DNA from: Pedobacter sp. BS3
GTDB lineage: Bacteria > Bacteroidota > Bacteroidia > Sphingobacteriales > Sphingobacteriaceae
Direction: 5' to 3'
DNA: 64,000 nt
Assembly (NCBI RefSeq): GCF_008274585.1
Contig: NZ_VTRT01000002.1
Coordinates: 558,001 to 622,000 of the forward strand
This document shows, piece by piece, positions 1 to 64,000 of the stretch. A program made the position numbers and the translations under genes. The notes under the pieces are model-generated. The model was not told where the DNA came from. It saw nothing but the letters and a program-made list of their open reading frames with translations, and ran no database searches. Numbering within the stretch: the first letter of the stretch is position 1; every line of letters starts with the position of its first letter.

Positions 1-958
1 AATTAGCCATTCCATCTTCTCCATAGGTAGCAACAGTATAAACATTGTTTGCTACCGTAGCCAAAGTTGGGGAAGTTATATTATAAGCATAGGTTGATCC
101 ACTATAAAAATTAATTAAATCTATTCCCGCCGATTTTGCCGCGGCCCCTGTTGTTATATAGACCTCGCCATTAGACGCATTGAAAAATGGCCCAAATGCT
201 GTTGAACGCTGCGCTCCTAAATTAACATCGGTATAGAAATTAAAATCTGCCTCCTGGGAGCGGATAATATTCAATGAGTACGTTTGTTTAACGATATTAC
301 CCAGCACATCCATTACTTCAATTGTAAAAGAAAGTGTTTTATCCGCATCTGCCACGGTTGGCTGATAGGTGAAATGATAAGTATCTTCTTTAGGGCTTGC
401 AAAAGTTTCTTTGGTTAAAGATGTTATTTCTGTCTGATCAAGAAATGTTTTGATGTATTTAATGTCATTCTCTGACACAACAGCGATATCAAAATTCGCA
501 GACTCGTTATCTTTAATTTCCGTAGGAGCTTCGCCAGGAATAGCGATATTAATATCGGCCGGTGCTGACTGTATGTATACCGTCAGATCTTTATCTACAG
601 AATTACCTTGTTCATCTGAAACCGTCAGTCTGAATATCAGGCTCTTTCCTATATCTGTGCCCGTTACCTCATACGTATATTGCAAAGTAACCTGATTAGC
701 GTCAGATACCGTAGCAGTGTGTAAATCATTACCATCCAGACTTAAAACAGCATCTTTAATTTTATTTGCTGAATTAGAGGTAATGGTTAAATCAAATACG
801 ATATCATCTTTTGAGGTTACCACATAAGGCAAAGCCATATTTTGTGTAACCTTTACAGAAAAGGCATTTGCCAATTGTGTATTTTCATCATCTTTTTTAC
901 AGGCTCCCAGAGCCAGCAGGAGGATGAACATAAAAGTCTTTACTGATATATTTTTCAT
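1..958 (-). CDS. Ig-like lipoprotein, partial (3' end outside window)
   Basis: The frame opens at an ATG at 958 and stays open to the window edge, so about 319 residues are seen and the C-terminus is missing. The N-terminus is a lipoprotein signal with lipobox LGAC near residue 20, followed by an acidic, Asp/Glu-rich linker. The rest looks like repeated beta-sandwich (Ig/cadherin-like) modules of about 100 residues with patterns such as TVSDEQGN and EVMDVLGN. No catalytic motif was recognised. It is the last gene seen in a leftward cluster after the two GH-A lipoproteins, so an outer-membrane glycan-binding or scaffold role, as for SusE/SusF-position proteins, is an inference from context only. 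Confidence 0.75.
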   Translation of the reverse strand, partial: MKNISVKTFMFILLLALGACKKDDENTQLANAFSVKVTQNMALPYVVTSKDDIVFDLTITSNSANKIKDAVLSLDGNDLHTATVSDANQVTLQYTYEVTGTDIGKSLIFRLTVSDEQGNSVDKDLTVYIQSAPADINIAIPGEAPTEIKDNESANFDIAVVSENDIKYIKTFLDQTEITSLTKETFASPKEDTYHFTYQPTVADADKTLSFTIEVMDVLGNIVKQTYSLNIIRSQEADFNFYTDVNLGAQRSTAFGPFFNASNGEVYITTGAAAKSAGIDLINFYSGSTYAYNITSPTLATVANNVYTVATYGEDGMAN

Positions 959-1050
959 CTGTTTACTTTATAATTTAATGATCTGATGGAGTCTTTGATG
1001 ATTAAAATAGTTATTTGCTGTGTTTCAATCATACCGGGTTCATAACCAAT

Positions 1051-2415
1051 CTAATTGACATAAAATGGAATTACCGCACTCGCTACTTTCTTATTAGCAT
1101 CATCATTCACAAAAACAATTAACCGGTATGCGCCTGTCTCTGATGGCGCCTTAAAAGAAATATTGGATAGCGTATTATCGGTGATTAAACCAGCAATGCC
1201 ATCAGGCAGACTGCCATCTGCACTGGCAGTTTTCTCTTTCATAATCATCCATGAATAGGTCAGCGGGTCACCATCAGGATCAGTTGCTACCACAGAAGCG
1301 GTATTCGTCGAACTCTTATCAACCTTGATGTTATCTTCTGCTTTTTTTCCATTCATTAATACCGCATTCCTGTCCTGGATTACCGGCGCCCTGTTGGCTG
1401 GGTATGAGCCTGTCCAGGCATATTGCATTGCATCCGCTGCAGGGAAAGTATAACCTTTCTTATCTAAAAGTCCAAACCAGGTCAACACATCCCCATGGGT
1501 TTGATACCCCCATTGAAACACAAATGATCCAATACATCCATTTGCTTTATTAGCGAAGATATGATTTTGATATATCTGTAAATAATCAGCTGCTTTTTCA
1601 GTACTCGTCTGCTCTACCAGGCCGCCCCAACTTAATACCCTTGTAGGTTCCGGGCTCATCTGCCAGGTTCCTCTTGGACCAAACTCGGTAATCATGTAAG
1701 GTTTTTGCCAACCCGCTGTATTAAGATTGTCCCGTACTGAAGGCACATTGGGCGCATAGGAATTTATAGATAAAAAATCTATCTCCGGAGCCATGCTGGC
1801 TATCAATTGAACTTTAGTTACATCTGAATTAGCAAGCGCAACAGTAGTGGGATGGTTAGGATCAACCTGGTGTATATATTTTGCCACATCGTTTATTGCT
1901 GACCACAGCTTAGTATTTGTATAACTCGATTCTGCCTCATTACCTATTGACCAACATAGTAGAGCCGGATGATCTTTAAAACGAACTACATCCTGTTTCA
2001 TTTGTTCAAGCTGCTGTTGTACTGCAGCTTCATTATTGTAGTCGAAGCCATCAGTTTCCCGCTTCATGTACAAACCAAAGTTTACATACAAGCCCGCAGC
2101 ATAAGCCTCATCTAAAATTTTACGGGAATTATCGGCTACGCCGTACGTTCTTATAGTATTAGCTCCAAAATCGGCAGCCTTGCTATAGAAATTATTCGCG
2201 GCAACACCTTTCACGTAAAATTCGCTGCCTTTGATAAACATTTGCCACGATCCGCCCGACTTAGATAATGTAACTTTGACAGCCGGCGGCAGGTTGGTTT
2301 CCACAAAAGAGTTTTCAGGTATGGGGTAATCGTACCTGTCATTACAACTGCATAACATTATGATCAATAAAGAACAGAATGCTGTATTTGTAATTCTCGT
2401 TTTTAAATTTTTCAT
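1051..2415 (-). CDS. Clan GH-A glycoside hydrolase lipoprotein (GH2/GH72-like TIM barrel) with C-terminal Ig-like domain
   Basis: 454 residues. A lipoprotein signal ends at a Cys near residue 24 (LCSC). Residues about 55-340 form a TIM-barrel glycosidase: the acid/base Glu160 lies in WSIGNE and the likely nucleophile Glu244 in MITEFGPRGTW, the typical clan GH-A pair at the ends of strands 4 and 7. Residues about 345-454 form an Ig/PKD-like module with TDPDGDPLTYSW. The 4119-5507 gene is a paralogue with the same layout, and only the FAD oxidoreductase gene separates them; the gap to that gene is 2 bp, so they are co-transcribed. Hydrolase versus transglycosylase activity (the fold also resembles GH72) cannot be decided from sequence. 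The protein is probably anchored in the outer membrane. Confidence 0.85.
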   Translation of the reverse strand: MKNLKTRITNTAFCSLLIIMLCSCNDRYDYPIPENSFVETNLPPAVKVTLSKSGGSWQMFIKGSEFYVKGVAANNFYSKAADFGANTIRTYGVADNSRKILDEAYAAGLYVNFGLYMKRETDGFDYNNEAAVQQQLEQMKQDVVRFKDHPALLCWSIGNEAESSYTNTKLWSAINDVAKYIHQVDPNHPTTVALANSDVTKVQLIASMAPEIDFLSINSYAPNVPSVRDNLNTAGWQKPYMITEFGPRGTWQMSPEPTRVLSWGGLVEQTSTEKAADYLQIYQNHIFANKANGCIGSFVFQWGYQTHGDVLTWFGLLDKKGYTFPAADAMQYAWTGSYPANRAPVIQDRNAVLMNGKKAEDNIKVDKSSTNTASVVATDPDGDPLTYSWMIMKEKTASADGSLPDGIAGLITDNTLSNISFKAPSETGAYRLIVFVNDDANKKVASAVIPFYVN

Positions 2416-2417
2416 TC

Positions 2418-4076
2418 CTAATTAGATTTAATTTTAGCTGGTTCGATTATCTGTTTAAGGTCAAGCAATTTTTTGGCTAAATGATCATAAGCTATATCCT
2501 GAACGGGTGTGTTTTCATCAATAGCCATAGAAGCCGCTACTGCTGCCGATTGTCCCAATACCATATAGACCGGTTCCATCCTTATGGAGCTATATGCTAC
2601 ATGCGATGCGGAAAGGCAGACAGGCACCAACAGGTTACTGCATTCTTTTTTCTTTGGCGTGAGCGAATAATAACTTATCGGGTAGGGAACAGTTGGTTTA
2701 AATATCGTCCCTTCAAATCGCAACTTCCCGTTCTTATCCATAACTTTAGATACATAATGGCAGTCTAAAGCATAAGTACCTACCCCTACAGCGTGTTGCG
2801 CATTTTCCCGGTTTTGTTTTATTATATTCTTCTCAACCATCACGTATTCGCCAACCATTCTTCTTGCCTCTCTCACGTAAATCTGACCAGGGAAATTCGC
2901 TGTATCTTCAAATTCATCTTTTGCCAAACCCCAATCGCTCATCTCCTTCCTGATATGTTCCGGAATACGGGGATCATGTTCTAATAGCCATAGCATTCCG
3001 AGTGCATAGTCCCGATGAAGTTGCTCAATCTCTTTTCTTTTTTGATAATCAGCCTCGGCATAATCATAGCTGGCACCGAAGAAATCCAAATGGTTGGTAT
3101 CTGTTTTCCGGTTAGGCATTGGTGTTAACGTGATAATTTTTTGAAGTGTTAATTCAGGGTTTAACTGAATGCGCCTTACCAATACTTCATACCATAACGG
3201 ATTATAATTTGCAGGTTTTTGTACCTTGACTCTATTATCCGGGTCGTCGGTAAGCGTTAACCTGTAGCAATAAGCCTGAACCTTTTTATCTTTTGCGCCT
3301 TGTTCAGCCGCCGGTTTTTTATCGATGTATGGAAGCAGTCCTGATTTTTTATTTCCTGCCTCTGTATACGGGTCAATAGCGGTCAAATCTGCTCCCTGGC
3401 TGTAATTAATTCTATAACCGTTCAAAGTTTCATTGTAAGCAGCATTCGATTCGCGGCCAACGGTGTAAGAAATACCGGCTTGCGCCATTAAATCTCCTTC
3501 GTAGGTAGCATCTATAAATACTTTTGCCTTTACGGTTTTACCGCTTTCCATGGTTATCGCCACAATTTGTTTTCCGGCCTTTTTAACACCGTTCTTTAAT
3601 CGCAAACGTTCATTAGTCCAAAGTTTTACGCCTGCTTCCTTTAGCATATCCAGCATAATTTTTTCGGCAACTTTCGATTCATAAACCCATTGCATTTGGC
3701 GCTCATCATTCTTTCCTTTATACGTTCTTTTTAAGGATTTTATAAAGAATTCATCACGGGTTTGGTTCTTCCAGACAGCAGGGTTTAAGTAATAGGTATA
3801 TATTCGCTGATAAAATTCCCTGGTAAGCCCTCCTACCATATCGTTGCGATTCATATCTGTAGCCGTGAGTCCGGATGTAACTAAACCACCCACATGCTGA
3901 TTTTTAGAAACTAATACTACGCGTTTACCTAAACGGGCACTTTGAATGGCAGCTATTACCCCTGATGCGGATTCGCCATACACACAGATGTCAAAAGTTT
4001 GCATAACCTGCTGCGCATGCCCTCCGTTTACGATTACGAGAATAAAAAAGAGAACTATATATGATAATTTTTTCAT
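2418..4076 (-). CDS. Exported FAD-dependent oxidoreductase (PF12831-type)
   Basis: 552 residues. A signal peptide (residues about 1-21, ending GGHAQQ) precedes a Rossmann FAD-binding segment at residues 28-56 in which the glycine motif reads VYGESASGVIAA. HVGGLVTSGLTATD follows, as in FAD_oxidored family proteins. The C-terminal stretch with CSNLLVPVCLSASHVAYSSIRMEPVYMV is typical of the same family. Its substrate is unknown; members are often found in polysaccharide loci of Bacteroidota. It sits between two paralogous GH-A lipoprotein genes (2 bp from one, 42 bp from the other), which suggests it acts on a sugar or on a product released by them. An exported flavoenzyme is unusual and would need FAD outside the cytoplasm. 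Confidence 0.85.
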   Translation of the reverse strand: MKKLSYIVLFFILVIVNGGHAQQVMQTFDICVYGESASGVIAAIQSARLGKRVVLVSKNQHVGGLVTSGLTATDMNRNDMVGGLTREFYQRIYTYYLNPAVWKNQTRDEFFIKSLKRTYKGKNDERQMQWVYESKVAEKIMLDMLKEAGVKLWTNERLRLKNGVKKAGKQIVAITMESGKTVKAKVFIDATYEGDLMAQAGISYTVGRESNAAYNETLNGYRINYSQGADLTAIDPYTEAGNKKSGLLPYIDKKPAAEQGAKDKKVQAYCYRLTLTDDPDNRVKVQKPANYNPLWYEVLVRRIQLNPELTLQKIITLTPMPNRKTDTNHLDFFGASYDYAEADYQKRKEIEQLHRDYALGMLWLLEHDPRIPEHIRKEMSDWGLAKDEFEDTANFPGQIYVREARRMVGEYVMVEKNIIKQNRENAQHAVGVGTYALDCHYVSKVMDKNGKLRFEGTIFKPTVPYPISYYSLTPKKKECSNLLVPVCLSASHVAYSSIRMEPVYMVLGQSAAVAASMAIDENTPVQDIAYDHLAKKLLDLKQIIEPAKIKSN

Positions 4077-4118
4077 AATAAATTTTCGACTATTGCGATA
4101 ATATTGGGGGATTATAAA

Positions 4119-5507
4119 TTAAAGTACCCTAAAGGGAAGACAAGCGCTCGCGATATGATTATGGTTATCTTTCACGAAACCATAGAGCCGATAATTGCCA
4201 GCCGTTGATGGTGCCGTAACCGTTACTGTAGCAGCAGACGGGTTATAAGTTACGGCATTTGCAATACCCGGATAGGTACCTGGTATAGAAAAGTTTTGGC
4301 TGATGGGTGTACCTTCTGCTACCACAGTCCATTCATATGTCAGTGGATCGCCTTCAGGATCTGTTGCAGCTAAACTTCCCGTATAACTATTCCCTGCTGT
4401 TAAAGTAACATTATCATCTTCGGTTTGCCCTCCCAGAATAATATGATTACGGCTTCCGGCAATTTGCGGTGCCCGGTTAGACGGAAACGCCCCTGTCCAC
4501 TGGTATTGCAGCCCTTCCAAAGCTCCAAATGCCCTGTTCATTCTGGAACGCATACCATACCACATAGGTACTGCTCCATGTTTTTGATAGCCCATAACAA
4601 AAGCATAACCTCCTAAACAGGCATGTCCTTCGTTAGGTTTAATATAAGCGCCCCACTTGCTCTTGTACTCATTGGCTTTTGAAGTACTGCTTAGCTCGTG
4701 AAGTGTTCCAAAAGAAGTGGTATCTGTAGATTCCCAGGTTCCCTGAGGCCCAAATTCACCGATATAATAAGGTTTATTAATATTTGAGCTAAGAACTTTA
4801 TTATGAACCAGGTTCAACGCACCATAAGCGTTTATTCCAACACAATCCAAATCAGGTGCTCTGGCAGCCACTGCATTTAACACCGTAGTACTTGAGCCTG
4901 CAAGTATGGTACTTGTGGGATGGTTTGGGTCTTCGGTGTGTATCATTTCAGATATATCATTCACCGCATTCCAGCACTTTAAATTAGAATAACCGCTGTT
5001 TAGTTCATTTCCGATAGCCCACATTAGTAAAGCCGGGTGGTTACGGTACTTTTGCACCCAATATTTAAAGTCCTGTAATTGCTGATTTACGGCAACCGTA
5101 TCATTGTAATTAAATCCATCGGCTTCATGTTTGGCATACAAACATAACACTACCGTTATCCCTCTTAATTGAGCAGAATCTAATAAGCTTTGCGTATCAT
5201 CATCTACACTATATTCTCTGATAGAATTTCCACCATAATTAGAAATCGGGAACCAGTATTTATTGGGTAATTTATTACTTGCAGCAAGCCCCTTAATAAA
5301 ATAGGAAGATCCATCGACCAACATTTTCCATGTTCCACTTTGGTTTACTATTTGAACCTGACGTGGGGGATCAGTTAACGTTTGTGCGTTTTTGGTTTTA
5401 GTGTTTGTGATGTTCGTCTCAGAGTCTACCATGATGGTTGGCTCTTTACAAGCATAAAAGGCAATGGGGATCAGCACGGCAAGGCTTAAAAAATTTCTTA
5501 TTTTCAT
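4119..5507 (-). CDS. Clan GH-A glycoside hydrolase lipoprotein, paralogue of the 1051-2415 gene
   Basis: 462 residues. Lipobox FYAC places the lipidated Cys at residue 20. The barrel carries acid/base Glu168 (WAIGNE) and likely nucleophile Glu251 (YYIGEFGPQGTW), and the C-terminal Ig-like module has TDPEGDPLTYEW. It shares with its paralogue the pattern ADGFNYND, DPNHPT and NRAP before the Ig module. A Thr/Asn-rich linker of about 25 residues follows the lipid anchor. It lies 77 bp downstream of susD in the same orientation and so belongs to the SusCD operon. Divergence between the two copies suggests different linkages or chain positions on the same glycan (inference). Confidence 0.85.
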   Translation of the reverse strand: MKIRNFLSLAVLIPIAFYACKEPTIMVDSETNITNTKTKNAQTLTDPPRQVQIVNQSGTWKMLVDGSSYFIKGLAASNKLPNKYWFPISNYGGNSIREYSVDDDTQSLLDSAQLRGITVVLCLYAKHEADGFNYNDTVAVNQQLQDFKYWVQKYRNHPALLMWAIGNELNSGYSNLKCWNAVNDISEMIHTEDPNHPTSTILAGSSTTVLNAVAARAPDLDCVGINAYGALNLVHNKVLSSNINKPYYIGEFGPQGTWESTDTTSFGTLHELSSTSKANEYKSKWGAYIKPNEGHACLGGYAFVMGYQKHGAVPMWYGMRSRMNRAFGALEGLQYQWTGAFPSNRAPQIAGSRNHIILGGQTEDDNVTLTAGNSYTGSLAATDPEGDPLTYEWTVVAEGTPISQNFSIPGTYPGIANAVTYNPSAATVTVTAPSTAGNYRLYGFVKDNHNHIASACLPFRVL

Positions 5508-5584
5508 GAGGAGTAATTTTTAGCTGAATTAGTCAATAATCATTAGCTTGAATATTCATTATTAAAACCCTTTAGATATCTCAC

Positions 5585-7168
5585 TTAATTATATCCCGGA
5601 TTCTGCGGGAAATTTTCCGCACCCATATTGATAATCTCGGTCTCTGGAATGGGCCATCTTACAAATTGCGGGTTGGCTGGTAAGTTAGTCCGACCTGGTA
5701 TAGAGCTGCTTATTTCAGGGTCTCCGGCATAGTTTGCCACCTGAGGTATTAATATTCCCAGTCTTTTTAAGAAATACCACCGGTCTCCTTCAAAAGCAAG
5801 TTCCCTGGCCTGCTCGTCAATAATATCCTTAATGGTTAAGGTACCGGTAAATTTGTCGTTACCAGCCCTTTCCCAGGTTTTGTTATAATATTGCCTGGCT
5901 AATGCCTGATCGCCTTTCATTAAAGCGGCTTCTGCTCCAATAATGTAGGTTTCTGCCAAACGGTAAAGAATCACATCTTTATAACTTCTTGTTTCTGAAG
6001 CGCTGCGGGTCCATATATCGCCATATTTTGTACATCCCGGATAAACCAGCTTGTTCTTGGTCCCGCTTTTATATAAAGGAAAATATTCACCTGGCTGAAC
6101 GGTAACTGACCCATACGATTTGGGATCCGGGGTGGTATTTTTGTACCTATGTATGTAATAAGCATCATATCTTTTATCCTTACTGGTATCATACAAAGAG
6201 AACAGGTACGGGCTTGGCAGACATCTTCCATACGTGTATCCCCAGTTTTCATAACTGCAAGCGTATTCTGCCGTTCCTCCAATCTCCTGCCTGTAAGAGG
6301 CTATAAAATAGGCGGCAAAATAATTTCCTAGGGGCGTGCCTGTTGAAAGGTTCCCTCCCGGATTTTTACTCCACTGTTGAACCATCAAGGCTTCTTTATG
6401 ATTTAGATCTCCCGCATTAAAAATACTGTCTAATGCAACTAAACCATAATAACCCGAATGGTCTATTTCATATACCTGCTCTAATGCTTCGTCCCAGTCT
6501 TTTATCCATAATGCGGCTTTGGCTTTAATATGCCGGGCTGCTGCCTTATTAAACCTGCCGGGTTCGGCAGATTGCCATTGAAGATTTTCAATGGCATAAT
6601 CCAAATCCTGATAAAGCAGGTTAAATACTTCTGCGGTTGTTGCTGCCTTATATGTTTTTGGCTCATCTACATTTTGCCAGGTAGTAGGCTCTGTATTCAG
6701 CCAGATCCTGTCGTAGGTTCTATATAACAGGAAGTATGCCTGTGCCCTGAAACATTTGGCCTCGGCAATAGTTTCTTTCAGGGCTGTCGTTTCCGGCAGC
6801 TTTTCGCCGGCACTGATTATTTCGTTTGCTTTTCCGATTATCTCGTACATGGTTTGCCACATGTGGGCAACCTGAGCCGAAGACGGCTTAAGGTAATTTG
6901 GATCATAAGTACCAAAATAATTGCCGGTTCCGCCATTAGTTACTGCCAGATCCGTTGCTCTCTCTAACGCAAAAATAGTAGCATTCTCTGTATCACTGGC
7001 ATAGTTGCGTAACAGCGTATAAACAGCATTTACGGCTAACTTTAAACCACCTTCTGTACTGTAAATATAGTCGGCAGAGTACTTGGTTTTATTTTCTTCT
7101 TCCAGCATTTTGGTACAGGAAGCAAACACTAGTGTTAATGATAAAATATAGAATATATTCCTTCTCAT
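5585..7168 (-). CDS. SusD/RagB family nutrient-binding outer membrane lipoprotein
   Basis: 527 residues, normal for the family. Lipobox FASC puts the lipidated Cys at residue 18. The N-terminal part has SusD-type TPR-like helices (for example AEAKCFRAQAYFLLYRTYDRIW), and the C-terminal part has the typical RELAFEGDRWYFLKRLG motif and ends PQNPGYN. It binds oligosaccharide at the cell surface and closes over the SusC transporter encoded 11 bp upstream. Target glycan cannot be read from the sequence; the neighbouring GH-A enzymes would release its ligands. Confidence 0.95.
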   Translation of the reverse strand: MRRNIFYILSLTLVFASCTKMLEEENKTKYSADYIYSTEGGLKLAVNAVYTLLRNYASDTENATIFALERATDLAVTNGGTGNYFGTYDPNYLKPSSAQVAHMWQTMYEIIGKANEIISAGEKLPETTALKETIAEAKCFRAQAYFLLYRTYDRIWLNTEPTTWQNVDEPKTYKAATTAEVFNLLYQDLDYAIENLQWQSAEPGRFNKAAARHIKAKAALWIKDWDEALEQVYEIDHSGYYGLVALDSIFNAGDLNHKEALMVQQWSKNPGGNLSTGTPLGNYFAAYFIASYRQEIGGTAEYACSYENWGYTYGRCLPSPYLFSLYDTSKDKRYDAYYIHRYKNTTPDPKSYGSVTVQPGEYFPLYKSGTKNKLVYPGCTKYGDIWTRSASETRSYKDVILYRLAETYIIGAEAALMKGDQALARQYYNKTWERAGNDKFTGTLTIKDIIDEQARELAFEGDRWYFLKRLGILIPQVANYAGDPEISSSIPGRTNLPANPQFVRWPIPETEIINMGAENFPQNPGYN

Positions 7169-7179
7169 AATGCTTTAGG

Positions 7180-10100
7180 TTAGAATGAAAAATTTAATCC
7201 GAATAACAATGTTCTGGGCTCGGGATATGCTCCCGGATTTTGTTCAGGGCCATAACCCTGCACATCCGTCAATGTCCACACATTGCTTAGAGTAGAAAAT
7301 AATTTCAGATTGTCTACCCTCAGCTTCTTTACAATTTTTTCCGGCATTTTATAAGAGAGCGAAACATTCCTTAATTTTAAATAATCGGCTTTTTCGTAAG
7401 CTAGTGAGGTTATATATGCAGGCTGTTGTACAAAGTTTGGAGCCGGGGCTTCATTGGACGGATTATTGATTGTCCAGTAATTTCTGCGAATACCATTTCT
7501 TTTACCGGTTAAATCACCGCCGGTATCGAAAGTGGACAGATAGGAATTATAAAGATAGCCCCCGGTTAGATAGTAAATATCCACTGACAGATTAAAGTTC
7601 CTGTAATCAAAACTGGTAATGAAAGAAGTGATGAATTTAGGGTCTCGCTGAATAACAACCCTGTCAGCGGCTGAAATTACATGGTCACCATTAACATCCT
7701 TAACCCGAATACTTCCAGGAGTAGCTGTTGGCATTGCCGAATTGGCAATATCATCTGTTAACTGCCAGATACCATCAAACTGATAATCATAATAAACATT
7801 CATTGATTGGCCTATAAACCAATTATTATTCAAATCATTGGCCGGCTTTCCATTGGCATCGAGTGAGCCATCGATTTTCTTAATCTTATTTCTGTTGGCC
7901 GTGAAGTTAATTCCTACATTCCATTTAAAATCCTTTCTATTAATGGCTATTGCATTTAAAGCAAGTTCAATACCTTTGTTCTGCACATGTCCCAGATTAA
8001 CCAATTGGCTTGAATAACCTGTTGTTGTAGGCAGCGACCTTTCTACCAAAAGGTCTGTGGTTTGAGTATCGTATAACTCAAGCGAACCGCTTATTCTCCC
8101 GTTAAAAAAGCCATAATCTAAGCCTAAATTTGCCGATGTTGAAGTCTCCCATTTCAGGTTTGGATTAGTTAATTCTGAATTTGGCAGGTAACCAACCTCT
8201 GTTACGTTCCCGAACTCTGTCAAATATTTATCGGCTAAACCCAACGTGGTATACGGACTAATAGCCTGGTTACCAACCTGTCCGTAGCTTAACCTGACTT
8301 TCAGCTCAGACAGAAAATCTACATTTTTAAGAAATTCTTCCTGTTTTGCCCGCCATGCCAATGCTATTGAAGGGAAGTAACCATATTTATTATTAGCGCC
8401 GAAAACGGATGAGCCATCTACACGAACTGCCGCCGTAACCAGATACCTGCTGTCGTAATTATACCTTGCCCTGGCCAGGTAGGATAATAATTTTCTGTCT
8501 GAATATTCATACGTAGGAACCGCCTGGCTTGTGGCGGAGCCTATAGCATGGTAAGAAAGGTCGTCGTTAGGAAAACCAAACCCTGTATTGCTAATCCGTT
8601 TCCATTGAATACCGTTCAGGCTCGCCATTGCCGTTGCATCAAAATGGTGCTTACCAAAATCTTTCGTATAATTCAGGATATTTTCTACCAGATAATCATT
8701 GTAAGTACTTTCTGCCACAATAGCCCTGCCACCGTTATTTCTGCCGGTAGTATGATTAATACCCAGGTAGGAATTCTCCTGCACTTTCCGGTTATTCAGG
8801 CTGGTATTGAGCCGATAAGATAAATTCTTTGTTATTTTCCAGTCGGCAAAAAGGTTTACGTTCAACCGGTCTGTAATATTCAGATTTTCTGAATTACTGA
8901 TGTTCCACAATGGGTTATAATGCGATTCTCCCGCTTCGGTAACATCTTCTTTCAATGAGCCATCGCTATTATAAACTTCTGCCAGCGGGGGCATGGTGAT
9001 AAAGGAGTTAAAGCTTCCGTCGGCAATGTTTCTGTAAGATTTGGTATAAGCTATGTTAGAACCTACGGAAACTTTATTGGAAAGCGTCTGGTCTATATTC
9101 AACCGCCCGGTAAATCTTTTGAAATCTGATGACGGAACCATCCCATCCTGGTAAAATTGCCCAAGGGACAACGCGTATTTTGTTTTGTCGTTACCTGATT
9201 GAATCAATACGTCATTTTTATTTTGCCATGCGGTTTTCAGCATAACATCTTCCCAATCCACATATTTTTTTGAGTGGTAAACGTCCTGCATAATACCTTT
9301 GAAAACTTCACCTTCATCGTAATACCCATAAGCATTGTAGAACGCCTCTTTACGGTAAGCGGCCCATTGCTCTCCGTCATAAAATTCAAAGTTTCTATAG
9401 AGATTTTGCATACCTGCATAGGAATTTACGTTTACTTTCGTTTTGCCCGCGACACCCCGCTTAGTTGTCACCAGGATAACACCATTAGCTGCCCTGGCTC
9501 CATAAATTGATTGTGCCGAGGCATCTTTCAAAATCTCAACAGAAGCTATCTCACTGGCATTTATATCATCTATACTGGCTATAGGTACACCATCAACAAT
9601 ATAAAGTGGATCATTGCCTGCCGATAGTGACCTTCGGCCCCTTATCAAAATACTGGAACTTCCGCCCGGTGCCGCACTTCCCATCGTCACTTGTACTCCC
9701 GGCGCTGCTCCTCTAAGCATTTCGCTCACACTGGTCGTAGGCATTTTGTTAACCTGTTCTGCCGTAACCGAAGATATGGCTCCCGTAACATCACTTCGTT
9801 TTTGTACACCATATCCTACAACTACAATTTCGTCCAGCTTAGAAACTTCCTGAATAAGTTTAACGTTAATGGTACTGCTATTTCCAACATACTTTTCCTG
9901 TGTGGCAAAACCTATGTATGTAAACACCAATACACTATTTTCAGAAGGGACGGTAATTTTATAATTCCCATCCGCATCAGATACTGTCCCGGCAGGAGTT
10001 CCCTTAACTTTAATACTTACCCCTGCCAACGGTTCGCCTTTTTCATCAGTCACCTTACCAGTTACGGAAACAGTCTGATCCGGCTTATCTTTATTCTCTG

Positions 10101-10464
10101 CCTTCCTACGACTGATAACAATGGTCTTTTTATTAATGACATATTCTAAAGGCTGGTCTATAAAGCATTTATCTAAAGCTTCTTTTAAGCTGCTGTTCTT
10201 TAAATTAATATTTACCGGGTTAGCTTGCCTGAGCAGGTCTGAGCTGATAATGAAGCTATACCCGGTTTGCCGCTGAATATCATTGATGACCTCTTTTAAA
10301 GAAGCATTTTCTTTTTTTAGACTTACAACCTGTGCGTAACCAGCAGCCGAAACCTGTATAATGGCTGCAAGCATCAAAACAGCAATCAATTTCATTCGTA
10401 AAAAGAGTCTGGTTAGCCAACAGGAATTTCTCCTACGGGGAAATACCGTATAAAATTTATACAT
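7180..10464 (-). CDS. SusC/RagA family TonB-linked outer membrane transporter with N-terminal STN domain
   Basis: 1094 residues from the ATG at 10464. The frame is open to a TTG at 10494, but the sequence from MYKFYTVFPRRRN matches the usual start of this class, so the ATG is preferred. Order: signal peptide (ends about GYAQ), STN domain with NASLKEVINDIQRQTGYSF, carboxypeptidase-regulatory-like domain (VTGKVTDEKGEPLAGVSI), SusC plug (EIVVVGYGVQKRSDVTGAISSV), then a 22-stranded barrel ending in an aromatic residue (LLFGLNFSF). The STN domain is the signalling domain expected to contact the FecR-type anti-sigma factor encoded just upstream. It imports oligosaccharides with the SusD partner using TonB energy. 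Confidence 0.95.
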   Translation of the reverse strand: MYKFYTVFPRRRNSCWLTRLFLRMKLIAVLMLAAIIQVSAAGYAQVVSLKKENASLKEVINDIQRQTGYSFIISSDLLRQANPVNINLKNSSLKEALDKCFIDQPLEYVINKKTIVISRRKAENKDKPDQTVSVTGKVTDEKGEPLAGVSIKVKGTPAGTVSDADGNYKITVPSENSVLVFTYIGFATQEKYVGNSSTINVKLIQEVSKLDEIVVVGYGVQKRSDVTGAISSVTAEQVNKMPTTSVSEMLRGAAPGVQVTMGSAAPGGSSSILIRGRRSLSAGNDPLYIVDGVPIASIDDINASEIASVEILKDASAQSIYGARAANGVILVTTKRGVAGKTKVNVNSYAGMQNLYRNFEFYDGEQWAAYRKEAFYNAYGYYDEGEVFKGIMQDVYHSKKYVDWEDVMLKTAWQNKNDVLIQSGNDKTKYALSLGQFYQDGMVPSSDFKRFTGRLNIDQTLSNKVSVGSNIAYTKSYRNIADGSFNSFITMPPLAEVYNSDGSLKEDVTEAGESHYNPLWNISNSENLNITDRLNVNLFADWKITKNLSYRLNTSLNNRKVQENSYLGINHTTGRNNGGRAIVAESTYNDYLVENILNYTKDFGKHHFDATAMASLNGIQWKRISNTGFGFPNDDLSYHAIGSATSQAVPTYEYSDRKLLSYLARARYNYDSRYLVTAAVRVDGSSVFGANNKYGYFPSIALAWRAKQEEFLKNVDFLSELKVRLSYGQVGNQAISPYTTLGLADKYLTEFGNVTEVGYLPNSELTNPNLKWETSTSANLGLDYGFFNGRISGSLELYDTQTTDLLVERSLPTTTGYSSQLVNLGHVQNKGIELALNAIAINRKDFKWNVGINFTANRNKIKKIDGSLDANGKPANDLNNNWFIGQSMNVYYDYQFDGIWQLTDDIANSAMPTATPGSIRVKDVNGDHVISAADRVVIQRDPKFITSFITSFDYRNFNLSVDIYYLTGGYLYNSYLSTFDTGGDLTGKRNGIRRNYWTINNPSNEAPAPNFVQQPAYITSLAYEKADYLKLRNVSLSYKMPEKIVKKLRVDNLKLFSTLSNVWTLTDVQGYGPEQNPGAYPEPRTLLFGLNFSF

Positions 10465-10518
10465 TTGAATATTGGTTTTATAATGGTTTAACAAGGATCA
10501 TTCATAGTTACCAATACC

Positions 10519-10547
10519 GGCTCCCGGTGTTGCAAGCGCCCGGAGCC
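10519..10547. other. Stem-loop in the fecR-susC spacer
   Basis: Arms GGCTCC and GGAGCC pair, extended by two more G-C pairs after one mismatch, around a loop of about 11 bases. A T-run follows the right arm only on the plus strand, so it is not a good terminator for the leftward genes. It could act in the leader of susC or be chance. Confidence 0.35.
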
Positions 10548-10588
10548 ATTTTTTATTCAGGTAACCATTATATTGTAAAGTACATTTA

Positions 10589-11809
10589 TTATGGCATAAC
10601 AATTACCCTCCTTCCCTTGCCGAAAGCATTACCGGCCTCAATTTTAAAGTGTACAACACCCGTTATTTCCATATTTTTCAGCAGTTCAGTAATATCTTCT
10701 GAGCGTGATATCTTGGCATAAAAGGCCTTATTGCTTACATCACCCTGGTAAACCACATCCACATTATACCAGCGACTAATTTGTTCCATAATGCTTTTGA
10801 TATCTTCATCATGAAAAACAAAGTAGCCGTTTTTCCAGGCAACAGCGGCTTCTATATCGGCAGGTTCGGCTTTAAAATTTCCTTCAGGTTGTCTGATACC
10901 CGACTGTCCGGGTTTCAACATAAGCTCGTAGCCTGCACTTTTCAATTTTACCGATCCTTCAAGCAGCGTAGTGGTTACCCTGCTGTTGTAAGCGTTCACG
11001 TTAAAATGCGTACCTAAAACCTCTATTTCCTGGTTGGCTGTAGTTACAATAAATGGAATCCGGGCCTCTCCCCGACCCTCTCCTAAGGAAAGGGAGTGTT
11101 TCCCCCTTTGGGGGATTAAGGGGGCCTTGGCTACTTCAAAGTAAGCTTCGCCCGTTAGCTCTACCCTGCGTTCTTTACCCGTAAATTTGGCTGGAAAACG
11201 GAGCGACGATGCTGAGTTCAACCAGACCTTTGTACCATCTGATAACACCAGTTGATATTCGCCGCCGCGGGGAACGGTGAGGGTATTGCGAGCCACTCCC
11301 CCCGCCCTCTCCGAGGGAGAGGGAGCCTGGGTTCCCGTTACATAAGCCAGTTGTCCACTTGCCTGCTTGCTGATTTTGGCGCCAGCCTGTTCTGCCAATA
11401 TACCGTTAGCGGCATCGGTCAGGCTGATCTTTCTGCCATCGCCAAGCGTAAGCACTGCCTTGCTGCTACCCGGAACAATGGCAGCTGTTTGTTGTAGCTT
11501 CGTTACCGGGACTGGAACATCGTGAAAATGGAAATACAAGCCAAAGCAAAGTGCAATGAGTATCACTGCTGCCGCAAGCGGTAATTTATACCATAACCAA
11601 ATAGTATCGGGACGTTTTTTGATACGGTTCATTAAGCGGGTATATATCCGGTTAATAACAACCTGCTCATCACCAAGCTGATCCGTATCCCAATCCGCCT
11701 TATCTAAAGAAAAATCGTCCCGGTACTCTTCGAGCAATCTTCTTTCCTGTTCCGTACAGTCACCGGCAGCACATTTTTCGTACAATAAAACGTATTCTTC
11801 TCGCGTCAT
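10589..11809 (-). CDS. FecR family anti-sigma factor carrying two in-frame palindromic repeat inserts
   Basis: 406 residues from the ATG at 11809 (MTREEYVLLYEKCAAG); a GTG 45 bp upstream also keeps the frame open but adds a sequence unlike the family. Order: N-terminal cytoplasmic helices that bind the sigma factor, one membrane segment (LAAAVILIALCFGLYFHF), FecR domain (NTLTVPRGGEYQLVLSDGT, LTGEAYFEV, IEVLGTHFNVNAY), and a C-terminal DUF4974 domain that receives the signal from the SusC STN domain. Two segments are foreign to the family: APSPSERAGGVA and a stretch of about 20 residues containing KHSLSLGEGRGEA. Both are encoded by CCCTCTCC-type palindromes. Gap to susC is 124 bp; the sigma gene is divergent. 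Confidence 0.9.
   Translation of the reverse strand: MTREEYVLLYEKCAAGDCTEQERRLLEEYRDDFSLDKADWDTDQLGDEQVVINRIYTRLMNRIKKRPDTIWLWYKLPLAAAVILIALCFGLYFHFHDVPVPVTKLQQTAAIVPGSSKAVLTLGDGRKISLTDAANGILAEQAGAKISKQASGQLAYVTGTQAPSPSERAGGVARNTLTVPRGGEYQLVLSDGTKVWLNSASSLRFPAKFTGKERRVELTGEAYFEVAKAPLIPQRGKHSLSLGEGRGEARIPFIVTTANQEIEVLGTHFNVNAYNSRVTTTLLEGSVKLKSAGYELMLKPGQSGIRQPEGNFKAEPADIEAAVAWKNGYFVFHDEDIKSIMEQISRWYNVDVVYQGDVSNKAFYAKISRSEDITELLKNMEITGVVHFKIEAGNAFGKGRRVIVMP
11076..11114. repeat. In-frame palindromic repeat inside fecR, copy 1
   Basis: CCCTCTCC (11076-11083), 3-base loop, GGAAAGGG (11087-11094), followed by a second hairpin CCCCC-ttt-GGGGG (11102-11114). Read on the coding strand it gives residues such as SLSLGEGRGEA between the FecR motifs EVAK and IPFIV, which are adjacent in ordinary family members as I know them. 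Confidence 0.8.
11305..11323. repeat. In-frame palindromic repeat inside fecR, copy 2
   Basis: CCCTCTCC and GGAGAGGG form a perfect 8 bp stem around the loop gag. It encodes part of APSPSERAGG in the loop before the NTLTVPRGGEY motif of the FecR domain. Reading frame is preserved. Confidence 0.8.
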
Positions 11810-11905
11810 GATATAATTGGTTATGTGTATAGTACCTGTTTCCGGGAGGCACACACATACTTTTAAAAATATTTTTGATTATTTTTTTTAAGCCCCTAAA
11901 AGCTG

Positions 11906-11913
11906 TACCTTAG
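11906..11913 (+). promoter_or_regulatory. Possible -7 box of the sigma factor gene
   Basis: TACCTTAG matches the Bacteroidota -7 consensus TAnnTTTG with one mismatch and lies 29 bp before the sigma factor ATG. No -33 TTTG at normal spacing was found, so this is weak. Confidence 0.3.
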
Positions 11914-11941
11914 TCTTATACCAATTAAGGCTCCACTTCAA

Positions 11942-12523
11942 ATGGTTAGCGATATAGAACTCTGGGAATCTGTCAGGATAGACAATGAGAAGGCTTTTTC
12001 ACTGCTTTTTCACCGGTATGCTTCCGGCATATACAGTAAAGCCTATTCGTATATCCGGGACCGGGAAGTCAGCGAGCAAATAGTGCACGATATTTTTTTA
12101 ACCATCTGGAATAACCGCAAAACATTACAAATTCAATCGTTTAAGGGCTATCTCACTTCAGCGGCCCGGTACCGGGTATATAAACACCTGACGGCACGAA
12201 AAGCCAACCTGTTGGACTATAAAGAGGAATTACCTGAACCGGGCTATGCGGTTCAAAACACAGGCTATACCAATCTGACCGGTAAAGACCTGGAAAACGA
12301 GCTATACAGTTACCTGGAAAATCTGCCCAAGCGCTGCCGTGAAATATTCCTGATGAGCCGCATTCAGCTATTGAGTAACGATGAAATTGCCAAAAAACTG
12401 GGTATATCCAAACGCTCCGTCGAAAACCAGATCACGTACGCTCTTAAGTATCTTCGTATTTCTTTAAAGGATGCATCGGTTATACTTATCCTGGCCGAAG
12501 GTATACACACACTGATCCGTTAA
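11942..12523 (+). CDS. ECF RNA polymerase sigma factor
   Basis: 193 residues. Region 2 is at the N-terminus (FHRYASGIYSKAYSYIRDREVSEQIVHDIFLTIW) and region 4 near the C-terminus (LPKRCREIFLMSRIQLLSNDEIAKKLGISKRSVENQI), with a helix-turn-helix. It is expected to be held by the FecR protein encoded divergently 132 bp away and to transcribe the SusCD locus when the STN domain of SusC signals. Sigma and fecR genes are usually co-directional in Bacteroidota, so the divergent layout is less common. Confidence 0.93.
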   Translation: MVSDIELWESVRIDNEKAFSLLFHRYASGIYSKAYSYIRDREVSEQIVHDIFLTIWNNRKTLQIQSFKGYLTSAARYRVYKHLTARKANLLDYKEELPEPGYAVQNTGYTNLTGKDLENELYSYLENLPKRCREIFLMSRIQLLSNDEIAKKLGISKRSVENQITYALKYLRISLKDASVILILAEGIHTLIR

Positions 12524-12560
12524 ATGAATAACAGATAATTGTTATTCAGCCTTATCCCAA

Positions 12561-12655
12561 CCCTCTCCAAGATAGAGCTTGGAAATGTTATTTGTTATAT
12601 CAATTCTTTTAGCTTTAAGCTTTCTGCTTTTAGCTACCTTTCGCCTTTAACCTTA
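12561..12655. repeat. Degenerate repeat tract between convergent genes
   Basis: A half copy of the CCCTCTCC palindrome (12561-12568, right arm degenerate) is followed by a run of related words such as GCTTTAAGCTTTCTGC and CTTTTAGCT up to about 12655. It fills the spacer between the sigma factor gene and the convergent phosphatase-like gene. Confidence 0.5.
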
Positions 12656-12660
12656 CAACA

Positions 12661-13758
12661 TTATCGTTTCCCGCCCAGAACCTGTTTAATAGGTTCGCCT
12701 ATAATATGGGGACTTGGAAATTTCAGACCGAGAAAAGAGGCTATCGTTTGGGCATATTGATTTTGCCATAACTGTCCAGGTGCAGAAATTTCACCCAGCG
12801 GCTTGGTTTGTGGCCCCATAACGGCAAACCATATTTCATCGGAATGTGGCACTTTGCGTCCGTGACTGCGCCACAGATCATCATCACCCCGGCCATGGTC
12901 TCCTACAATCATCAACGTGGTTTGATCTTTATAATATGGATCACTTTGCAGGTAATCCCAAAGTTTGCGCAGCATTTCGTCATTGCCATGAGCCGCATCA
13001 AGGTAATAGTCGTATTTGCCCTGGTGTCCAAACGAATCAGTTTCTATAAAAGCCAGGTACAATACGTTGGGATGATTTTGTTTCAGGTAATCTGTTGCCA
13101 GACCGTAAGTAATGGCATCATAGCGTTCACTATCTCCGAATATTTTCGGGAGATCATGCTGTGCCTTGTTCAGGGCCTGCTGTGCCGGTGTAAGCGATGG
13201 GATGTCCAGATCGCTATATCCCGAATTAATGAGCAATCCGCTACGTTCCTTGTTCAGGATGCGGTAATAAGCATCCCACGACGTAAACACGGCAACTTTA
13301 CCCTGATATCCAGGCTGCTTGTTAATATATTCCAGCACATTGACATTAGGATTTGGCGGAAAATCATTAGAATTAACCAGCGTATCGGGATAACCGGTAA
13401 AGATCTCATTATATCCCGGATAGGAAAACCAATACGGGTTCTTTACATTCACGAAATTTCCCAGATCGCGGTTGCCGTATATCTGTCCGTTCTTAGCAAA
13501 ATATCCCCAGAAAAAAGGCATTAATTTTTCCCTGCGCTCTTTTGACGTTGCCGCCCAATACTTCTCCGCCCTTACCGGCTGCTTTTGAGTATTATACTGC
13601 TTATTATTAAACAGTCCTGAATCTGCACCGCGAAAAACATCTTTCCAGCGGTATCCATCAAATGATACAATAACCAGCTTGTTTGCTTTGGTTTTCTGCG
13701 CCCATGCAGAAGTACTGAAGCACCATGCGGCTAAAAGAAAAATCAATGCCTTTTTCAT
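12661..13758 (-). CDS. Exported alkaline phosphatase superfamily protein
   Basis: 365 residues with a signal peptide (MKKALIFLLAAWCFSTSAWAQ). Metal-site motifs of the alkaline phosphatase/phosphodiesterase superfamily are visible: VIVSFDGYRWKDVF near the N-terminus, ETDSFGHQG in the middle, and VGDHGRGDDD with SHGRKVPHSDE towards the end. PGYNEIFTGYPD probably holds the nucleophile region. It lacks the CxPxR sulfatase motif, so it should be a phosphatase or phosphodiesterase rather than a sulfatase. It is the last gene of the leftward cluster and 5 bp downstream of the mutarotase gene. Substrate unknown. Confidence 0.85.
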   Translation of the reverse strand: MKKALIFLLAAWCFSTSAWAQKTKANKLVIVSFDGYRWKDVFRGADSGLFNNKQYNTQKQPVRAEKYWAATSKERREKLMPFFWGYFAKNGQIYGNRDLGNFVNVKNPYWFSYPGYNEIFTGYPDTLVNSNDFPPNPNVNVLEYINKQPGYQGKVAVFTSWDAYYRILNKERSGLLINSGYSDLDIPSLTPAQQALNKAQHDLPKIFGDSERYDAITYGLATDYLKQNHPNVLYLAFIETDSFGHQGKYDYYLDAAHGNDEMLRKLWDYLQSDPYYKDQTTLMIVGDHGRGDDDLWRSHGRKVPHSDEIWFAVMGPQTKPLGEISAPGQLWQNQYAQTIASFLGLKFPSPHIIGEPIKQVLGGKR

Positions 13759-13763
13759 AGACC

Positions 13764-14936
13764 TTATTGTTTTACTGAAAACAAATATACAGAACTGGTA
13801 TGATATACCTGTCGGGGACTTAACACGGTTGAAGGAAATGATGGCTGGTTGGGTGAATCGGGAAAATGCTGGGTTTCTAACGCCAAAGCAGTTCTGAAAT
13901 CATCTTTTGAGCCATTTTTAAAGGTATTTTTGCTTTGCATAAAGTTACCGCTGTAAAATTGCAGGCCGGGCTCTTCGGTATAAATATCCATTACAATGCC
14001 CGATTTTTCACCGGTTACTTTAGCGGCGTGACGCATACCGCTGCCGTCCAGCACAAAGTTATGGTCATAGCCCTTGCCATTCTTCAGCTGCTCATTATCA
14101 TCATTAATACGTTTGCCAATGGTTTCAGGAGAAGTAAAATCAAACGGTGTACCCGCAACGGATTCCAGCTTCCCGGTAGGGATCAAAGTTGAATCAACCG
14201 GTGTATATTTTGAAGCATTGATCTGCATGATATGATTCAGAATAGTACCACTTCCCTCGCCATTCAGGTTAAAGAAAGCATGATTGGTGAGGTTAACTAC
14301 GGTTTTCTTATCTGTTTTAGCTACATAATCCATCTTGAGCTGGTTGCTGTCTGTGAGGCTATACGTTACCTGCACATCCAGGTTACCGGGATAGCCTTCT
14401 TCCATATCTTTTGAAAGGTAGTGCAATACCAGTGTATGGTCATCCGGCTGACTGGCATCCCAAACCACATCCTGGAATCCCTTTTTGCCGCCATGCAGGG
14501 TATTTACGCCGTTGTTGGTAAACAAGGTGTATTGCTTGCCATCCAGTGTAAATTTACCCTTCGCAATGCGATTACCATAACGGCCAATGGTTGCTCCAAA
14601 ATAAGGCTCAGTAGAATTTTTATAGGCCTGTACGCTGGGAAACCCGACAACCACATCGGTTAACTTACCGTTTTTATCAGGCACCAGCAAACTCACCAGC
14701 CGGCCCCCATAATTGGTAAAGGCCGCCTGCATGTTATTTTTATTTTTCAGGATGTACAAGTCCGTTTTTTTACCATCGATAGTAGCTTCAAAGGCCGATC
14801 TATCAGGTAAGGTTGCTGTTTTAGCAGTATCATTTTGTACACTGTCGGCAGCGCTGTGCTGATTTGAAGAACTGTTACATGACACCATAGCCATTACACA
14901 AAACGGCAGTACGGGTATAGCAAATTTTAATTTCAT
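13764..14936 (-). CDS. galM: Aldose 1-epimerase (galactose mutarotase), lipoprotein
   Basis: 390 residues. A lipobox (MVSC) near residue 20 makes this a lipid-anchored, extracytoplasmic member, followed by a Ser/Asn/Gln-rich linker. Family motifs: FGATIGRYGNRIAKGKF, LHGGKKGFQDVVWD, NLTNHAFFNL (catalytic His region), and ALETQHFPDSPNQPSFP with the likely catalytic base Glu354. It interconverts alpha and beta anomers of aldoses such as galactose, here presumably sugars released outside the cytoplasm by the neighbouring glycosidases. Confidence 0.93.
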   Translation of the reverse strand: MKLKFAIPVLPFCVMAMVSCNSSSNQHSAADSVQNDTAKTATLPDRSAFEATIDGKKTDLYILKNKNNMQAAFTNYGGRLVSLLVPDKNGKLTDVVVGFPSVQAYKNSTEPYFGATIGRYGNRIAKGKFTLDGKQYTLFTNNGVNTLHGGKKGFQDVVWDASQPDDHTLVLHYLSKDMEEGYPGNLDVQVTYSLTDSNQLKMDYVAKTDKKTVVNLTNHAFFNLNGEGSGTILNHIMQINASKYTPVDSTLIPTGKLESVAGTPFDFTSPETIGKRINDDNEQLKNGKGYDHNFVLDGSGMRHAAKVTGEKSGIVMDIYTEEPGLQFYSGNFMQSKNTFKNGSKDDFRTALALETQHFPDSPNQPSFPSTVLSPRQVYHTSSVYLFSVKQ

Positions 14937-14956
14937 GGTTTATTGGTTTTATAGTT

Positions 14957-14998
14957 AAGTCAAAATTAAAAAGTCAAAATTAAAAACAGTTAAAATAT
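14957..14998. repeat. AGTCAAAATTAAAA-type tandem repeat upstream of galM
   Basis: Two units of AAGTCAAAATTAAA and a degenerate third lie 20-60 bp before the galM start codon. Near-identical tracts occur at 53843-53876 and 63233-63272. Confidence 0.6.
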
Positions 14999-15056
14999 TA
15001 AAATTCAACAAATAAAATGTATGAACAAGACAGTTTACAATTAACTTACATTAGAA

Positions 15057-16136
15057 TTATTTTCCGTTTAGTTTTTTAATGAGTTCTACCTCGTCCTGGC
15101 GATAGGGCGTACCCTCCGCTTTAAAGATATCGTGGAACCACTCTACGGGTTGTCCGCCGTCGGCTATCGGTGTGTCCCAGGCGTAAATAGTATTGGTCTT
15201 ACCCGATACAAATCCCCAGTTTATAGCACCTACATTCTCCTTTTTGAGCAAAGGCATAATATTGGAAAAACGACTATTACGGGTGCGAGCCATGTATTCG
15301 GTGCAAATCAATGGTCTGTTGTGCGTTTTCAGCATCTGGATAACCCGTAAATGCCATTGCGGCTCTTCATAGTCATGATAGGTAATAATATCCGAGTTCA
15401 TGATCTGAAAAGCATTCAGCTCCTCCAGATCCCATTTCCAGATACCCGCACTGATGGGTTGATCGGGGTTAACGTCACGGGCCCATTTAAACACCTGCTG
15501 CAACAAGGGCATGGATTTATTACCCTTATCCGAGTTACCAGGTTCATTGTACAAATCCCACAGTAAAATGCGCTCATCATGTGCGAAACGGGTCATTACA
15601 TCTTTTACATATTTTTCAAGCTCGGGGAACAATGCCTGGTTTTCTGATGCCGGCTGACCGGGATCCTGTACCCATCCGGAATTGTGGATACCGGTTTTTG
15701 GTGCAGGCTGCTTACCTGCCACTGGCACTTTATTCCAGCAATCGTCAAAAAACACGAACATGGTTTGAATGTGATGTTTTGCGGCGATGCCCAGATACTG
15801 GTCTACCCGCTTTTTAAATCCTTCGGGATCCTGTTTCCAGGCCACGCTGTGCAGAAATACCCGCATGGTGTTAAAACCAATGCTTTCGGCCCAGCCCAGC
15901 TCCTTATCAATGGTTTGCGGATCAAACGTATCAGCCTGCCACATTTCAAGCTGGTTAATAGCCGTTGCGGGGATGTAATCGGCGCCGGTTATCCATTTGT
16001 GCTTTTTATACCAGTTATCAGCTTTTTCAACCGACCACCGGGAACCAGCCGGAGCAGTTTGCTTTTTTTGCGCCTGTACCGAAAAAGCAACGCTTGCTAC
16101 CAATAAAAAGAGGATTATTTTTTTACCAAAGTTCAT
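15057..16136 (-). CDS. Exported cellulase-type (GH5-like) glycoside hydrolase
   Basis: 359 residues with a signal peptide (ends VQAQ). A TIM barrel of clan GH-A: acid/base Glu198 in LLWDLYNEPGNS and nucleophile Glu280 in LICTEYMAR. Other landmarks are SIGFNTMRVFLHSVAW and GAINWGFVSGKTNT. Proteins of this type are often annotated 1,4-beta-xylanase or cellulase, but the exact substrate cannot be assigned. It lies in a leftward cluster with GH43, FGE and sulfatases, suggesting attack on a substituted plant or algal polysaccharide. Confidence 0.87.
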   Translation of the reverse strand: MNFGKKIILFLLVASVAFSVQAQKKQTAPAGSRWSVEKADNWYKKHKWITGADYIPATAINQLEMWQADTFDPQTIDKELGWAESIGFNTMRVFLHSVAWKQDPEGFKKRVDQYLGIAAKHHIQTMFVFFDDCWNKVPVAGKQPAPKTGIHNSGWVQDPGQPASENQALFPELEKYVKDVMTRFAHDERILLWDLYNEPGNSDKGNKSMPLLQQVFKWARDVNPDQPISAGIWKWDLEELNAFQIMNSDIITYHDYEEPQWHLRVIQMLKTHNRPLICTEYMARTRNSRFSNIMPLLKKENVGAINWGFVSGKTNTIYAWDTPIADGGQPVEWFHDIFKAEGTPYRQDEVELIKKLNGK

Positions 16137-16208
16137 GTTAGTTTAGTTTAATATAAACAGACGATTTACAATTTTTGAATTACGGTTTATAATTTTTGAA
16201 TGCTCGAT

Positions 16209-16270
16209 TGTTATGTGTTGTGGGTTACGTGTTATGGGACTCATAACCCGCAACAGATAACTCGTAGCTC
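16209..16270. repeat. GTTATG/CATAAC inverted degenerate repeat
   Basis: Words GTTATGTGTTG, GGGTTACGTGTTATG and CATAACCCGCAAC form an imperfect palindrome centred on GTTATG-ggact-CATAAC (16231-16247). A related tract lies upstream of hscB at 55693-55753. The rest of the spacer 16137-16293 also repeats TACAATTTTTGAAT. Confidence 0.5.
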
Positions 16271-16293
16271 ATTTTGCTTCCAACTTATATCAG

Positions 16294-17373
16294 TTATTCC
16301 TGCTTCTCTCCCGAAGGTAACGGTATAGGTATTCCTGCCGGAACTGGTGTTCCAAATACCGGGTTACCGTCTTTATCCCAGGTAAACTTTTGTAATCTCA
16401 GGTTACGTGCCCAGCCCGGCTTGGTTGTTTTTTTGGCGTGGTAAAATATCCACCACTCCTTACCGTCGGGCGAGGTAGTAAAGCTGGCATGACCGGGGCC
16501 AAGCACTTCTTTGGTTCCGCGGAATACCGGCCCTTTTTTTATCCAGTTCGTTGCATCCATCGGGGACTTTTTATCGTCTTTCAGCATCAGCATGCCCAGA
16601 CGATATTGCGGTGTCCACGATTCGCGGGTAGAATAAATAATAAATACCTTGCCATCATGCTTTAAAAATTCAGGCCCTTCGTTCAGATCCAAGGGGCCAC
16701 CGGTTTCCCAGGGCTGATCCGGGCTGGAAATTTTCACCCGTTCTGAGCTGATGGTCCAAGGGTTGCTCATGCGGGCCATGTATAAATGCTGCGATGTTTT
16801 ATCGGTTGACGCGTTCTGCTCCCATCCCGACCAAACGGCATACAATTTTCCGCGGATAGAGGTAACGGTAAGATCGATCGCCCAGATTGTACCGGTAGGG
16901 TCATTGGGATCTGCACCTGTTTTCAGCATTCCTTTATCAATATATTCACCTTGCGGATCATCGGTAACCGACTCCAGCACACCAGAGCGCTGATATTTAT
17001 ACGGTGGCCCGGATTGACCGGCGGCATAATAAATATACCATTTTTTACCGATACGGTGCAGCTCCGGGGCCCATACGCAATGACTGTTCCAGCCGCTCGC
17101 CGGTGCAGTCCACACGATTTTACGTGGCCCTATTTTAGTAAGCGAGGTGGATTTACTTACAGTGATATGTGATACGCCGTTATTACCTGCACTCAAACAT
17201 ACGTAATAATATCCGCCGTCTTTGATCACCCAGGGATCGGCGCCACCTCCAACAGGATTGGTAAACGTTGTATCCATTAACAGGTTTTGGCGGTATATCG
17301 CTTTTGCCGAAACCGGGTAAGATCCGGAAACGAGCAGGCACAAGGCACCTGCTATCACATATCTGTGTATCAT
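16294..17373 (-). CDS. Glycoside hydrolase family 43 protein
   Basis: 359 residues with a signal peptide (ends about VSAKA). The five-bladed propeller carries the GH43 triad: general base Asp46 (GGADPWVI), pKa modulator Asp167 (IWAIDLTV) and general acid Glu232 (LNEGPEFLKHDGK). WAPELHRIGKKWYIYYAA is also typical. The family includes alpha-L-arabinofuranosidases, arabinanases and beta-xylosidases; which applies is not decided here. The next gene upstream (FGE) ends 16 bp away, so they are co-transcribed. Confidence 0.92.
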   Translation of the reverse strand: MIHRYVIAGALCLLVSGSYPVSAKAIYRQNLLMDTTFTNPVGGGADPWVIKDGGYYYVCLSAGNNGVSHITVSKSTSLTKIGPRKIVWTAPASGWNSHCVWAPELHRIGKKWYIYYAAGQSGPPYKYQRSGVLESVTDDPQGEYIDKGMLKTGADPNDPTGTIWAIDLTVTSIRGKLYAVWSGWEQNASTDKTSQHLYMARMSNPWTISSERVKISSPDQPWETGGPLDLNEGPEFLKHDGKVFIIYSTRESWTPQYRLGMLMLKDDKKSPMDATNWIKKGPVFRGTKEVLGPGHASFTTSPDGKEWWIFYHAKKTTKPGWARNLRLQKFTWDKDGNPVFGTPVPAGIPIPLPSGEKQE

Positions 17374-17388
17374 ATTATACCTGGGTTC

Positions 17389-18537
17389 TTACTTATCCTG
17401 CACACACCGGAAGCCAAGGTGTTCCATGCCACTGTCCTCCGTGCTCTTCATCCTTCTGGCAACACGGTATCCTGAACAATAGCTGTCATTACATAAGAAT
17501 GATCCACCCCGGATCACCCGCTTAATGGCATAAGGCTCCTGCGGGTCAAAACTCTTATCCGGCCCTTTCGGATTCTTTACTCCTGCCGGGTTATTGATAG
17601 TGGAGTAATACTGGTAATTGTACAGGTCTGAACACCATTCCCATACATTACCGGCCATATCATACAGCTTGTATCCGTTCGGGGAAAATGATTTTACCGG
17701 TGCGGCATAAAAGAATTTATCCCGCAAGGTGTTTTTGGATGGAAATGTGCCCTGCCAGGTATTGGCTTTGACCTTACCCTGGTCTATCGGTTCATTTCCC
17801 CAGGGATAAATATTATCGCTTAAGCCGCCTCGTGCCGCCCACTCCCATTCGGCTTCGGTTGGCAGCCGTTTGCCTGCCCATTTGCAATAGGCCTGGGCAT
17901 CGTACCAGGAGATGTGCACTACCGGGTAATTCTCTTTACCCACAATGGAGCTGCCCGGCCCGTGCGGGTGCTTCCAATCGGCTCCTTTTTTCCATTCCCA
18001 CCACTGGCTGTAATCGTTCAGGTCTACATCGTGCTTGGCCTGCACAAACACCAGCGATGCCGGAACCAGCATGCTTTCGTCCGGTTTGGGTGTTCCGGGA
18101 GGTAATTGTTTCTTGATTTCATTCCAGTCGGGTTTTTGCTCGGCGGTAGTTACATAACCGGTTGCTTTTACAAAAGCGGCGAACTGGGCGTTGGTTACCT
18201 CGGTCTGATCCATCCAGAAACCATCTACGCTTACTTTATGCTTGGGGTATTCGTCTTCGGCTGCCTGCTTGTTATCGCCACCCATCATAAAGGTTCCGCC
18301 ATCAATCCATACCATACCGGTATGGCTGGTGTCGATACCTGAGGCAATGTCACCACCGGGTTTCACCTTGGTTGTCCCGAAACGGGAAGGAATATTGGAT
18401 TCACAGCAAATGGCGGTTTTGCCTTTTAGTTTTGCGGCGCCGGTATCGGCTGATGCCTGTTTATTGCCGGATTGCTGATTACACGAACTAATTATACCGG
18501 CCAGTATAACCGGAACTATGAATTGGGTCTTGATCAT
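17389..18537 (-). CDS. Formylglycine-generating enzyme (FGE/SUMF1 family), lipoprotein
   Basis: 382 residues from the ATG at 18537 (MIKTQFIVPVILAGIISSC, lipobox SSC). The frame runs on upstream to 18693 through an 18-bp tandem repeat that would give an implausible Cys/Pro/Asn-rich tail, so that part is rejected. The FGE-sulfatase fold is complete (GGTFMMGG, ISWYDAQAYCKWAGKRLPTEAEWEWAARGG, MAGNVWEWCSD). The two active-site cysteines are present as Cys349 and Cys354 in GGSFLCNDSYCSGYRVA, with the same spacing as human SUMF1 Cys336/Cys341, and the protein ends LGFRCVQDK. It should oxidise the Cys of CxPxR motifs in sulfatases to formylglycine; two such sulfatases are encoded directly upstream. 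Confidence 0.92.
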   Translation of the reverse strand: MIKTQFIVPVILAGIISSCNQQSGNKQASADTGAAKLKGKTAICCESNIPSRFGTTKVKPGGDIASGIDTSHTGMVWIDGGTFMMGGDNKQAAEDEYPKHKVSVDGFWMDQTEVTNAQFAAFVKATGYVTTAEQKPDWNEIKKQLPPGTPKPDESMLVPASLVFVQAKHDVDLNDYSQWWEWKKGADWKHPHGPGSSIVGKENYPVVHISWYDAQAYCKWAGKRLPTEAEWEWAARGGLSDNIYPWGNEPIDQGKVKANTWQGTFPSKNTLRDKFFYAAPVKSFSPNGYKLYDMAGNVWEWCSDLYNYQYYSTINNPAGVKNPKGPDKSFDPQEPYAIKRVIRGGSFLCNDSYCSGYRVARRMKSTEDSGMEHLGFRCVQDK

Positions 18538-18548
18538 TTTTGTTAATA

Positions 18549-18656
18549 GATTACACGGATATTGAAGATTACACAGATATTGAAGATTACACGGATACTT
18601 GGGATTACACAGATAGTTAGGATTACACAGATGTGGAGGATTACACGGATTAATTG
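18549..18656. repeat. 18-bp-period tandem repeat (GATTACACRGAT core), six units
   Basis: The 12-base core GATTACACRGAT starts at 18549, 18567, 18585, 18603, 18621 and 18639, exactly every 18 bp, with variable 6-base spacers. It ends 12 bp from the FGE start codon. Constant period and very short spacers rule out a CRISPR array. A TACTTTT/ACTTTTAACT-type tract follows at 18670-18703. Confidence 0.9.
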
Positions 18657-18770
18657 GATTCGCTTTCAACACTTTTAACTTTTTACTTTTCACCTTAACT
18701 TAACACGATGTACCAATTATGCAGCAAAATACTATTTCTACCTGTCATTTTCAAGTTATTCAGTGAATTC

Positions 18771-20171
18771 TCAATCACCTTCACCCTGCCCGGCACGATG
18801 TTCAGGAGCCCGCTTTTCTGTTTCAACGCCTTTATCGCCCTGCTGCGCCATAAATTTATCCAGTTGCGTTCGCAATTGTTGTTTTACGGCATTAAATTCG
18901 CTTTTATCGGCCAGATTAACTAATTGAAACGGATCTTTTACACAATCGTACAGCTCTTCGGCCGGACGATTGGTATAGGCTTTTGCCCGGCGAAAATCGG
19001 CCTCATTACCTGTTTTAAGCCACGATTGATACATTGGAGCGGCCGTTGCCACATTACTAAACTGCTCTTTGTTATTCAGATTACGAATATATAAATATCT
19101 GTTGTTTCTTACCGACCTTACGGGATAAGAATCGCTGCCTTTGATGATGCCGTTAGTGGTTTGAACGCCAAACACATAATCACGAAAGCCATTAGCTTTA
19201 CCCAGTATCACGTTTTTAAAGCTCATGCCATCAAATTTGCTGTTCCCATACGCGTCCTTATTCCCGGTATTAAACGAAGCCGGATCGGCTCCCGCTATAT
19301 CAACCAGTGTAGGCACTACATCCACATACTGTGTAAATGCCGGATTCCGGGTTCCGGCCTGCGTATGCCCGGGCCATTTCACAATAAACCCGGTTTTCAG
19401 TCCTTCATCATAGCAGGTCCACTTGGCAAATGGAAATTGTGAACCGTGCTCGCTGGTAAATATTATAACCGTATTTTCTTCCTTGCCGGAACGTTTTACT
19501 ATATCCAGGCACACCCCAACCAGGCTGTCCAGGTAAGTTACCTCGGCAAAGTATTTCGAAAGCCCTTTACGGGTAAGCGGTGTATTCACCATCCATTCGG
19601 GCACTTTTATTTCTCCGGGTGGATACATGGCCGGATTACCCCGGTTCCAGGGTACATGTGGCTGATTGCTGGCTACCACCAGAAAATATGGCTTCTTTGA
19701 ACTGTTGATATATGCTTCGGCCTTTTCCAGTTCAATGTCCCTGCCTTTACCGTAATCCATATTCTTACCACCTAAAAATGTAAACGGGAACGATTCATCA
19801 GGGCCAAAATCACGCTTACCGATAATGGCGGTATTATATCCCAGCGACTGCATGTAATGCGCTACACTTTTGGTACCGGTATTTACGTGGCTATGGTTCG
19901 GATAAGCGCCATTGCGCACCGGGTAAAGTCCGGTTAACAGTTGCTGCCGGGTCGGCGAGCACATGGCCGTTGAGGTGTACATGTTATCAAAACATACGCC
20001 CTGCTGCGCTAACCGGCTTAAATTGGGGGTATGCACCTGCTTACTCCCATAAGGTTCAATATCGTTATACGCCAAATCATCGGCTATAATGAGCATGACA
20101 TTAGGCTTATCCTGCGCCTGCACTTTACCGGCACATAAGGCTGCCAGTAATAAAAAATATAATCGTTTCAT
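18771..20171 (-). CDS. Exported sulfatase (type I, CSPTR)
   Basis: 466 residues from the ATG at 20171, which gives a clean signal peptide (MKRLYFLLLAALCAGKVQAQ); another ATG at 20186 adds five residues. The N-terminal metal motif is VMLIIADDLAYNDIEPYG. The formylglycine motif is CSPTR with Cys71 (STAMCSPTRQQLLTG), and IIGKRDFGPDESFPF and IFTSEHGSQFPFAKW follow. It should hydrolyse a sulfate ester on a glycan after maturation by the nearby FGE. The start lies 4 bp past the stop of the upstream sulfatase gene, so the two are tightly coupled. The last 17 residues are charged and unlike the family. Confidence 0.92.
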   Translation of the reverse strand: MKRLYFLLLAALCAGKVQAQDKPNVMLIIADDLAYNDIEPYGSKQVHTPNLSRLAQQGVCFDNMYTSTAMCSPTRQQLLTGLYPVRNGAYPNHSHVNTGTKSVAHYMQSLGYNTAIIGKRDFGPDESFPFTFLGGKNMDYGKGRDIELEKAEAYINSSKKPYFLVVASNQPHVPWNRGNPAMYPPGEIKVPEWMVNTPLTRKGLSKYFAEVTYLDSLVGVCLDIVKRSGKEENTVIIFTSEHGSQFPFAKWTCYDEGLKTGFIVKWPGHTQAGTRNPAFTQYVDVVPTLVDIAGADPASFNTGNKDAYGNSKFDGMSFKNVILGKANGFRDYVFGVQTTNGIIKGSDSYPVRSVRNNRYLYIRNLNNKEQFSNVATAAPMYQSWLKTGNEADFRRAKAYTNRPAEELYDCVKDPFQLVNLADKSEFNAVKQQLRTQLDKFMAQQGDKGVETEKRAPEHRAGQGEGD

Positions 20172-20175
20172 AGGT

Positions 20176-21609
20176 TTACTCTGCATGTACGCGTTGCCTC
20201 CAGGCTTTTAAATCATTTAGTAAATGGGTTACCTTATCGGGATATTTTGCTGCCAGATCATTCGTCTCTCCAATATCGTCTTTCAGGTTATATAACTCCT
20301 TATGGCCATCGTCAAAAAACTCGATGAGTTTCCAGTCGCCTTCGCGGATACTTCCGGCAGAACGACCGCCCAGGAAGTGTGGTTTATCCAGCGGATAATG
20401 CCAGTAGAAGGTACGCTCAGGCATTTTGGCAACCGGATTTTTAAACAGACGGGCTATAGAAATTCCGTCCAACAACTGCTTATTCGGTTTGGCGCCAATA
20501 AGCTCCATAAACGAAGGATACATATCGTAATTACATACGGGAGTGGTTACCGTTTTATCCTGCGGAAACAGGGTTGGATTCCAGATCACGAACGGTTCAC
20601 GTACACCGCCTTCGTAGAGCATACTTTTACCGCCGCGTAACGGCGCATTGGTGGTCACCCTGGTTTCGCCGCCGTTATCGCTGGTAAATACCACAATGGT
20701 ATTTTTATCCAACCCGAGCTCCTTTAAACGGCTCATGATCATTCCTACACCCTGGTCTATTACAAACAACTGAGCGGCCAGATGCGGGTTGTTTCGTGGT
20801 GCTTTTGAATCGGCGGGCCAGCGTTTATATGGATCATTTTCGGGATTTCCTTTCGTTGGCGGACTGGTTCCCGCACCATCCTTACGCCTGAAATGTTCGA
20901 CCAGTTCGGGCTTGCCGTGATTGGTTGTGTGTACCGCATAATGGCTCAGAAATAGGAAAAACGGTTTTGCCCGGTTACGGTCTATAAATTCAAGCGCTTC
21001 TTCATTCTGCCGGTCGGTAATGTATTCGTGGTCGCCGGGCAGCTTTTTCTCAATTTCCTTATTGAATCCGTACGGATGAAAATACCAGCCTTCGGCAATC
21101 CCCCGGTTCTCGCTTACCAGTACCTCGTCAAAACCATGTTTATCGGGCAGGGTCTCTTCGGTAGCTCCGGCCCGGGTATATCCCGAAAGGTGCCACTTAC
21201 CAACAATACCGGTATGATAGCCGTTGGCACGGAACATCTCGGCCAGTGTAGTTTGTGCGGTATCCAGGTGTTGCGCCGCATTGGGACGCAGGTAATCGGT
21301 AATATGTAAACGTGCCGGGTATTGCCCCGTCATCAACGCAGCACGGTACGGCGAGCATACCGGCGCAGCAGCATAAAATTGCGTAAACCGGACGCCATGC
21401 TTTGCCATCTGGTCGATATTCGGCGTTTCATTAAAGGTATTGCCATAACATCCAAGCTCCGAATATCCCAGATCGTCTGCCAGAATATAGATGACATTAT
21501 ACTTGGGATTTTCCTTTACCGGTGAGTCCTTTTTGGAGTTAAAACCAAAACATACAAAGGTTAAAACGCCGGCTACTGCCAGGATCTTTTTTCTATTTAT
21601 ATGCATCAT
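20176..21609 (-). CDS. Exported sulfatase (type I, CSPYR)
   Basis: 477 residues from the ATG at 21609 (MHINRKKILAVAGVLTFVCFG signal region, M doubled); an ATG at 21633 extends it by eight residues and cannot be excluded. Motifs: NVIYILADDLGYSELGCYG (metal site), CSPYR with Cys85 as formylglycine site (AAAPVCSPYRAALMTG), GIVGKWHLSG, and VFTSDNGGETRVTTNAPLRGGKSMLYEGGVREP. This is close to the N-acetylgalactosamine-6-sulfatase/arylsulfatase A type. First gene of the leftward cluster, 439 bp or so from leuS. Confidence 0.92.
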   Translation of the reverse strand: MMHINRKKILAVAGVLTFVCFGFNSKKDSPVKENPKYNVIYILADDLGYSELGCYGNTFNETPNIDQMAKHGVRFTQFYAAAPVCSPYRAALMTGQYPARLHITDYLRPNAAQHLDTAQTTLAEMFRANGYHTGIVGKWHLSGYTRAGATEETLPDKHGFDEVLVSENRGIAEGWYFHPYGFNKEIEKKLPGDHEYITDRQNEEALEFIDRNRAKPFFLFLSHYAVHTTNHGKPELVEHFRRKDGAGTSPPTKGNPENDPYKRWPADSKAPRNNPHLAAQLFVIDQGVGMIMSRLKELGLDKNTIVVFTSDNGGETRVTTNAPLRGGKSMLYEGGVREPFVIWNPTLFPQDKTVTTPVCNYDMYPSFMELIGAKPNKQLLDGISIARLFKNPVAKMPERTFYWHYPLDKPHFLGGRSAGSIREGDWKLIEFFDDGHKELYNLKDDIGETNDLAAKYPDKVTHLLNDLKAWRQRVHAE

Positions 21610-22052
21610 CAATAGGTTATAGCTGGTTTGCATTGCAATATTACTATAACAAGCTGATTTTATATTAGCACTAATGTATCGGATAATAGCAATTTTGTGC
21701 CAAATGCATAGAAAAAGCGCACAGCAATCTGGTTTATAGCTTATGGTTCATAGTTCATGGCCTGTAGTCCGCAAGTCGGGAAGTCAGCAAGAACGAAAGC
21801 GATAAATAGGCAGTAAGAACATCAATCCAAGAACTAAGACAAGACGAATAGCACAGTCTTACTTATTCCCTTAGAGCAATGTCATCATTAAGTTAAGAGG
21901 AACACTCTGTTTTAACAGTTTACGCTGTATTTGTAAGGGCATCTAAAACTATAGTTAATAGATCCTTCCTCTCGTCAGGATGACAAAAAGGCTTAACTTA
22001 ATGATATTGTCCTAAGGAAATATAGTTGAATACGAGGACACTCCTAAGAACA
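21610..22052. other. Gene-free spacer with repeats between sulfatase and leuS
   Basis: About 440 bp without a credible gene. 21734-21762 holds a TTATGGTTCATAGTTCATGG tract, followed by an AGTCGGGAAGTCAG stretch near 21774. 21869-22016 is bounded by imperfect inverted repeats (listed separately). A promoter for the sulfatase operon should lie in the part nearest 21633 but was not identified. Confidence 0.6.
21869..22016. repeat. Inverted-repeat element (MITE/REP-like)
   Basis: Left arm 21869-21896 (CCTTAGAGCAATGTCATC then ATTAAGTTAA) and right arm 21992-22016, whose reverse complement begins CCTTAGGACAATATC and also ends ATTAAGTTAA, enclose about 95 bp with a CAGGATGAC word. No open frame inside. 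It lies just downstream of leuS. Confidence 0.55.
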
Positions 22053-25025
22053 TCAAACTACAATATTCACAATGCGGCCTTTAACAAAAATCACTTTCTT
22101 CGGCGTTTTTCCATCCAGGTAACGCTGCACATCGGCATTAGCCAGTACTTGTTTTTCAGCTTCGGCCTGGTCAATGGTCAACGATAAATTCAGGTTCATT
22201 TTAGTTTTACCGTTAATGGAAACGGGATAGGCAAATTCATCCTCAACCAAATAATCCGGGTTAAATTGCGGGTAGGCAGCATACGAAAGTGTACCTTTTT
22301 CGTGTCCCAGTAAAGCCCATAGCTCTTCGGTAATGTGCGGTGCATACGGCGAAAGCACGATAGTCAGCGGCTCCAGAATAGCCCGTTTATTACATTTCAA
22401 GTCAGTAAGCTCATTCACGCAAATCATGAAGCTGGATACCGAGGTATTAAACGAAAAACGCTCAACATCATCCTGTACTTTCTGAATAATTTTATGCAGC
22501 GATTTCAATTCGGCTTTAGTTGGCTCCGCGTCAGAAACGCTGAAGTTAAACTGGTCATCGTGAAACAGCTTCCAGAACTTACGCAGGAATTTAAATACAC
22601 CTTCTATACCGTTGGTATTCCAGGGCTTGCTTTGCTCCAGCGGACCAAGGAACATTTCGTACATGCGCAAGGTATCGGCTCCGTAACGTTCAATAATGTC
22701 ATCCGGGTTAACCACGTTAAACTTCGATTTGGACATCTTCTCTACTTCATGCCCACAGATATATTTACCATTTTCGAGTATAAATTCTGCATCTTTAAAA
22801 TCAGATCTGAACTTGCGGAATTTTTCAATATCCAGCATGTCGTTCTCTACAATATTCACATCCACATGAATAGCTGATGTTTGATACTGCGAGCGCAAAC
22901 CATACGACACAAAGGTGTTGGTTCCCTTACCTTCCGCATCAATAACACGGTACACAAAGTTGCTTCGCCCCTGTATCATGCCCTGGTTTATCAGCTTTTT
23001 GAACGGTTCTTCTTCAACCACATAACCAAGGTCTTTCAAAAACTTGTTCCAGAAACGGCTGTACAACAGGTGACCGGTGGCGTGTTCAGAACCACCGATG
23101 TATAAATCAACGTCTTTCCAGTAAGCAATGGCTTCTTTACCGGCAAATGCAGCTTCATTAGTAGCATCCATATAACGGTACCAGTACCAGCTTGAACCCG
23201 CCCAGCCCGGCATGGTGCTCAGCTCATAATCATAGGCCTCACCTAAATCCTCTCCGGAGGAGAGGACTTTTTCACTGGAAGGCCGATATTTCCAACCCAC
23301 AGCACGACCCAACGGAGGTTCGCCCGTTTCTGTCGGCAGGTATTTGTCTACTTCGGGTAACAATAAAGGCAGGTCTTTTTCTTCAATCAGGTGTGGTAAC
23401 CCATCCTTAAAATATACAGGAACAGGCTCGCCCCAGTAGCGCTGACGCCCGAAAATAGCATCACGCATCCGGTAGTTTACCTTTGCCCTGCCGGCGCCAA
23501 GCTCTTCAAGCTTTTGTATCAGGGCGGGAATGGCTTCCTGGTATGTCATGCCGTTAATAAAGCCGGAATTAATATAACGACCTTCTTTCGTAGCATCGGC
23601 CTGATTGTCGATATCTTTCTGCGCATCCAGTATCGGGATAACCGGCAAATCAAAATGTTTGGCAAACAGGTAATCCCGCTGGTCGCCGGAAGGCACGGCC
23701 ATTACCGCTCCTGTTCCATAACCTGCCAGCACATAATCGGCAATCCATACCGGTACTTTTTCACCGCTTAGGGGATTAATAGCGTAGCTCCCGGTAAAAG
23801 CCCCCGACACCGTTTTGGTATCGGCCATGCGGTCAAGCTCCGATTTCTTTTTGGTTTGTGCAATATACGCATCAATAGCAGCTTTTTGCTCCGGCGTGGT
23901 TAACTGCGTTACCAATTCATGCTCAGGCGCAATCACCAGGAATGAAACGCCGAAAATGGTATCTACACGGGTGGTGAAGACTTCAATAGCCTCATCCCAA
24001 CCCTCTCCAAAGGAGAGGGAGCTGTTATCTGCTAAATCAGCCTCCTGTTCATTTAATTTCCTGTCCGGAGCATTGTCGAGTGCTTGTTCTTTTCGCTCAA
24101 TCGCCTTGTCTATATTATCTAAACTTTCTTCAACGAGGGAGGCCGGGGCAAGGGGGAATTTCACCATCGCCCCCACACTTTTGCCAATCCAGTTGCGCTG
24201 CATTTCCTTTAAGGGCTCAGGCCAGTCTATGGTGTCCAACCCGTTTAACAAACGCTCGGCATAAGCCGTAATACGCATGCTCCACTGCATCATTTTTTTC
24301 TGCTCAACCGGGTAGCCACCCCGTTCAGAAAAACCATCCTTCACCTCATCATTAGCCAGTACGGTTCCCAACGCCGGACACCAATTCACCGTACTTTCCT
24401 TTAAATACGTCAGCCGGTATTTTAACAACAATTGCTGCTGCGTATGTTCATCATACGCGTTCCACTCACCAGCAGTAAATATGGGTGTATCCTCATCGGC
24501 CACAGCCTTAACTGTTGCATTACCCTCACGCGAAAACCGTTCTATAAGCGTCGTAACAGGTTCGGCCTTATCGGTTTCCAGGTTATACCAGGAATTGAAT
24601 AGCTGCATGAATATCCATTGCGTCCATTTATAATACGAAGGGTCGCTGGTACGCACCTCACGACTCCAGTCAAACGAAAAACCAATATTATCCAGTTGCT
24701 CGCGGTAACGCCGGATATTTGCCGCCGTAGTTACCGCCGGGTGCTGACCGGTTTGAATGGCGTACTGCTCTGCCGGAAGGCCAAACGAGTCATACCCCAT
24801 CGGATGCAACACATTAAATCCTTTCAGCCGCTTGTAACGAGCAAAAATATCAGAAGCAATGTAGCCCAGCGGATGCCCTACGTGCAAACCCGCTCCCGAA
24901 GGGTACGGAAACATATCCAACACATAATATTTCGGCTTATCCGATTGGTTATCTGCTTTAAAGGTGTGATTCTCGGCCCAGAATTGCTGCCACTTCTTCT
25001 CAATATCTTTGAATTGGTAATCCAT
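22053..25025 (-). CDS. leuS: Leucyl-tRNA synthetase with two in-frame repeat-derived insertions
   Basis: 990 residues from the ATG at 25025 ([13 protein letters not shown]); the frame extends 36 bp to a TTG that is not needed. HIGH-type motif is HVGH (residues 48-51) in [19 protein letters not shown] is at 763-767. The CP1 editing domain contains [11 protein letters not shown] and the leucine-specific region is of Bacteroidota type ([17 protein letters not shown]). Two segments do not belong to the family: about residues 291-345 (contains [13 protein letters not shown]-like sequence, in CP1 before the threonine-rich editing motif) and about 581-597 ([15 protein letters not shown], before [13 protein letters not shown]). 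Both contain CCTCTCC/GGAGAGG palindromes. It is essential for charging tRNA-Leu, so the inserts must be tolerated. Confidence 0.97.
23235..23285. repeat. In-frame palindromic repeat insert in leuS (small)
   Basis: Perfect palindrome TCCTCTCC-gga-GGAGAGGA at 23248-23266 inside a 51 bp segment encoding a Ser/Glu/Gly-rich stretch between WKY and [11 protein letters not shown]. The segment is a multiple of three and keeps the frame. Confidence 0.75.
23991..24155. repeat. In-frame palindromic repeat insert in leuS (large)
   Basis: About 165 bp (55 codons) inside the CP1 editing domain. One end carries CCCTCTCC-aaa-GGAGAGGG (24001-24019); the other end has GAGGGAGGCCGGGGCAAGGG (about 24135-24154). 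Encoded residues are charged and helical in the middle ([12 protein letters not shown]). Frame is preserved. Exact borders are estimated against the usual family sequence from memory. Confidence 0.7.
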
Positions 25026-25250
25026 GCGTTTTGTAATGAACCGCGAAAATACAAAATCCAATCCATTTCGCTTTCATCGCGTAGCGCTTAGTAGTTATGT
25101 GATCAGAAAAGCAAAGTTCTGCGCTGTTGAGCTCCGGTAGTCCCGCTTTTGTTCATACTGCACTCCGACCCGCTTACCTATCACACGGCATTAGCCACAG
25201 GCCGGTATCCACTGCAATCGGGTTTAATTTGGTTCGGACAGTGCTCATTT

Positions 25251-25283
25251 AGTTTTGACAACTTTTGAAAAATTGTCAAAACT
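25251..25283. other. Perfect 11 bp stem-loop
   Basis: AGTTTTGACAA (25251-25261) pairs with TTGTCAAAACT (25273-25283) around an A/T-rich 11-base loop. No T-run of terminator type follows on either strand, and no gene ends next to it. Could be a protein-binding palindrome or a relic of a mobile element end. Confidence 0.5.
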
Positions 25284-25449
25284 GCTGGTCAGTAGACCAA
25301 GGGGCGACATGCAAACAATCAAAATCTTTAATTTACCTATGTGTGCAAAACTGAACGTTCCGTCTAATTTTGTCCCACACTGTCGCCAAACCGTTTCCCG
25401 TTCGCCATCAGGCTAAACAGACATCCGCAAATTAAAATCGTGTTGGTGT

Positions 25450-25482
25450 ACCGCAGACAGCATTTAGAACGCTGTCTGCGGT
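25450..25482. terminator. Stem-loop downstream of the SDR gene, possible terminator
   Basis: ACCGCAGACAGC and GCTGTCTGCGGT form a perfect 12 bp stem with a 9-base loop about 50 bp past the stop of the leftward SDR gene. The T-run after it on the minus strand is weak (GATTTTAAT some 10 bases away), so terminator function is only probable. Confidence 0.45.
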
Positions 25483-25530
25483 TAATATAAGTCTTATCAG
25501 ATTTTGAAAAACTATACGGCTCTATAAAAC

Positions 25531-26259
25531 CTACGGCCACGAGGTTTCCTGCAGCGGAAGCACCATAATTTCGGGTACTACCGTATCGGTATCATCCTGT
25601 AGAATATACCGGATCTTGTTAGCCACGTTTTCCGGCTCCTGCAGCTTGCTCTGGTCAATATCCGGGAACCTGTCGAGCAGGAAAGGCGTTTTCATACCGC
25701 CGGCAATTAAACCGGTTACCTTAACATTGTATCGCCGGGCTTCTGTAAACAAAGCCTGGGTAAACCCGCGAAGTCCCCATTTGCTGGCATGATATACCGA
25801 GGCTTCGCTCCAGGCCCTTAACGAAGCGGTAGATATAATATTGATGATATGTCCTCCACCCTGCTCTGCCATAACCGGAAGCGTATACTTTGAAGTTAAG
25901 AATGGTCCCCGAAGGTTAACCTTCATGGCGCTGTCCCATTCTGAAACCGAAAGTTCCATAATCGATTTGGTAAAATCGATACCCGCATTATTGATCAGCA
26001 CATCCAGTTTGCCGAATTGGTTTTTAATACCGTTAATAACCTGCTCCACATTATTCTCGTCGCCTAAATCCAGCCGTATGAAAGAAGCCTGTCCGTTATC
26101 CCGGTTAATAGCCTCAGTAACTTCCTGCGCCTTATTCTCCTGGATGTCACCGATAACAATTGTCGCTCCGGCAGCAGCCAGCGTGGTGCAAATGGCTTTC
26201 CCCAATCCCTGGGCACCTCCGGTAACCAGAATTACGCGATTGTTCAAATTTTCCATCAT
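25531..26259 (-). CDS. SDR family NAD(P)-dependent oxidoreductase
   Basis: 242 residues. Classical short-chain dehydrogenase: cofactor motif TGGAQGLGKAI, NNAG (LINNAGIDF), and catalytic Ser/Tyr/Lys with YHASKWG. Asp at the end of beta-2 (VIGDIQ) suggests NAD over NADP. The substrate is unknown. The gene is 28 bp downstream of a glycosyltransferase gene in the same direction. A start 3 bp downstream (second Met) is equally possible. Confidence 0.88.
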   Translation of the reverse strand: MMENLNNRVILVTGGAQGLGKAICTTLAAAGATIVIGDIQENKAQEVTEAINRDNGQASFIRLDLGDENNVEQVINGIKNQFGKLDVLINNAGIDFTKSIMELSVSEWDSAMKVNLRGPFLTSKYTLPVMAEQGGGHIINIISTASLRAWSEASVYHASKWGLRGFTQALFTEARRYNVKVTGLIAGGMKTPFLLDRFPDIDQSKLQEPENVANKIRYILQDDTDTVVPEIMVLPLQETSWP

Positions 26260-26287
26260 TTAAAATTTATTGTTTATCAGAATCTGT

Positions 26288-27298
26288 TTATCCGGCCAAT
26301 ATTTCTGCTGAGTACCTTTGCGCAATAACCTGCCTGAACGTATTTTCCCAATCATCCGTAAAACGTTTGATGTGGAAACGCTCCAGTGCCATACGCTGAC
26401 CATGCCGGCCTATCTGTCCGGCCAGATGTTTATCTTCCAGTAACTGCTGCATTTTATCAATGAGATAACTCACATCCGTATGCACATATCCGGAAACACC
26501 GTTATCAATAGCGGTAACCATCTCGGTGGTAGCCAGTCCAACTACCGGGACACCCAGCATCATGGCTTCGCATACCGAAAGCCCCAGGCTGGTGTACCGG
26601 ATAGGATTGAAGAAAAAACGGTATTGACTGATGAAAGCAGGCAGTTGCGTGTGCTTCACTTCGCCCAGTCCAAGCGCTTCGGTGCCCATACCGATCAAAT
26701 CGAGCGGAACATGCCTGCGTACCTCAAGAAAAATATCCAGCCCCAGGCGCCGGCCCCGGGTTTGGATATTGTTGATCACCACGATACCGCTTTGCTTTTC
26801 GCCCGAATACATGACATCATCAGGCACAATAACGCCGTGATCAATTACCCGGGTTGGCGTACGGTTATTATCCCACATCAGCCGGTTAAAATGGGTGACG
26901 TGCACCAGTAACACCTCAGGATCATCCACCACGTGGCGGGTATCTACCGGACTCTCCCGCGGTGGATCATGCTCCAGGTAGATTTTGGGCAATGTCCGCT
27001 GTTCTGCCGACAGTATCTCATATTGATCGGTAAGGTAATTCAGGCGTGATTGAAAAAGGATGCAGTCAAATTCGGCATTTCTGACATCCTCAGCCCTGAT
27101 CTCGTGCACATTTCCGGCAAAAGGGAACGTATCTCCCCTGCCCGGATAACCTTCAGACCGGTCATCCTTAACCGGTATATAGATGTCATAATTACCCTGC
27201 GACAAATAATACAGATAGCTTCCGTGAATGTGCCAGGTAAAAATTCGCAGGCGGTTTCCGGGCATACCGTTCCTGCTGGCCGATAGGTTATTCTCCAT
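26288..27298 (-). CDS. GT4-type glycosyltransferase
   Basis: 336 residues with no signal peptide or membrane segment. The C-terminal half has the GT-B/GT4 donor-site pattern SLGLSVCEAMMLGVPVVGLATTEMVTAIDNGVSGY, where the Glu-rich helix contacts a sugar nucleotide. The N-terminal half starts LRIFTWHIHGSYLYYLSQ, as in some family members with a short acceptor domain. It probably transfers a sugar from a nucleotide donor to a cell-surface glycan; donor and acceptor cannot be named. Confidence 0.85.
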   Translation of the reverse strand: MENNLSASRNGMPGNRLRIFTWHIHGSYLYYLSQGNYDIYIPVKDDRSEGYPGRGDTFPFAGNVHEIRAEDVRNAEFDCILFQSRLNYLTDQYEILSAEQRTLPKIYLEHDPPRESPVDTRHVVDDPEVLLVHVTHFNRLMWDNNRTPTRVIDHGVIVPDDVMYSGEKQSGIVVINNIQTRGRRLGLDIFLEVRRHVPLDLIGMGTEALGLGEVKHTQLPAFISQYRFFFNPIRYTSLGLSVCEAMMLGVPVVGLATTEMVTAIDNGVSGYVHTDVSYLIDKMQQLLEDKHLAGQIGRHGQRMALERFHIKRFTDDWENTFRQVIAQRYSAEILAG

Positions 27299-27360
27299 TG
27301 CTTTTCACAGTTAGATAAATTTCCAACAACGGTATGGTGCATAAGTTTTACGATTTTTAA

Positions 27361-27664
27361 GTTCGCGGCCCTGAAGATGAAAATGAATACAATCAATTGA
27401 CGGTTTTACAATCGGAAGTATATAATTATTCCTGGCGGAAGTTTCCGTACATCTGGAATGAAATACCGTTTCATATTGCTTATGAAAGCGATCTCGCCTA
27501 TGTGGAAGCTGTATTATGCCGTACGGCAAAAGATGTTCTTGTAAATTACCTGGTCGACCCGAAGCAGGCTTCTGCTATCCGCAGCATTATCATTAAAAAA
27601 ATCTATTGAAGCTTTATTGCAGCAACCGGATAAAGTGATGTTCCCGAAATCAAATGCGAGGTGA
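27361..27664 (+). pseudogene. Remnant of a mechanosensitive channel (MscS family) gene
   Basis: The frame from about 27361 reads NEYNQL...SEVYNYSWRKFPYIWNEIPFHIAYESDLAYVE, matching the beta domain and C-terminal domain of MscS-type channels as known from Bacteroidota. After VLCRTAKD it jumps to VLVNYLVDPKQAS, which normally lies tens of residues further on, so an internal deletion is likely. At the A-run near 27595-27601 the frame is lost (stop at 27609), but the next frame continues SIEALLQQPDKVMFPKSNAR and stops at 27662-27664, a typical MscS-like ending. The membrane part is absent. Deletion, frameshift and missing 5' part show a dead gene. Confidence 0.72.
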
Positions 27665-27790
27665 TTGCAGAAATCAAACCGCCACCGCCTGCTTTATACA
27701 GGCAAGGTAAGCTATATCAATCTGTTTGGTGACTCCGGTCATTTTATCAGCTACCTGGTTTAGCGACATTTGCGACTTAACCGATGCCCT

Positions 27791-28132
27791 ATGCGTACCT
27801 ATCCTTCGCTGAATGTAGCCGTATACGATCTTCGTAAGAGAGGGTATCGCCTGGATTTCTATTTTAATTCGGGGTTCATTATTTGTAATCCGGCAAAGCT
27901 TCGTATCCGTTTCAATAAGGTAAAAATTGACGAAACGTATTCATTTCCTGCGCTGCATCAACCCGGTAACTGTAATGTTATCTGCGCCTTAACTACTGCA
28001 TCCGGCATCAAAGGTATATTATACGATTGCTCCGGAACTATTATCGGGGATCAAAAGCCAAAACTTGAGTGTAGCGAAACCCCGGCTATCCAGGATAAAA
28101 AACAAGTAAAGAAACAGGTTCACACTAAATAA
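27791..28132 (+). CDS. Small conserved protein of unknown function
   Basis: 113 residues from the ATG at 27791 (MRTYPSLNVAVYDLRKRGY); the frame is open 21 bp further to a TTG. The pattern of a short N-terminal helix followed by YRLDF, ICNPAKLRI, KIDETYSF, NVICALTTASGIKGILYDCSG resembles a widespread small Bacteroidota family of about 100 residues that databases sometimes mislabel phosphoribosylpyrophosphate synthetase. There is no catalytic motif of that enzyme. The Lys-rich tail (IQDKKQVKKQVHTK) is unusual. It is followed after 7 bp by the next gene. Confidence 0.6.
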   Translation: MRTYPSLNVAVYDLRKRGYRLDFYFNSGFIICNPAKLRIRFNKVKIDETYSFPALHQPGNCNVICALTTASGIKGILYDCSGTIIGDQKPKLECSETPAIQDKKQVKKQVHTK

Positions 28133-28139
28133 AAGTATC

Positions 28140-28709
28140 ATGAAGAAACTATCAAACCGCCCTTCCAATCGTTTAAGAATGCCTGCAACAGGCCACCCGG
28201 CTATGGAGCAAATGACCTTAACCACTAACTATTTCCCTTCTGAAACTTATCCGTTATCTGCTTTGACGTTTCTTCAGCAAAAGCCACAGGTTTCTGGTTC
28301 TGTTTACCAGCAAAATATTCTGAAGCTCCTTGATGCGCTGCAGTGTCCGCTGCTTTTGCTTCCGCGGATAAACCACAAAGATGCTATCCGGCATATCGGC
28401 TTCCTTACCGACATCCGTTTTACGGATATGAATATCATTACTTTGCTCGGAAAAATTGCCGGTTCGCTGAATGCTTCGGTTACGGTTTTTAATGTGACCG
28501 AAAATGGTGTTGCGCCAATGGAACCTGTTTATGCAGAAAAGTATTTCGGTAAGCACATCCTGCCAAAGCTAAAAAACATCAGCCTGAATCTGGTGAATAC
28601 CGGCAAGGTTACCATAGATACGCTGAGAAATATACTGACACGAAACGGCATCGACATGCTAACGGCTGTACAACGCCGGAAAGATTTATTGTACCAGTTG
28701 CTAAAATAA
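28140..28709 (+). CDS. Universal-stress-protein-like protein, diverged
   Basis: 189 residues. From about residue 68 the order CPLLLLPRINHKDAIRHIGFLTDIRFTDMNIITLLGKIAGSLNASVTVFNV resembles the second half of tandem USP proteins of Bacteroidota, and NGIDMLTAVQRRKDLLYQLL matches the closing helix/strand. The N-terminal 65 residues are not recognisable and may be a decayed first domain. It follows the preceding small gene by 7 bp, so the two form an operon. Assignment is tentative. Confidence 0.55.
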   Translation: MKKLSNRPSNRLRMPATGHPAMEQMTLTTNYFPSETYPLSALTFLQQKPQVSGSVYQQNILKLLDALQCPLLLLPRINHKDAIRHIGFLTDIRFTDMNIITLLGKIAGSLNASVTVFNVTENGVAPMEPVYAEKYFGKHILPKLKNISLNLVNTGKVTIDTLRNILTRNGIDMLTAVQRRKDLLYQLLK

Positions 28710-28720
28710 AAATAACAAGA

Positions 28721-28912
28721 AGGCTGTCTAAAAGCCCATATCGTCCGGACTTGATCCGGAATCTCCTGCGTAGTAGCATAAACACCGCTTTAATCCCGAA
28801 GTTTCGGGAGAGGAGACCACGAAGTAGCTGCGAAGCAAAATCTCTTTCCTAAGCACTTCTGAAAGAGATCCCTCGGCTACGCTCGGGATGACGGGAACTT
28901 TTTAGACAGCCT
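28721..28912. repeat. Inverted-repeat element (MITE-like), 192 bp
   Basis: Terminal inverted repeats AGGCTGTCTAAAAG (28721-28734) and its complement ending at 28912 (CTTTTTAGACAGCCT) bound about 165 bp containing further hairpins: TCCCGAAGTTTCGGGA, TCTCTTTC ... GAAAGAGA, and a CCCTCGGCTACGCTCGGGATG segment. No open frame inside. It separates the plus-strand small operon from the convergent TonB receptor gene and may double as a terminator. Confidence 0.7.
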
Positions 28913-28939
28913 CTGGTATTACAAAATAACTCTAGCTCA

Positions 28940-31408
28940 TTAAAACTTATAAGCAAAACCAACTACATAATTGCGAGGCCGTTGCGGGTTTACAGACCAG
29001 TAACCGGAGTAATACACTTCATCTGTCAGGTTATTTACATTCACTGTAATCCGGAATTTATCTGAATTATAAAACACACTTCCGTTAAGTAAGGTATAGC
29101 TGGGCAGGATGAAAACACCTGTCTGGCTGTTATCAATTACTTTATAATCACTGGCATAATTACCGCCCAATCCTATACCAAAATTTTTAAGACCGCCACT
29201 GGTAATGGTATACGTAGCCCATAAGTTAGCCAGGTTTTGCGGCCCCTGTCCTCCCGGACTTCTACCCGGCTCAGAATAAAAATCAGTAGTGTTTCCCGCT
29301 AATGTTTTTGTTTTATTGTAGCTGTACCCGGCAAGCAGGTTTAAACCGGTAAATGGATTAGCATTGATATCCAATTCAAAACCTTTACTGCTCACTTTGC
29401 CGCCCTGAACGGAGTTGTTAGGATTAGCCGGATCGGGCGTAACACGATCGCTTACTTTGATATCATATACCGATACTGTAGCAAACAGCTTATCAGAAAA
29501 CAAATTGGTTTTCACACCGTATTCCCATTGATTAGCGTGTTCGGGTTTGAATGATCTTACGCCAATCGGATTATCATTATTATCATACACCGTTGCGGGC
29601 GATACGTTCACAAACGCGTTCATATAGCTGGCAAAAAGAGATACTTTATCCAGTACAGGCTGGTAAACTAAACCAAACTTAGGCGAGAATGCCCATTGGC
29701 TATAGTCATTATCGGTTCCCCTGGATTTATAATAATCTGCCCGGATGCTGGCCATGGCAGACAATTTAGGCGTAACATTAAACACATCAGAAATATATGC
29801 GCCATAATAGCCATTGGTAACATTGGAATTGATTCCACCTGCATTAGCTAACAATGAGTCAACATAGAACCGGGTTAAATAAACCGGAGCGGCCAGGGTA
29901 TCGCCAGTTGATTTATCGATATAGTAACCTTCTGCCTGCTGTGGAGTTACATGCCTGGCAAGCTCTGACCCAGAACTGTTGTTAATAACATTAGTACTGT
30001 AGTAATCAAGTCCCAGCAAGACACGGTTTCTCAGATTTCCGATTTTAAAATCGCCGTTAAAGTTTTGCTGAATATTAGTGGCATTGATAGTTGATTGTTC
30101 ATTACCCAAATATTGTTCAAAATAACCATCGGTAGAATTATCATCCCAGATATAGCCGTAAATTCCATCTGATTTAGCTGATGATCGCGAGAAAACCGTT
30201 TGCGAAGTCCATTGGTCAGATAATTTGTATATAATCTGTCCCTGCATATTATACCGGGGATTTTTTATTGTAAGGTCATTGCTGGTAAATGACAAATTGT
30301 TGTCAAGATTCAGCTCTTTCAGGTTTTTGTAAGGCAATGGATTAACCCGGTCTGAATGGAAAAATACCGGTGCCACAGCTCTTTCTTCCTGCAAAATTTC
30401 GGTATTAAAATGGAACGATAACCGATCATTTACTTCGTATACCAAAGACGGCGCTATAAAAAACGATTTTTTAAAACCGGCATCCTGGAAACTGTTTTCC
30501 TGGTGGAAAGCGGTATTGATACGCAACGCTATTTTCTCTGTTTTGCTTAAGGGAGTATTGATATCAGCCGTAATACGGTTCAATCCAAAACTTCCGAAAT
30601 TATAGGCAATTTCGCCGCCGGTGGTGAAATAAGGCTTTTTAGTAATGGTGTTGATCAGTCCGCCATAGCTGTAAAAGCTGCCGCCGAACAACGTACCGGA
30701 AGGGCCTTTTATTACCTGTATTTCCTCTACGTTTGCCGGATCAAGATTGCCGCTTACCAAGCCGGGAAGGCCGTTGTATAAAGCGGGTTGCGCATCAAAC
30801 CCTCTCAGTGCAAAATAGGCAGCGCCGTCGCCGGTTCTTCCGGTAGATTCCCAGGTACGCACAATGCCGGGTATATTCCGCATAGCGTCATCGTAGGTGG
30901 TAATTCCTTGTTGTTTCAGTATTTCTGAAGAAACTGTGCTATATACCTGCGGATTTTCCAGGTTTTTCAAAGGCATTTTGGCAACAACCTTGTTTTCTCT
31001 ATTCAGATTTTTTGCTGAAATAACCACTTCCCGCAGTTGCTCAGAATTTACAGCAAGTGTAAAATTAACGGTATACGAATTGCGGTTGTCAACAGTAATC
31101 GTTTGTTGCGCCGGTTTTAAACCAACGGCCGAAGCTACAATAGTATACGTTCCTTTTTTAATCCTGTTCAGTTCGTATTCGCCGTTAGTGTTGGTTATTG
31201 TCCCCCGACCACTTCCCTTTAAAATCACACTCACATCTACTGCAGGCTGGCCATCTGACGTGGTAACTTTTCCCTTAATGCTGGCCGTTTGCTGAGCCAC
31301 TACTACATTGAAAGTAATCAATAATAGTATCGTATAAATACTTTTCTTTAATAGCATAGATTTCCGGATTACTGGAATACCGGTAAAAAGCAATCGATGA
31401 ATATTCAT
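28940..31408 (-). CDS. TonB-dependent siderophore-type receptor
   Basis: 822 residues from the ATG at 31408 (MNIHRLLFTG); an ATG at 31357 (MLLKKSIYTILLLITFNVVVAQQ) gives a more compact signal peptide and is a good alternative. The longer open frame to 31534 is not credible. Order: signal, carboxypeptidase-regulatory-like domain (IKGKVTTSDGQPAVDVSVILKG), plug (YDDAMRNIPGIVRTWESTGRTGDGAAYFALRGFDAQPALY cut at the plug core; EEIQVIKGPSGTLFG), and a barrel ending VVGFAYKF. It resembles FecA/FhuA-class receptors for ferric siderophores rather than SusC. No siderophore synthesis or ferric reductase genes lie nearby. Confidence 0.9.
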   Translation of the reverse strand: MNIHRLLFTGIPVIRKSMLLKKSIYTILLLITFNVVVAQQTASIKGKVTTSDGQPAVDVSVILKGSGRGTITNTNGEYELNRIKKGTYTIVASAVGLKPAQQTITVDNRNSYTVNFTLAVNSEQLREVVISAKNLNRENKVVAKMPLKNLENPQVYSTVSSEILKQQGITTYDDAMRNIPGIVRTWESTGRTGDGAAYFALRGFDAQPALYNGLPGLVSGNLDPANVEEIQVIKGPSGTLFGGSFYSYGGLINTITKKPYFTTGGEIAYNFGSFGLNRITADINTPLSKTEKIALRINTAFHQENSFQDAGFKKSFFIAPSLVYEVNDRLSFHFNTEILQEERAVAPVFFHSDRVNPLPYKNLKELNLDNNLSFTSNDLTIKNPRYNMQGQIIYKLSDQWTSQTVFSRSSAKSDGIYGYIWDDNSTDGYFEQYLGNEQSTINATNIQQNFNGDFKIGNLRNRVLLGLDYYSTNVINNSSGSELARHVTPQQAEGYYIDKSTGDTLAAPVYLTRFYVDSLLANAGGINSNVTNGYYGAYISDVFNVTPKLSAMASIRADYYKSRGTDNDYSQWAFSPKFGLVYQPVLDKVSLFASYMNAFVNVSPATVYDNNDNPIGVRSFKPEHANQWEYGVKTNLFSDKLFATVSVYDIKVSDRVTPDPANPNNSVQGGKVSSKGFELDINANPFTGLNLLAGYSYNKTKTLAGNTTDFYSEPGRSPGGQGPQNLANLWATYTITSGGLKNFGIGLGGNYASDYKVIDNSQTGVFILPSYTLLNGSVFYNSDKFRITVNVNNLTDEVYYSGYWSVNPQRPRNYVVGFAYKF

Positions 31409-31780
31409 TTTTAATGTTAATTGATAAGGAGTAAAAACGCTGCAAAGAAAATATTTATTTATATTAAATCCAAATAAGAATAAATAACCAACAGAGCAGA
31501 CGCGTCTAATATCTCTACTATTGGCACTAATCAATCAAAACACAACTTGTCCGACTACCGGCGGATAGAAACATAGTCTGTAAGATCTTAGCATTCAATA
31601 GTGGCACATAGCTTAAAGCTACGCTTCAAGAACCTCTATGCTAACCTATGTCTTATGGGTTTTATGTGGTTTAAATTGATGCGTTTGCCGCTAAGGAGTT
31701 TATTTAAAAAGAAAGGAAGGTATCAGAAAGGTAGATTCTCGTAAGTTATATTATCCCGTAGGGATGTTATGCCTGATTGT
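31409..31780. other. Spacer upstream of the TonB receptor
   Basis: About 370 bp without a gene. It contains the putative receptor promoter (31443-31474), degenerate words of the CTATGTCTTATGGGTTTTATGTGG type near 31650, and a small palindrome ATCCCGTAGGGAT near 31752. Confidence 0.5.
31443..31474 (-). promoter_or_regulatory. Putative promoter of the TonB receptor gene
   Basis: On the minus strand TTTG (31471-31474) and TTTCTTTG (31443-31450) are separated by 20 bp, close to the Bacteroidota -33/-7 pair TTTG and TAnnTTTG (one mismatch in the -7 box). It ends 35 bp before the ATG at 31408. No clear Fur box was recognised. Confidence 0.4.
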
Positions 31781-32611
31781 TTATAGCGTATAAAACTCAA
31801 TAGCATTTCCACCGAAAAGCTTCTGTTGTTCGTTGACCGAAAATTGTTGAAGGTAACTGTCAACAATTGCTTTTACCTGGTGATAATCTGCCGCCACCTT
31901 GCATACCGGCCAGTCTGAGCCAAACATTAAACGATCCATGCCAAACGATTCAACTATCACATCCAAATACGGGATGAATGTATCCTGATGCCATGTCTTC
32001 CAGCTGGCTTCTGTGACTAAGCCGGATACTTTACACCATACATTTTCGCAGGCGGCTAATTGCTTAATATCAGCTGCCCAGCGGGTAATTTCATCGTCTT
32101 TAATATAAGGCTTACCGATATGATCGAGCACAAAACGTTGATTTGGGAATAACTTTGCAAGTTCGGCAGCGAAGGATAACTGATCAGGATAAACCAGGAT
32201 ATCATAGGTAAAACGGTACTTATCCAGCAAGCTGATACCACGCTTAAACCCAGGTTGCAGCATAAGGGCCCGGTTGGCGGCATCCTGCAAAATATGCCGG
32301 AACCCTTTTATCTTTTTAAATTGACTATAATAATCAAGCCGTTCTGCCACGTTATCCGCCTGCAAATCAACCCAGCCAACCACACCCTTTATAAAATCAT
32401 GCTTAGCGGCAAGTCCCAGCAGGAAATCGTTTTCTGCTTCGCTTTGGTCGGCTTGCACGGCAACACAACCATCCATTCCATTCTGCCGCAAAAGGGGAAG
32501 CAAATGCTCCGGCAAAAAATCCTGACGAAGCACACCCATATCTTCGGTGATCCAGGCATCTTTTACCGGGTGAAACTTCCAGAAATGCTGATGCGCATCA
32601 ATTTTCAGCAT
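31781..32611 (-). CDS. Amidohydrolase-family sugar lactonase (L-fucono-1,5-lactonase type)
   Basis: 276 residues, no signal peptide. The metal-binding start DAHQHFWKF, the VLDHIGKPYI strand and MFGSDWPVCKVA are typical of the Amidohydrolase_2 lactonases that open L-fuconolactone or L-rhamnonolactone. It overlaps the end of the fucP gene by 14 bp, so it is translated together with the fucose permease. This supports an oxidative, non-phosphorylating L-fucose pathway: fucose to lactone, lactone to fuconate by this enzyme. Confidence 0.88.
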   Translation of the reverse strand: MLKIDAHQHFWKFHPVKDAWITEDMGVLRQDFLPEHLLPLLRQNGMDGCVAVQADQSEAENDFLLGLAAKHDFIKGVVGWVDLQADNVAERLDYYSQFKKIKGFRHILQDAANRALMLQPGFKRGISLLDKYRFTYDILVYPDQLSFAAELAKLFPNQRFVLDHIGKPYIKDDEITRWAADIKQLAACENVWCKVSGLVTEASWKTWHQDTFIPYLDVIVESFGMDRLMFGSDWPVCKVAADYHQVKAIVDSYLQQFSVNEQQKLFGGNAIEFYTL

Positions 32612-33911
32612 AGGCTTTTATCGCTTCGTTTTCAAGAGGCAGATCCGTTGCAAAACGCTTACGGATTTTATGTCCTTTTAAACCATAATATAACACAATA
32701 CCGAAACAAATTAACGGCACACTGTATGCCAGTTGAATGCTTCCGGTTTTATCGGATATGATTCCCATCAAAAACGGTGCAATAGCGCCGCCAATTATGG
32801 CCATAACCAGAAATGAAGCGGCTATTTTGGTTTCTTCGCCAAGCCCGTTAATGCCTAAAGCAAAAATGGTGGGGTACATGATCGACATGAAAAATGGCAC
32901 AGCAATAACGGCATATAACGCCACATCGCCTTTAGTATTTAAGGCGATAAGCAATAGCAGTATATTAACCGCAGCATACAGGCTGAGCAGCTTAGCGGGA
33001 TTGATATAACGCATCAGAAATGTACCGATAAACCGGCCGGCCATAAAGCCCACCATAGCAATGGCGCCCCACAAAAATGCGGCGTCTTTTTCATTGACAT
33101 CGGCCACATACCTGGCATAGCGGATAAAAAAGCTGCCAACACCTACTTGTGCTCCCACATAGAAAAACTGGGCGATAACAGACCAGCGCAGATGTGAATG
33201 ACGCAATACTTTTATCGAAAAATCCGTTCCGGGCGAATGTGTATCCGTACTGTCATCATCTGATTTTACATCGGGAATATGCGTAAACAGGAACAAACCA
33301 ATCAGCAAAACTACGCCCAAACCAATAACCAGGTAAGGTATTTTAACGGTGTCAGCTTCTGACTGAAGATAAGCGTTCATCTGTGCGGCGGGCATAGCGT
33401 TCAGCTCCTGCGCCGAATGTTCAATTCCCGATAAAATGAACCGGCCACCAATAATAGGCGCTATAAAAGAGCCGAGTCCGTTAAACGATTGAGCGAAGTT
33501 GAGCCGCTGGGCTGCGGAATCCCGCGGACCTAACACGGTAATATACGGGTTGGCTACCGCCTCTAAAAAAGTGGCCCCACTGGCAATAACAAATAAAGCC
33601 GCTAAAAAAAACATATAGCTTCTGTCGGATGCCGCCGGAATAAACAGAAATGCACCGATGGCATACAGCACCAGTCCGATAATAATGCCCTTTTTATACC
33701 CGAAACGGTGCATAAACAGGCCTGCCGGAACGGCAATTATAAAATAAGCCATATAAACAGACATATCAATTAACGATGATTGTGTATCGCTTAGCTGGCA
33801 GGCTTTTTTCAGGTGCGGTATGAGTATGGGATTGATATTGTGCAAAAACGCCCAAAGGAAAAATAAGGACGTAACTAATATCAGGGCAAATAAATACTTG
33901 TTCTTAGGCAT
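32598..33911 (-). CDS. fucP: L-fucose:H+ symporter-type MFS permease
   Basis: 437 residues from the ATG at 33911 (MPKNKYLFALILVTSLFFLWAFLHNINPILIPHLKKAC); upstream in-frame codons to 34001 are rejected because the FucP family starts here. About 12 membrane segments are visible. FLWAFLHNINPILIPHL and SGATFLEAVANPYITVLGP are FucP landmarks. A copy of a CCAATATAGCTTA motif lies about 96 bp before the start codon and is shared with the neighbouring dehydratase promoter. The 3' end overlaps the lactonase gene by 14 bp. Confidence 0.9.
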   Translation of the reverse strand: MPKNKYLFALILVTSLFFLWAFLHNINPILIPHLKKACQLSDTQSSLIDMSVYMAYFIIAVPAGLFMHRFGYKKGIIIGLVLYAIGAFLFIPAASDRSYMFFLAALFVIASGATFLEAVANPYITVLGPRDSAAQRLNFAQSFNGLGSFIAPIIGGRFILSGIEHSAQELNAMPAAQMNAYLQSEADTVKIPYLVIGLGVVLLIGLFLFTHIPDVKSDDDSTDTHSPGTDFSIKVLRHSHLRWSVIAQFFYVGAQVGVGSFFIRYARYVADVNEKDAAFLWGAIAMVGFMAGRFIGTFLMRYINPAKLLSLYAAVNILLLLIALNTKGDVALYAVIAVPFFMSIMYPTIFALGINGLGEETKIAASFLVMAIIGGAIAPFLMGIISDKTGSIQLAYSVPLICFGIVLYYGLKGHKIRKRFATDLPLENEAIKAYAEN

Positions 33912-34006
33912 GGCTCGGTTTACAATTGATGCTTTCTTGGTTAATAAATTACTATGCAAATAAAGCGCTTGCCTGCAATCAAAAATGTACGATTTTACCA
34001 AATGAT

Positions 34007-34019
34007 TAAGCTATATTGG
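34007..34019 (-). promoter_or_regulatory. Shared 13-15 bp motif upstream of fucP (copy 3)
   Basis: Read towards fucP the sequence is CCAATATAGCTTA, identical over 13 bases to the two copies between araC and the dehydratase gene. Candidate operator for the local AraC-family regulator. Confidence 0.6.
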
Positions 34020-34050
34020 ATTTCGGTCTAATCATATCTCTTCAGAATGA

Positions 34051-34066
34051 CCGGTGGAGACACCGG
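34051..34066. terminator. Hairpin between the AraC gene and fucP
   Basis: CCGGTG-gaga-CACCGG is a perfect 6 bp stem with a 4-base loop, placed downstream of the leftward regulator gene. There is no strong T-run. The same GGTG-NAGA-CACC core occurs in the 49084-49221 element, and ATTTAAACATGTTCT nearby resembles that element's end, so it may be a repeat relic. Confidence 0.35.
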
Positions 34067-34112
34067 CAGCAATAACAAGCGTTTACCCGATAAAATTTAA
34101 ACATGTTCTTAA

Positions 34113-34994
34113 TCATAGCTCTTTCTTATTATTCAGAAAGTCTTTTTGATACATCAGCGGACTTTTACCGGTTATGATCTTAAAATACTTATGAAAGCTG
34201 GCAAAGTTATTAAAGCCGCTTTCATAGCACAGCTGCTTGATACTCAGCTTATTTTCTATCAATAATTTACAGGCATGACCTACTTTGATCTCTATTAAAA
34301 ACTGGGTAAAGGTTTTCCGGGTACGCGATTTAAAATACCGGCAAAATGAATTGGGGCTTACTTTGGCTACGGCGGCTATCTCTTCCAGATTGATTTTACG
34401 TTTAAAATTAGATAGCGTATAATTATAAATATCGTTGATGCGGTCTTTTTCGGCTTCCTCAAAATCATGCCTGAAACCAATGGATGAAAGTATAGTGATC
34501 TGGTTACTGTTGGCCAGCTCGGTTAACGCCTGAATTAAAATAACGATCCGTTCGCTGCCTTCGGCCTGCAGCATTTTTTCAAGCAGCACAGAAATTGTCT
34601 TTTTACAGCTGCCGTTCACCTTTATTCCCCGTTTTGCCTTTTCCAATACGGCTTTTATGGTTTTATTTTCAGGAAGATTAAGAAACTGGTCGCCCCAGAA
34701 GTTTTCGTTAAAATGGGCTACCCGCACATCGGCCTGGCAGGTAGAATCGTGTGCAAAGTAATTATCATCAAACCGCCAGAAGTGCGGCAGCTGTGCGCCG
34801 ATAAGCACCACATCGCCGGTTTGGAACCGTTTGATGCTATCGCCAACAAATTGCGTTCCCTTCCCCTTATTAAAATGGATCAATTCTACTTCGGGATGAT
34901 AATGCCAGTGATTGTTGATATAAGGCACTAAATCCTGACGTACGCTAAACGATTGAGCAGGCCCTGTGGAAACCTTTAATAATTGTGGCTTCAT
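34113..34994 (-). CDS. AraC family transcriptional regulator
   Basis: 293 residues. The N-terminal cupin has HYHPEVELIHFNKGKGTQFVGD, and the C-terminal 100 residues form the double helix-turn-helix (NLEEIAAVAKVSPNSFCRYFKSRT and LSIKQLCYESGFNNFASFHKYFK, ending GKSPLMYQKDF). It sits between fucP and the divergently transcribed dehydratase gene. Three copies of CCAATATAGCTTA flank it, upstream of both target units, so it most likely senses a deoxysugar or sugar acid and controls both. Confidence 0.92.
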   Translation of the reverse strand: MKPQLLKVSTGPAQSFSVRQDLVPYINNHWHYHPEVELIHFNKGKGTQFVGDSIKRFQTGDVVLIGAQLPHFWRFDDNYFAHDSTCQADVRVAHFNENFWGDQFLNLPENKTIKAVLEKAKRGIKVNGSCKKTISVLLEKMLQAEGSERIVILIQALTELANSNQITILSSIGFRHDFEEAEKDRINDIYNYTLSNFKRKINLEEIAAVAKVSPNSFCRYFKSRTRKTFTQFLIEIKVGHACKLLIENKLSIKQLCYESGFNNFASFHKYFKIITGKSPLMYQKDFLNNKKEL

Positions 34995-35036
34995 TCAACT
35001 AAATATTCTTTAAATTACACTAATAATTGGTTTTTA

Positions 35037-35051
35037 TGCCAATATAGCTTA
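35037..35051 (+). promoter_or_regulatory. Direct repeat TGCCAATATAGCTTA, copy 1
   Basis: Exact 15-base match to copy 2 at 35125-35139 and 13-base match to the inverted copy upstream of fucP. It lies in the araC/dehydratase intergenic region, 43 bp from the araC start, where it could also serve autoregulation. Confidence 0.65.
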
Positions 35052-35124
35052 TAAAACCTTTAAAAGGAAATAAATGCTAATCCAGCTTAGTAAAATGTAA
35101 AAATCAGATAAAATCCGGCTGCCT

Positions 35125-35139
35125 TGCCAATATAGCTTA
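35125..35139 (+). promoter_or_regulatory. Direct repeat TGCCAATATAGCTTA, copy 2
   Basis: Same 15 bases as copy 1, 88 bp downstream of it (about eight helical turns) and about 150 bp before the dehydratase start codon. Candidate binding site of the adjacent AraC regulator. Confidence 0.65.
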
Positions 35140-35288
35140 CAACATTGCAAATAGAAAATAAAAGAGAAATAGCAAAGAGGCCTTTATTTGTAGTACCGGT
35201 TATTCCATTTCAGCAGCGGGTTAAACAGCCCCTGAAATAATAATATACGGACTATTATAGATCATTATTACTAAACGTATCACAACAC

Positions 35289-36959
35289 ATGTCAACAATT
35301 GATACAGACATTAACAGCTACCTACAAATACATCCGAAAGATAATGTGCTGGTTGCCCTAAGAGATCTGCCTGAGAATACGCTTATCACGTTTAACGGAT
35401 ATACTTTCTCGCTGGTAAACGATGTTTCAGCCAAACATAAATTTGCTATTAAGCCGTTTGCTGCGGGCGATAATATATACATGTACGGTGTTTTGGTGGG
35501 CAGAGCTACGGCCGATATTCCTTCCGGAGGCTTGCTTACCACTCAGAATATTGTGCATGCCACCAACGATTATGCTGTAAAAGAGCGTAACCTGCAATGG
35601 ACAAAACCTGATGTAAGCAAGTGGCAGAACCGGCACTTTATGGGCTTTCACCGGGCAAACGGCGCTGTAGGTACAGCCAATTACTGGCTGGTTATTCCCC
35701 TGGTTTTTTGCGAGAACCGCAACATCAGGGTACTACAATCTGCGTTGCTGGGCAAGCTGGGGTATCAAAAATACTCGGAATACGAAACTGCCGTAGATAA
35801 TATTGTTGCAATGTACCGTGCCGGAAGATCTGCCGATGAAATACTGAACGCAGACCTGCAGGATGTTTATGTGGAGAACAACCCGAATCGCCTGTTTCCA
35901 AATATTGATGGCATAAAGTTCCTTACCCACGAAATGGGCTGCGGCGGAACACGCCTCGATTCGGACGCTTTGTGCGGATTGCTGGCCGGGTACATTACCC
36001 ATCCCAACGTTGCAGGCGCTACTGTGCTCAGCCTGGGATGCCAACACGCACAGGCCAGCATTCTGAAAAAGGAGATCAAAAAACGCGACCCCGGTTTTAG
36101 CAAGCCCCTGGTTGTGCTGGAGCAACAGGCCGAAGGCACTGAAAAACAGCTTTTACAAAAGGCCATTAAGCGAACGTTTACCGGACTGATGGAAGCCAAC
36201 CGGACAGAACGGAAACCGGCTCCATTATCCAGGTTATGCGTTGGGCTGGAATGCGGTGGCTCTGATGGCTTTTCGGGAATCTCAGCTAACCCGGCGGTGG
36301 GCTATGCCTCCGATCTGCTGGTTTCGCTGGGCGCTTCTGTTATTCTCTCTGAGTTTCCTGAACTCTGCGGTGTAGAGCAGGAACTTAGCGACCGGTGCAT
36401 CAGCGAGGATCTGGCCAACAGGTTTACAGACCTGATGAAAACCTATAACAAACGGGCGGAAGAGACCGGCTCAGGTTTTTATGCCAATCCATCGCCGGGT
36501 AATGTACGCGACGGTCTGATTACCGATGCCATTAAATCTGCCGGGGCGGCAAAAAAAGGCGGAACATCCCCCATTGTCGATGTGCTTGACTATCCTGAAA
36601 AGGTAACCCAACCCGGACTCAGCCTGCTATGCACTCCCGGGAATGATGTAGAAAGTACCACTGCCGAAGTGGCCGCCGGAGCCAATATTGTTTTGTTTAC
36701 AACCGGATTGGGCACGCCCACCGGAAACCCGATAACGCCAGTACTCAAGCTGTCTACCAATACCAGCCTGTATAAGCGGATGCCCGACATTATTGACATT
36801 GATTGCGGGACGATAATTGACGGGATTGAAAGCATTGAGCAGGTTGCAGAGCATATCCTGGAAACTATTATCCGGGTGGCCAGCGGCGAGCAGGAAGTAA
36901 AAGCCATGAAGCTGGGGCAGGATGATTTTATTCCCTGGAAAAGAGGGGTTTCGCTATGA
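35289..36959 (+). CDS. Altronate dehydratase (UxaA) family sugar-acid dehydratase
   Basis: 556 residues. An N-terminal SAF domain (about 1-95) is followed by the galactarate/altronate dehydratase core: FMGFHRANGAVGTANYWLVIP, THEMGCGGTRLDSDALCGLLAG, LSLGCQHAQ, LCVGLECGGSDGFSGISANPAVGYA, and at the C-terminus CTPGNDVESTTAEVAAGANIV. Conserved Cys residues (MGCGG, LGCQH, LECGG) would bind the metal. Family members dehydrate altronate or galactarate, but the partners here (fucP, lactonase, AraC with shared motif) suggest L-fuconate or a related 6-deoxy acid as substrate. That is inference. Confidence 0.88.
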   Translation: MSTIDTDINSYLQIHPKDNVLVALRDLPENTLITFNGYTFSLVNDVSAKHKFAIKPFAAGDNIYMYGVLVGRATADIPSGGLLTTQNIVHATNDYAVKERNLQWTKPDVSKWQNRHFMGFHRANGAVGTANYWLVIPLVFCENRNIRVLQSALLGKLGYQKYSEYETAVDNIVAMYRAGRSADEILNADLQDVYVENNPNRLFPNIDGIKFLTHEMGCGGTRLDSDALCGLLAGYITHPNVAGATVLSLGCQHAQASILKKEIKKRDPGFSKPLVVLEQQAEGTEKQLLQKAIKRTFTGLMEANRTERKPAPLSRLCVGLECGGSDGFSGISANPAVGYASDLLVSLGASVILSEFPELCGVEQELSDRCISEDLANRFTDLMKTYNKRAEETGSGFYANPSPGNVRDGLITDAIKSAGAAKKGGTSPIVDVLDYPEKVTQPGLSLLCTPGNDVESTTAEVAAGANIVLFTTGLGTPTGNPITPVLKLSTNTSLYKRMPDIIDIDCGTIIDGIESIEQVAEHILETIIRVASGEQEVKAMKLGQDDFIPWKRGVSL

Positions 36960-36999
36960 TTTAAGGTTTTCACGATGGTTTCTACTTTTGGTCTTTTCT

Positions 37000-37065
37000 G
37001 ACTTCCGGACTTCCCGGACTTCCCGGACTTCCCGACTTTCCCGACTTTCCCGACTTTCGGACTAT
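37000..37065. repeat. GACTTCCCG short tandem repeat
   Basis: Eight degenerate units of 8-10 bp (GACTTCCG, GACTTCCCG, GACTTTCCC, GACTTTCGG) lie between the convergent stops of the dehydratase gene and the SDR gene. Directly after come CTATGAACCATAAGCC and ACGCCTTAAACCTT words seen elsewhere in the window. Confidence 0.8.
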
Positions 37066-37120
37066 AAGGCTATGAACCATAAGCCATTAGCTCCTTTACG
37101 CCTTAAACCTTCCGCTTTTC

Positions 37121-37936
37121 CTACCTTATCAGCGGATCTTTTTCGCGGGCAAACAGCTTGTAAACCTGTTTGTCTACCCATCCGGGCACAAGCTTATTCA
37201 TCAATACTGCCAGCTTTCCCTGCGTAGTCATTACTACGGTGCGCTTACGCTGGGTAATGCCATCCGCAATGATAGCTGCAACTTCTTCGGCGGTCATCAT
37301 TTTACCTTCGTCCATGCTGCTCTCGCCCTGTACAGAACCATCCTTAGCTAACGCCGTATTGCGAATATTCGATGCTGTAAACCCGGGAGCGGCAACCATA
37401 ACATGCAAGCCTGTTTTCAGGTTTTCTACCCGGAGCGACTCTAAAAAGCCATTTAAAGCAAATTTAGATGCCGAATAGCCCGTTCTGCCGGGCAAGCCGC
37501 GGTAACCGGCTATAGACGACACTCCGACAACCGAGCCTGAATTTTTCAGCAATTCGGGTAACGCGTATTTGGTACAATATACCGCACCCCAGAAGTTCAC
37601 ATCCATTAAGTTTTTCAACACCTGTAAATCCAGGTCTTTAAATAGTGCCCGCATACTGATACCGGCATTGTTGATCAGCACATCAATACGGTTAAACGTA
37701 AGCAGTGCCTGTTTGATCAGGTGCTCACATTCTTCTTCCTTCGTCACATCGCATTGCACGGCAACAGCTTTTATATCATAACGGCTTTCTATGTCGCGGG
37801 TTATCTCGCAAAGCGATACATATTGCCGGGCGCCTAAAACTATATTAGCTCCGCGTTTTGCAAATTCTTCGGCGCAAGCCTTACCAATCCCCGACGATGC
37901 GCCGGTAATAACTACTACCTTGTTTTTGAAATTCAT
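37121..37936 (-). CDS. SDR family oxidoreductase
   Basis: 271 residues from the ATG at 37936 (MNFKNKVVVITGASSGIGKACAEEF); the frame runs upstream into the preceding gene but adds nothing conserved. TGASSGIG, LINNAGISM and YSASKFALNGFLESLRVE are the cofactor and catalytic motifs; the C-terminal helix (AVLMNKLVPGWVDKQVYKLFAREKDPL) is typical of the membrane-associated DHRS7B-like subgroup. Start lies 4 bp past the stop of the upstream phosphodiesterase gene, so they are co-transcribed. Substrate unknown. Confidence 0.88.
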   Translation of the reverse strand: MNFKNKVVVITGASSGIGKACAEEFAKRGANIVLGARQYVSLCEITRDIESRYDIKAVAVQCDVTKEEECEHLIKQALLTFNRIDVLINNAGISMRALFKDLDLQVLKNLMDVNFWGAVYCTKYALPELLKNSGSVVGVSSIAGYRGLPGRTGYSASKFALNGFLESLRVENLKTGLHVMVAAPGFTASNIRNTALAKDGSVQGESSMDEGKMMTAEEVAAIIADGITQRKRTVVMTTQGKLAVLMNKLVPGWVDKQVYKLFAREKDPLIR

Positions 37937-37940
37937 TCTG

Positions 37941-38708
37941 CTATTTCTGCTTATTAAAAAATTGCCTGCAAGATGCAACTTTATCTGTATTGATAATATC
38001 AGCACCTAACTCATACAACTGCCGCCAGGTGGCTTCGGTGTCAGGAGCTCCCCAGAAGCGTACCAGCTTATGCTGCCGATGTGCGTTTTCAATTACTTCG
38101 TTAAGTTTTTGTTTATCTGCCTCAGGTAACATCCCCACTCCTTTCCATTTGGAATAGGTTTTAAAATTATCGCTGATCATGGCTACTTTACGTAAATCAC
38201 GGGAGACATAATTTCTAAATGGCAATCCGTCTAAACGGATAAACGAAGGCAAGGTATGAAACGCCGAATCCGGTAAACGGTTTCCGCTTATCACAATGGA
38301 TACCGCCTTACCATTTCGCTTAGGATCAAAACAATCGAGATAAGGTTGCAATGTTTTGACCAGCAGCGGGTAAACCAGATCCCAGGTATCCTTAAAATCT
38401 ATCATAAGCTGGAAAGTGTATTGCTTATCCGCACTTACGTGATGATCGTTTCCGGCAAACAATCCGGCGATCGGTTTCAGGTACATTTGCTCCAGGCTGT
38501 GACCGGCAGTAATATCTTTACGGTTATGCGCTACCATCAGCGAATCGCCCACCACATACACATCGGCTTCTATGGAATAAGCCTGCTGATGATACGCTTC
38601 CCAGAAGGGCTGTGCGTGAGCATAATCGTTATGCGAATGTATCTTTACCTGGCCGATAGCCGGTATGCACAAAATAATAGCTAAAATAAAGACGAGGTGT
38701 GCTCTCAT
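37941..38708 (-). CDS. Exported glycerophosphodiester phosphodiesterase/PI-PLC-like protein
   Basis: 255 residues with a signal peptide (ends AIGQ). The barrel start VKIHSHNDYAHAQPFWEAYHQQAYSIEADVYVVGDSLMVAHN shows the two catalytic His (HSHND and AHN) and the metal ligands Glu/Asp (IEADV) of the GDPD/PLC-like family, and GADIINTDKVA closes it. It probably cleaves a phosphodiester in the periplasm; family members of this subgroup (AIM6-like) lack defined substrates. 10 bp separate it from recR upstream. Confidence 0.8.
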   Translation of the reverse strand: MRAHLVFILAIILCIPAIGQVKIHSHNDYAHAQPFWEAYHQQAYSIEADVYVVGDSLMVAHNRKDITAGHSLEQMYLKPIAGLFAGNDHHVSADKQYTFQLMIDFKDTWDLVYPLLVKTLQPYLDCFDPKRNGKAVSIVISGNRLPDSAFHTLPSFIRLDGLPFRNYVSRDLRKVAMISDNFKTYSKWKGVGMLPEADKQKLNEVIENAHRQHKLVRFWGAPDTEATWRQLYELGADIINTDKVASCRQFFNKQK

Positions 38709-38718
38709 TGGCCGGAAG

Positions 38719-39336
38719 CTATTTTACCATAGTATTTTCGTACGGAACCCGGGTTACTATCGAACGGCCCAGGGTGATCTCATCGGCATACTCCAGTTCG
38801 CCGCCAAAGGCGATACCGCGGGCGATAGTGGTAATTTGTACGGGCATATCCTTTAGCTTTTTATAAAGATAAAAAATCGTGGTATCGCCCTCCATAGTAG
38901 CGCTCAGTGCCAGGATAACTTCCTTCACATCGCCGTTTTTCACACGCTCAACCAGGCTGTCTACGGTCAGTTCAGCTGGCCCGATGCCATCCATGGGCGA
39001 TATCAGCCCGCCCAGCACATGATACAGGCCATTGTATTGGTTGGTATTCTCAATGGCCATCACATCGCGGGTATCTTCTACAATACAAATGATAGAACGA
39101 TCACGTTTATGTGCGGCACAAATTTCGCAAACCTGCTGGTCTGAAATATTATGGCAGGTTTTGCAGTACCTGATCTCACTGCGCAGCCGTGTTAAGGCAT
39201 AACTGAATTTTTCAACATCTTCCTGCGATTGGTTAAGCAGGTGCAGCACCAAACGTAAGGCAGTTTTTTGTCCCACACCCGGTAATTTAGAAAATTCGGC
39301 AACAGCATTTTCAAGCAGCCTCGAAGAAAAATTCAT
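38719..39336 (-). CDS. recR: Recombination mediator protein RecR
   Basis: 205 residues, normal length. Helix-hairpin-helix start ([20 protein letters not shown]), zinc finger with four Cys ([16 protein letters not shown]), then a Toprim domain ([15 protein letters not shown] ... [16 protein letters not shown]). With RecO and RecF it loads RecA on gapped DNA. A minus-strand TAATTTTG -7 box lies 5 bp before the ATG (39341-39348), suggesting a very short leader. Confidence 0.97.
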
Positions 39337-39340
39337 AGTA

Positions 39341-39348
39341 CAAAATTA
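39341..39348 (-). promoter_or_regulatory. -7 box directly upstream of recR
   Basis: TAATTTTG on the minus strand matches TAnnTTTG exactly and ends 4 bp before the recR ATG. No -33 box at usual spacing, so only moderate support. Confidence 0.35.
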
Positions 39349-39408
39349 GGCAAAATTATTGGCTGGTGCTTTTTCTTATGCATTGTCATTATAACATCTC
39401 TAGGTCCC

Positions 39409-39595
39409 ACGCCAAGGGCGCCAAGAATATCTCGCCAAGCTGATATATTTCTCTTTGTGAACTTTGCGTAAACCTTCGCGAACTTTGCGTGAAAAAGATC
39501 TCGCCAGGGCGCTAAGCATGACACACCAAGGATACCAAGCTCTTTCTTTGCGAACTTTGCGTAAAACCCTCTGCGGGCTCTGCGTGAAAAACGAA
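39409..39595. repeat. GAACTTTGCGTRAAA degenerate duplication
   Basis: Two degenerate units of about 90 bp, each holding a pair of GCGAACTTTGCGTRAAA words (39464, 39475, 39547, 39570) preceded by CGCCAAG/CACCAAG words. It fills the spacer between divergent recR and the esterase gene. Similar GCGTGAAA words are common in spacers of Bacteroidota genomes. Confidence 0.7.
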
Positions 39596-39729
39596 TTTTA
39601 AGTTTTTATGGAATTGTTCGTGTAAAAACAAGATATTGCATACGCATTGTGATGAAAAGAATGAGACTTAAGCCGATAAATGCAGCTTCATGTCTTAAAT
39701 CCAATAGCTCATATCTTAAATCTGAATTT

Positions 39730-40641
39730 ATGAAACTAAATTTAATTATTGCACTCTGTATGATCAGTCTTGGCAGTTCAGCTCAAAAAGTTATACCGCT
39801 CTATCAAACGGTTCCCAACGCTATAGCCGGTCCGAATGAAGAAAAAACGGATATTGATAAAAATAAAGCTATCCGTATCAGCGATGTCTCTATTCCAACA
39901 TTAACAGCATACCTTCCGAATAAAGCTAAAGCAAATGGAACAGCCGTGGTAATATGCCCCGGTGGTGGTTACGCCCGCTTAGCTGTTGGTCATGAGGGCT
40001 ATGACGTAGCCGAAGCTTTCAACAAACTTGGTGTAGCGGCTTTTGTATTGAAATATCGCCTGCCCAGCGATAAGATCATGCAAAACAAAGAAATAGGCCC
40101 TTTACAGGATGCGCAACAGGCTATTAAGCTGGTACGCATGCATGCCAAAGAGTGGAATATTGATACCGGAAAGGTAGGCATTATGGGTTTTTCTGCCGGT
40201 GGGCACCTGGCATCTACCGCGGGTACACATTTTAATATGCCGGTTATCGGGAACAAGGAAAATACCAACCTGCGCCCCGATTTTATGATACTGATGTACC
40301 CGGTTATCAGTTTTGCAGATACCCTGATGCATAAAGGTTCAAGAGACAGGCTGCTGGGTACAAATCCAACTCCCGAAAAAATAAAGCTATATTCCAACGA
40401 GCTGCAGATTACCGCACAAACACCGCCAACCTTTATGGTGCATGCCGAAGATGACAAAACGGTAAAAGTTTTTAACAGCCTTTACTTTTATGAGAACCTG
40501 GTCAAAAATCACGTTCCTGCCGAAATACATATTTACCCCAAAGGCGGTCACGGGTTTGGATTAAACAACACAACCACGCCCGACAAATGGTTTGACCATT
40601 GCAAAAACTGGATGATAGCTAACGGATGGATAAAGGGCTAA
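39730..40641 (+). CDS. Exported alpha/beta hydrolase (BD-FAE/acetyl-xylan esterase-like)
   Basis: 303 residues from the ATG at 39730, which gives a signal peptide (MKLNLIIALCMISLGSSAQ); the longer frame from 39649 runs through repeat-like sequence. The oxyanion loop is ICPGGGYARLAVGHEGYD, the Ser nucleophile lies in GFSAGGHLAST, Asp in HAEDDKTV and His in GGHGFGL. Such enzymes remove acetyl or feruloyl groups from hemicellulose. The next gene downstream is a symporter, 172 bp away. Confidence 0.87.
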   Translation: MKLNLIIALCMISLGSSAQKVIPLYQTVPNAIAGPNEEKTDIDKNKAIRISDVSIPTLTAYLPNKAKANGTAVVICPGGGYARLAVGHEGYDVAEAFNKLGVAAFVLKYRLPSDKIMQNKEIGPLQDAQQAIKLVRMHAKEWNIDTGKVGIMGFSAGGHLASTAGTHFNMPVIGNKENTNLRPDFMILMYPVISFADTLMHKGSRDRLLGTNPTPEKIKLYSNELQITAQTPPTFMVHAEDDKTVKVFNSLYFYENLVKNHVPAEIHIYPKGGHGFGLNNTTTPDKWFDHCKNWMIANGWIKG

Positions 40642-40780
40642 TTCAAAAGTTAAAAGTAAAAACCTGTGAGGTTCATAATGGTGAGAAATGATCATAAAAT
40701 ATCAACCTGATTTAGAACATGTTTAAAATTCAGCATCATGCTAACTGAATATATCAATTGCCCTTGTATTCGGCCTTTTT

Positions 40781-40806
40781 TACTTTTAACTTTCTACTTT
40801 TAACTT
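40781..40806. repeat. TACTTTTAACTT tandem repeat before the symporter gene
   Basis: Two exact copies of TACTTTTAACTT (40781-40792, 40795-40806) end 7 bp before the ATG at 40814. A similar tract lies at 18670-18703. AGAACATGTTTAAA at about 40712 resembles the ends of the 49084-49221 element. Confidence 0.6.
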
Positions 40807-40813
40807 AATAAAC

Positions 40814-42322
40814 ATGTCGCCTGCTGTATTATTAGCTTTTATTTTAGGATACTTTGTTATACTTATTCTCATCTCGTGGCTAACATCCCGCAAGTCATCC
40901 GATAATTCGGCATTTTTTATCGCCAACCGCAATTCCAAATGGTATCTGGTAGCTTTTGGAATGATCGGTACAGCATTATCGGGAGTGACATTCATTTCCG
41001 TTCCGGGCGAAGTTGGAGCACCCGCAGGCAACCAGTTTCAGTATTTCCAGTTCATTTTAGGCAATGCGGTTGGCTTTATTGTCATTGCTACGGTTTTACT
41101 GCCGCTGTATTACCGCATGCGTTTAACCTCTATTTACAGCTATATTGAAAAACGGCTGGGATTTTACAGCTATAAAACCGCCGCTTCAATTTTTTTATTG
41201 AGCCGTACATTAGGCTCTGCAACACGGTTATACTTAGTTGTAATTGTATTACAGCGTTTTATTTTTGACAGCTACGGCGTTCCGTTCTGGCTAACAGTGT
41301 TGATCTCATTAGGCCTAATATGGTCGTACACGTTTAAAGGCGGTTTAAAAACCATTATTATTACCGATACCCTGCAAACTTTCTTCCTGGTTTTATCGGT
41401 TTTTTTAACCATATACTTTATTTGCAGCAGTTTAGACCTCAGCATGCTGCAAGCCTTTGAAAATGTAAAGAACAGCAGCTATTCTAAAATTTTCTTTTTT
41501 GAAGATGTTTTGACAAGCAAATTCCATTTCAGCAAGCAATTTATCGGGGGCATTTTTGTTACCATTGCCATGACGGGTCTTGACCAGGATCTCATGCAGA
41601 AAAACTTAAGCATGCAAACCATAAAAGAAGCCCAAAAAAACATGTTCACTTTTACTGGTGTGTTTGTTATTTTAAATATTTTCTTTTTAAGCGTTGGCGC
41701 CTTGCTTTACATATACGCTGCCAAAAACGGCATTGATATCCCCCTGGATCACATCACCAACAAACCACGCACCGACTTACTTTTCCCGGAAATTGCACTT
41801 AATTATTTAGGGACAGTACCGGCAATTATTTTTATGTTAGGCTTAACGGCAGCCACTTTTGCCACAACCGATTCGGCATTGACAGCATTAACAACCTCAT
41901 TTTGTGTAGATTTTTTACACATGGATAAGGCTGCCGACCCTAACTCGGCTAAAGCAGTAAAAACACGCCATACCGTGCACGTTGTTTTCTCAATTTTGAT
42001 GTTTTTGGTCATTGTTATCATCAATGCCTTAAACAGCTCATCGGTAGTGAGCCTGATCTTCACCATTGCATCGTATACATACGGGCCGCTTTTGGGGCTT
42101 TACAGCTTTGGCTTATTTGTAAATAAACGTGGCCTGCATGATAAATGGGTACCTGTTATATGTATTTTATCACCCGTTTTATGTTATTTGTTAGCTGCAT
42201 ATTCAGCCAAATTATTGGGTGGTTATGTTTTTAGCGTAGAACTGATCCTGATCAATGGCCTGATAACGTTTTTAGGCTTATTACTCATCAGCAAAAAAAC
42301 CGATGCGCAAACCAAATTTTAA
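40814..42322 (+). CDS. Sodium:solute symporter (SSS family)
   Basis: 502 residues with about 13 hydrophobic segments. The N-terminal SWLTSRKSSDNSAFFIANRNSKWYLVAFGMIGTALSGVTFISVPG and the sodium-site region VTIAMTGLDQDLMQKNLSMQTIKEAQKN are typical of SSS (SGLT/PutP fold) proteins of the sugar or sialic-acid branch. Solute unknown; adjacency to an esterase gene suggests a sugar or its derivative. The start is supported by an ATG next to the repeat tract. Confidence 0.92.
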   Translation: MSPAVLLAFILGYFVILILISWLTSRKSSDNSAFFIANRNSKWYLVAFGMIGTALSGVTFISVPGEVGAPAGNQFQYFQFILGNAVGFIVIATVLLPLYYRMRLTSIYSYIEKRLGFYSYKTAASIFLLSRTLGSATRLYLVVIVLQRFIFDSYGVPFWLTVLISLGLIWSYTFKGGLKTIIITDTLQTFFLVLSVFLTIYFICSSLDLSMLQAFENVKNSSYSKIFFFEDVLTSKFHFSKQFIGGIFVTIAMTGLDQDLMQKNLSMQTIKEAQKNMFTFTGVFVILNIFFLSVGALLYIYAAKNGIDIPLDHITNKPRTDLLFPEIALNYLGTVPAIIFMLGLTAATFATTDSALTALTTSFCVDFLHMDKAADPNSAKAVKTRHTVHVVFSILMFLVIVIINALNSSSVVSLIFTIASYTYGPLLGLYSFGLFVNKRGLHDKWVPVICILSPVLCYLLAAYSAKLLGGYVFSVELILINGLITFLGLLLISKKTDAQTKF

Positions 42323-42348
42323 TCTTAGAATATTAGAATAAAGGATAT

Positions 42349-43053
42349 ATGACTGGCGAAGAAAAGATACGAAGAGCTTTTGATCATAAAAACTGGCATG
42401 AAATTAAGGTAACCGACTCCTGGCAGATATTTAAGATCATGGCCGAGTTTGTTGACGGCTTTGAAAAACTGGCTAAAATAGGTCCTTGTGTTTCCATTTT
42501 CGGATCGGCACGGACCACCAGTGACCATAAATATTACAACCTGACCGTAGATATTGCTGCACGATTAACCAATCACGGGTTTGGCGTGATCTCGGGCGGT
42601 GGCCCCGGTATTATGGAAGCGGCCAATAAAGGCGCTTACGAAGCCGGCGGTAAGTCGGTGGGACTGAATATCGATCTTCCGTTCGAGGAGTTTCATAATA
42701 AATACATTGACCGGGATAAGCTGATGAAATTCGATTATTTTTTCGTCAGGAAGGTAATGTTTATGAAATACTCCCAGGGATTTATTGTCCTTCCGGGAGG
42801 TTTTGGAACATTAGACGAGTTGTTCGAGGCTATCACCCTGATCCAGACCGGTAAAGTTGCCCGCTTCCCCATTGTGCTGGTGGGAACCGAATACTGGGGC
42901 GGCCTGTTTTCCTGGATCAGCGATCACATGCTCCGGGCAAATAACATCAGTCCCGACGATATGAACCTGTTCCGGATGGTAGATACCGCCGAAGCAGCCA
43001 CCGAACATATCTTCAGGTTCTACGATAAATATGTGCTGAAACCGAACTTCTGA
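42349..43053 (+). CDS. LOG family protein (TIGR00730 type)
   Basis: 234 residues. The Rossmann-like fold carries VSIFGSARTTSDHKYYN, ISGGGPGIMEAANKGAYEAGGKSVG and the PGGFGTLDELFE motif, which binds a nucleoside monophosphate in LOG phosphoribohydrolases. These release free base (cytokinin-type) from nucleoside 5'-monophosphates; older labels as lysine decarboxylase are wrong. It begins 26 bp after the symporter stop and may be co-transcribed. Confidence 0.9.
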   Translation: MTGEEKIRRAFDHKNWHEIKVTDSWQIFKIMAEFVDGFEKLAKIGPCVSIFGSARTTSDHKYYNLTVDIAARLTNHGFGVISGGGPGIMEAANKGAYEAGGKSVGLNIDLPFEEFHNKYIDRDKLMKFDYFFVRKVMFMKYSQGFIVLPGGFGTLDELFEAITLIQTGKVARFPIVLVGTEYWGGLFSWISDHMLRANNISPDDMNLFRMVDTAEAATEHIFRFYDKYVLKPNF

Positions 43054-43472
43054 AACTGTACTGGTGCCAAGCCGGAACTTAGCGCTACCTGGATTGGAGT
43101 TCTTTTAATAACAGGAAAAGGAACTATAATATTAAAATCTAAAAACGTACAGATAAGCTAAAATAGACAAACAATGATAAGTGTAACAGTAAAGCCGGAA
43201 TTTGTTGAGCAGAACAAAATAAATATTCATCGATTCTTAATGATTTCAAAGAGCTTAACGAGCAGAGCTGAAGGAAGCTATTAACACAAAGATCAATGAT
43301 TCACTAAAGGATAGACGCTCCCATTTTTCCGGCCGAAAATAGAAAATTATACCATCTTCTTTTTTGTTTTTTAGCCGCTATTTGTAAATTCAGGCCCAGC
43401 TATTTGTAAATTCACAATACATAAATCAGCAGATGCAGCAGAGAGCGCACCTGCTAATAACACTACATAATT
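43054..43472. other. Spacer with a possible decayed small gene
   Basis: About 420 bp. At 43174 an ATG opens MISVTVKPEFVEQNKINIHRF and stops after 36 codons; neighbouring frames continue as LNDFKELNEQ and ELKEAINTKINDSLKDRRSH ending FSGRK at about 43341. The pieces look like one small charged protein broken by two frameshifts. No family recognised. The repeated words GCTATTTGTAAATTCA follow near 43378 and 43400. Confidence 0.35.
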
Positions 43473-45029
43473 ATGGATAAACAGGCACTTTTTACCGAAA
43501 AAATCAATTCATCATATAGCCCGCAGGGCGCCTTCATTTATCTGGGCGCCGGTATCCTGGATGGCCAGATCATTGCTCCGGCCGAGATCAATCTCCCATT
43601 AAGGATGATGAACCGGCATGGACTGATTGCCGGGGCAACAGGTACAGGCAAAACACGTACCTTGCAGCTTATTGCCGAACAATTGTCGGATGCCGGTGTA
43701 CCCGTGTTCATGCTGGATGTAAAAGGCGATCTTTCAGGGCTAAACCAGCCGGGAACAAGCAATCCCAAGCTGGAAGAACGGGCACAGCAATTAGGCAAAA
43801 CATTTACCCCAAACGGATTTCCCGTTGAGCTGTATTCCCTGTCCGGAAAAACTGGCGCACAAATGCGGGCAACGGTCATTGAGTTCGGGCCTGTATTATT
43901 ATCAAAAATATTAGACCTTAACGAAACGCAAACAGGCGTAATGGCTGTTATTTTTAAATATGCCGATGATAATAAGCTGCCGCTTATCGACCTGAATGAC
44001 CTGAAAAAAACAGTATCCTACCTGTCCGAGGGCCCCGGGGCTGCAGAAATTAAAGACAGTTACGGCAGCATATCATCCGCAACAGCAGGAACCATTTTGC
44101 GAAAGATCGTAGCCATTGAGCAACAAGGGCTTGGCCAGATATTCGGCGAAACATCTTTTGACATCCAGGATCTGTTTGACCGGGTAGATGGCAAGGGACT
44201 GATCAGCTTGCTCAACATCTCCGACGTGCAGAGCCAGACCGTATTGTATTCAACCTTTTTGCTGAGCCTGCTGGTTGAACTATTTAATACCATGCCCGAG
44301 GTTGGCGACCTGGATAAACCCAAGCTGGTATTTTTCATTGATGAAGCCCATTTGCTGTTTAAAGATTCGCCGAAAGCATTTTTAGAGCAGATAGAGACCA
44401 TCATCAAGCTGATACGCTCCAAAGGCATCGGCATATTCTTCTGCACACAAGCGCCAACCGATATACCGCCCAGCGTGCTGGCGCAATTAGGCAACCGGGT
44501 TCAGCATGCCCTGCGTGCCTTCACGCCTAACGATGCCGAGGCATTGAGAAAAACCGTAAGCACCTACCCAAAATCAGAATTTTATGAAATTGATAAGGTT
44601 TTAACTTCCTTAGGTACCGGACAGGCTTTAATAACCGTATTAAACGAAAAAGGTATCCCAACCGAAGTGGCCGCTACACACCTTACACCGCCACGGGCCC
44701 TTATGGGGCCTTTGGCCGATGCCGATTGCCAGAAGCTGATGCAGGGCAGTAGTTTATATACCAAATACCAGCAAACAATTGATCCAAGCAGCGCTTACGA
44801 TATTCTGACACAACGCATTAACGAGAAGCTGGAAGCCGATACCGCCCTGAAGCAACAGCAGGAAGAAGCCAAAGCAGCTGCCCGGCAAGCCAAAGTATCG
44901 CGAAATGAGAAAAGTGTGCTTGAAGAAGTAATTAACGCTCCTATCACACGGCAAATTGGCCGTGAAATTGTGCGGGGCCTGTTTGGTATGCTTACCGGCA
45001 AGAAAAGCCGGTCGCGAAGCCTGTTTTAA
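43473..45029 (+). CDS. HerA-like/DUF853 family ATPase
   Basis: 518 residues. Walker A GATGTGKT at 54-61 and Walker B LVFFIDEAHLLF, with the FCTQAPTDIPPSVLAQLGNRVQHALRAF segment typical of the DUF853 (YjgR-type) HerA relatives. The C-terminal 60 residues are Lys/Arg/Ala/Glu-rich, probably coiled coil. No NurA nuclease or SIR2 partner lies nearby, so an anti-phage HerA system is not supported; the cellular role is undefined. Confidence 0.9.
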   Translation: MDKQALFTEKINSSYSPQGAFIYLGAGILDGQIIAPAEINLPLRMMNRHGLIAGATGTGKTRTLQLIAEQLSDAGVPVFMLDVKGDLSGLNQPGTSNPKLEERAQQLGKTFTPNGFPVELYSLSGKTGAQMRATVIEFGPVLLSKILDLNETQTGVMAVIFKYADDNKLPLIDLNDLKKTVSYLSEGPGAAEIKDSYGSISSATAGTILRKIVAIEQQGLGQIFGETSFDIQDLFDRVDGKGLISLLNISDVQSQTVLYSTFLLSLLVELFNTMPEVGDLDKPKLVFFIDEAHLLFKDSPKAFLEQIETIIKLIRSKGIGIFFCTQAPTDIPPSVLAQLGNRVQHALRAFTPNDAEALRKTVSTYPKSEFYEIDKVLTSLGTGQALITVLNEKGIPTEVAATHLTPPRALMGPLADADCQKLMQGSSLYTKYQQTIDPSSAYDILTQRINEKLEADTALKQQQEEAKAAARQAKVSRNEKSVLEEVINAPITRQIGREIVRGLFGMLTGKKSRSRSLF

Positions 45030-45087
45030 CAATATCAACTACATTTTTTATAACCAATATCACCGCGTATTTATTATTTTAGCCCGC

Positions 45088-45990
45088 ATGAAACCAACCC
45101 TATTAATTCTGGCCGCAGGAATGGCCAGCCGCTACGGAAGTATGAAACAAGTTGATGGCTTTGGCCCTAATGGCGAAACCATTATTGATTACTCTATTTA
45201 CGATGCCATTAAGGCAGGTTTTGGCAAGGTGAGCTTTATTATCAGGGAAGAATTTGCCGAACCTTTCAAGGCCATATTTGAGCCTAAGCTGAAAGGCCGT
45301 ATTGAAACCGATTATGTATATCAAAGCTATGACCTGAAACCGTTTGGCATTGATAAAGAAATAGAACGGGCAAAACCCTGGGGTACCGCCCATGCCGTAT
45401 TATCTGCCCGCAACCAGATACATGAGCCATTCTGCGTAATTAACGCCGATGACTTTTACGGTTATGATTCATTTGAAAAAATGGCCAGATTCTTAACTAC
45501 CGAAGTAGCCGACGATAATTACTCCCTGATTGGTTACCAGATAGACCGTACCTTATCCGATTATGGTTCCGTTTCACGCGGCGTATGCAGCGTAAACAGC
45601 GAAGGCTATATGACCGAAGTTAACGAGCGTACCGAGGTTTATTTTAAAGATGGCGGACGGGTTTTCTACAAAGAAAACGGCGAAGAAACCGAATTGCCTG
45701 CCGATACCCGTGTATCGATGAATTTCTGGGGATTTACTCCCGCTGTTTTCAAACAGAGCGAAGAAATGTTCAGACGATTTGTTGAGAAGAATGAGAATAA
45801 TCCTAAAGCAGAATTTTTTATTCCGCTGGTAGCCGATGAGCTGATCAAAACAGGTCAGGCCAGGTTTAAAGTAATACCTACCGGCTCAAAATGGTTTGGC
45901 GTAACCTATAAGGAAGACAAGCCTATTGTACAGGCAAGCATCAGCAAGCTGGTTGCCGATGGTGTTTACCCGGAGAAACTCTGGTCATAA
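45088..45990 (+). CDS. Sugar-phosphate nucleotidyltransferase family protein
   Basis: 300 residues from the ATG at 45088 (MKPTLLILAAGMASRYGSMKQVDGFG). The open frame reaches back into the HerA gene to 44956, which is not credible. The LAAGMASRYG-x-MKQ motif is the nucleotide-binding loop of NTP transferases, and CVINADDFYGYDSFE holds the metal-binding Asp. Substrate sugar unknown; this subgroup is often found near GDP/UDP-sugar genes. A good terminator follows. Confidence 0.87.
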   Translation: MKPTLLILAAGMASRYGSMKQVDGFGPNGETIIDYSIYDAIKAGFGKVSFIIREEFAEPFKAIFEPKLKGRIETDYVYQSYDLKPFGIDKEIERAKPWGTAHAVLSARNQIHEPFCVINADDFYGYDSFEKMARFLTTEVADDNYSLIGYQIDRTLSDYGSVSRGVCSVNSEGYMTEVNERTEVYFKDGGRVFYKENGEETELPADTRVSMNFWGFTPAVFKQSEEMFRRFVEKNENNPKAEFFIPLVADELIKTGQARFKVIPTGSKWFGVTYKEDKPIVQASISKLVADGVYPEKLWS

Positions 45991-46010
45991 AAGTAAACTA
46001 AAAATAAAAG

Positions 46011-46038
46011 AGGCTGTTCTTCGGAGCAGCCTTTTTTT
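46011..46038 (+). terminator. Rho-independent terminator after the nucleotidyltransferase gene
   Basis: AGGCTGTTC-ttcg-GAGCAGCCT stem (UUCG loop) at 46011-46032 followed directly by TTTTTTT. Clear on the plus strand, 20 bp after the stop codon. Confidence 0.85.
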
Positions 46039-46067
46039 ATTAATGCAACCTGAGTTCTCCACTCCTT

Positions 46068-46124
46068 GGTCTGTCCCCCGACAGACCAACATTATTCGTT
46101 CCGGCCTGTCGGGAGACAGGCCGG
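46068..46124. repeat. Two consecutive GTCTGTC/CCTGTC palindromes
   Basis: GGTCTGTC-cccc-GACAGACC (46068-46087) is followed after 13 bp by CCGGCCTGTC-ggga-GACAGGCCGG (46101-46124). Both are perfect. They share the core CTGTC...GACAG and lie between convergent genes. Confidence 0.75.
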
Positions 46125-46229
46125 GGAAAGAGATAGTAAATTCCTAAAATTAACTTGACGCCTATGCGGCTCTGTACGTACAGGAGAGATGTAAATATTT
46201 TATTCTTAGATAGTTACTTACAGAAAGAA

Positions 46230-47588
46230 TTAATATTTAAAGACTTTACCATCAGCCATTACCTCCTGCTTTTGTTCATCAAACGTAGCCTTATAGCCTG
46301 TTCTTACCGCTGCATTCGTCATGATATTAGCTATAGAATGGTAATAACCTGCTTCTACCGGAGCATTGGGCTGCTTCCGGCTTCTTACACATTCCATCCA
46401 ATTGCGCATGTGATTGACCGTAAGTACATCGGCGCCGGTATTGGCCGAGGCTACTGCCCGTACAGATTTATCTGCCAGACTTACTTCGGGCAACAAATTA
46501 GCTTTCATGTGCATAGGTGCTGCAAATCTTTCCTGTAATCCACCTGCCGGCGATACCTTATTGGTGATCAGGTTCAGCTCGCCTCCGTTCGAATAATATA
46601 TTTCTGCCGGCCTTTCGTCTCCGTTGTGCATACGTGAGCTGAACACTACCTGGAAGCCTTTATCCGGTTCATCAGCAGGGCCATAATCAAACACAGCGGT
46701 CGTAGTATCCCAGTTTCTCCGTCCATCTTTCCATTGATAGATGCCACCATTGGCTACTACGCTTCGGGGATGCTTTAAGCCGGTAAACCAATGTACCGTA
46801 TCTATCTGATGGCTCATCCACTGACCGGGCATACCGGATGAATATGGCCAGAATAAACGGTATTCGAGGTATTTTCTTGGATCCCAGGCTTCATACGGAC
46901 GGTTCATTAAAAATCGTTTCCAGTCGGTATCCTGCTCCTTACATTTTGCCACCAGTTCAGGCCTTCTCCATCGCCCCGGCTGGTTTACATTCCAGGTAAG
47001 CTCAACCATAGTTATATCACCAAATTTACCTGCCTTAATAAATTCATTGGCTGCATGATAATTAGCACCGCTTCGCCTCTGCGACCCGATCTGTACAATG
47101 CGATCTGTTGCCCTCACGGCTTTTAACGCGGCCCAGTTATCTTCCATAGTTTCGGCAAAAGGCTTTTCCACGTAGGCATCGCATCCAGCCCGCACGGCCT
47201 CAATAGCGTGTAATGCATGCTGAAAATCCGCTGTACTGATTATAACAGCATCCAGGTCTTTCAGGCGATAAAGCTCATCATTATTGACACAGGCTTTAAC
47301 CTCATGCGCCATTTTCTCTTTTAAATAAGCCTGCCCCAGCTCTCTCCGGTATTTCCATATATCAGAAACCGCGACAATATCAAAGTTCAGCTCTTTATTA
47401 CTGGCTAAAAAGGCCGGAAAAAGGGAGGTTTTAAACCTGTCTGAAAAGCCTACTACTCCAACCTGCACACGGTCATTAGCCCCCAGTATCCGGGCGTAGC
47501 TTTTAGCGCTAAGCCCCATTGTTCCCAGGTAAGTACCTGCCGCCGCAATGGTAGTTTGCTTTATAAACTTTCTTCTTGATTCTATCAT
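46230..47588 (-). CDS. Gfo/Idh/MocA family oxidoreductase with Tat signal
   Basis: 452 residues from the ATG at 47588. The N-terminus MIESRRKFIKQTTIAAAGTYLG is a twin-arginine signal, so the protein is exported with its NAD(P) bound. The Rossmann start is VQVGVVGFSDR, and the catalytic EKPFAETMED motif is in place. Members of this exported branch oxidise or reduce glycosides at C3 or act as glycoside hydrolases by a redox mechanism. It lies 19 bp downstream of a tandem DUF1080 gene. Confidence 0.9.
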   Translation of the reverse strand: MIESRRKFIKQTTIAAAGTYLGTMGLSAKSYARILGANDRVQVGVVGFSDRFKTSLFPAFLASNKELNFDIVAVSDIWKYRRELGQAYLKEKMAHEVKACVNNDELYRLKDLDAVIISTADFQHALHAIEAVRAGCDAYVEKPFAETMEDNWAALKAVRATDRIVQIGSQRRSGANYHAANEFIKAGKFGDITMVELTWNVNQPGRWRRPELVAKCKEQDTDWKRFLMNRPYEAWDPRKYLEYRLFWPYSSGMPGQWMSHQIDTVHWFTGLKHPRSVVANGGIYQWKDGRRNWDTTTAVFDYGPADEPDKGFQVVFSSRMHNGDERPAEIYYSNGGELNLITNKVSPAGGLQERFAAPMHMKANLLPEVSLADKSVRAVASANTGADVLTVNHMRNWMECVRSRKQPNAPVEAGYYHSIANIMTNAAVRTGYKATFDEQKQEVMADGKVFKY

Positions 47589-47607
47589 GATCAATGAGCT
47601 TATAATT

Positions 47608-48969
47608 TTAGAATTGTTTTATTTTTATACTTCTAAACGATACCTGATCGCCGTGATCCTGCAGCAGGATATGGCCTTTAGGCGCCATACCAAAGTCTTT
47701 CCAATTCTTGTACTTACTTTCCGCAACAAGCGCCTTAAACTCCGGCGATCCCCTGGTAAATTCTACAACCTTGAATCCATTCAGCCAATATTCTATCTTA
47801 TTATCAGGATATACCCGGATCAGTCCTTTGTTCCATTCGCCAATTTTTCGTTGGGCGGCGGGAATTTTTTTGCTCGCAATCAGGTCATAAAGCGAAGCTA
47901 GGGTACGATTACCATTTTTTCCCAGTTTGGCATCCGGATGTCTTTCATCGTCAAGTATCTGATATTCCATGCCAATAGCTGAACCTTTGTTATGCTCTGT
48001 TAGCGTTACAAAGTATTTAACTCCGCTATTAGCGCCTTCTGTAAGCTTAAAATCAAACTTCAATTCAAAGGCGCCGTACTCATTCACAGTTACAATATCT
48101 CCGCCATTTGTTGATTCTGCTCCATTGGATCGTTCTACAGTCAATACGCCGTCTTTAATAGTCCAGCCATGATCCGGGAAGGTGGTTTTATAAGCGCCAA
48201 CCCAACCTTTAGTGGTTTTACCATCCCATAATAATGAATAGCCCTGGGCTTTCTCCTGCTCCGACAGATTATTCGGAACCAGGTTCACCACATAAATATT
48301 ATCGGGTTTTGATGGCTTAAGGTTTGTTGTCTGAATGCGGATGTTTCGCCAACGGATCTGCTTACCGGGCACATCGTTCTTACCAATAGCATGCACCTGC
48401 AAAGCAATAAAGCCTGAATGCGTTATGGTATCGACCAGATTTGCAGTTGGAATACCGTTTATCCAGGTTCTAACCGTATTGTCCATACATTCAACACGGT
48501 ATTTATTCCACTCACCTTTCTTAAATGCGGTTTTACCAACAGGGTTGATATCTAACGGATACAGCCACCCACGGCGGGCTTCATCATATATACCGCCGCT
48601 CCAGGCCCTGTCTGACGGGTCTATCTCTACCTGGTAACCATGAACCCGCCCGTTTTTATATTGAGCGTTGCTTTGGCTTCTGAACTGAACCCCTGAATTT
48701 ACCGTGTTGTCTACAAGCACTTCAAATTCAAGAATGAAGTTACTATAATCCTTTTCTGTTGCCAAAAAAGAATTGGGTTCATTGGCAACTGTTGTTCCAA
48801 CAATTTCACCATTCATAGCCGCAAATTTTGCTTTACCGTTTAATTGCTTCCATCCGGTTAAATCTTTGCCATTAAAAAGGTTTTGCCATTTTTCTGTTTG
48901 TGCCTGTAAGGTACAAGGGCAATTGCCAAGCAGCAAGGCAATCAGCATGAATAACTGTGTTCTTTTCAT
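47608..48969 (-). CDS. Exported protein with two DUF1080 (3-keto-disaccharide hydrolase) domains
   Basis: 453 residues from the ATG at 48969, giving a signal peptide (MKRTQLFMLIALLLGNCPCTLQAQ). Domain 1, about 30-225, starts WQNLFNGKDLTGWKQLNGKAKF; domain 2, about 245-453, starts YSLLWDGKTTKGWVGAYKTTFP. Both contain the GxEYQILDD/GYQVEIDPS type of motif and beta-sandwich folds. DUF1080 proteins are known to cleave 3-keto-glycosides. Together with the exported Gfo/Idh oxidoreductase this forms a plausible two-step periplasmic route: oxidise at C3, then cleave. Confidence 0.9.
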   Translation of the reverse strand: MKRTQLFMLIALLLGNCPCTLQAQTEKWQNLFNGKDLTGWKQLNGKAKFAAMNGEIVGTTVANEPNSFLATEKDYSNFILEFEVLVDNTVNSGVQFRSQSNAQYKNGRVHGYQVEIDPSDRAWSGGIYDEARRGWLYPLDINPVGKTAFKKGEWNKYRVECMDNTVRTWINGIPTANLVDTITHSGFIALQVHAIGKNDVPGKQIRWRNIRIQTTNLKPSKPDNIYVVNLVPNNLSEQEKAQGYSLLWDGKTTKGWVGAYKTTFPDHGWTIKDGVLTVERSNGAESTNGGDIVTVNEYGAFELKFDFKLTEGANSGVKYFVTLTEHNKGSAIGMEYQILDDERHPDAKLGKNGNRTLASLYDLIASKKIPAAQRKIGEWNKGLIRVYPDNKIEYWLNGFKVVEFTRGSPEFKALVAESKYKNWKDFGMAPKGHILLQDHGDQVSFRSIKIKQF

Positions 48970-49083
48970 TAGAATAATCTGGTTTAATTGGTATAACATA
49001 TCCTGCTTTAGCAGAATTTGTATGTTTAAAAAGCATAACAGCATTACCTCTAAAAATCATTTTCAGGGCAATGCTCAAATATA

Positions 49084-49221
49084 AGAGCCTGTTTAAATTT
49101 CATATAAAGATTTCACAGGCTTTAATGGACGGTGAAGACACCGTCCATGACTTCCTGCCGCTGCTGGTGCCCTCACCAGCAGCTCCGTATAACTTAACTT
49201 TTCATTTTTTAAACAAGCTCT
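49084..49221. repeat. Inverted-repeat element (MITE-like) with two internal hairpins
   Basis: Ends AGAGCCTGTTTAAA (49084-49097) and its complement TTTAAACAAGCTCT (49208-49221) match at 13 of 14 bases. Inside are GGACGGTG-aaga-CACCGTCC (49127-49146) and CTGCTGGTG-ccct-CACCAGCAG (49161-49182), both perfect. No coding frame. It lies between uxuA and the DUF1080 gene. Confidence 0.75.
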
Positions 49222-49234
49222 AACTTTAGTTATT

Positions 49235-50425
49235 TTATAATACAGATCTGCAAATGCCCTCTTCCAAACCCCGCAACTCAGCTAAGCCACGCAGTCTACC
49301 AATAGCCGAATAGCCCGGATTAGTCTTTTTATTCAAATCATCCAGCATCTGGTGCCCGTGGTCGGGGCGCATGGGTATGGCAAATTGCCGTTGCTGCATT
49401 ATTTCTACTATATTTCTTACCACAGCGTACATATCCACATTCCCCTCCAGGTGATTATCTTCATAAAAATCGCCAAACTCATTTCTGCGGGTACTGCGTA
49501 AATGGACAAAGTTGATCCGGTCAGCAAACTGTTTGACCATAGCCGGCAGATCATTATCGGCCCGAACACCGAAAGAGCCGGTGCAGAAACACAGACCGTT
49601 ATTTACCGAAGGAACCGCCTCAAATAATGCCTGTACATCGGCGGCCGTGCTTACTACCCGTGGCAAGCCCAATATCGGGTAAGGCGGATCATCGGGATGA
49701 ATAACCATTTTAACACCACACTCATCAGCCACCGGAATTATTTCACGCAGAAAACTGATCAGGTTTTCGCGTAACTGTTGTGCGTCAATGTTTTTATAAG
49801 CATCCAGCGCCTGCTGAAACTGCTCTAAGGTGAAGCTTTCTTCGCTTCCGGGTAAACCGGCGATAATGTTACGCTGCAACTGTAAACGTTCAGCTTCGCT
49901 CATACCTTCAAAACGCAACCGGGCTCGCTCTAATTCTTCAGCAGTATAAGTGGCTTCGGCACCTTCGCGTTTAAGCATAAATACCTCAAAAGCTATAAAT
50001 GTCGCTTTTTCAAAACGTAAGGCTTTTGAGCCATCGGCAACCGTAAAGGCCAGATCGGTTCGTGTCCAGTCGAGCACAGGCATGAAATTGTACGTTACAA
50101 TATATATGCCGCAGGCTGCCAGGTTACGTAGCGACTGTTTGTAATTCTCGATATACGTTTTATAATTTCCGCTCTGCGTTTTAATGGCCTCGTGTACCGG
50201 AACGCTCTCCACAACGTTCCAAACCATACCGGCCTGCGCTACCTGCGCCTGACGCTTTTTTATTTCTTCTACCGTCCAGACCTCGCCATTGGGAATGTGA
50301 TGCAGTGCTGTAACCACACCTGTGCATCCCGCCTGGCGGATATCCTGTAAGCTTACCGGGTCATTGGGGCCGTACCAGCGCATAGTTTGCACCATACGGA
50401 ATTGTTTTGTATTTGGATTGCTCAT
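49235..50425 (-). CDS. uxuA: Mannonate dehydratase
   Basis: 396 residues, normal for Uxu[37 protein letters not shown] is the typical start, and [33 protein letters not shown] with [12 protein letters not shown] contains the metal ligands (Cys, His, Asp). It converts D-mannonate to 2-keto-3-deoxy-D-gluconate in glucuronate catabolism. It follows the SDR gene by 6 bp, forming a two-gene operon. Confidence 0.97.
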
Positions 50426-50431
50426 TGTATG

Positions 50432-51247
50432 TTATACGCCACTGTTCACCATAAAACCACCGTCAATATTGATCACTGTTCCGGTTACAAATTTCGAGGC
50501 ATCGCTAAGCAGCCATACCAAACCGCCGATGAGCTCATCGGCATCTCCGAAACGTTTGAATGGTGTTTGCTTTAACACCAGGTTTCCGCGTTCGGTATAA
50601 CCACCATCCGGCGTAGTTAACAGGGTGCGGTTCTGCTCGGTAAGGAAAAAGCCGGGGGCAATGGCATTCATACGAACGGCATCGCCATAACGGTTAGCCA
50701 GTTCGACGGCAAACCATTGGGTGTAGCAATCTACCGCAGCCTTTGCCAGGCTATAACCCATTACCTTGGTAATAGCCCGTTTTGAGCTCATGGAAGAGAT
50801 ATTGACGATACTCCCGTTGCCGGTTTTAGCAATTTCAGGACCAAATACCTGCGTAGGAATTAAGGTTCCCCACAAATTTAGCTCCATTACTTCCTTCATA
50901 CCGTCAATGCTGATATTAAAAATATCTTCATCAGGCTGAAGAACACCATTTGGACGGTTCCCTCCTGCCCCGTTCACCAACCCGTCAATTTTACCATACG
51001 TGTTCAGCACCTGCTCTTTTGCCTGCCGAAGCTGACTTTCGTCCTGAACATCTGCAATAAGCGCTATGGCCCGGCCGCCATTATTTTTAATTTCGGCTAC
51101 CCGCTGCTCTGCCACATCTTTGTTGCGACCTAAAACGCCCACAGCACCGCCCGCAGCGGCAATACCTTTGATAAATGAATGTCCTAAAATACCGGTAGCC
51201 CCGGTCACTACAATCACCTTGTCTGCTAAAGAAAAGTTATTTCCCAT
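50432..51247 (-). CDS. SDR-type D-mannonate oxidoreductase (fructuronate reductase)
   Basis: 271 residues. Cofactor motif TGATGILGHSFI, LVNGAGGNRPNGV and Ser/Tyr/Lys with YSLAKAAVDCY. The GAGGNRP signature and the GGFMVNSGV ending are typical of SDRs linked to uxuA, which replace the long-chain UxuB in Bacteroidota. It reduces D-fructuronate to D-mannonate. First gene of the uxuB-uxuA operon, with a LacI-type palindrome upstream. Confidence 0.9.
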   Translation of the reverse strand: MGNNFSLADKVIVVTGATGILGHSFIKGIAAAGGAVGVLGRNKDVAEQRVAEIKNNGGRAIALIADVQDESQLRQAKEQVLNTYGKIDGLVNGAGGNRPNGVLQPDEDIFNISIDGMKEVMELNLWGTLIPTQVFGPEIAKTGNGSIVNISSMSSKRAITKVMGYSLAKAAVDCYTQWFAVELANRYGDAVRMNAIAPGFFLTEQNRTLLTTPDGGYTERGNLVLKQTPFKRFGDADELIGGLVWLLSDASKFVTGTVINIDGGFMVNSGV

Positions 51248-51362
51248 ATTATTAATTATCCGTATTAACGGCTCACGCCAGATTTATAATTACGTGTTGT
51301 TTTGATGGCGTTAATTTGGGAAAAAATATTCCTTTATCGGTTGATATTACTGCTTATTTTTA

Positions 51363-51376
51363 CGGAAACGTTTTCG
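51363..51376. promoter_or_regulatory. Putative LacI-family operator upstream of the mannonate operon
   Basis: CGGAAACGTTTTCG is a near-perfect palindrome around the CG step with AAACGTTT core, as in LacI/GntR-like-family operators. It lies about 120 bp before the SDR start codon. No LacI-family gene is in the window. Confidence 0.45.
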
Positions 51377-51408
51377 AGTGAAGGAAGATATGGGATAAAT
51401 ATCCTGGT

Positions 51409-51795
51409 TTAATTGGATTCGATAAGTAAGATCTTAACATACGCAGTTCCCGGTGCAGATATCGGCGTATTACCATCTGAGCTTTGCACATCTACAGTCA
51501 GTTGTCCGGGGAAATAAGAATAGCTGTAGGAAAAGCCGTCATACACTTCCGGTATCTGCTCATAAGGGCCGTCGCCGAAAGCCAGATATACCAAAACGCC
51601 GCCCCGTTCATCGATATAATTATCAATTTCAGGCATATCAATCGTAGCGGAATATCTTCTGCCACCATTGGAGCTCACCCAGCCGGTAGCGGGAATACTG
51701 GTTAATATCGTCTGGTTAGGCGTTACATATTCTGTTTTCTGGCATGCACTTACAAGTAAAAATAAGGGCAATATGATAAGGAATAATTTTTTCAT
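51409..51795 (-). CDS. Small lipoprotein of unknown function
   Basis: 128 residues. Lipobox VSAC places the lipidated Cys at residue 18. The mature part is rich in Tyr, Ser and Gly with one beta-sandwich-like stretch (GFSYSYSYFPGQLTVDVQSSDG). No family recognised. It stands alone between the mannonate operon and a repeat-containing spacer. Confidence 0.7.
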   Translation of the reverse strand: MKKLFLIILPLFLLVSACQKTEYVTPNQTILTSIPATGWVSSNGGRRYSATIDMPEIDNYIDERGGVLVYLAFGDGPYEQIPEVYDGFSYSYSYFPGQLTVDVQSSDGNTPISAPGTAYVKILLIESN

Positions 51796-51866
51796 ACCTG
51801 ATGTTTTTATAGTAAGACGCTTCAGAGCCCCAAAAGTTGCAGGGGATGTGAAAAAAACGGAGAGCT

Positions 51867-51900
51867 CATGGCTTATAGTTCATGGCGTATGGTTCATGGC
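51867..51900. repeat. CATGGCTTATAGTTCATGG-type repeat
   Basis: Three degenerate GTTCATGGCNTAT words upstream of the small lipoprotein gene. Related tracts at 21734-21762, 37069-37092 and 55769-55803. Confidence 0.55.
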
Positions 51901-52058
51901 ATTTAAAACTATAGCACATACAAACCGCCCGTTGCGGAGGTGCGAGCTTGCCACTCATACCTAAACACAAGACGGTACGCTTGCGGCAACATAAGGAACA
52001 AAAAAATGAGCAGTATAACATTCTGCTCAACAAAACAACTTAGTATTTTTTATCTGGT

Positions 52059-53012
52059 CTATTCTTCCACAACTCCCATCGAACAGAATTTCTCAATGCG
52101 GGCATTCACCAGATCGTCTATCTTCTTTTTACTTAAGGTTTTCAGATCTTTCAGGATTTGCTCTTTAACTACATCGGCCATGTATTTCGGATCCTGATGT
52201 GCGCCGCCCAACGGTTCGGGAATTACGCCGTCAATGAGCTTATTGGCAAACATATCGCCCGATGTAAGCTTTAATTTTTCTGCCGCCTGCTCTTTATAAT
52301 CCCAGCTTCTCCATAAAATAGACGAACAGGATTCGGGTGATATCACTGAATACCAGGAATTTTCGAGCATGTACACCTTATCGCCAACACCGATACCTAA
52401 TGCACCGCCCGAAGCGCCTTCGCCAATGATGAAACTAAGAATAGGCACCTTCAATACCGACATTTCCAGCAGGTTGCGGGCAATGGCTTCGCCCTGACCG
52501 CGTTCTTCAGCCTCAAGGCCCGGATAAGCGCCCATGGTATCAATCAACGTAATTACGGGTTTATTAAACTTCTCAGCAAGCTTCATCAGCCGCAGCGCCT
52601 TACGATAACCCTCGGGATTTGCCATACCAAAATTGCGGTACTGCCGCTCTTTGGTATTTTTACCTTTCTGATGCCCGATGATCATTACCGACTGACCGGC
52701 AATAGTTGCAAAACCGCCAACAATGGCTTTGTCATCTTTTACTGTTCTGTCGCCATGAAGCTCTAAAAAATCATCGCACATCATGGAAACATAATCAAAT
52801 GTTTGCGGGCGGTCAGGATGCCGGGATATCTGAACCCGCTGCCAGCCGGTCAGGTTATTATAAACCTGCTGTTTGGCTTCTTCCACCTTGCCGTTAAGCT
52901 CCGCAAGGGTGGCAGACATGTCTACCTTTGTTTTATCGGCTACTTGTTTCACTTTATCTATTTGCTGTTGCAGATCTGCAATGGGTTTTTCAAAATCAAA
53001 AGATGTACTCAT
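52059..53012 (-). CDS. accA: Acetyl-CoA carboxylase carboxyltransferase subunit alpha
   Basis: 317 residues, normal length. N-terminal helices ([15 protein letters not shown]), then the crotonase-fold core with [60 protein letters not shown] and [19 protein letters not shown]. Gly-Gly pairs form the oxyanion hole for carboxybiotin. With AccB/C/D it makes malonyl-CoA, the first step of fatty acid synthesis. Confidence 0.97.
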
Positions 53013-53134
53013 CTAAAAATAAAAATTATAAGCCTGCTAAATTAGGTATTTCAAAATCCAATTTAAAGCATAATTCGTTGCCGCAAAACCAGAAGTTGAA
53101 ACAAAATCCTTACAAACAGCTCATTAGCTGTTAG

Positions 53135-53755
53135 TTACGTCACATTTTCCAATATTTCATCGCTACTGATCAGGAAACCACCATCCTGTATAATGTCTGC
53201 GGCTATCACCGGAAATTGATCCGGGTATACAGAACGTACGGCATCGGCTATAATGCAGGTTTCAAAGCCTTCTTTTATAGCATCTTTGGCCGTATAATAC
53301 ACGCAAAAATCACCCGCCAGCCCAACAATATACAGCCGGATTACTTCACGTTCACGCAGGTAACCGGTAAGCCCGGTGGACTTTAAATGCCCGTTATCAA
53401 AAAATGCACTGTAACTATCTATTTCAGCATTGGTTCCTTTCCGGATGATGGCTTCTATCCGGTGCTGGCTTAATTTGGACGATAAGGCAGCTCCTTCTGA
53501 CGCCTGCACGCAATGGTCGGGCCATAGCACTTGTTGCAATCCATTGAGATCTACCGTATCATAAACCTTGCAGTCGGGATGATTGGACGCAAAACTTTTA
53601 TGCGATACCGGATGCCAGTCCTGCGTGGCAATTACCAGCTGAAAATGTTCCTGTAACTTATTAATAACCGGGATAATCTCGTCTCCTCCCTCAACAGCGA
53701 GGCTTCCACCTGAGAGAAAATCGTTTTGAATATCAATTATCAATAATGCTTCCAT
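53135..53755 (-). CDS. pncA: Nicotinamidase
   Basis: 206 residues. Catalytic triad Asp8 (LLIIDIQNDF), Lys106 (IIRKGTNAEIDSYSAFFD) and Cys151 (VGLAGDFCVYYTA). Metal ligands Asp46, His48 (TQDWHPVSH) and His81 (PDHC). It deamidates nicotinamide to nicotinate in NAD salvage. It stands alone, 122 bp upstream of accA. Confidence 0.96.
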   Translation of the reverse strand: MEALLIIDIQNDFLSGGSLAVEGGDEIIPVINKLQEHFQLVIATQDWHPVSHKSFASNHPDCKVYDTVDLNGLQQVLWPDHCVQASEGAALSSKLSQHRIEAIIRKGTNAEIDSYSAFFDNGHLKSTGLTGYLREREVIRLYIVGLAGDFCVYYTAKDAIKEGFETCIIADAVRSVYPDQFPVIAADIIQDGGFLISSDEILENVT

Positions 53756-54075
53756 ATTAAAACCTCAGAAAATGTATAACCTTTGCCTTACAGTTATTGT
53801 TTGACAGATAAATTTAACGGACAAAGGAAAGAAATCCATTATTAAGTTAAAAGTCAAAATTAAAAATTTAAAACCGGTAACTATCTTATAATCAGTGGTA
53901 TAAAATATATTCCCAGGTTGGTTTATAATTAAACGCTATATAGCTATTTAAACTGGTTTATAAAGTGCATGCGGATTAAAAGGAAAGAGTTACTCCTGAG
54001 GGGTAAGGTTTTATAAAACATATTTCAAAATATATAACAAATTTCAAAATTTAAAATTTTATCTACCTTTGTAGT
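53756..54075. other. Spacer with repeat tract and HigBA promoter
   Basis: 320 bp without a gene. 53843-53876 holds the AGTCAAAATTAAAA-type repeat. The last 35 bases contain a good Bacteroidota promoter for the toxin/antitoxin remnant. Confidence 0.6.
54042..54071 (+). promoter_or_regulatory. Promoter of the higBA remnant
   Basis: TTTC (54042-54045), 18 bp spacer, TACCTTTG (54064-54071), a perfect match to the -7 box TAnnTTTG. It ends 4 bp before the toxin ATG, so transcription should start at or within the first codons. Confidence 0.55.
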
Positions 54076-54246
54076 ATGGTCATCATTGCCAAGACGTCCA
54101 TTAATATTTTTGCTCATAAGCACCCCGCTTCAAAGGCAGCATTGAATAGTTGGTATCAAATTGTAAAGGAGGTCAATTGGGGCAATTTTAATGATGTACG
54201 GAATACATTTGGCAGTGTAGATGCTGTGGGGAATGACCGATATTAA
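54076..54246 (+). pseudogene. Truncated HigB-type toxin
   Basis: 56 codons. The order NIFAHKHPASKAALNSWYQIVKEVNWGNFNDVRNTFGSVDAVGNDRY matches the N-terminal half of HigB-family mRNA interferases, which run on for about 40 more residues with the catalytic His and basic residues. Here a stop follows GNDRY and the antitoxin begins inside the same stretch. The catalytic C-terminal half is missing, so the protein should be inactive. Confidence 0.75.
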
Positions 54247-54625
54247 CAAGATACGGAACGAAAAGCAATACCACCAGGTGATGGCTATGATTGAGGGCTA
54301 TCTCCAAAAGGCTACCGATGGTGGCGGTTTCCATGCGTTGAGCCAGCAGGAAGCAGATGAATTGGAGAAGCTAAGCCTGTTGGCCGAGCGGTATGAGGAC
54401 GAGGATATGAAACTGATGCCAATGTCAGTGACACTTAGTGCCGTGGTAGAAGCTAAAAAAAAAGAATTGGGTGTTACGCAAAAGGGACTTGCTGCTATCC
54501 TTGGCATTGGAGCACCTAAGTTATCTCAAATACTCAATGGCAAGCGTGACCCCGATGTAAGTTTCCTGAAATCATTGCATCAAAAATTGGGGATTGACGG
54601 GAATTTTATTTTGAAAAAGGTATAG
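54233..54625 (+). CDS. HigA-type antitoxin with XRE helix-turn-helix
   Basis: 130 residues from the ATG at 54233; an ATG at 54221 adds four residues. The N-terminal 70 residues (KIRNEKQYHQVMAMIEGYLQ ... SLLAERYEDE) match the helical part of Bacteroidota HigA proteins, and residues about 75-125 form the HTH (ELGVTQKGLAAILGIGAPKLSQILNGKR). The start overlaps the truncated toxin gene by 14 bp. It may now act as an orphan repressor of its own promoter. Confidence 0.85.
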   Translation: MTDINKIRNEKQYHQVMAMIEGYLQKATDGGGFHALSQQEADELEKLSLLAERYEDEDMKLMPMSVTLSAVVEAKKKELGVTQKGLAAILGIGAPKLSQILNGKRDPDVSFLKSLHQKLGIDGNFILKKV

Positions 54626-54710
54626 AACTTACTACCCTTCTTCACACTATACTTATGAAAAAAGTCTGGATAGTACCTTTATCGGGCTTTCAAGTGTACC
54701 ACGGACCGGT

Positions 54711-54726
54711 CCCGATAGCTACCGGG
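54711..54726. repeat. CCCGATAGCTACCGGG palindrome
   Basis: Near-perfect 16-base palindrome in the short gap between the convergent antitoxin and GIY-YIG genes. Could be a bidirectional terminator or a dispersed repeat. Confidence 0.4.
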
Positions 54727-54733
54727 GCCGCCA

Positions 54734-55018
54734 TTATTTATATTGTTCTACCAGCTTTGTCTCGATCTCAGGATACTTCTTAAGATTTTGGATATAAGTT
54801 TTACTCTTCATTTCTTTAAGATGTTTTTCTATGGCTATGGCTTGTTGGTATTCAAGATCATCAATAGAAAGAAACAAGTTCCAATCATCTGCCTTTGCAG
54901 TAAAACTTTTGGGAAATAGTTTTTCCTGATGCTGCTTTAAGCGATAAGGCAGATCACGGCAACTACCAATGTAAGAGTGGTCAAGCTTAGTTGAATGTAG
55001 AATATAAACAGAAGCCAT
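54734..55018 (-). CDS. GIY-YIG nuclease family protein
   Basis: 94 residues, the size of single-domain UPF0213/UvrC-N-like proteins. The start SVYILHSTKLDHSYIGSCRDLPYRLKQH holds the GIY-YIG motif as VYI...YIG with the following Arg; Glu in AIEKHLKEMKS is the likely metal ligand. Function of these small proteins is unsettled (DNA repair or mobile origin). Start lies close to the tRNA terminator. Confidence 0.87.
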   Translation of the reverse strand: MASVYILHSTKLDHSYIGSCRDLPYRLKQHQEKLFPKSFTAKADDWNLFLSIDDLEYQQAIAIEKHLKEMKSKTYIQNLKKYPEIETKLVEQYK

Positions 55019-55028
55019 TGTAAAAAGT

Positions 55029-55054
55029 AAAGCCCCCGATCTCTCGAAGGCTTT
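55029..55054 (-). terminator. Terminator downstream of tRNA-Leu
   Basis: AAAGCC and GGCTTT form a 6 bp stem around a G/C-rich 14-base loop, followed on the minus strand by ACTTTTT. It lies 2 bp past the tRNA 3' end and 11 bp before the GIY-YIG start codon. Confidence 0.65.
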
Positions 55055-55056
55055 AG

Positions 55057-55140
55057 TACCGCGGGCCGGGGTCGAACCGGCACGATCGTGAAATCATTGG
55101 TGTTTGAGACCAACGCGTCTACCAATTCCGCCACCGCGGC
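55057..55140 (-). tRNA. tRNA-Leu (anticodon CAA)
   Basis: 84 bases on the minus strand starting GCCGCGGTGGCGGAATTGG, with acceptor stem GCCGCGG/CCGCGGT (one G-U pair), discriminator A, anticodon loop CTCAAAC giving CAA, a long variable arm (class II) and TPsiC arm GCCGGTTCGACCCCGGC. CCA is not encoded. It reads from just 7 bp past the hscB stop, so hscB read-through or a promoter inside hscB should supply it. Confidence 0.96.
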
Positions 55141-55147
55141 ATTGTTG

Positions 55148-55678
55148 TTAGCGGGCTGCAAATCTATTTAAACTATCCCTTATTCGCAACAAATATTTTT
55201 GCCGGAACCACACATCCTTAATTTTCAGGAGCAAATCTTCCGGATTAGCCGAAGCTTTGGCATCAAACGCTTCGGTATATTGTTTCAGCTCGTTACCTAA
55301 CGCTGATTCTATTTGCTTAATATCGCTGTTTAGCTGCTGTATTTTTTCAGCATCGGTATCAAACTCAGCTTCCATCAGGGCTTCATTGATTTCCATCATA
55401 TTCATCAGGAAATCCTGTGATAGCTGATATTTCTCGCCTTCTTCCAATAAGTTGTGATTAGAAAGAATGTAGGCGGTTCGTTTGGCCGGATCGGTTAATA
55501 CCTGGTACGCTTTATTATTTAAGGTGGAAAGCGCCAGAATCTCCTGCTGTTTTTCCGGACTTTCGTTCACATAAAAATCCGGATGATACCGCTTGCTCAG
55601 CTCGTAAAACTTCGTTTTAAGCGCCGCACGGTCTATACTGAACGATTCGGGAATTTCGTATAATTCAAAGTAATTCAT
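55148..55678 (-). CDS. hscB: Fe-S cluster assembly co-chaperone HscB
   Basis: 176 residues. N-terminal J domain with HPD at 32-34 (KRYHPDFYV), linker, and a C-terminal three-helix domain (EINEALMEAEFDTDAEKIQQL, LLLKIKDVWFRQKYLLRIRDSLNRF) as in HscB rather than general DnaJ proteins. It stimulates HscA and delivers IscU. No other isc genes are in the window. The N-terminal Cys zinc finger of mammalian HSC20 is absent, as usual in bacteria. Confidence 0.9.
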   Translation of the reverse strand: MNYFELYEIPESFSIDRAALKTKFYELSKRYHPDFYVNESPEKQQEILALSTLNNKAYQVLTDPAKRTAYILSNHNLLEEGEKYQLSQDFLMNMMEINEALMEAEFDTDAEKIQQLNSDIKQIESALGNELKQYTEAFDAKASANPEDLLLKIKDVWFRQKYLLRIRDSLNRFAAR

Positions 55679-55692
55679 TAATTGCTAAATTG

Positions 55693-55753
55693 TTGCGTGT
55701 TATGGGTTACGTGTTACAGGCCTCATAACTCGCAACTCATAACACATAACCCG
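55693..55753. repeat. GTGTTATGGGTTACGTG inverted degenerate repeat upstream of hscB
   Basis: GCGTGTTATGGGTTACGTGT and CTCATAACACATAACCCG words form an imperfect palindrome. It begins about 15 bp before the hscB start codon. Related to 16209-16270. CTATGAACCATGAACTATC words follow at 55769-55803. Confidence 0.6.
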
Positions 55754-55807
55754 TTTTCGACATTCCTACTATGCTATGAACCATGAACTATCAGCCATAA
55801 GCCAAGC

Positions 55808-57127
55808 CTACTTCACTGCCTTGAAAATATCATTGCCCAGCACAAAAACCATCAGGGCGACTAATATGCAGAAACCAACAATTTGAGCCCGTTCCATAAA
55901 TTTCTCGCTTAATGGTTTTCCTTTTACCATTTCAACAATCAGGAACATAGCGTGTCCGCCATCTAAAGCCGGAATAGGCAACAGGTTCATTAAGGCCAGC
56001 GCCATAGACAGCAAGCCTACCAGGCTCCAGAACTTAACCCAGTTTACTTCACCTCCAAACATTTTGGCAATGCCTACCGGGCCGGTAAAGGCTTTATTGG
56101 CTTTCACCTGACCGGTTATTACCTTACCTAAACCACGGGCATTATCCATAAACGAGCCCCAGGCTTTTGATGCGCCTACCGGAAGCGATGCCAGTAAGCT
56201 ATAATGGATACTGTCTGACTGCAATTCATCCACATTAGCCGCAATACCTAATTGCCCGTTAGCATCTACGTGCGATGTTACCTGCATGGTATCGCTATGA
56301 CGTACCAGTTTTAACTGTACATCGTTATTTTTATAGGCCTGCAAAGCATCTTTCAGCTCATCAAAAAAGCCGATTGGCTTGTTATCTATCGCAATTACTT
56401 TATCACCAGCTCTGATACCGGCTTTTTCAGCATTGCCACCTTTGAGCACATCACCTACCGAAGAGGTTAAACGAGGTTCTACAAACTGACCGATTCCATA
56501 ATCTGAAACCATTTCGAGAATATTACCCGGTACGCCGATTTGCTTAATTTCTCCATGGCGTTCAATGGTAAGCTCACTGTTACCCAGTAAAACTTTAGAG
56601 CTGTTCAGTTCCTCAAAGCGAACAATCTTTTTCCCGTTTACCGCGACAATTTTATCGCCGGGCTGCAAACCTATTTCCTTACCAATTATTCCCGGCGAAA
56701 TACCGTTCACCAGCTTATCGTTGGGCATATACGTTTCGCCGTAGCGGAATACCAGCATCCAGAAAATGAAGATACCCAGGATGATGTTGACAGTAATTCC
56801 GCCAAGCATGACAATTAGTCGCTGCCAAGCCGGTTTTGAACGAAACTCCCAGGGCTGCGGCGGACCGGCCAGTTGCTCGGTATCCATCGACTCATCAATC
56901 ATCCCGGCTATTTTGACATAACCGCCCAACGGCAGCCAGCCGATACCATATTCGCAATCCTTGTATTTAAAACTGAAGAGCTTAAATCCCCATGCGTCAA
57001 AAAACAGGTAGAATTTCTCTACTTTAATTCCAAAGGCCCGGGCGGCTACAAAATGCCCTAATTCGTGCAAAACAATTAATATTGATAGTCCCAGCAATAA
57101 TTGCCCGGCCATAACTAATCCATCCAT
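55808..57127 (-). CDS. rseP: RIP-type site-2 protease RseP
   Basis: 439 residues. HELGH at 21-25 (LIVLHELGHFVAARAFG) is the zinc site and NLLPIPALDGGH near the C-terminus supplies the third ligand. Two PDZ modules lie between (LQPGDKIVAVNGKKIVRFEEL and IRAGDKVIAIDNKPIGFFDEL). Four membrane segments are visible. It cleaves anti-sigma factors within the membrane and could also process the FecR protein of the SusCD locus (inference). It follows dxr by 38 bp. Confidence 0.96.
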   Translation of the reverse strand: MDGLVMAGQLLLGLSILIVLHELGHFVAARAFGIKVEKFYLFFDAWGFKLFSFKYKDCEYGIGWLPLGGYVKIAGMIDESMDTEQLAGPPQPWEFRSKPAWQRLIVMLGGITVNIILGIFIFWMLVFRYGETYMPNDKLVNGISPGIIGKEIGLQPGDKIVAVNGKKIVRFEELNSSKVLLGNSELTIERHGEIKQIGVPGNILEMVSDYGIGQFVEPRLTSSVGDVLKGGNAEKAGIRAGDKVIAIDNKPIGFFDELKDALQAYKNNDVQLKLVRHSDTMQVTSHVDANGQLGIAANVDELQSDSIHYSLLASLPVGASKAWGSFMDNARGLGKVITGQVKANKAFTGPVGIAKMFGGEVNWVKFWSLVGLLSMALALMNLLPIPALDGGHAMFLIVEMVKGKPLSEKFMERAQIVGFCILVALMVFVLGNDIFKAVK

Positions 57128-57165
57128 ATACTGATTTTAATATTTTATTTATTTTGATTTTTCAA

Positions 57166-58341
57166 TTAATAACTTGTTACAAGTTCGTGAGCATAAATAC
57201 GTGTTAACCGGTCGGTTTCCAGGTAATCTTCCAGCGAAGGCTCCATAATAAACATCATTTTATGCATACAGGCTTCAATCATTTCACTCATCTCCAGGAA
57301 GCCAATTCTGTTGTTCAAAAACTCTGCCACAGCTATTTCGTTGGCAGCGTTGACCACGCATGGCATATTTCCGCCAACTTTGAGCGCATCAAAAGCGAGT
57401 GCCAAATTCCTGAATGTTGCAATATCCGGTTTTTCGAACGTTAAAGACGGATAATCCAGGAAATTGAACCGTTTAAAATTATTTTCTACCCGGTCGGGGT
57501 ACGCCAGCGCATATTGTATCGGCAGCTTCATATCGGGAACACCCATTTGCGCCTTCATGGAACCATCCGTGAACTGTACAATGGAATGAATAACCGATTG
57601 CGGGTGCACAATCACATCAATCTGCGAAATATCCAGGTTAAACAGCCATTTTGCCTCGATAACCTCCAGCCCTTTATTCATTAACGATGCCGAGTCGATG
57701 GTTATTTTAGAACCCATCACCCAGTTTGGATGTTTTAAGGCATCGGCACAGGTAACATGTGCCAGGTAGCCGGGGTCTTTTCCGCGAAACGGGCCGCCCG
57801 ATGCGGTGAGGTAGATTTTCTCAACCGGGTTATTGTCCTCGCCTACCAGACATTGAAAAATGGCCGAATGTTCTGAATCTACAGGCAGCAGCCTGCTGCC
57901 ATATTGTTTGGCCAGCGTGGTTACCAAATCGCCGGCAACAACCAATGTTTCTTTATTGGCTAACGCGATATCCTTGCCTGCACGGATAGCCGCAATAGTC
58001 GGTTTTAAGCCCGCAGAACCCACCAGCGCCGTTAAGACAATATCACTTGCCGCATAAGCAGCAGCCTCGCACAACGCATCCTCACCTGCCAATACGTGTG
58101 TTGCCGTGGCCGATAAGGCAGCTTTAACCTCAGAATATTTCCGCTCATCACCAATCACAACCATACCGGGACTAAATTCCAAAGCCTGCCGGATGAGTGT
58201 ATCTGCGTTATTGAAAGCGGTTAATACGCTCACACTGAAACGTTCAGGGTGCTGCCTGACAACGTCCAGCGCCTGCGTACCAACACTGCCGGTAGAACCC
58301 AGAATAGTTATATGCTTTTGATATGGTGTTTTAGTGTTCAA
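57166..58341 (-). CDS. dxr: 1-deoxy-D-xylulose 5-phosphate reductoisomerase
   Basis: 391 residues. NADPH site ITILGSTGSVGTQALDV, substrate/metal motifs LLPVDSEHSAIFQCL, TASGGPFRG and MGSKITIDSASLMNKGLEVIEA, then HPQSVIHSIVQF. It catalyses the first committed step of the MEP isoprenoid pathway. The start is TTG at 58341: no ATG exists between it and an in-frame stop, and the sequence upstream is a repeat tract. dxr-rseP order is conserved in Bacteroidota. Confidence 0.95.
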   Translation of the reverse strand: MNTKTPYQKHITILGSTGSVGTQALDVVRQHPERFSVSVLTAFNNADTLIRQALEFSPGMVVIGDERKYSEVKAALSATATHVLAGEDALCEAAAYAASDIVLTALVGSAGLKPTIAAIRAGKDIALANKETLVVAGDLVTTLAKQYGSRLLPVDSEHSAIFQCLVGEDNNPVEKIYLTASGGPFRGKDPGYLAHVTCADALKHPNWVMGSKITIDSASLMNKGLEVIEAKWLFNLDISQIDVIVHPQSVIHSIVQFTDGSMKAQMGVPDMKLPIQYALAYPDRVENNFKRFNFLDYPSLTFEKPDIATFRNLALAFDALKVGGNMPCVVNAANEIAVAEFLNNRIGFLEMSEMIEACMHKMMFIMEPSLEDYLETDRLTRIYAHELVTSY

Positions 58342-58448
58342 TGATTGCTTTATTGTTGGATTGCTTTATTGTTTATATTGCTGGATGCTTATTGTTTGGA
58401 TTGTTCTATTGTCTTATTGCTTTATTGTTAAATTGCTTTATTGTTTAG
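58342..58448. repeat. AACAATAAAGCAAT degenerate tandem repeat (dxr side)
   Basis: About eight degenerate units of 12-15 bp (minus strand AACAATAAAGCAATCC) run from the dxr start codon to 17 bp before the stop of the four-helix-bundle gene. The same words recur on the other side of that gene at 58864-58897. Confidence 0.8.
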
Positions 58449-58465
58449 TGCGAGATTGTGCACCG

Positions 58466-58843
58466 TTATATTTTCAGCTTATCATTTGTAAAACGTATTA
58501 ACTGATGAATATCCTTTGGCAGGGTATCTAAAACTGCAAAAATCTTTAAATACATTTCTTCACTAACTAATTTCCTGATTCTGGCTTTCTCATTCCAATC
58601 AAGACATTCTTTAACCGACCCCAAACTATAATAATAGAACTTAATTTTATCTTTCTTGTGGAACCGGCCAAAACCTTCGGCAATATTTGCCGATATCGAG
58701 TCAATAGCATTCACAAATTGCTGTCCTATTGTATATTTAGCAAAGCTATCCCATTTATTTACTAAATCCCAAATTTCATTGCTTAACCTAAAAGCCCTTA
58801 CATAAGCCGTTATCTGATTTAATTGTAGATAATTTTTCTCCAT
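58466..58843 (-). CDS. Four-helix-bundle protein (23S rRNA-intervening-sequence protein family)
   Basis: 125 residues. AYVRAFRLSNEIWDLVNKWDSFAKYTIGQQFVNAIDSISANIAEGFGRFHKKDKIKFYYYSLGSVKEC spans the IVP/TIGR02436 signature (cut here for length), including the SISANIAEGFGR helix. These small proteins form pentameric bundles, occur inside rRNA insertions and as free genes in Bacteroidota, and have no agreed function. Flanked on both sides by the same AACAATAAAGCAAT repeats, which suggests it moves or spreads with them. Confidence 0.88.
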   Translation of the reverse strand: MEKNYLQLNQITAYVRAFRLSNEIWDLVNKWDSFAKYTIGQQFVNAIDSISANIAEGFGRFHKKDKIKFYYYSLGSVKECLDWNEKARIRKLVSEEMYLKIFAVLDTLPKDIHQLIRFTNDKLKI

Positions 58844-58863
58844 AAAACTACTGGTCAGTCATT

Positions 58864-58897
58864 GCAACAATTGAACAATAAAGCAATTTCAGCAATT
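58864..58897. repeat. AACAATAAAGCAAT repeat (right side of the four-helix gene)
   Basis: Words CAACAATTGAACAATAAAGC and CAATTTCAGCAATTAG lie 20 bp upstream of the four-helix-bundle start and run up to the stop of the GH3-type gene. Same family as 58342-58448. Confidence 0.6.
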
Positions 58898-60394
58898 AGT
58901 GACATACTCCCCTAACCTGTCCGCAATTTTCCGGTCATTACTTAACCGTGGGACTTTATTCTGTCCGCCTAATTTGCCTTCGCTTTTCATATAGTTTACA
59001 AAAGCGTTTTCCTGTAATGAACGGATGACAAGCGGTTGCAGGATTTTCCCTTCGATGAGGTCAAAATAGTAAATATTTTTCTTCTGCAAAGCATCATCCA
59101 CTTTACGGCTGAACTCAACCATATTTTGCGGCTCTTTGACAAACTCGATAAACCACTCATGGTAAGGCAATTCACCGGCCGGAGGATTAACCTGCGGCGC
59201 AACCGTGAACTCGGTAATCTCCACCTTTTCCTGCCGGGCCACGGATAGTAATGCTTCTTCTACTTCTTCGCCGATTACATGCTCGCCAAATGCCGAAATA
59301 AAATGCTTGATGCGACCTGTAACAATTATTTTATATGGATTTTTTGAAACAAACTTAATGGTGTCGCCGATACTGTATCCCCATAAACCGGCATTAGTAT
59401 TCAGGATAAGCGCATAATTTTTATTCAGCTCAACCTCATCCAGCATTAAACGGGTTGGGTTATCATTATAGTATTCATCGGTAGGGATAAACTCATAAAA
59501 TATGCCGGCATCAGCTAAAAGCAATAAGCCTTTATCCTGTTGCGAATCCTGATAAGCTATAAATCCCTCGGATGCGGGATACGTTTCGATGCTGTCTACC
59601 TTTCGCCCGATACTTTCTTCTAAACGTGCCCGGTATGGTTCAAAATTTACGCCCCCGTAAACAAAAAGGCTGAAATTTTTAAAGATATCCTTGATTTTGG
59701 TTCCGTTACGCTTCGCGGAAAGCCGGTCGAAATACATTTGCACCCAGGGTGGAATACCTGATATGAGACGCATGTCCTGGTCAATAGTTTCATCGACAAT
59801 GGCATCTACTTTTTGTTCCCAGTCTTCAATACAATTGGTCTGGTAATTTGGTAAACGGTTTTTCTGTAGATAACCGGGCACATGGTGCGCAACAATTCCC
59901 GACAGCCGCCCTATGGCAATACCGGCTTTCACGGTAAGCTCCGGACTTCCCTGCAAAAAAATCATTTTGCCATCCACAAAATCGGCCTTGCCCGTTTCAT
60001 AAATATAGCTCAACAATGCATTTCGTGCCGCACGGATGTGCTCCGGCATGGATTCTTTGGTTATCGGGATATACTTTACCCCCGAAGTAGTTCCGGAAGT
60101 TTTGGCAAAATAAGCGGGCTTACCGGGCCACAACACACCCTCTTCACCATGTAGTATGCGCTCTATATACGTCCGCAGGCCTTCATAATCACGTACAGGA
60201 ACCTGCTTCTTAAAATCATCGTAGGTACTTATATCGCTAAAATGGTGGTCTTTACCAAAAGCGGTATCGCGGGCACGGGCAATAAGCCGGTGCATAGTCT
60301 GGTGTTGCGCCTCAACAGCATGCTGTTTCCACTTATTCTCCTTCCGCATTACCAGGGCAGCGAAAGGCTTACTTAACGCGGCTTTAAATCCCAT
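58889..60394 (-). CDS. GH3 auxin-responsive-promoter family protein (acyl-adenylating enzyme)
   Basis: 501 residues. The adenylation signature is YFAKTSGTTSGVKYIPIT, then SIETYPASEGFIAYQD and GLWGYSIGDTIKFVSKNPYKIIVTGRIKHFISAFGEHV, as in PF03321 enzymes. Plant members join amino acids to acyl acids such as jasmonate or auxin; bacterial members are uncharacterised. It is 20 bp downstream of a membrane protein gene in a leftward operon with two glycosyltransferases, which points to a lipid or envelope modification (inference). Confidence 0.92.
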   Translation of the reverse strand: MGFKAALSKPFAALVMRKENKWKQHAVEAQHQTMHRLIARARDTAFGKDHHFSDISTYDDFKKQVPVRDYEGLRTYIERILHGEEGVLWPGKPAYFAKTSGTTSGVKYIPITKESMPEHIRAARNALLSYIYETGKADFVDGKMIFLQGSPELTVKAGIAIGRLSGIVAHHVPGYLQKNRLPNYQTNCIEDWEQKVDAIVDETIDQDMRLISGIPPWVQMYFDRLSAKRNGTKIKDIFKNFSLFVYGGVNFEPYRARLEESIGRKVDSIETYPASEGFIAYQDSQQDKGLLLLADAGIFYEFIPTDEYYNDNPTRLMLDEVELNKNYALILNTNAGLWGYSIGDTIKFVSKNPYKIIVTGRIKHFISAFGEHVIGEEVEEALLSVARQEKVEITEFTVAPQVNPPAGELPYHEWFIEFVKEPQNMVEFSRKVDDALQKKNIYYFDLIEGKILQPLVIRSLQENAFVNYMKSEGKLGGQNKVPRLSNDRKIADRLGEYVTNC

Positions 60395-60414
60395 CAGTTA
60401 ATTAAAAATCGCAA

Positions 60415-61230
60415 TCAAATAATATTATGGATGATATCCGGGTCGGCATCGCCGGTATAATCCTTCATCATTTTACGGTATGCTACCGCGATTGCTACAC
60501 TGGACAAAGGTACGATAAGGAATGAATTGATGATGCTGATAGCCGCTGAAAACATAGCGTATCCCTGGTAGTTGAAATAAATGGACAACACATGAAACAG
60601 CGCAAAAAACGACAGCAGCAACAGCAGTCGCGTGAAATTACCACGGGTGATAGCCAGGCTAAACCGGATGGATTTAAACGGCCAGTCGTCACGGTCGATA
60701 ATGAAAAATGGGAAAAACGAAATGCGTATCCAGGTAATAATAATGGCGATGATACCTACCGATGTGGCTATTTGTATAATAACTTCCATTTGTATCGGTG
60801 TATAAATCAGCGGAAAAAACAACACCGCAATGAGTGCGTAAACCAATACGATACACGCAAAAAAGTAGAGCGTAGCAATCAGGAAGTTCACAATCTGCCT
60901 GCGGGTTGGCAGCGAATTTTTAATGGACACGTCCTCGTTGTTATTATCGAGAATGCGGAGAATATATTTCAGCAGGGTTAATTGCAGCCCGAAATAAACC
61001 AGTATAAAGAACAGGAACATCAAAATATTGATACCTACATTGATTTCGCCGAGGAAAGCGGCCAGGATTTCGGATAAATTCCAGGTAATAAACATCAGCA
61101 GGCACAAGCCGGCCACAGATACATAATGTGCCTTAAGCACATCTACAGCCGTTTTTATGACGTCATTAACAGTAAATGTACTGTCTTTTAAAAATTCTAT
61201 CAGGTGTGTTTTAAGATAACTTTTCTCCAT
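60415..61230 (-). CDS. Polytopic membrane protein of unknown function
   Basis: 271 residues with six hydrophobic segments (for example AGLCLLMFITWNLSEILAAFLG, ILMFLFFILVYFGLQLTLLKYIL, IIQIATSVGIIAIIITW). The FFIIDRDDWPFKSIRFSLAITRGNF loop resembles DUF975/DUF4013-like bacterial membrane proteins, without certainty. Its start overlaps the upstream GT2 gene by 31 bp, so translation is coupled. Confidence 0.8.
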   Translation of the reverse strand: MEKSYLKTHLIEFLKDSTFTVNDVIKTAVDVLKAHYVSVAGLCLLMFITWNLSEILAAFLGEINVGINILMFLFFILVYFGLQLTLLKYILRILDNNNEDVSIKNSLPTRRQIVNFLIATLYFFACIVLVYALIAVLFFPLIYTPIQMEVIIQIATSVGIIAIIITWIRISFFPFFIIDRDDWPFKSIRFSLAITRGNFTRLLLLLSFFALFHVLSIYFNYQGYAMFSAAISIINSFLIVPLSSVAIAVAYRKMMKDYTGDADPDIIHNII

Positions 61231-62168
61231 AAATCCTGCATAAATCCAAATCCGTATGCCGCAAGTTGTGTAAAGGCGGCAAATATGCTCAAAAATGCAA
61301 CTTTTGCCGATTTATTTACACTCCACGAATGGAAAAATATTAACAAAATGTAAACGGCAAGTAAACAGTTACAAAGTACAGCAATTGGCAGGTTAAAAAT
61401 GTTTGCGGCCATTGTAAAAAATAAAAACAGGGTAAACAGGGCCGGGAAAAAGTGCACCGGTTTAAGCTCTTCCGGAAAATGTTTATAAATATTGATGCGT
61501 GCCCGCCCGAAAAAATGCAACTGTTTATAAAATTGGAACAGGCTGGTACGACGCTTATGGTATACTACCGCATTTGGAATCAGGCCGATAGTAAACCCGG
61601 AGCGCTGAATGCGGATACTGAATTCGATATCTTCGCCAAGCCGCGTTAAGATATATCCGCCTGTTTTTTCCCATACCTGGCGGGATATACCCATGTTAAA
61701 GCTTCGCGGATGAAATTGCCCGATACTTTTTTTATTGCCGCGGATACCACCGGTAGTAAACGGCGAGGTCATGGAATAACTGATGGCTTTTTGAACAGGG
61801 GTAAACGACTCATGCGCCGCGTCCGGACCACCGTAAGCGTCTAAAGGATGCTCGTACAGGTAATTCTTTACCGTTTCGAGATACTGTTTAGGAATCAGAC
61901 AATCCGAATCGAACACAATAAAGTAATCGCCACGGGCCTGTGCAAAACCAAAGTTACGTGAAAATCCCTGTCCCTCGTTCGGCTTATAATAGTAATGCAC
62001 ATCCAGCTTATCGCGATAGCTTTCTACAATGGCACGGGCATCGTTGGTTGAACCATCTTCAATAACCAGCACCTCAAACTGCATATAGGTTTGCCCGGTA
62101 AGCGTATGCAGCAACTCATTGATTTCCTGCGGGCGGTTGTATAAGGGAATGATGATGGAGAAAAACAT
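61200..62168 (-). CDS. GT2 family glycosyltransferase
   Basis: 322 residues. GT-A start FFSIIIPLYNRPQEINELLHTLTGQ, VIEDGSTNDA and the DXD-type motif FIVFDSDCLIPKQYLE; GGYILTRLGEDIEFSIRIQRSG is the catalytic-base (ED) region. Two or three membrane segments at the C-terminus. Transfers a sugar to an envelope lipid or glycan. A repeat tract rich in AAGGTTTAAGG words (62172-62276) lies right before the start codon. Confidence 0.92.
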   Translation of the reverse strand: MFFSIIIPLYNRPQEINELLHTLTGQTYMQFEVLVIEDGSTNDARAIVESYRDKLDVHYYYKPNEGQGFSRNFGFAQARGDYFIVFDSDCLIPKQYLETVKNYLYEHPLDAYGGPDAAHESFTPVQKAISYSMTSPFTTGGIRGNKKSIGQFHPRSFNMGISRQVWEKTGGYILTRLGEDIEFSIRIQRSGFTIGLIPNAVVYHKRRTSLFQFYKQLHFFGRARINIYKHFPEELKPVHFFPALFTLFLFFTMAANIFNLPIAVLCNCLLAVYILLIFFHSWSVNKSAKVAFLSIFAAFTQLAAYGFGFMQDLWRKVILKHT

Positions 62169-62171
62169 GGG

Positions 62172-62276
62172 GTTGAGGTGGAAGGTAAAAGGTGGAAGGT
62201 TTAAGGCTTACGGTAAAAGGTTTAAGGGGCCTTATGCCTTCAACCCCAAACCTTACGCCTTTATTTACCTACACCC
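62172..62276. repeat. Imperfect inverted repeat of AAGGTTTAAGGC words
   Basis: Left part has GGTGGAAGGTAAAAGG and AAGGTTTAAGGCTTACGG; right part has the complement CCTTACGCCTTTATTTACC. It spans the gap between two GT2 genes and starts 4 bp before a start codon. ACGCCTTAAACCTT also occurs at about 37096. Confidence 0.6.
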
Positions 62277-62278
62277 TA

Positions 62279-63229
62279 CTATATTTCTTTTTCTATCTGG
62301 TATTTATTTCGTTCATGTGAATTGCGGGATATCAGCTCGGCTACAAACCCGGTTAAAAATAACTGAAAACCTACAATAATGGCTACCAACGCTATGTAAA
62401 ACAAAGGCTGGTCGGTTACATTGCGATATTTCACGTTATGCGCTATATCTATCAGCTTCTCAGCAATCAGCCAGATGGTGATAATGATACCGGCTAAAAA
62501 GCTCAGCACGCCCATTGAGCCGAAAAAGTGCATGGGACGCTTAGCGAATTTACCAACGAAAAATATCGACAATAAATCTAAAAAGCCGTTAATAAACCTG
62601 CTGAAGCCGAATTTGGTAGTGCCATACTTGCGGGCTCGATGCTCTACCACCTGCTCGCCAATGTGTTTAAATCCTGCCCATTTAGCAATAACCGGTATAT
62701 AACGGTGCATTTCGCCGTACACCTCGATACTTTTAACCACATCTTTGCGATAGGCTTTCAGTCCGCAGTTAAAATCATGCAGATTATGTATGCCCGACAT
62801 TTGCCGGGTTACCGCATTGAATAATTTAGTGGGAATGGTTTTGGTTAAGGGGTCGTAGCGTTTTTGCTTCCAGCCTGAAACCAGGTCAAACTTCTCGTCT
62901 ACAATCCGATGGTATAAGGTCGGGATTTCATCCGGACTGTCCTGCAAATCGGCATCCATGGTAATGACCACATCGCCGCGACTGGCCTCAAACCCCACAT
63001 TCAGCGCTGCTGATTTTCCATAATTGCGCCGGAATTTGATTCCCCGCACAGCGGAATAACCGGCTTTTAAATCCTGTATCACTTCCCATGAATTATCGCT
63101 GCTGCCATCGTCAACCATAATTACTTCGTACGTGAAACCGTTTTCCTGCATCACACGGTCTATCCATTGTACCAGCTCCGGCAACGATTCGGCTTCATTT
63201 AATAAGGGAATAACTACGGATATTTGCAT
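62279..63229 (-). CDS. GT2 polyprenyl-phosphate glycosyltransferase (DPM1/GtrB-like)
   Basis: 316 residues. ISVVIPLLNEAESLPELVQWID, VDDGSSDNSWEVI, and DADLQDSPDEIP (the DXD motif) are typical of dolichol/undecaprenyl-phosphate sugar synthases, followed by GLKAYRKDVVKSIEVYGEMHRYIP. Two C-terminal membrane segments (FFGSMGVLSFLAGIIITIWLIAE, LFYIALVAIIVGFQLFLTGF). It probably loads glucose, mannose or a related sugar onto undecaprenyl phosphate. Confidence 0.93.
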   Translation of the reverse strand: MQISVVIPLLNEAESLPELVQWIDRVMQENGFTYEVIMVDDGSSDNSWEVIQDLKAGYSAVRGIKFRRNYGKSAALNVGFEASRGDVVITMDADLQDSPDEIPTLYHRIVDEKFDLVSGWKQKRYDPLTKTIPTKLFNAVTRQMSGIHNLHDFNCGLKAYRKDVVKSIEVYGEMHRYIPVIAKWAGFKHIGEQVVEHRARKYGTTKFGFSRFINGFLDLLSIFFVGKFAKRPMHFFGSMGVLSFLAGIIITIWLIAEKLIDIAHNVKYRNVTDQPLFYIALVAIIVGFQLFLTGFVAELISRNSHERNKYQIEKEI

Positions 63230-63232
63230 GTT

Positions 63233-63272
63233 AAGTCAAAAGTCAAAATTAAAAAGTCAAAACTAAAAACAG
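63233..63272. repeat. AAGTCAAAATTAAA-type repeat at a start codon
   Basis: Three units (AAGTCAAA, AGTCAAAATTAAAA, AGTCAAAACTAAAA) begin 3 bp before the ATG of the DPM1-like gene. Same family as 14957-14998 and 53843-53876. Confidence 0.7.
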
Positions 63273-63454
63273 GTAATAGGTTTAAAATCAATATAAAAAC
63301 GAATTAACATGACGGTTTATAATTGACTTGACATTGGCTGTTAATTATTTGTTTATGTTATGTATCTCCGGTAGAAAGTAATTGAACAATCTTAGCAATT
63401 TAACCATCGGTAATCATAAATCGCAATACTCAATACGCTCTACACAATACCAAT

Positions 63455-64000
63455 TCATAGTCCTTCCGCATCCTGTTCGCTGATTTCGTCTACACGCATG
63501 AACATGGGTTTATCTTTTTTAAAGATGGCGGCGAAAATCAGGCTCATTACAAACTCCACGATAATCATCATGCCCAGCGATTTCAGGAAATCACCAATGG
63601 AGGGATTAAATTGCGCTTTCATACCTTCTTTCACTTTTTCCAGCACTTCATCAATTTTATCCTGGTCCATTCCTATCCGCTCATACGTGCGGGTAAGGTT
63701 ATCCACCACGAAACCAATAACTTTATCGTAGGCGCCGGGCTCAATGTACTTGTAAAATATAAATTTAAGCAGCGCATCGGTTATACCGGCAACCAGAGCC
63801 ATTAAAAATATACCCCGCAATGCATCGCGAAACGACCAATAACCGCCAATCTTACGGCGCATATCGAGGATAAATACGATATAAAGTATAATTGATACTA
63901 CGATAACGCCCATCCCAAAAGCGGTTGATGCCATTAACGACGGCGACACATAATACACCAGGATATTGATAATAAAGGTTATGATACCTAATATCAATCC
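63455..64000 (-). CDS. DUF4199 domain membrane protein, partial (5' end outside window)
   Basis: At least 181 residues. The frame is open to the window edge (reading GLILGIITFIINILVYYVS), and the in-window TTG at 63997 is not a likely start. Four membrane segments; the soluble part (ERIGMDQDKIDEVLEKVKEGMKAQF) sits between segments 3 and 4, as in DUF4199 proteins. DUF4199 genes commonly precede GT2 glycosyltransferase genes in Bacteroidota, as here. Function unknown. Confidence 0.87.
   Translation of the reverse strand, partial: GLILGIITFIINILVYYVSPSLMASTAFGMGVIVVSIILYIVFILDMRRKIGGYWSFRDALRGIFLMALVAGITDALLKFIFYKYIEPGAYDKVIGFVVDNLTRTYERIGMDQDKIDEVLEKVKEGMKAQFNPSIGDFLKSLGMMIIVEFVMSLIFAAIFKKDKPMFMRVDEISEQDAEGL

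Follow-up and report, generated by a model that had tools for sequence, protein, structure and literature searches.

Two in-frame palindromic inserts in a Pedobacter leuS gene as probable remnants of DUF559 nuclease cassettes

The leucyl-tRNA synthetase gene (leuS) of Pedobacter sp. BS3 carries two inserts that are probably remnants of a mobile, non-splicing, palindrome-ended, homing-endonuclease-like cassette persisting as an in-frame domain of its host protein. The arrangement, in which nuclease-less remnants of palindrome-ended DUF559 cassettes lie within an essential enzyme, is real and unusual. It was found in a window of 64,000 nucleotides (contig NZ_VTRT01000002.1, positions 558,001 to 622,000).

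Results

leuS of the Window and Its Two Inserts

The leuS gene starts with an ATG (25023-25025, minus strand; Table 1). The reference for the Pfam search, the search for relatives and the PDB comparison was 22056-25022, without the first Met. Pfam matched the LeuRS editing domain, tRNA-synt_1 and Anticodon_1. As claimed in an earlier note on this DNA, palindromes occurred in frame twice within leuS, the reading frame was uninterrupted from end to end, and the catalytic motifs HVGH and KMSKS were both intact. The 19-nt palindromes of inserts 1 and 2 were translated in one common frame (LSFGEG and LSSGED, respectively).

The site-1 stretch had 72 aa in the window versus 24-26 aa in 39 of the 57 readable loci (one 24-aa reading, L090, being a cassette cut by a contig end), or a net gain of about 46-48 codons. 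The site-2 stretch had 46 aa versus 32 aa in 40 of 57 readable loci, a net gain of 14 codons. Both inserts described earlier were present, and the lengths given for them (about 55 and about 17 codons) were slightly too large.

Within insert 1, a 21-aa stretch aligned locally to the DUF559 C-terminus of a Mucilaginibacter MAG protein (L203) with a score of 55, reached by 0 of 200 shuffles (maximum 53). No Pfam DUF559 match was obtained for the window LeuRS, and insert 1 is tied to DUF559 by local alignment only. The motif D..E.DG..H was absent from the putative relic, in which the corresponding part is missing. Because the stretch between its ends resembles the DUF559 C-terminus, insert 1 is likely a decayed palindrome-DUF559-palindrome cassette; insert 2 may be read as a single end of such a cassette.

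Table 1. Positions in the window of the leuS gene, its inserts and the other palindrome copies (strand as reported; ".", no strand assigned).
Feature	Position	Strand	Basis or remark
FecR-like reading frame, stop to stop	10592-11878	-	
Palindrome copy with 1 mismatch in the FecR-like reading frame	11077..11093	.	Identified by reading frame and Pfam
Second palindrome copy in the same FecR-like reading frame	11306..11322	.	Identified by reading frame and Pfam
leuS, leucyl-tRNA synthetase with two in-frame element remnants	22053..25025	-	ORF; Pfam; PDB LeuRS matches
Insert 2, at site 2, before a 14-aa stretch; one element end	23235..23284	-	Inner border approximate
Palindrome of insert 2, TCCTCTCC-GGA-GGAGAGGA	23248..23266	.	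Outer arm 23235-23247
Insert 1, at site 1 in the CP1 editing domain, directly N-terminal of IEVFTTR	23989..24156	-	Borders approximate
Outer arm of the insert-1 palindrome, gene strand TTGGGATGAGGC	23989-24000		
Terminal palindrome of insert 1, CCCTCTCC-AAA-GGAGAGGG	24001..24019	.	Similar ends in L055, L086 and L095
DUF559 C-terminus-like stretch of 21 aa, putative relic	24057..24119	-	Local alignment to L203
Candidate for the other, decayed end of the cassette in insert 1, gene strand CCCCCTTGCCCCGGCCTCCCTCGTTGAA	24129..24156	-	Visual comparison with the left ends of L086 and L095; weak

Sites 1 and 2 in Relatives

The search of 60 genomes provided 58 leuS loci for alignment, some of them cut by contig ends and two (L078 and L090) readable at one site each. 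Among the 57 loci readable at site 1, 44 were short there (18-28 aa), the cut cassette of L090 included, and among the 57 readable at site 2, 45 were short (26-34 aa). Because both sites were short in 35 of the 56 loci readable at both, the inserts are not a LeuRS family feature, a reading that is ruled out, and the earlier claim of repeat insertions held. Close relatives did not all carry the same segments: the same-genus genome G001 (locus L057) was plain at site 2, and its site-1 stretch had 27 aa.

An element of this type was present at one or both sites in 11 of the 58 loci (L054, L055, L062, L084, L085, L086, L088, L090, L093, L095 and L099), as counted by reading of the alignments and with an imperfect palindrome in L093. 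Genome G033 (L055) had the element at site 1 only, with site 2 plain. A DUF559 (Vsr-like) endonuclease domain was in frame within the element in 6 of the 11 loci, three per site: L095, L099 and L090, whose leuS ends at the contig end after the domain, at site 1, and L084, L085 and L088 at site 2. All five of the leuS inserts of relatives that were tested matched PF04480 (103-121 bits versus a cut-off of 20.6; E from 1e-29 to 2e-35). The cassette was roughly AGCCTCACCCC-NN-CCCTCTCC-NNN-GGAGAGGG, followed by the nuclease and by CCTCTCC-NNN-GGAGAGG-NTTNGGGTGAGGCT, with variants across copies. Two-ended, nuclease-less miniatures were present at both leuS sites of L086.

Stretches that were longer without this element were seen at site 1 in L062, L063, L064, L066, L071, L079, L087 and L089, and at site 2 in L089, L092, L103, L104 and L105. 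Loci L071 and L079 had other inverted repeats, and L062 had a short tandem repeat.

Structure and Nuclease Relatives

In the PDB profile search the nuclease part matched 3hrl (5e-29) and 3r3p, a "Mobile intron protein" (E = 7.7e-5) which we take to be I-Bth0305I. The AlphaFold2 model of a Daejeonella LeuRS-DUF559 protein (L200), made from a 27-row alignment, had a mean pLDDT of 82 and a pTM of 0.70, and its best Foldseek matches were LeuRS structures (E = 1e-69, TM-score 0.64 by query length). An alpha/beta region (about 316-428) lay between LeuRS strands in the model and was flanked by segments 295-310 and 435-447 with pLDDT <50; therefore, the palindrome-coded peptides may act as flexible linkers.

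The absence of any Rfam match at gathering score in 8 leuS loci spoke against a group I or II intron. When the window LeuRS and 15 proteins with an embedded domain were scanned with Pfam, no intein splicing (Hint) domain was found, and an intein was rejected for the proteins scanned.

The Palindrome across the Genome

With up to 2 mismatches, the core CCTCTCCNNNGGAGAGG occurred 4 times in the window versus 0.04 expected, and 0 of 100 shuffles reached 4. In the whole 4.81-Mb genome there were 26 exact copies and 39 copies with at most 1 mismatch, versus 0 for both with the backwards control. Exact copies occurred in 20 of the 60 genomes searched (1 to 64 per genome), and control matches in 1 genome. 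No exact core copy was found in G001, of the same genus.

The genome search proposed in the earlier note found the palindrome to be dispersed, and in frame also in pheS, argC, an OTCase-like gene near argC (2 mismatches) and four FecR-like genes, one of them in the window; the OTCase-like and FecR-like genes were identified by reading frame and Pfam. By the authors' own count, 10 of the 39 palindromes (at most 1 mismatch) were within these genes. The host genes compared with those of relatives without the palindrome were leuS, pheS and argC. The palindrome-coded loop was present only in this genome both among the 24 aligned PheS (25 loci fetched), where it was 5 aa above the commonest length, and among the 15 aligned ArgC (17 fetched), where it was 10 aa. 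Several relatives had other longer loops in PheS.

No palindrome copy with at most 1 mismatch bordered a DUF559 gene in the same genome. Three full DUF559 genes were present, with ends that were GC-rich but different from this palindrome, and one of them was in a 1442-codon MetH-like frame; two additional DUF559 hits were weak and partial. The scattered genomic palindromes are proposed to be nuclease-less derivatives of the cassette.

DUF559 Cassettes in Other Proteins

The genome collection was scanned with five leuS DUF559 copies, and the best 80 of 546 loci by likeness to the leuS copies were named. Together with the earlier loci, and after merging of identical DNA, they made up 139 distinct DUF559 copies. 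Some partial DUF559 hits were left out of the 139, part of them removed by a length filter. A second hit in L184 (no motif, very long branch), probably false, was kept in the 139 copies and in the 72 embedded ones.

More than 80 aa separated the domain from both ends of the open frame in 71 of the 139 copies, or 72 with one at a contig start, and these copies are called embedded. With labels assigned from the motif downstream of the domain, and for the best 80 of 546 plus the earlier loci, hosts were LeuRS site 1 (28), LeuRS site 2 (5), IleRS (6), MetH (8, two sites), RecG (6), RecJ (2), SpoIIE-like (2), methylmalonyl-CoA mutase (3), ValRS (1), HsdR (1), HisF N-terminal fusions (4) and other (10), proportions that are biased because the 80 were chosen by likeness to the leuS copies. 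Pfam matches of 15 embedded proteins agreed with the host labels, and resolved "other" hosts into a UvrA-like protein, a DegT aminotransferase, a CoA-transferase, and more MetH, IleRS-like, LeuRS and mutase proteins. Palindrome, DUF559 and palindrome in one open frame were found mostly in Bacteroidota proteins.

The DUF559 query built from the leuS copies matched 120 of 295 genomes of the class and, because it was built from those copies, the search describes the subfamily near them. Among the 150 matches listed, frames of at least 350 codons were found for 64 of 67 matches above 125 bits versus 12 of 83 below. The near-leuS subfamily was mostly embedded, and more distant copies were mostly in short frames. 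The motif D..E.DG..H (PD-(D/E)XK-type catalytic residues) was present in 71 of 72 embedded and in 47 of 47 short free copies. A Met at the beginning of the domain or a little upstream of it was seen in 28 of 72 embedded versus 37 of 47 short free copies.

Cassette Ends

A stem was counted if it had 7 bp or more, enclosed a loop of 3-6 nt and lay no further than 100 nt from the DUF559 domain. Embedded copies had such a stem on the left side in 52 of 71 cases and on the right side in 49 of 72, versus 12 of 337 control pieces; for short free copies the numbers were 19 of 47 and 13 of 45, versus 12 of 197 control pieces. Embedded copies had a stem on both sides in 42 of 71 cases, on one side in 17 and on neither in 12. 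The embedded stems had 40 (left) and 44 (right) different sequences, therefore pairing recurs while the letters change. When the two flanks of one copy were compared as inverted repeats, their match exceeded the 99th percentile set by random spots in 88 of 133 cases (cross-paired flanks, 40 of 397; random spots, 4 of 577).

Selection, Tree and Mobility

For L084 and L085, dN/dS was 0.07 for the DUF559 insert and 0.025 for the rest of leuS; an insert in phase with a dN/dS of about 0.07 is as expected if it is translated.

In the tree (139 rows, 115 columns; 34 of 136 inner branches open), in which a label change stands for a gain or a loss, leuS site 1 needed 13 label changes, at least 7 of them forced by starred branches, and a single origin of the site-1 inserts was unsupported. 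Site 2 needed 4 changes, at least 3 forced, and was weakly clustered (33 of 500 shuffles as low). The recG inserts formed one clade. With all host labels together, the clustering was matched by 0 of 200 shuffles.

Same-gene pairs (29) were chosen by insert identity of at least 70%, and the selection therefore favours young inserts. Synonymous divergence was lower in the insert than in the host in the five closest pairs: leuS of L226 and L223 (0.09 versus 0.63; 6 of 67 versus 347 of 554 synonymous sites changed; Fisher p = 6e-18), SpoIIE paralogues of one genome, G043 (0.17 versus 0.81), recG (0.19 versus 0.48; Fisher p = 8e-6), recJ (0.30 versus 0.63; Fisher p = 8e-7) and metH (0.36 versus 0.49; Fisher p = 0.057, not significant). 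No consistent difference between insert and host was found in the 24 more divergent pairs.

Outward from the L223/L226 insert, synonymous divergence was 0.27, 0.78 and 0.90 on the left and 0.22, 0.41, 0.50, 0.59 and 0.77 on the right, the first bin of each side including part of the element. Far left it dropped again (0.75, then 0.44 at -300..-200 and 0.30 at -400..-300, the last with 21 codons). The inserts of the recG and recJ pairs were also younger than their hosts; these two pairs and the metH pair had little flank gradient, and the gradient was seen in one pair. The younger insert and flank gradient of L223/L226 are as homing with co-conversion would leave them; general recombination could produce one such tract.

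Discussion

Proposed Mechanism

In the explanation considered best, the cassette would consist of a DUF559 (Vsr-like) nuclease between inverted, hairpin-forming palindromes, each with a pyrimidine arm and then a purine arm. It would enter a gene in frame, in many cases without a recognisable start codon, and translation would make it a loop domain within the host protein. The nuclease would cut alleles without the cassette, repair would copy the cassette in (homing), and the cassette would occasionally move to a new gene. The palindrome-coded peptides would be the flexible linkers with which the enzyme stays functional without protein or RNA splicing, and after loss of the nuclease the palindromic ends would remain as in-frame scars. 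From the sequence comparisons, this explanation draws on the anatomy of the cassette, the shared sites, the likely nuclease relic, what looks on the tree like repeated entry into one of the sites, the low dN/dS of the nuclease insert, and one recent transfer accompanied by a flank gradient. Translation and tolerance of the inserts, cutting, homing, a role of the hairpins and movement of solo palindromes are what we infer.

Speaking against the cassette reading are the palindrome of Pedobacter sp. BS3 that borders no DUF559 gene, the 12 of 71 stemless embedded copies, the 28 of 72 with a Met at or near the domain start, the longer leuS loops without the element in some genomes, and the weak clustering of leuS site 2.

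A wider proposal, tentative and with chances close to even, is that of a class of selfish elements in which homing nucleases of one DUF559 subfamily would form permanent, in-frame, hairpin-bordered domains of essential enzymes, without intron or intein, with movement from gene to gene and with nuclease-less palindromic scars.

Comparison with Known Systems

The most familiar homing nucleases lie in introns and inteins, which splice away. Inteins with homing endonucleases are similarly in frame beside conserved motifs of essential enzymes. They splice out, whereas in the proteins scanned here no splicing domain was found and the insert appears, from sequence, to stay in the protein. The phage T4 MobA/gene 60 bypass cassette likewise combines a homing endonuclease with a hairpin at a host gene. 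Its insert is bypassed by the ribosome, whereas the frame in leuS is continuous. The Vsr-like, EDxHD homing endonuclease I-Bth0305I has a sequence-related nuclease (3r3p) but belongs to an intron, whereas for the leuS-type cassette no intron was found in the 8 loci searched, and nuclease and host protein share one reading frame. A DUF559 gene is assigned to the EDxHD homing family in PMC9403480. Caulobacter VsrA, which the consulted part of PMC12907096 presents as a Vsr-like protein tied to cytosine methylation, has the same DUF559 domain, and is not described in that part as an insert in another protein.

Rickettsia palindromic elements, according to the accessible portion of PMC10969869, are dispersed and insert in frame in unrelated genes. 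The likeness drawn to them in the earlier note fits as to form, with a dispersed palindrome (39 places) in frame twice in leuS and in pheS and argC, and is a likeness of form and description only; what it missed was the nuclease, which is suggested by the DUF559-like stretch in insert 1 and by the DUF559 cassettes at both sites in relatives. The Rickettsia elements are from a different phylum and the same portion of PMC10969869 mentions no nuclease partner, whereas some Bacteroidota cassettes carry DUF559.

In the open-licence PMC literature, no paper was found linking DUF559 with inverted repeats or with a tRNA synthetase, which does not by itself prove the finding unpublished. None was found there that combined palindromic repeats, Rickettsia palindromic elements, in-frame insertion and Bacteroidetes, or palindromic elements and a homing endonuclease, and none that brought together an endonuclease, in-frame insertion, leucyl-tRNA synthetase and palindromes. 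Among the papers on DUF559 no title concerned in-frame insertion, and matches for DUF559 with palindromic repeats were judged unrelated.

The results suggest that homing nucleases seem to stay in essential proteins as permanent domains, which linkers encoded by the palindromes would make tolerable. If true, the origin of in-frame palindromic repeats, for which the portion of PMC10969869 available gives no way of spreading, would become testable, and an element like those of Rickettsia would have an autonomous partner; one could then be sought for the Rickettsia elements as well. Database sequences of tRNA synthetases and metabolic enzymes could include a mobile nuclease domain.

Alternative Explanations

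It is unlikely that the in-frame insertions are those of an independent MITE or Rickettsia-type palindromic element, with DUF559 genes only travelling between its copies. The 39 palindromes (at most 1 mismatch) for 3 full DUF559 genes in the same genome, none of them adjoining, would agree with it, as would the nuclease-less miniatures of L086 and the same behaviour of Rickettsia elements in the seen portion of PMC10969869. The DUF559 domain is, in contrast, flanked by stems in many genes with at least 40 different sequences, the two ends of one and the same copy tend to match, and insert 1 of the window contains a DUF559-like stretch. Passive travel moreover predicts no single recurrent nuclease family as cargo, a point to be read with the survey having been made with DUF559 queries.

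The usual loop variability of aminoacyl-tRNA synthetases, or simple repeats that grow neutrally, could account for both leuS loops being longer in some genomes without the element, and for the other inverted repeats of L071 and L079 and the tandem repeat of L062. Both are very improbable for the inserts themselves, given one palindrome found genome-wide, nuclease domains at identical sites and a palindrome-coded loop seen only here among the aligned PheS and ArgC; the palindrome counts versus shuffles and the backwards control speak against chance. Removal of the inserts as an intein or intron, or their bypass by ribosomes at the hairpins, has little probability too: hairpins with a homing-type nuclease resemble a bypass cassette, but no Rfam intron or intein family was found in the loci and proteins searched, the frames are open and in phase, and the dN/dS of the leuS DUF559 insert is low (about 0.07). 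REPs are dispersed palindromes as well, and a RAYT (Y1 tyrosine transposase) could move them, which the three Y1_Tnp matches in the same genome would suit. Against this, no CCTCTCC palindrome with 3 mismatches or fewer was found in the 3.2-3.3 kb stretch of any of the three; RAYT-driven REPs are unsupported in this genome, with no Y1_Tnp having the palindrome nearby, and are highly improbable. Different repeated palindromes were observed near one Y1_Tnp locus (L335).

Inserts in leuS of relatives and DUF559 in other genes

The second, downstream insertion loop of leuS (site 2) held an insert of another kind, of approximately 130 aa, in locus L092 (genome G021). The likeness of this insert to the REase family PF18741 was weak and below the cut-off (E = 0.007); its presence at this same site suggests that more than one type of nuclease may be tolerated at site 2. 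The loop in the CP1 editing domain (site 1) was occupied by different inverted repeats in other genomes (L071 and L079). A third, N-terminal insertion place, near residue 27, contained a palindrome-coded insert (CCCCCTCCTTTGGAGGGGG) in L102 (G043).

The Vsr-like endonuclease domain DUF559 was present in full in a MetH-like frame of Pedobacter sp. BS3, with palindromic ends that differed from the leuS-type palindrome. Two SpoIIE-like frames of G043 (L147 and L152) were very diverged, and their DUF559 inserts were near-identical.

Coordinates of features in the window and elsewhere in the Pedobacter sp. BS3 genome
Feature	Location	Strand	Details
FecR-like gene	window 10592-11878	-	palindromes in frame at 11077-11093 and 11306-11322
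Tandem 18-base repeats	window 18531-18656		GATTACACGGATATTGAA type
argC and OTCase-like genes (L041)	C25:24300-31800		
Y1 transposase match (L335)	C25 near 189705		
Full DUF559 domain (L142)	C1:1057413-1057775		in 1442-codon MetH-like frame

Palindromes in other genes

Several FecR-like paralogues contained palindromes in frame (the window copy, L028, L030 and L040), and in some of them a second palindrome (e.g., CCCCCTTTGGGGG) adjoined the leuS-type one. Two arginine genes lying close together, argC and an OTCase-like gene, each had an in-frame palindrome, with two mismatches in the OTCase-like copy. Other repeated palindromes (TTGCGATGCAATCGCAA) occurred close to the Y1 transposase match, with which they possibly form a REP/RAYT pair.
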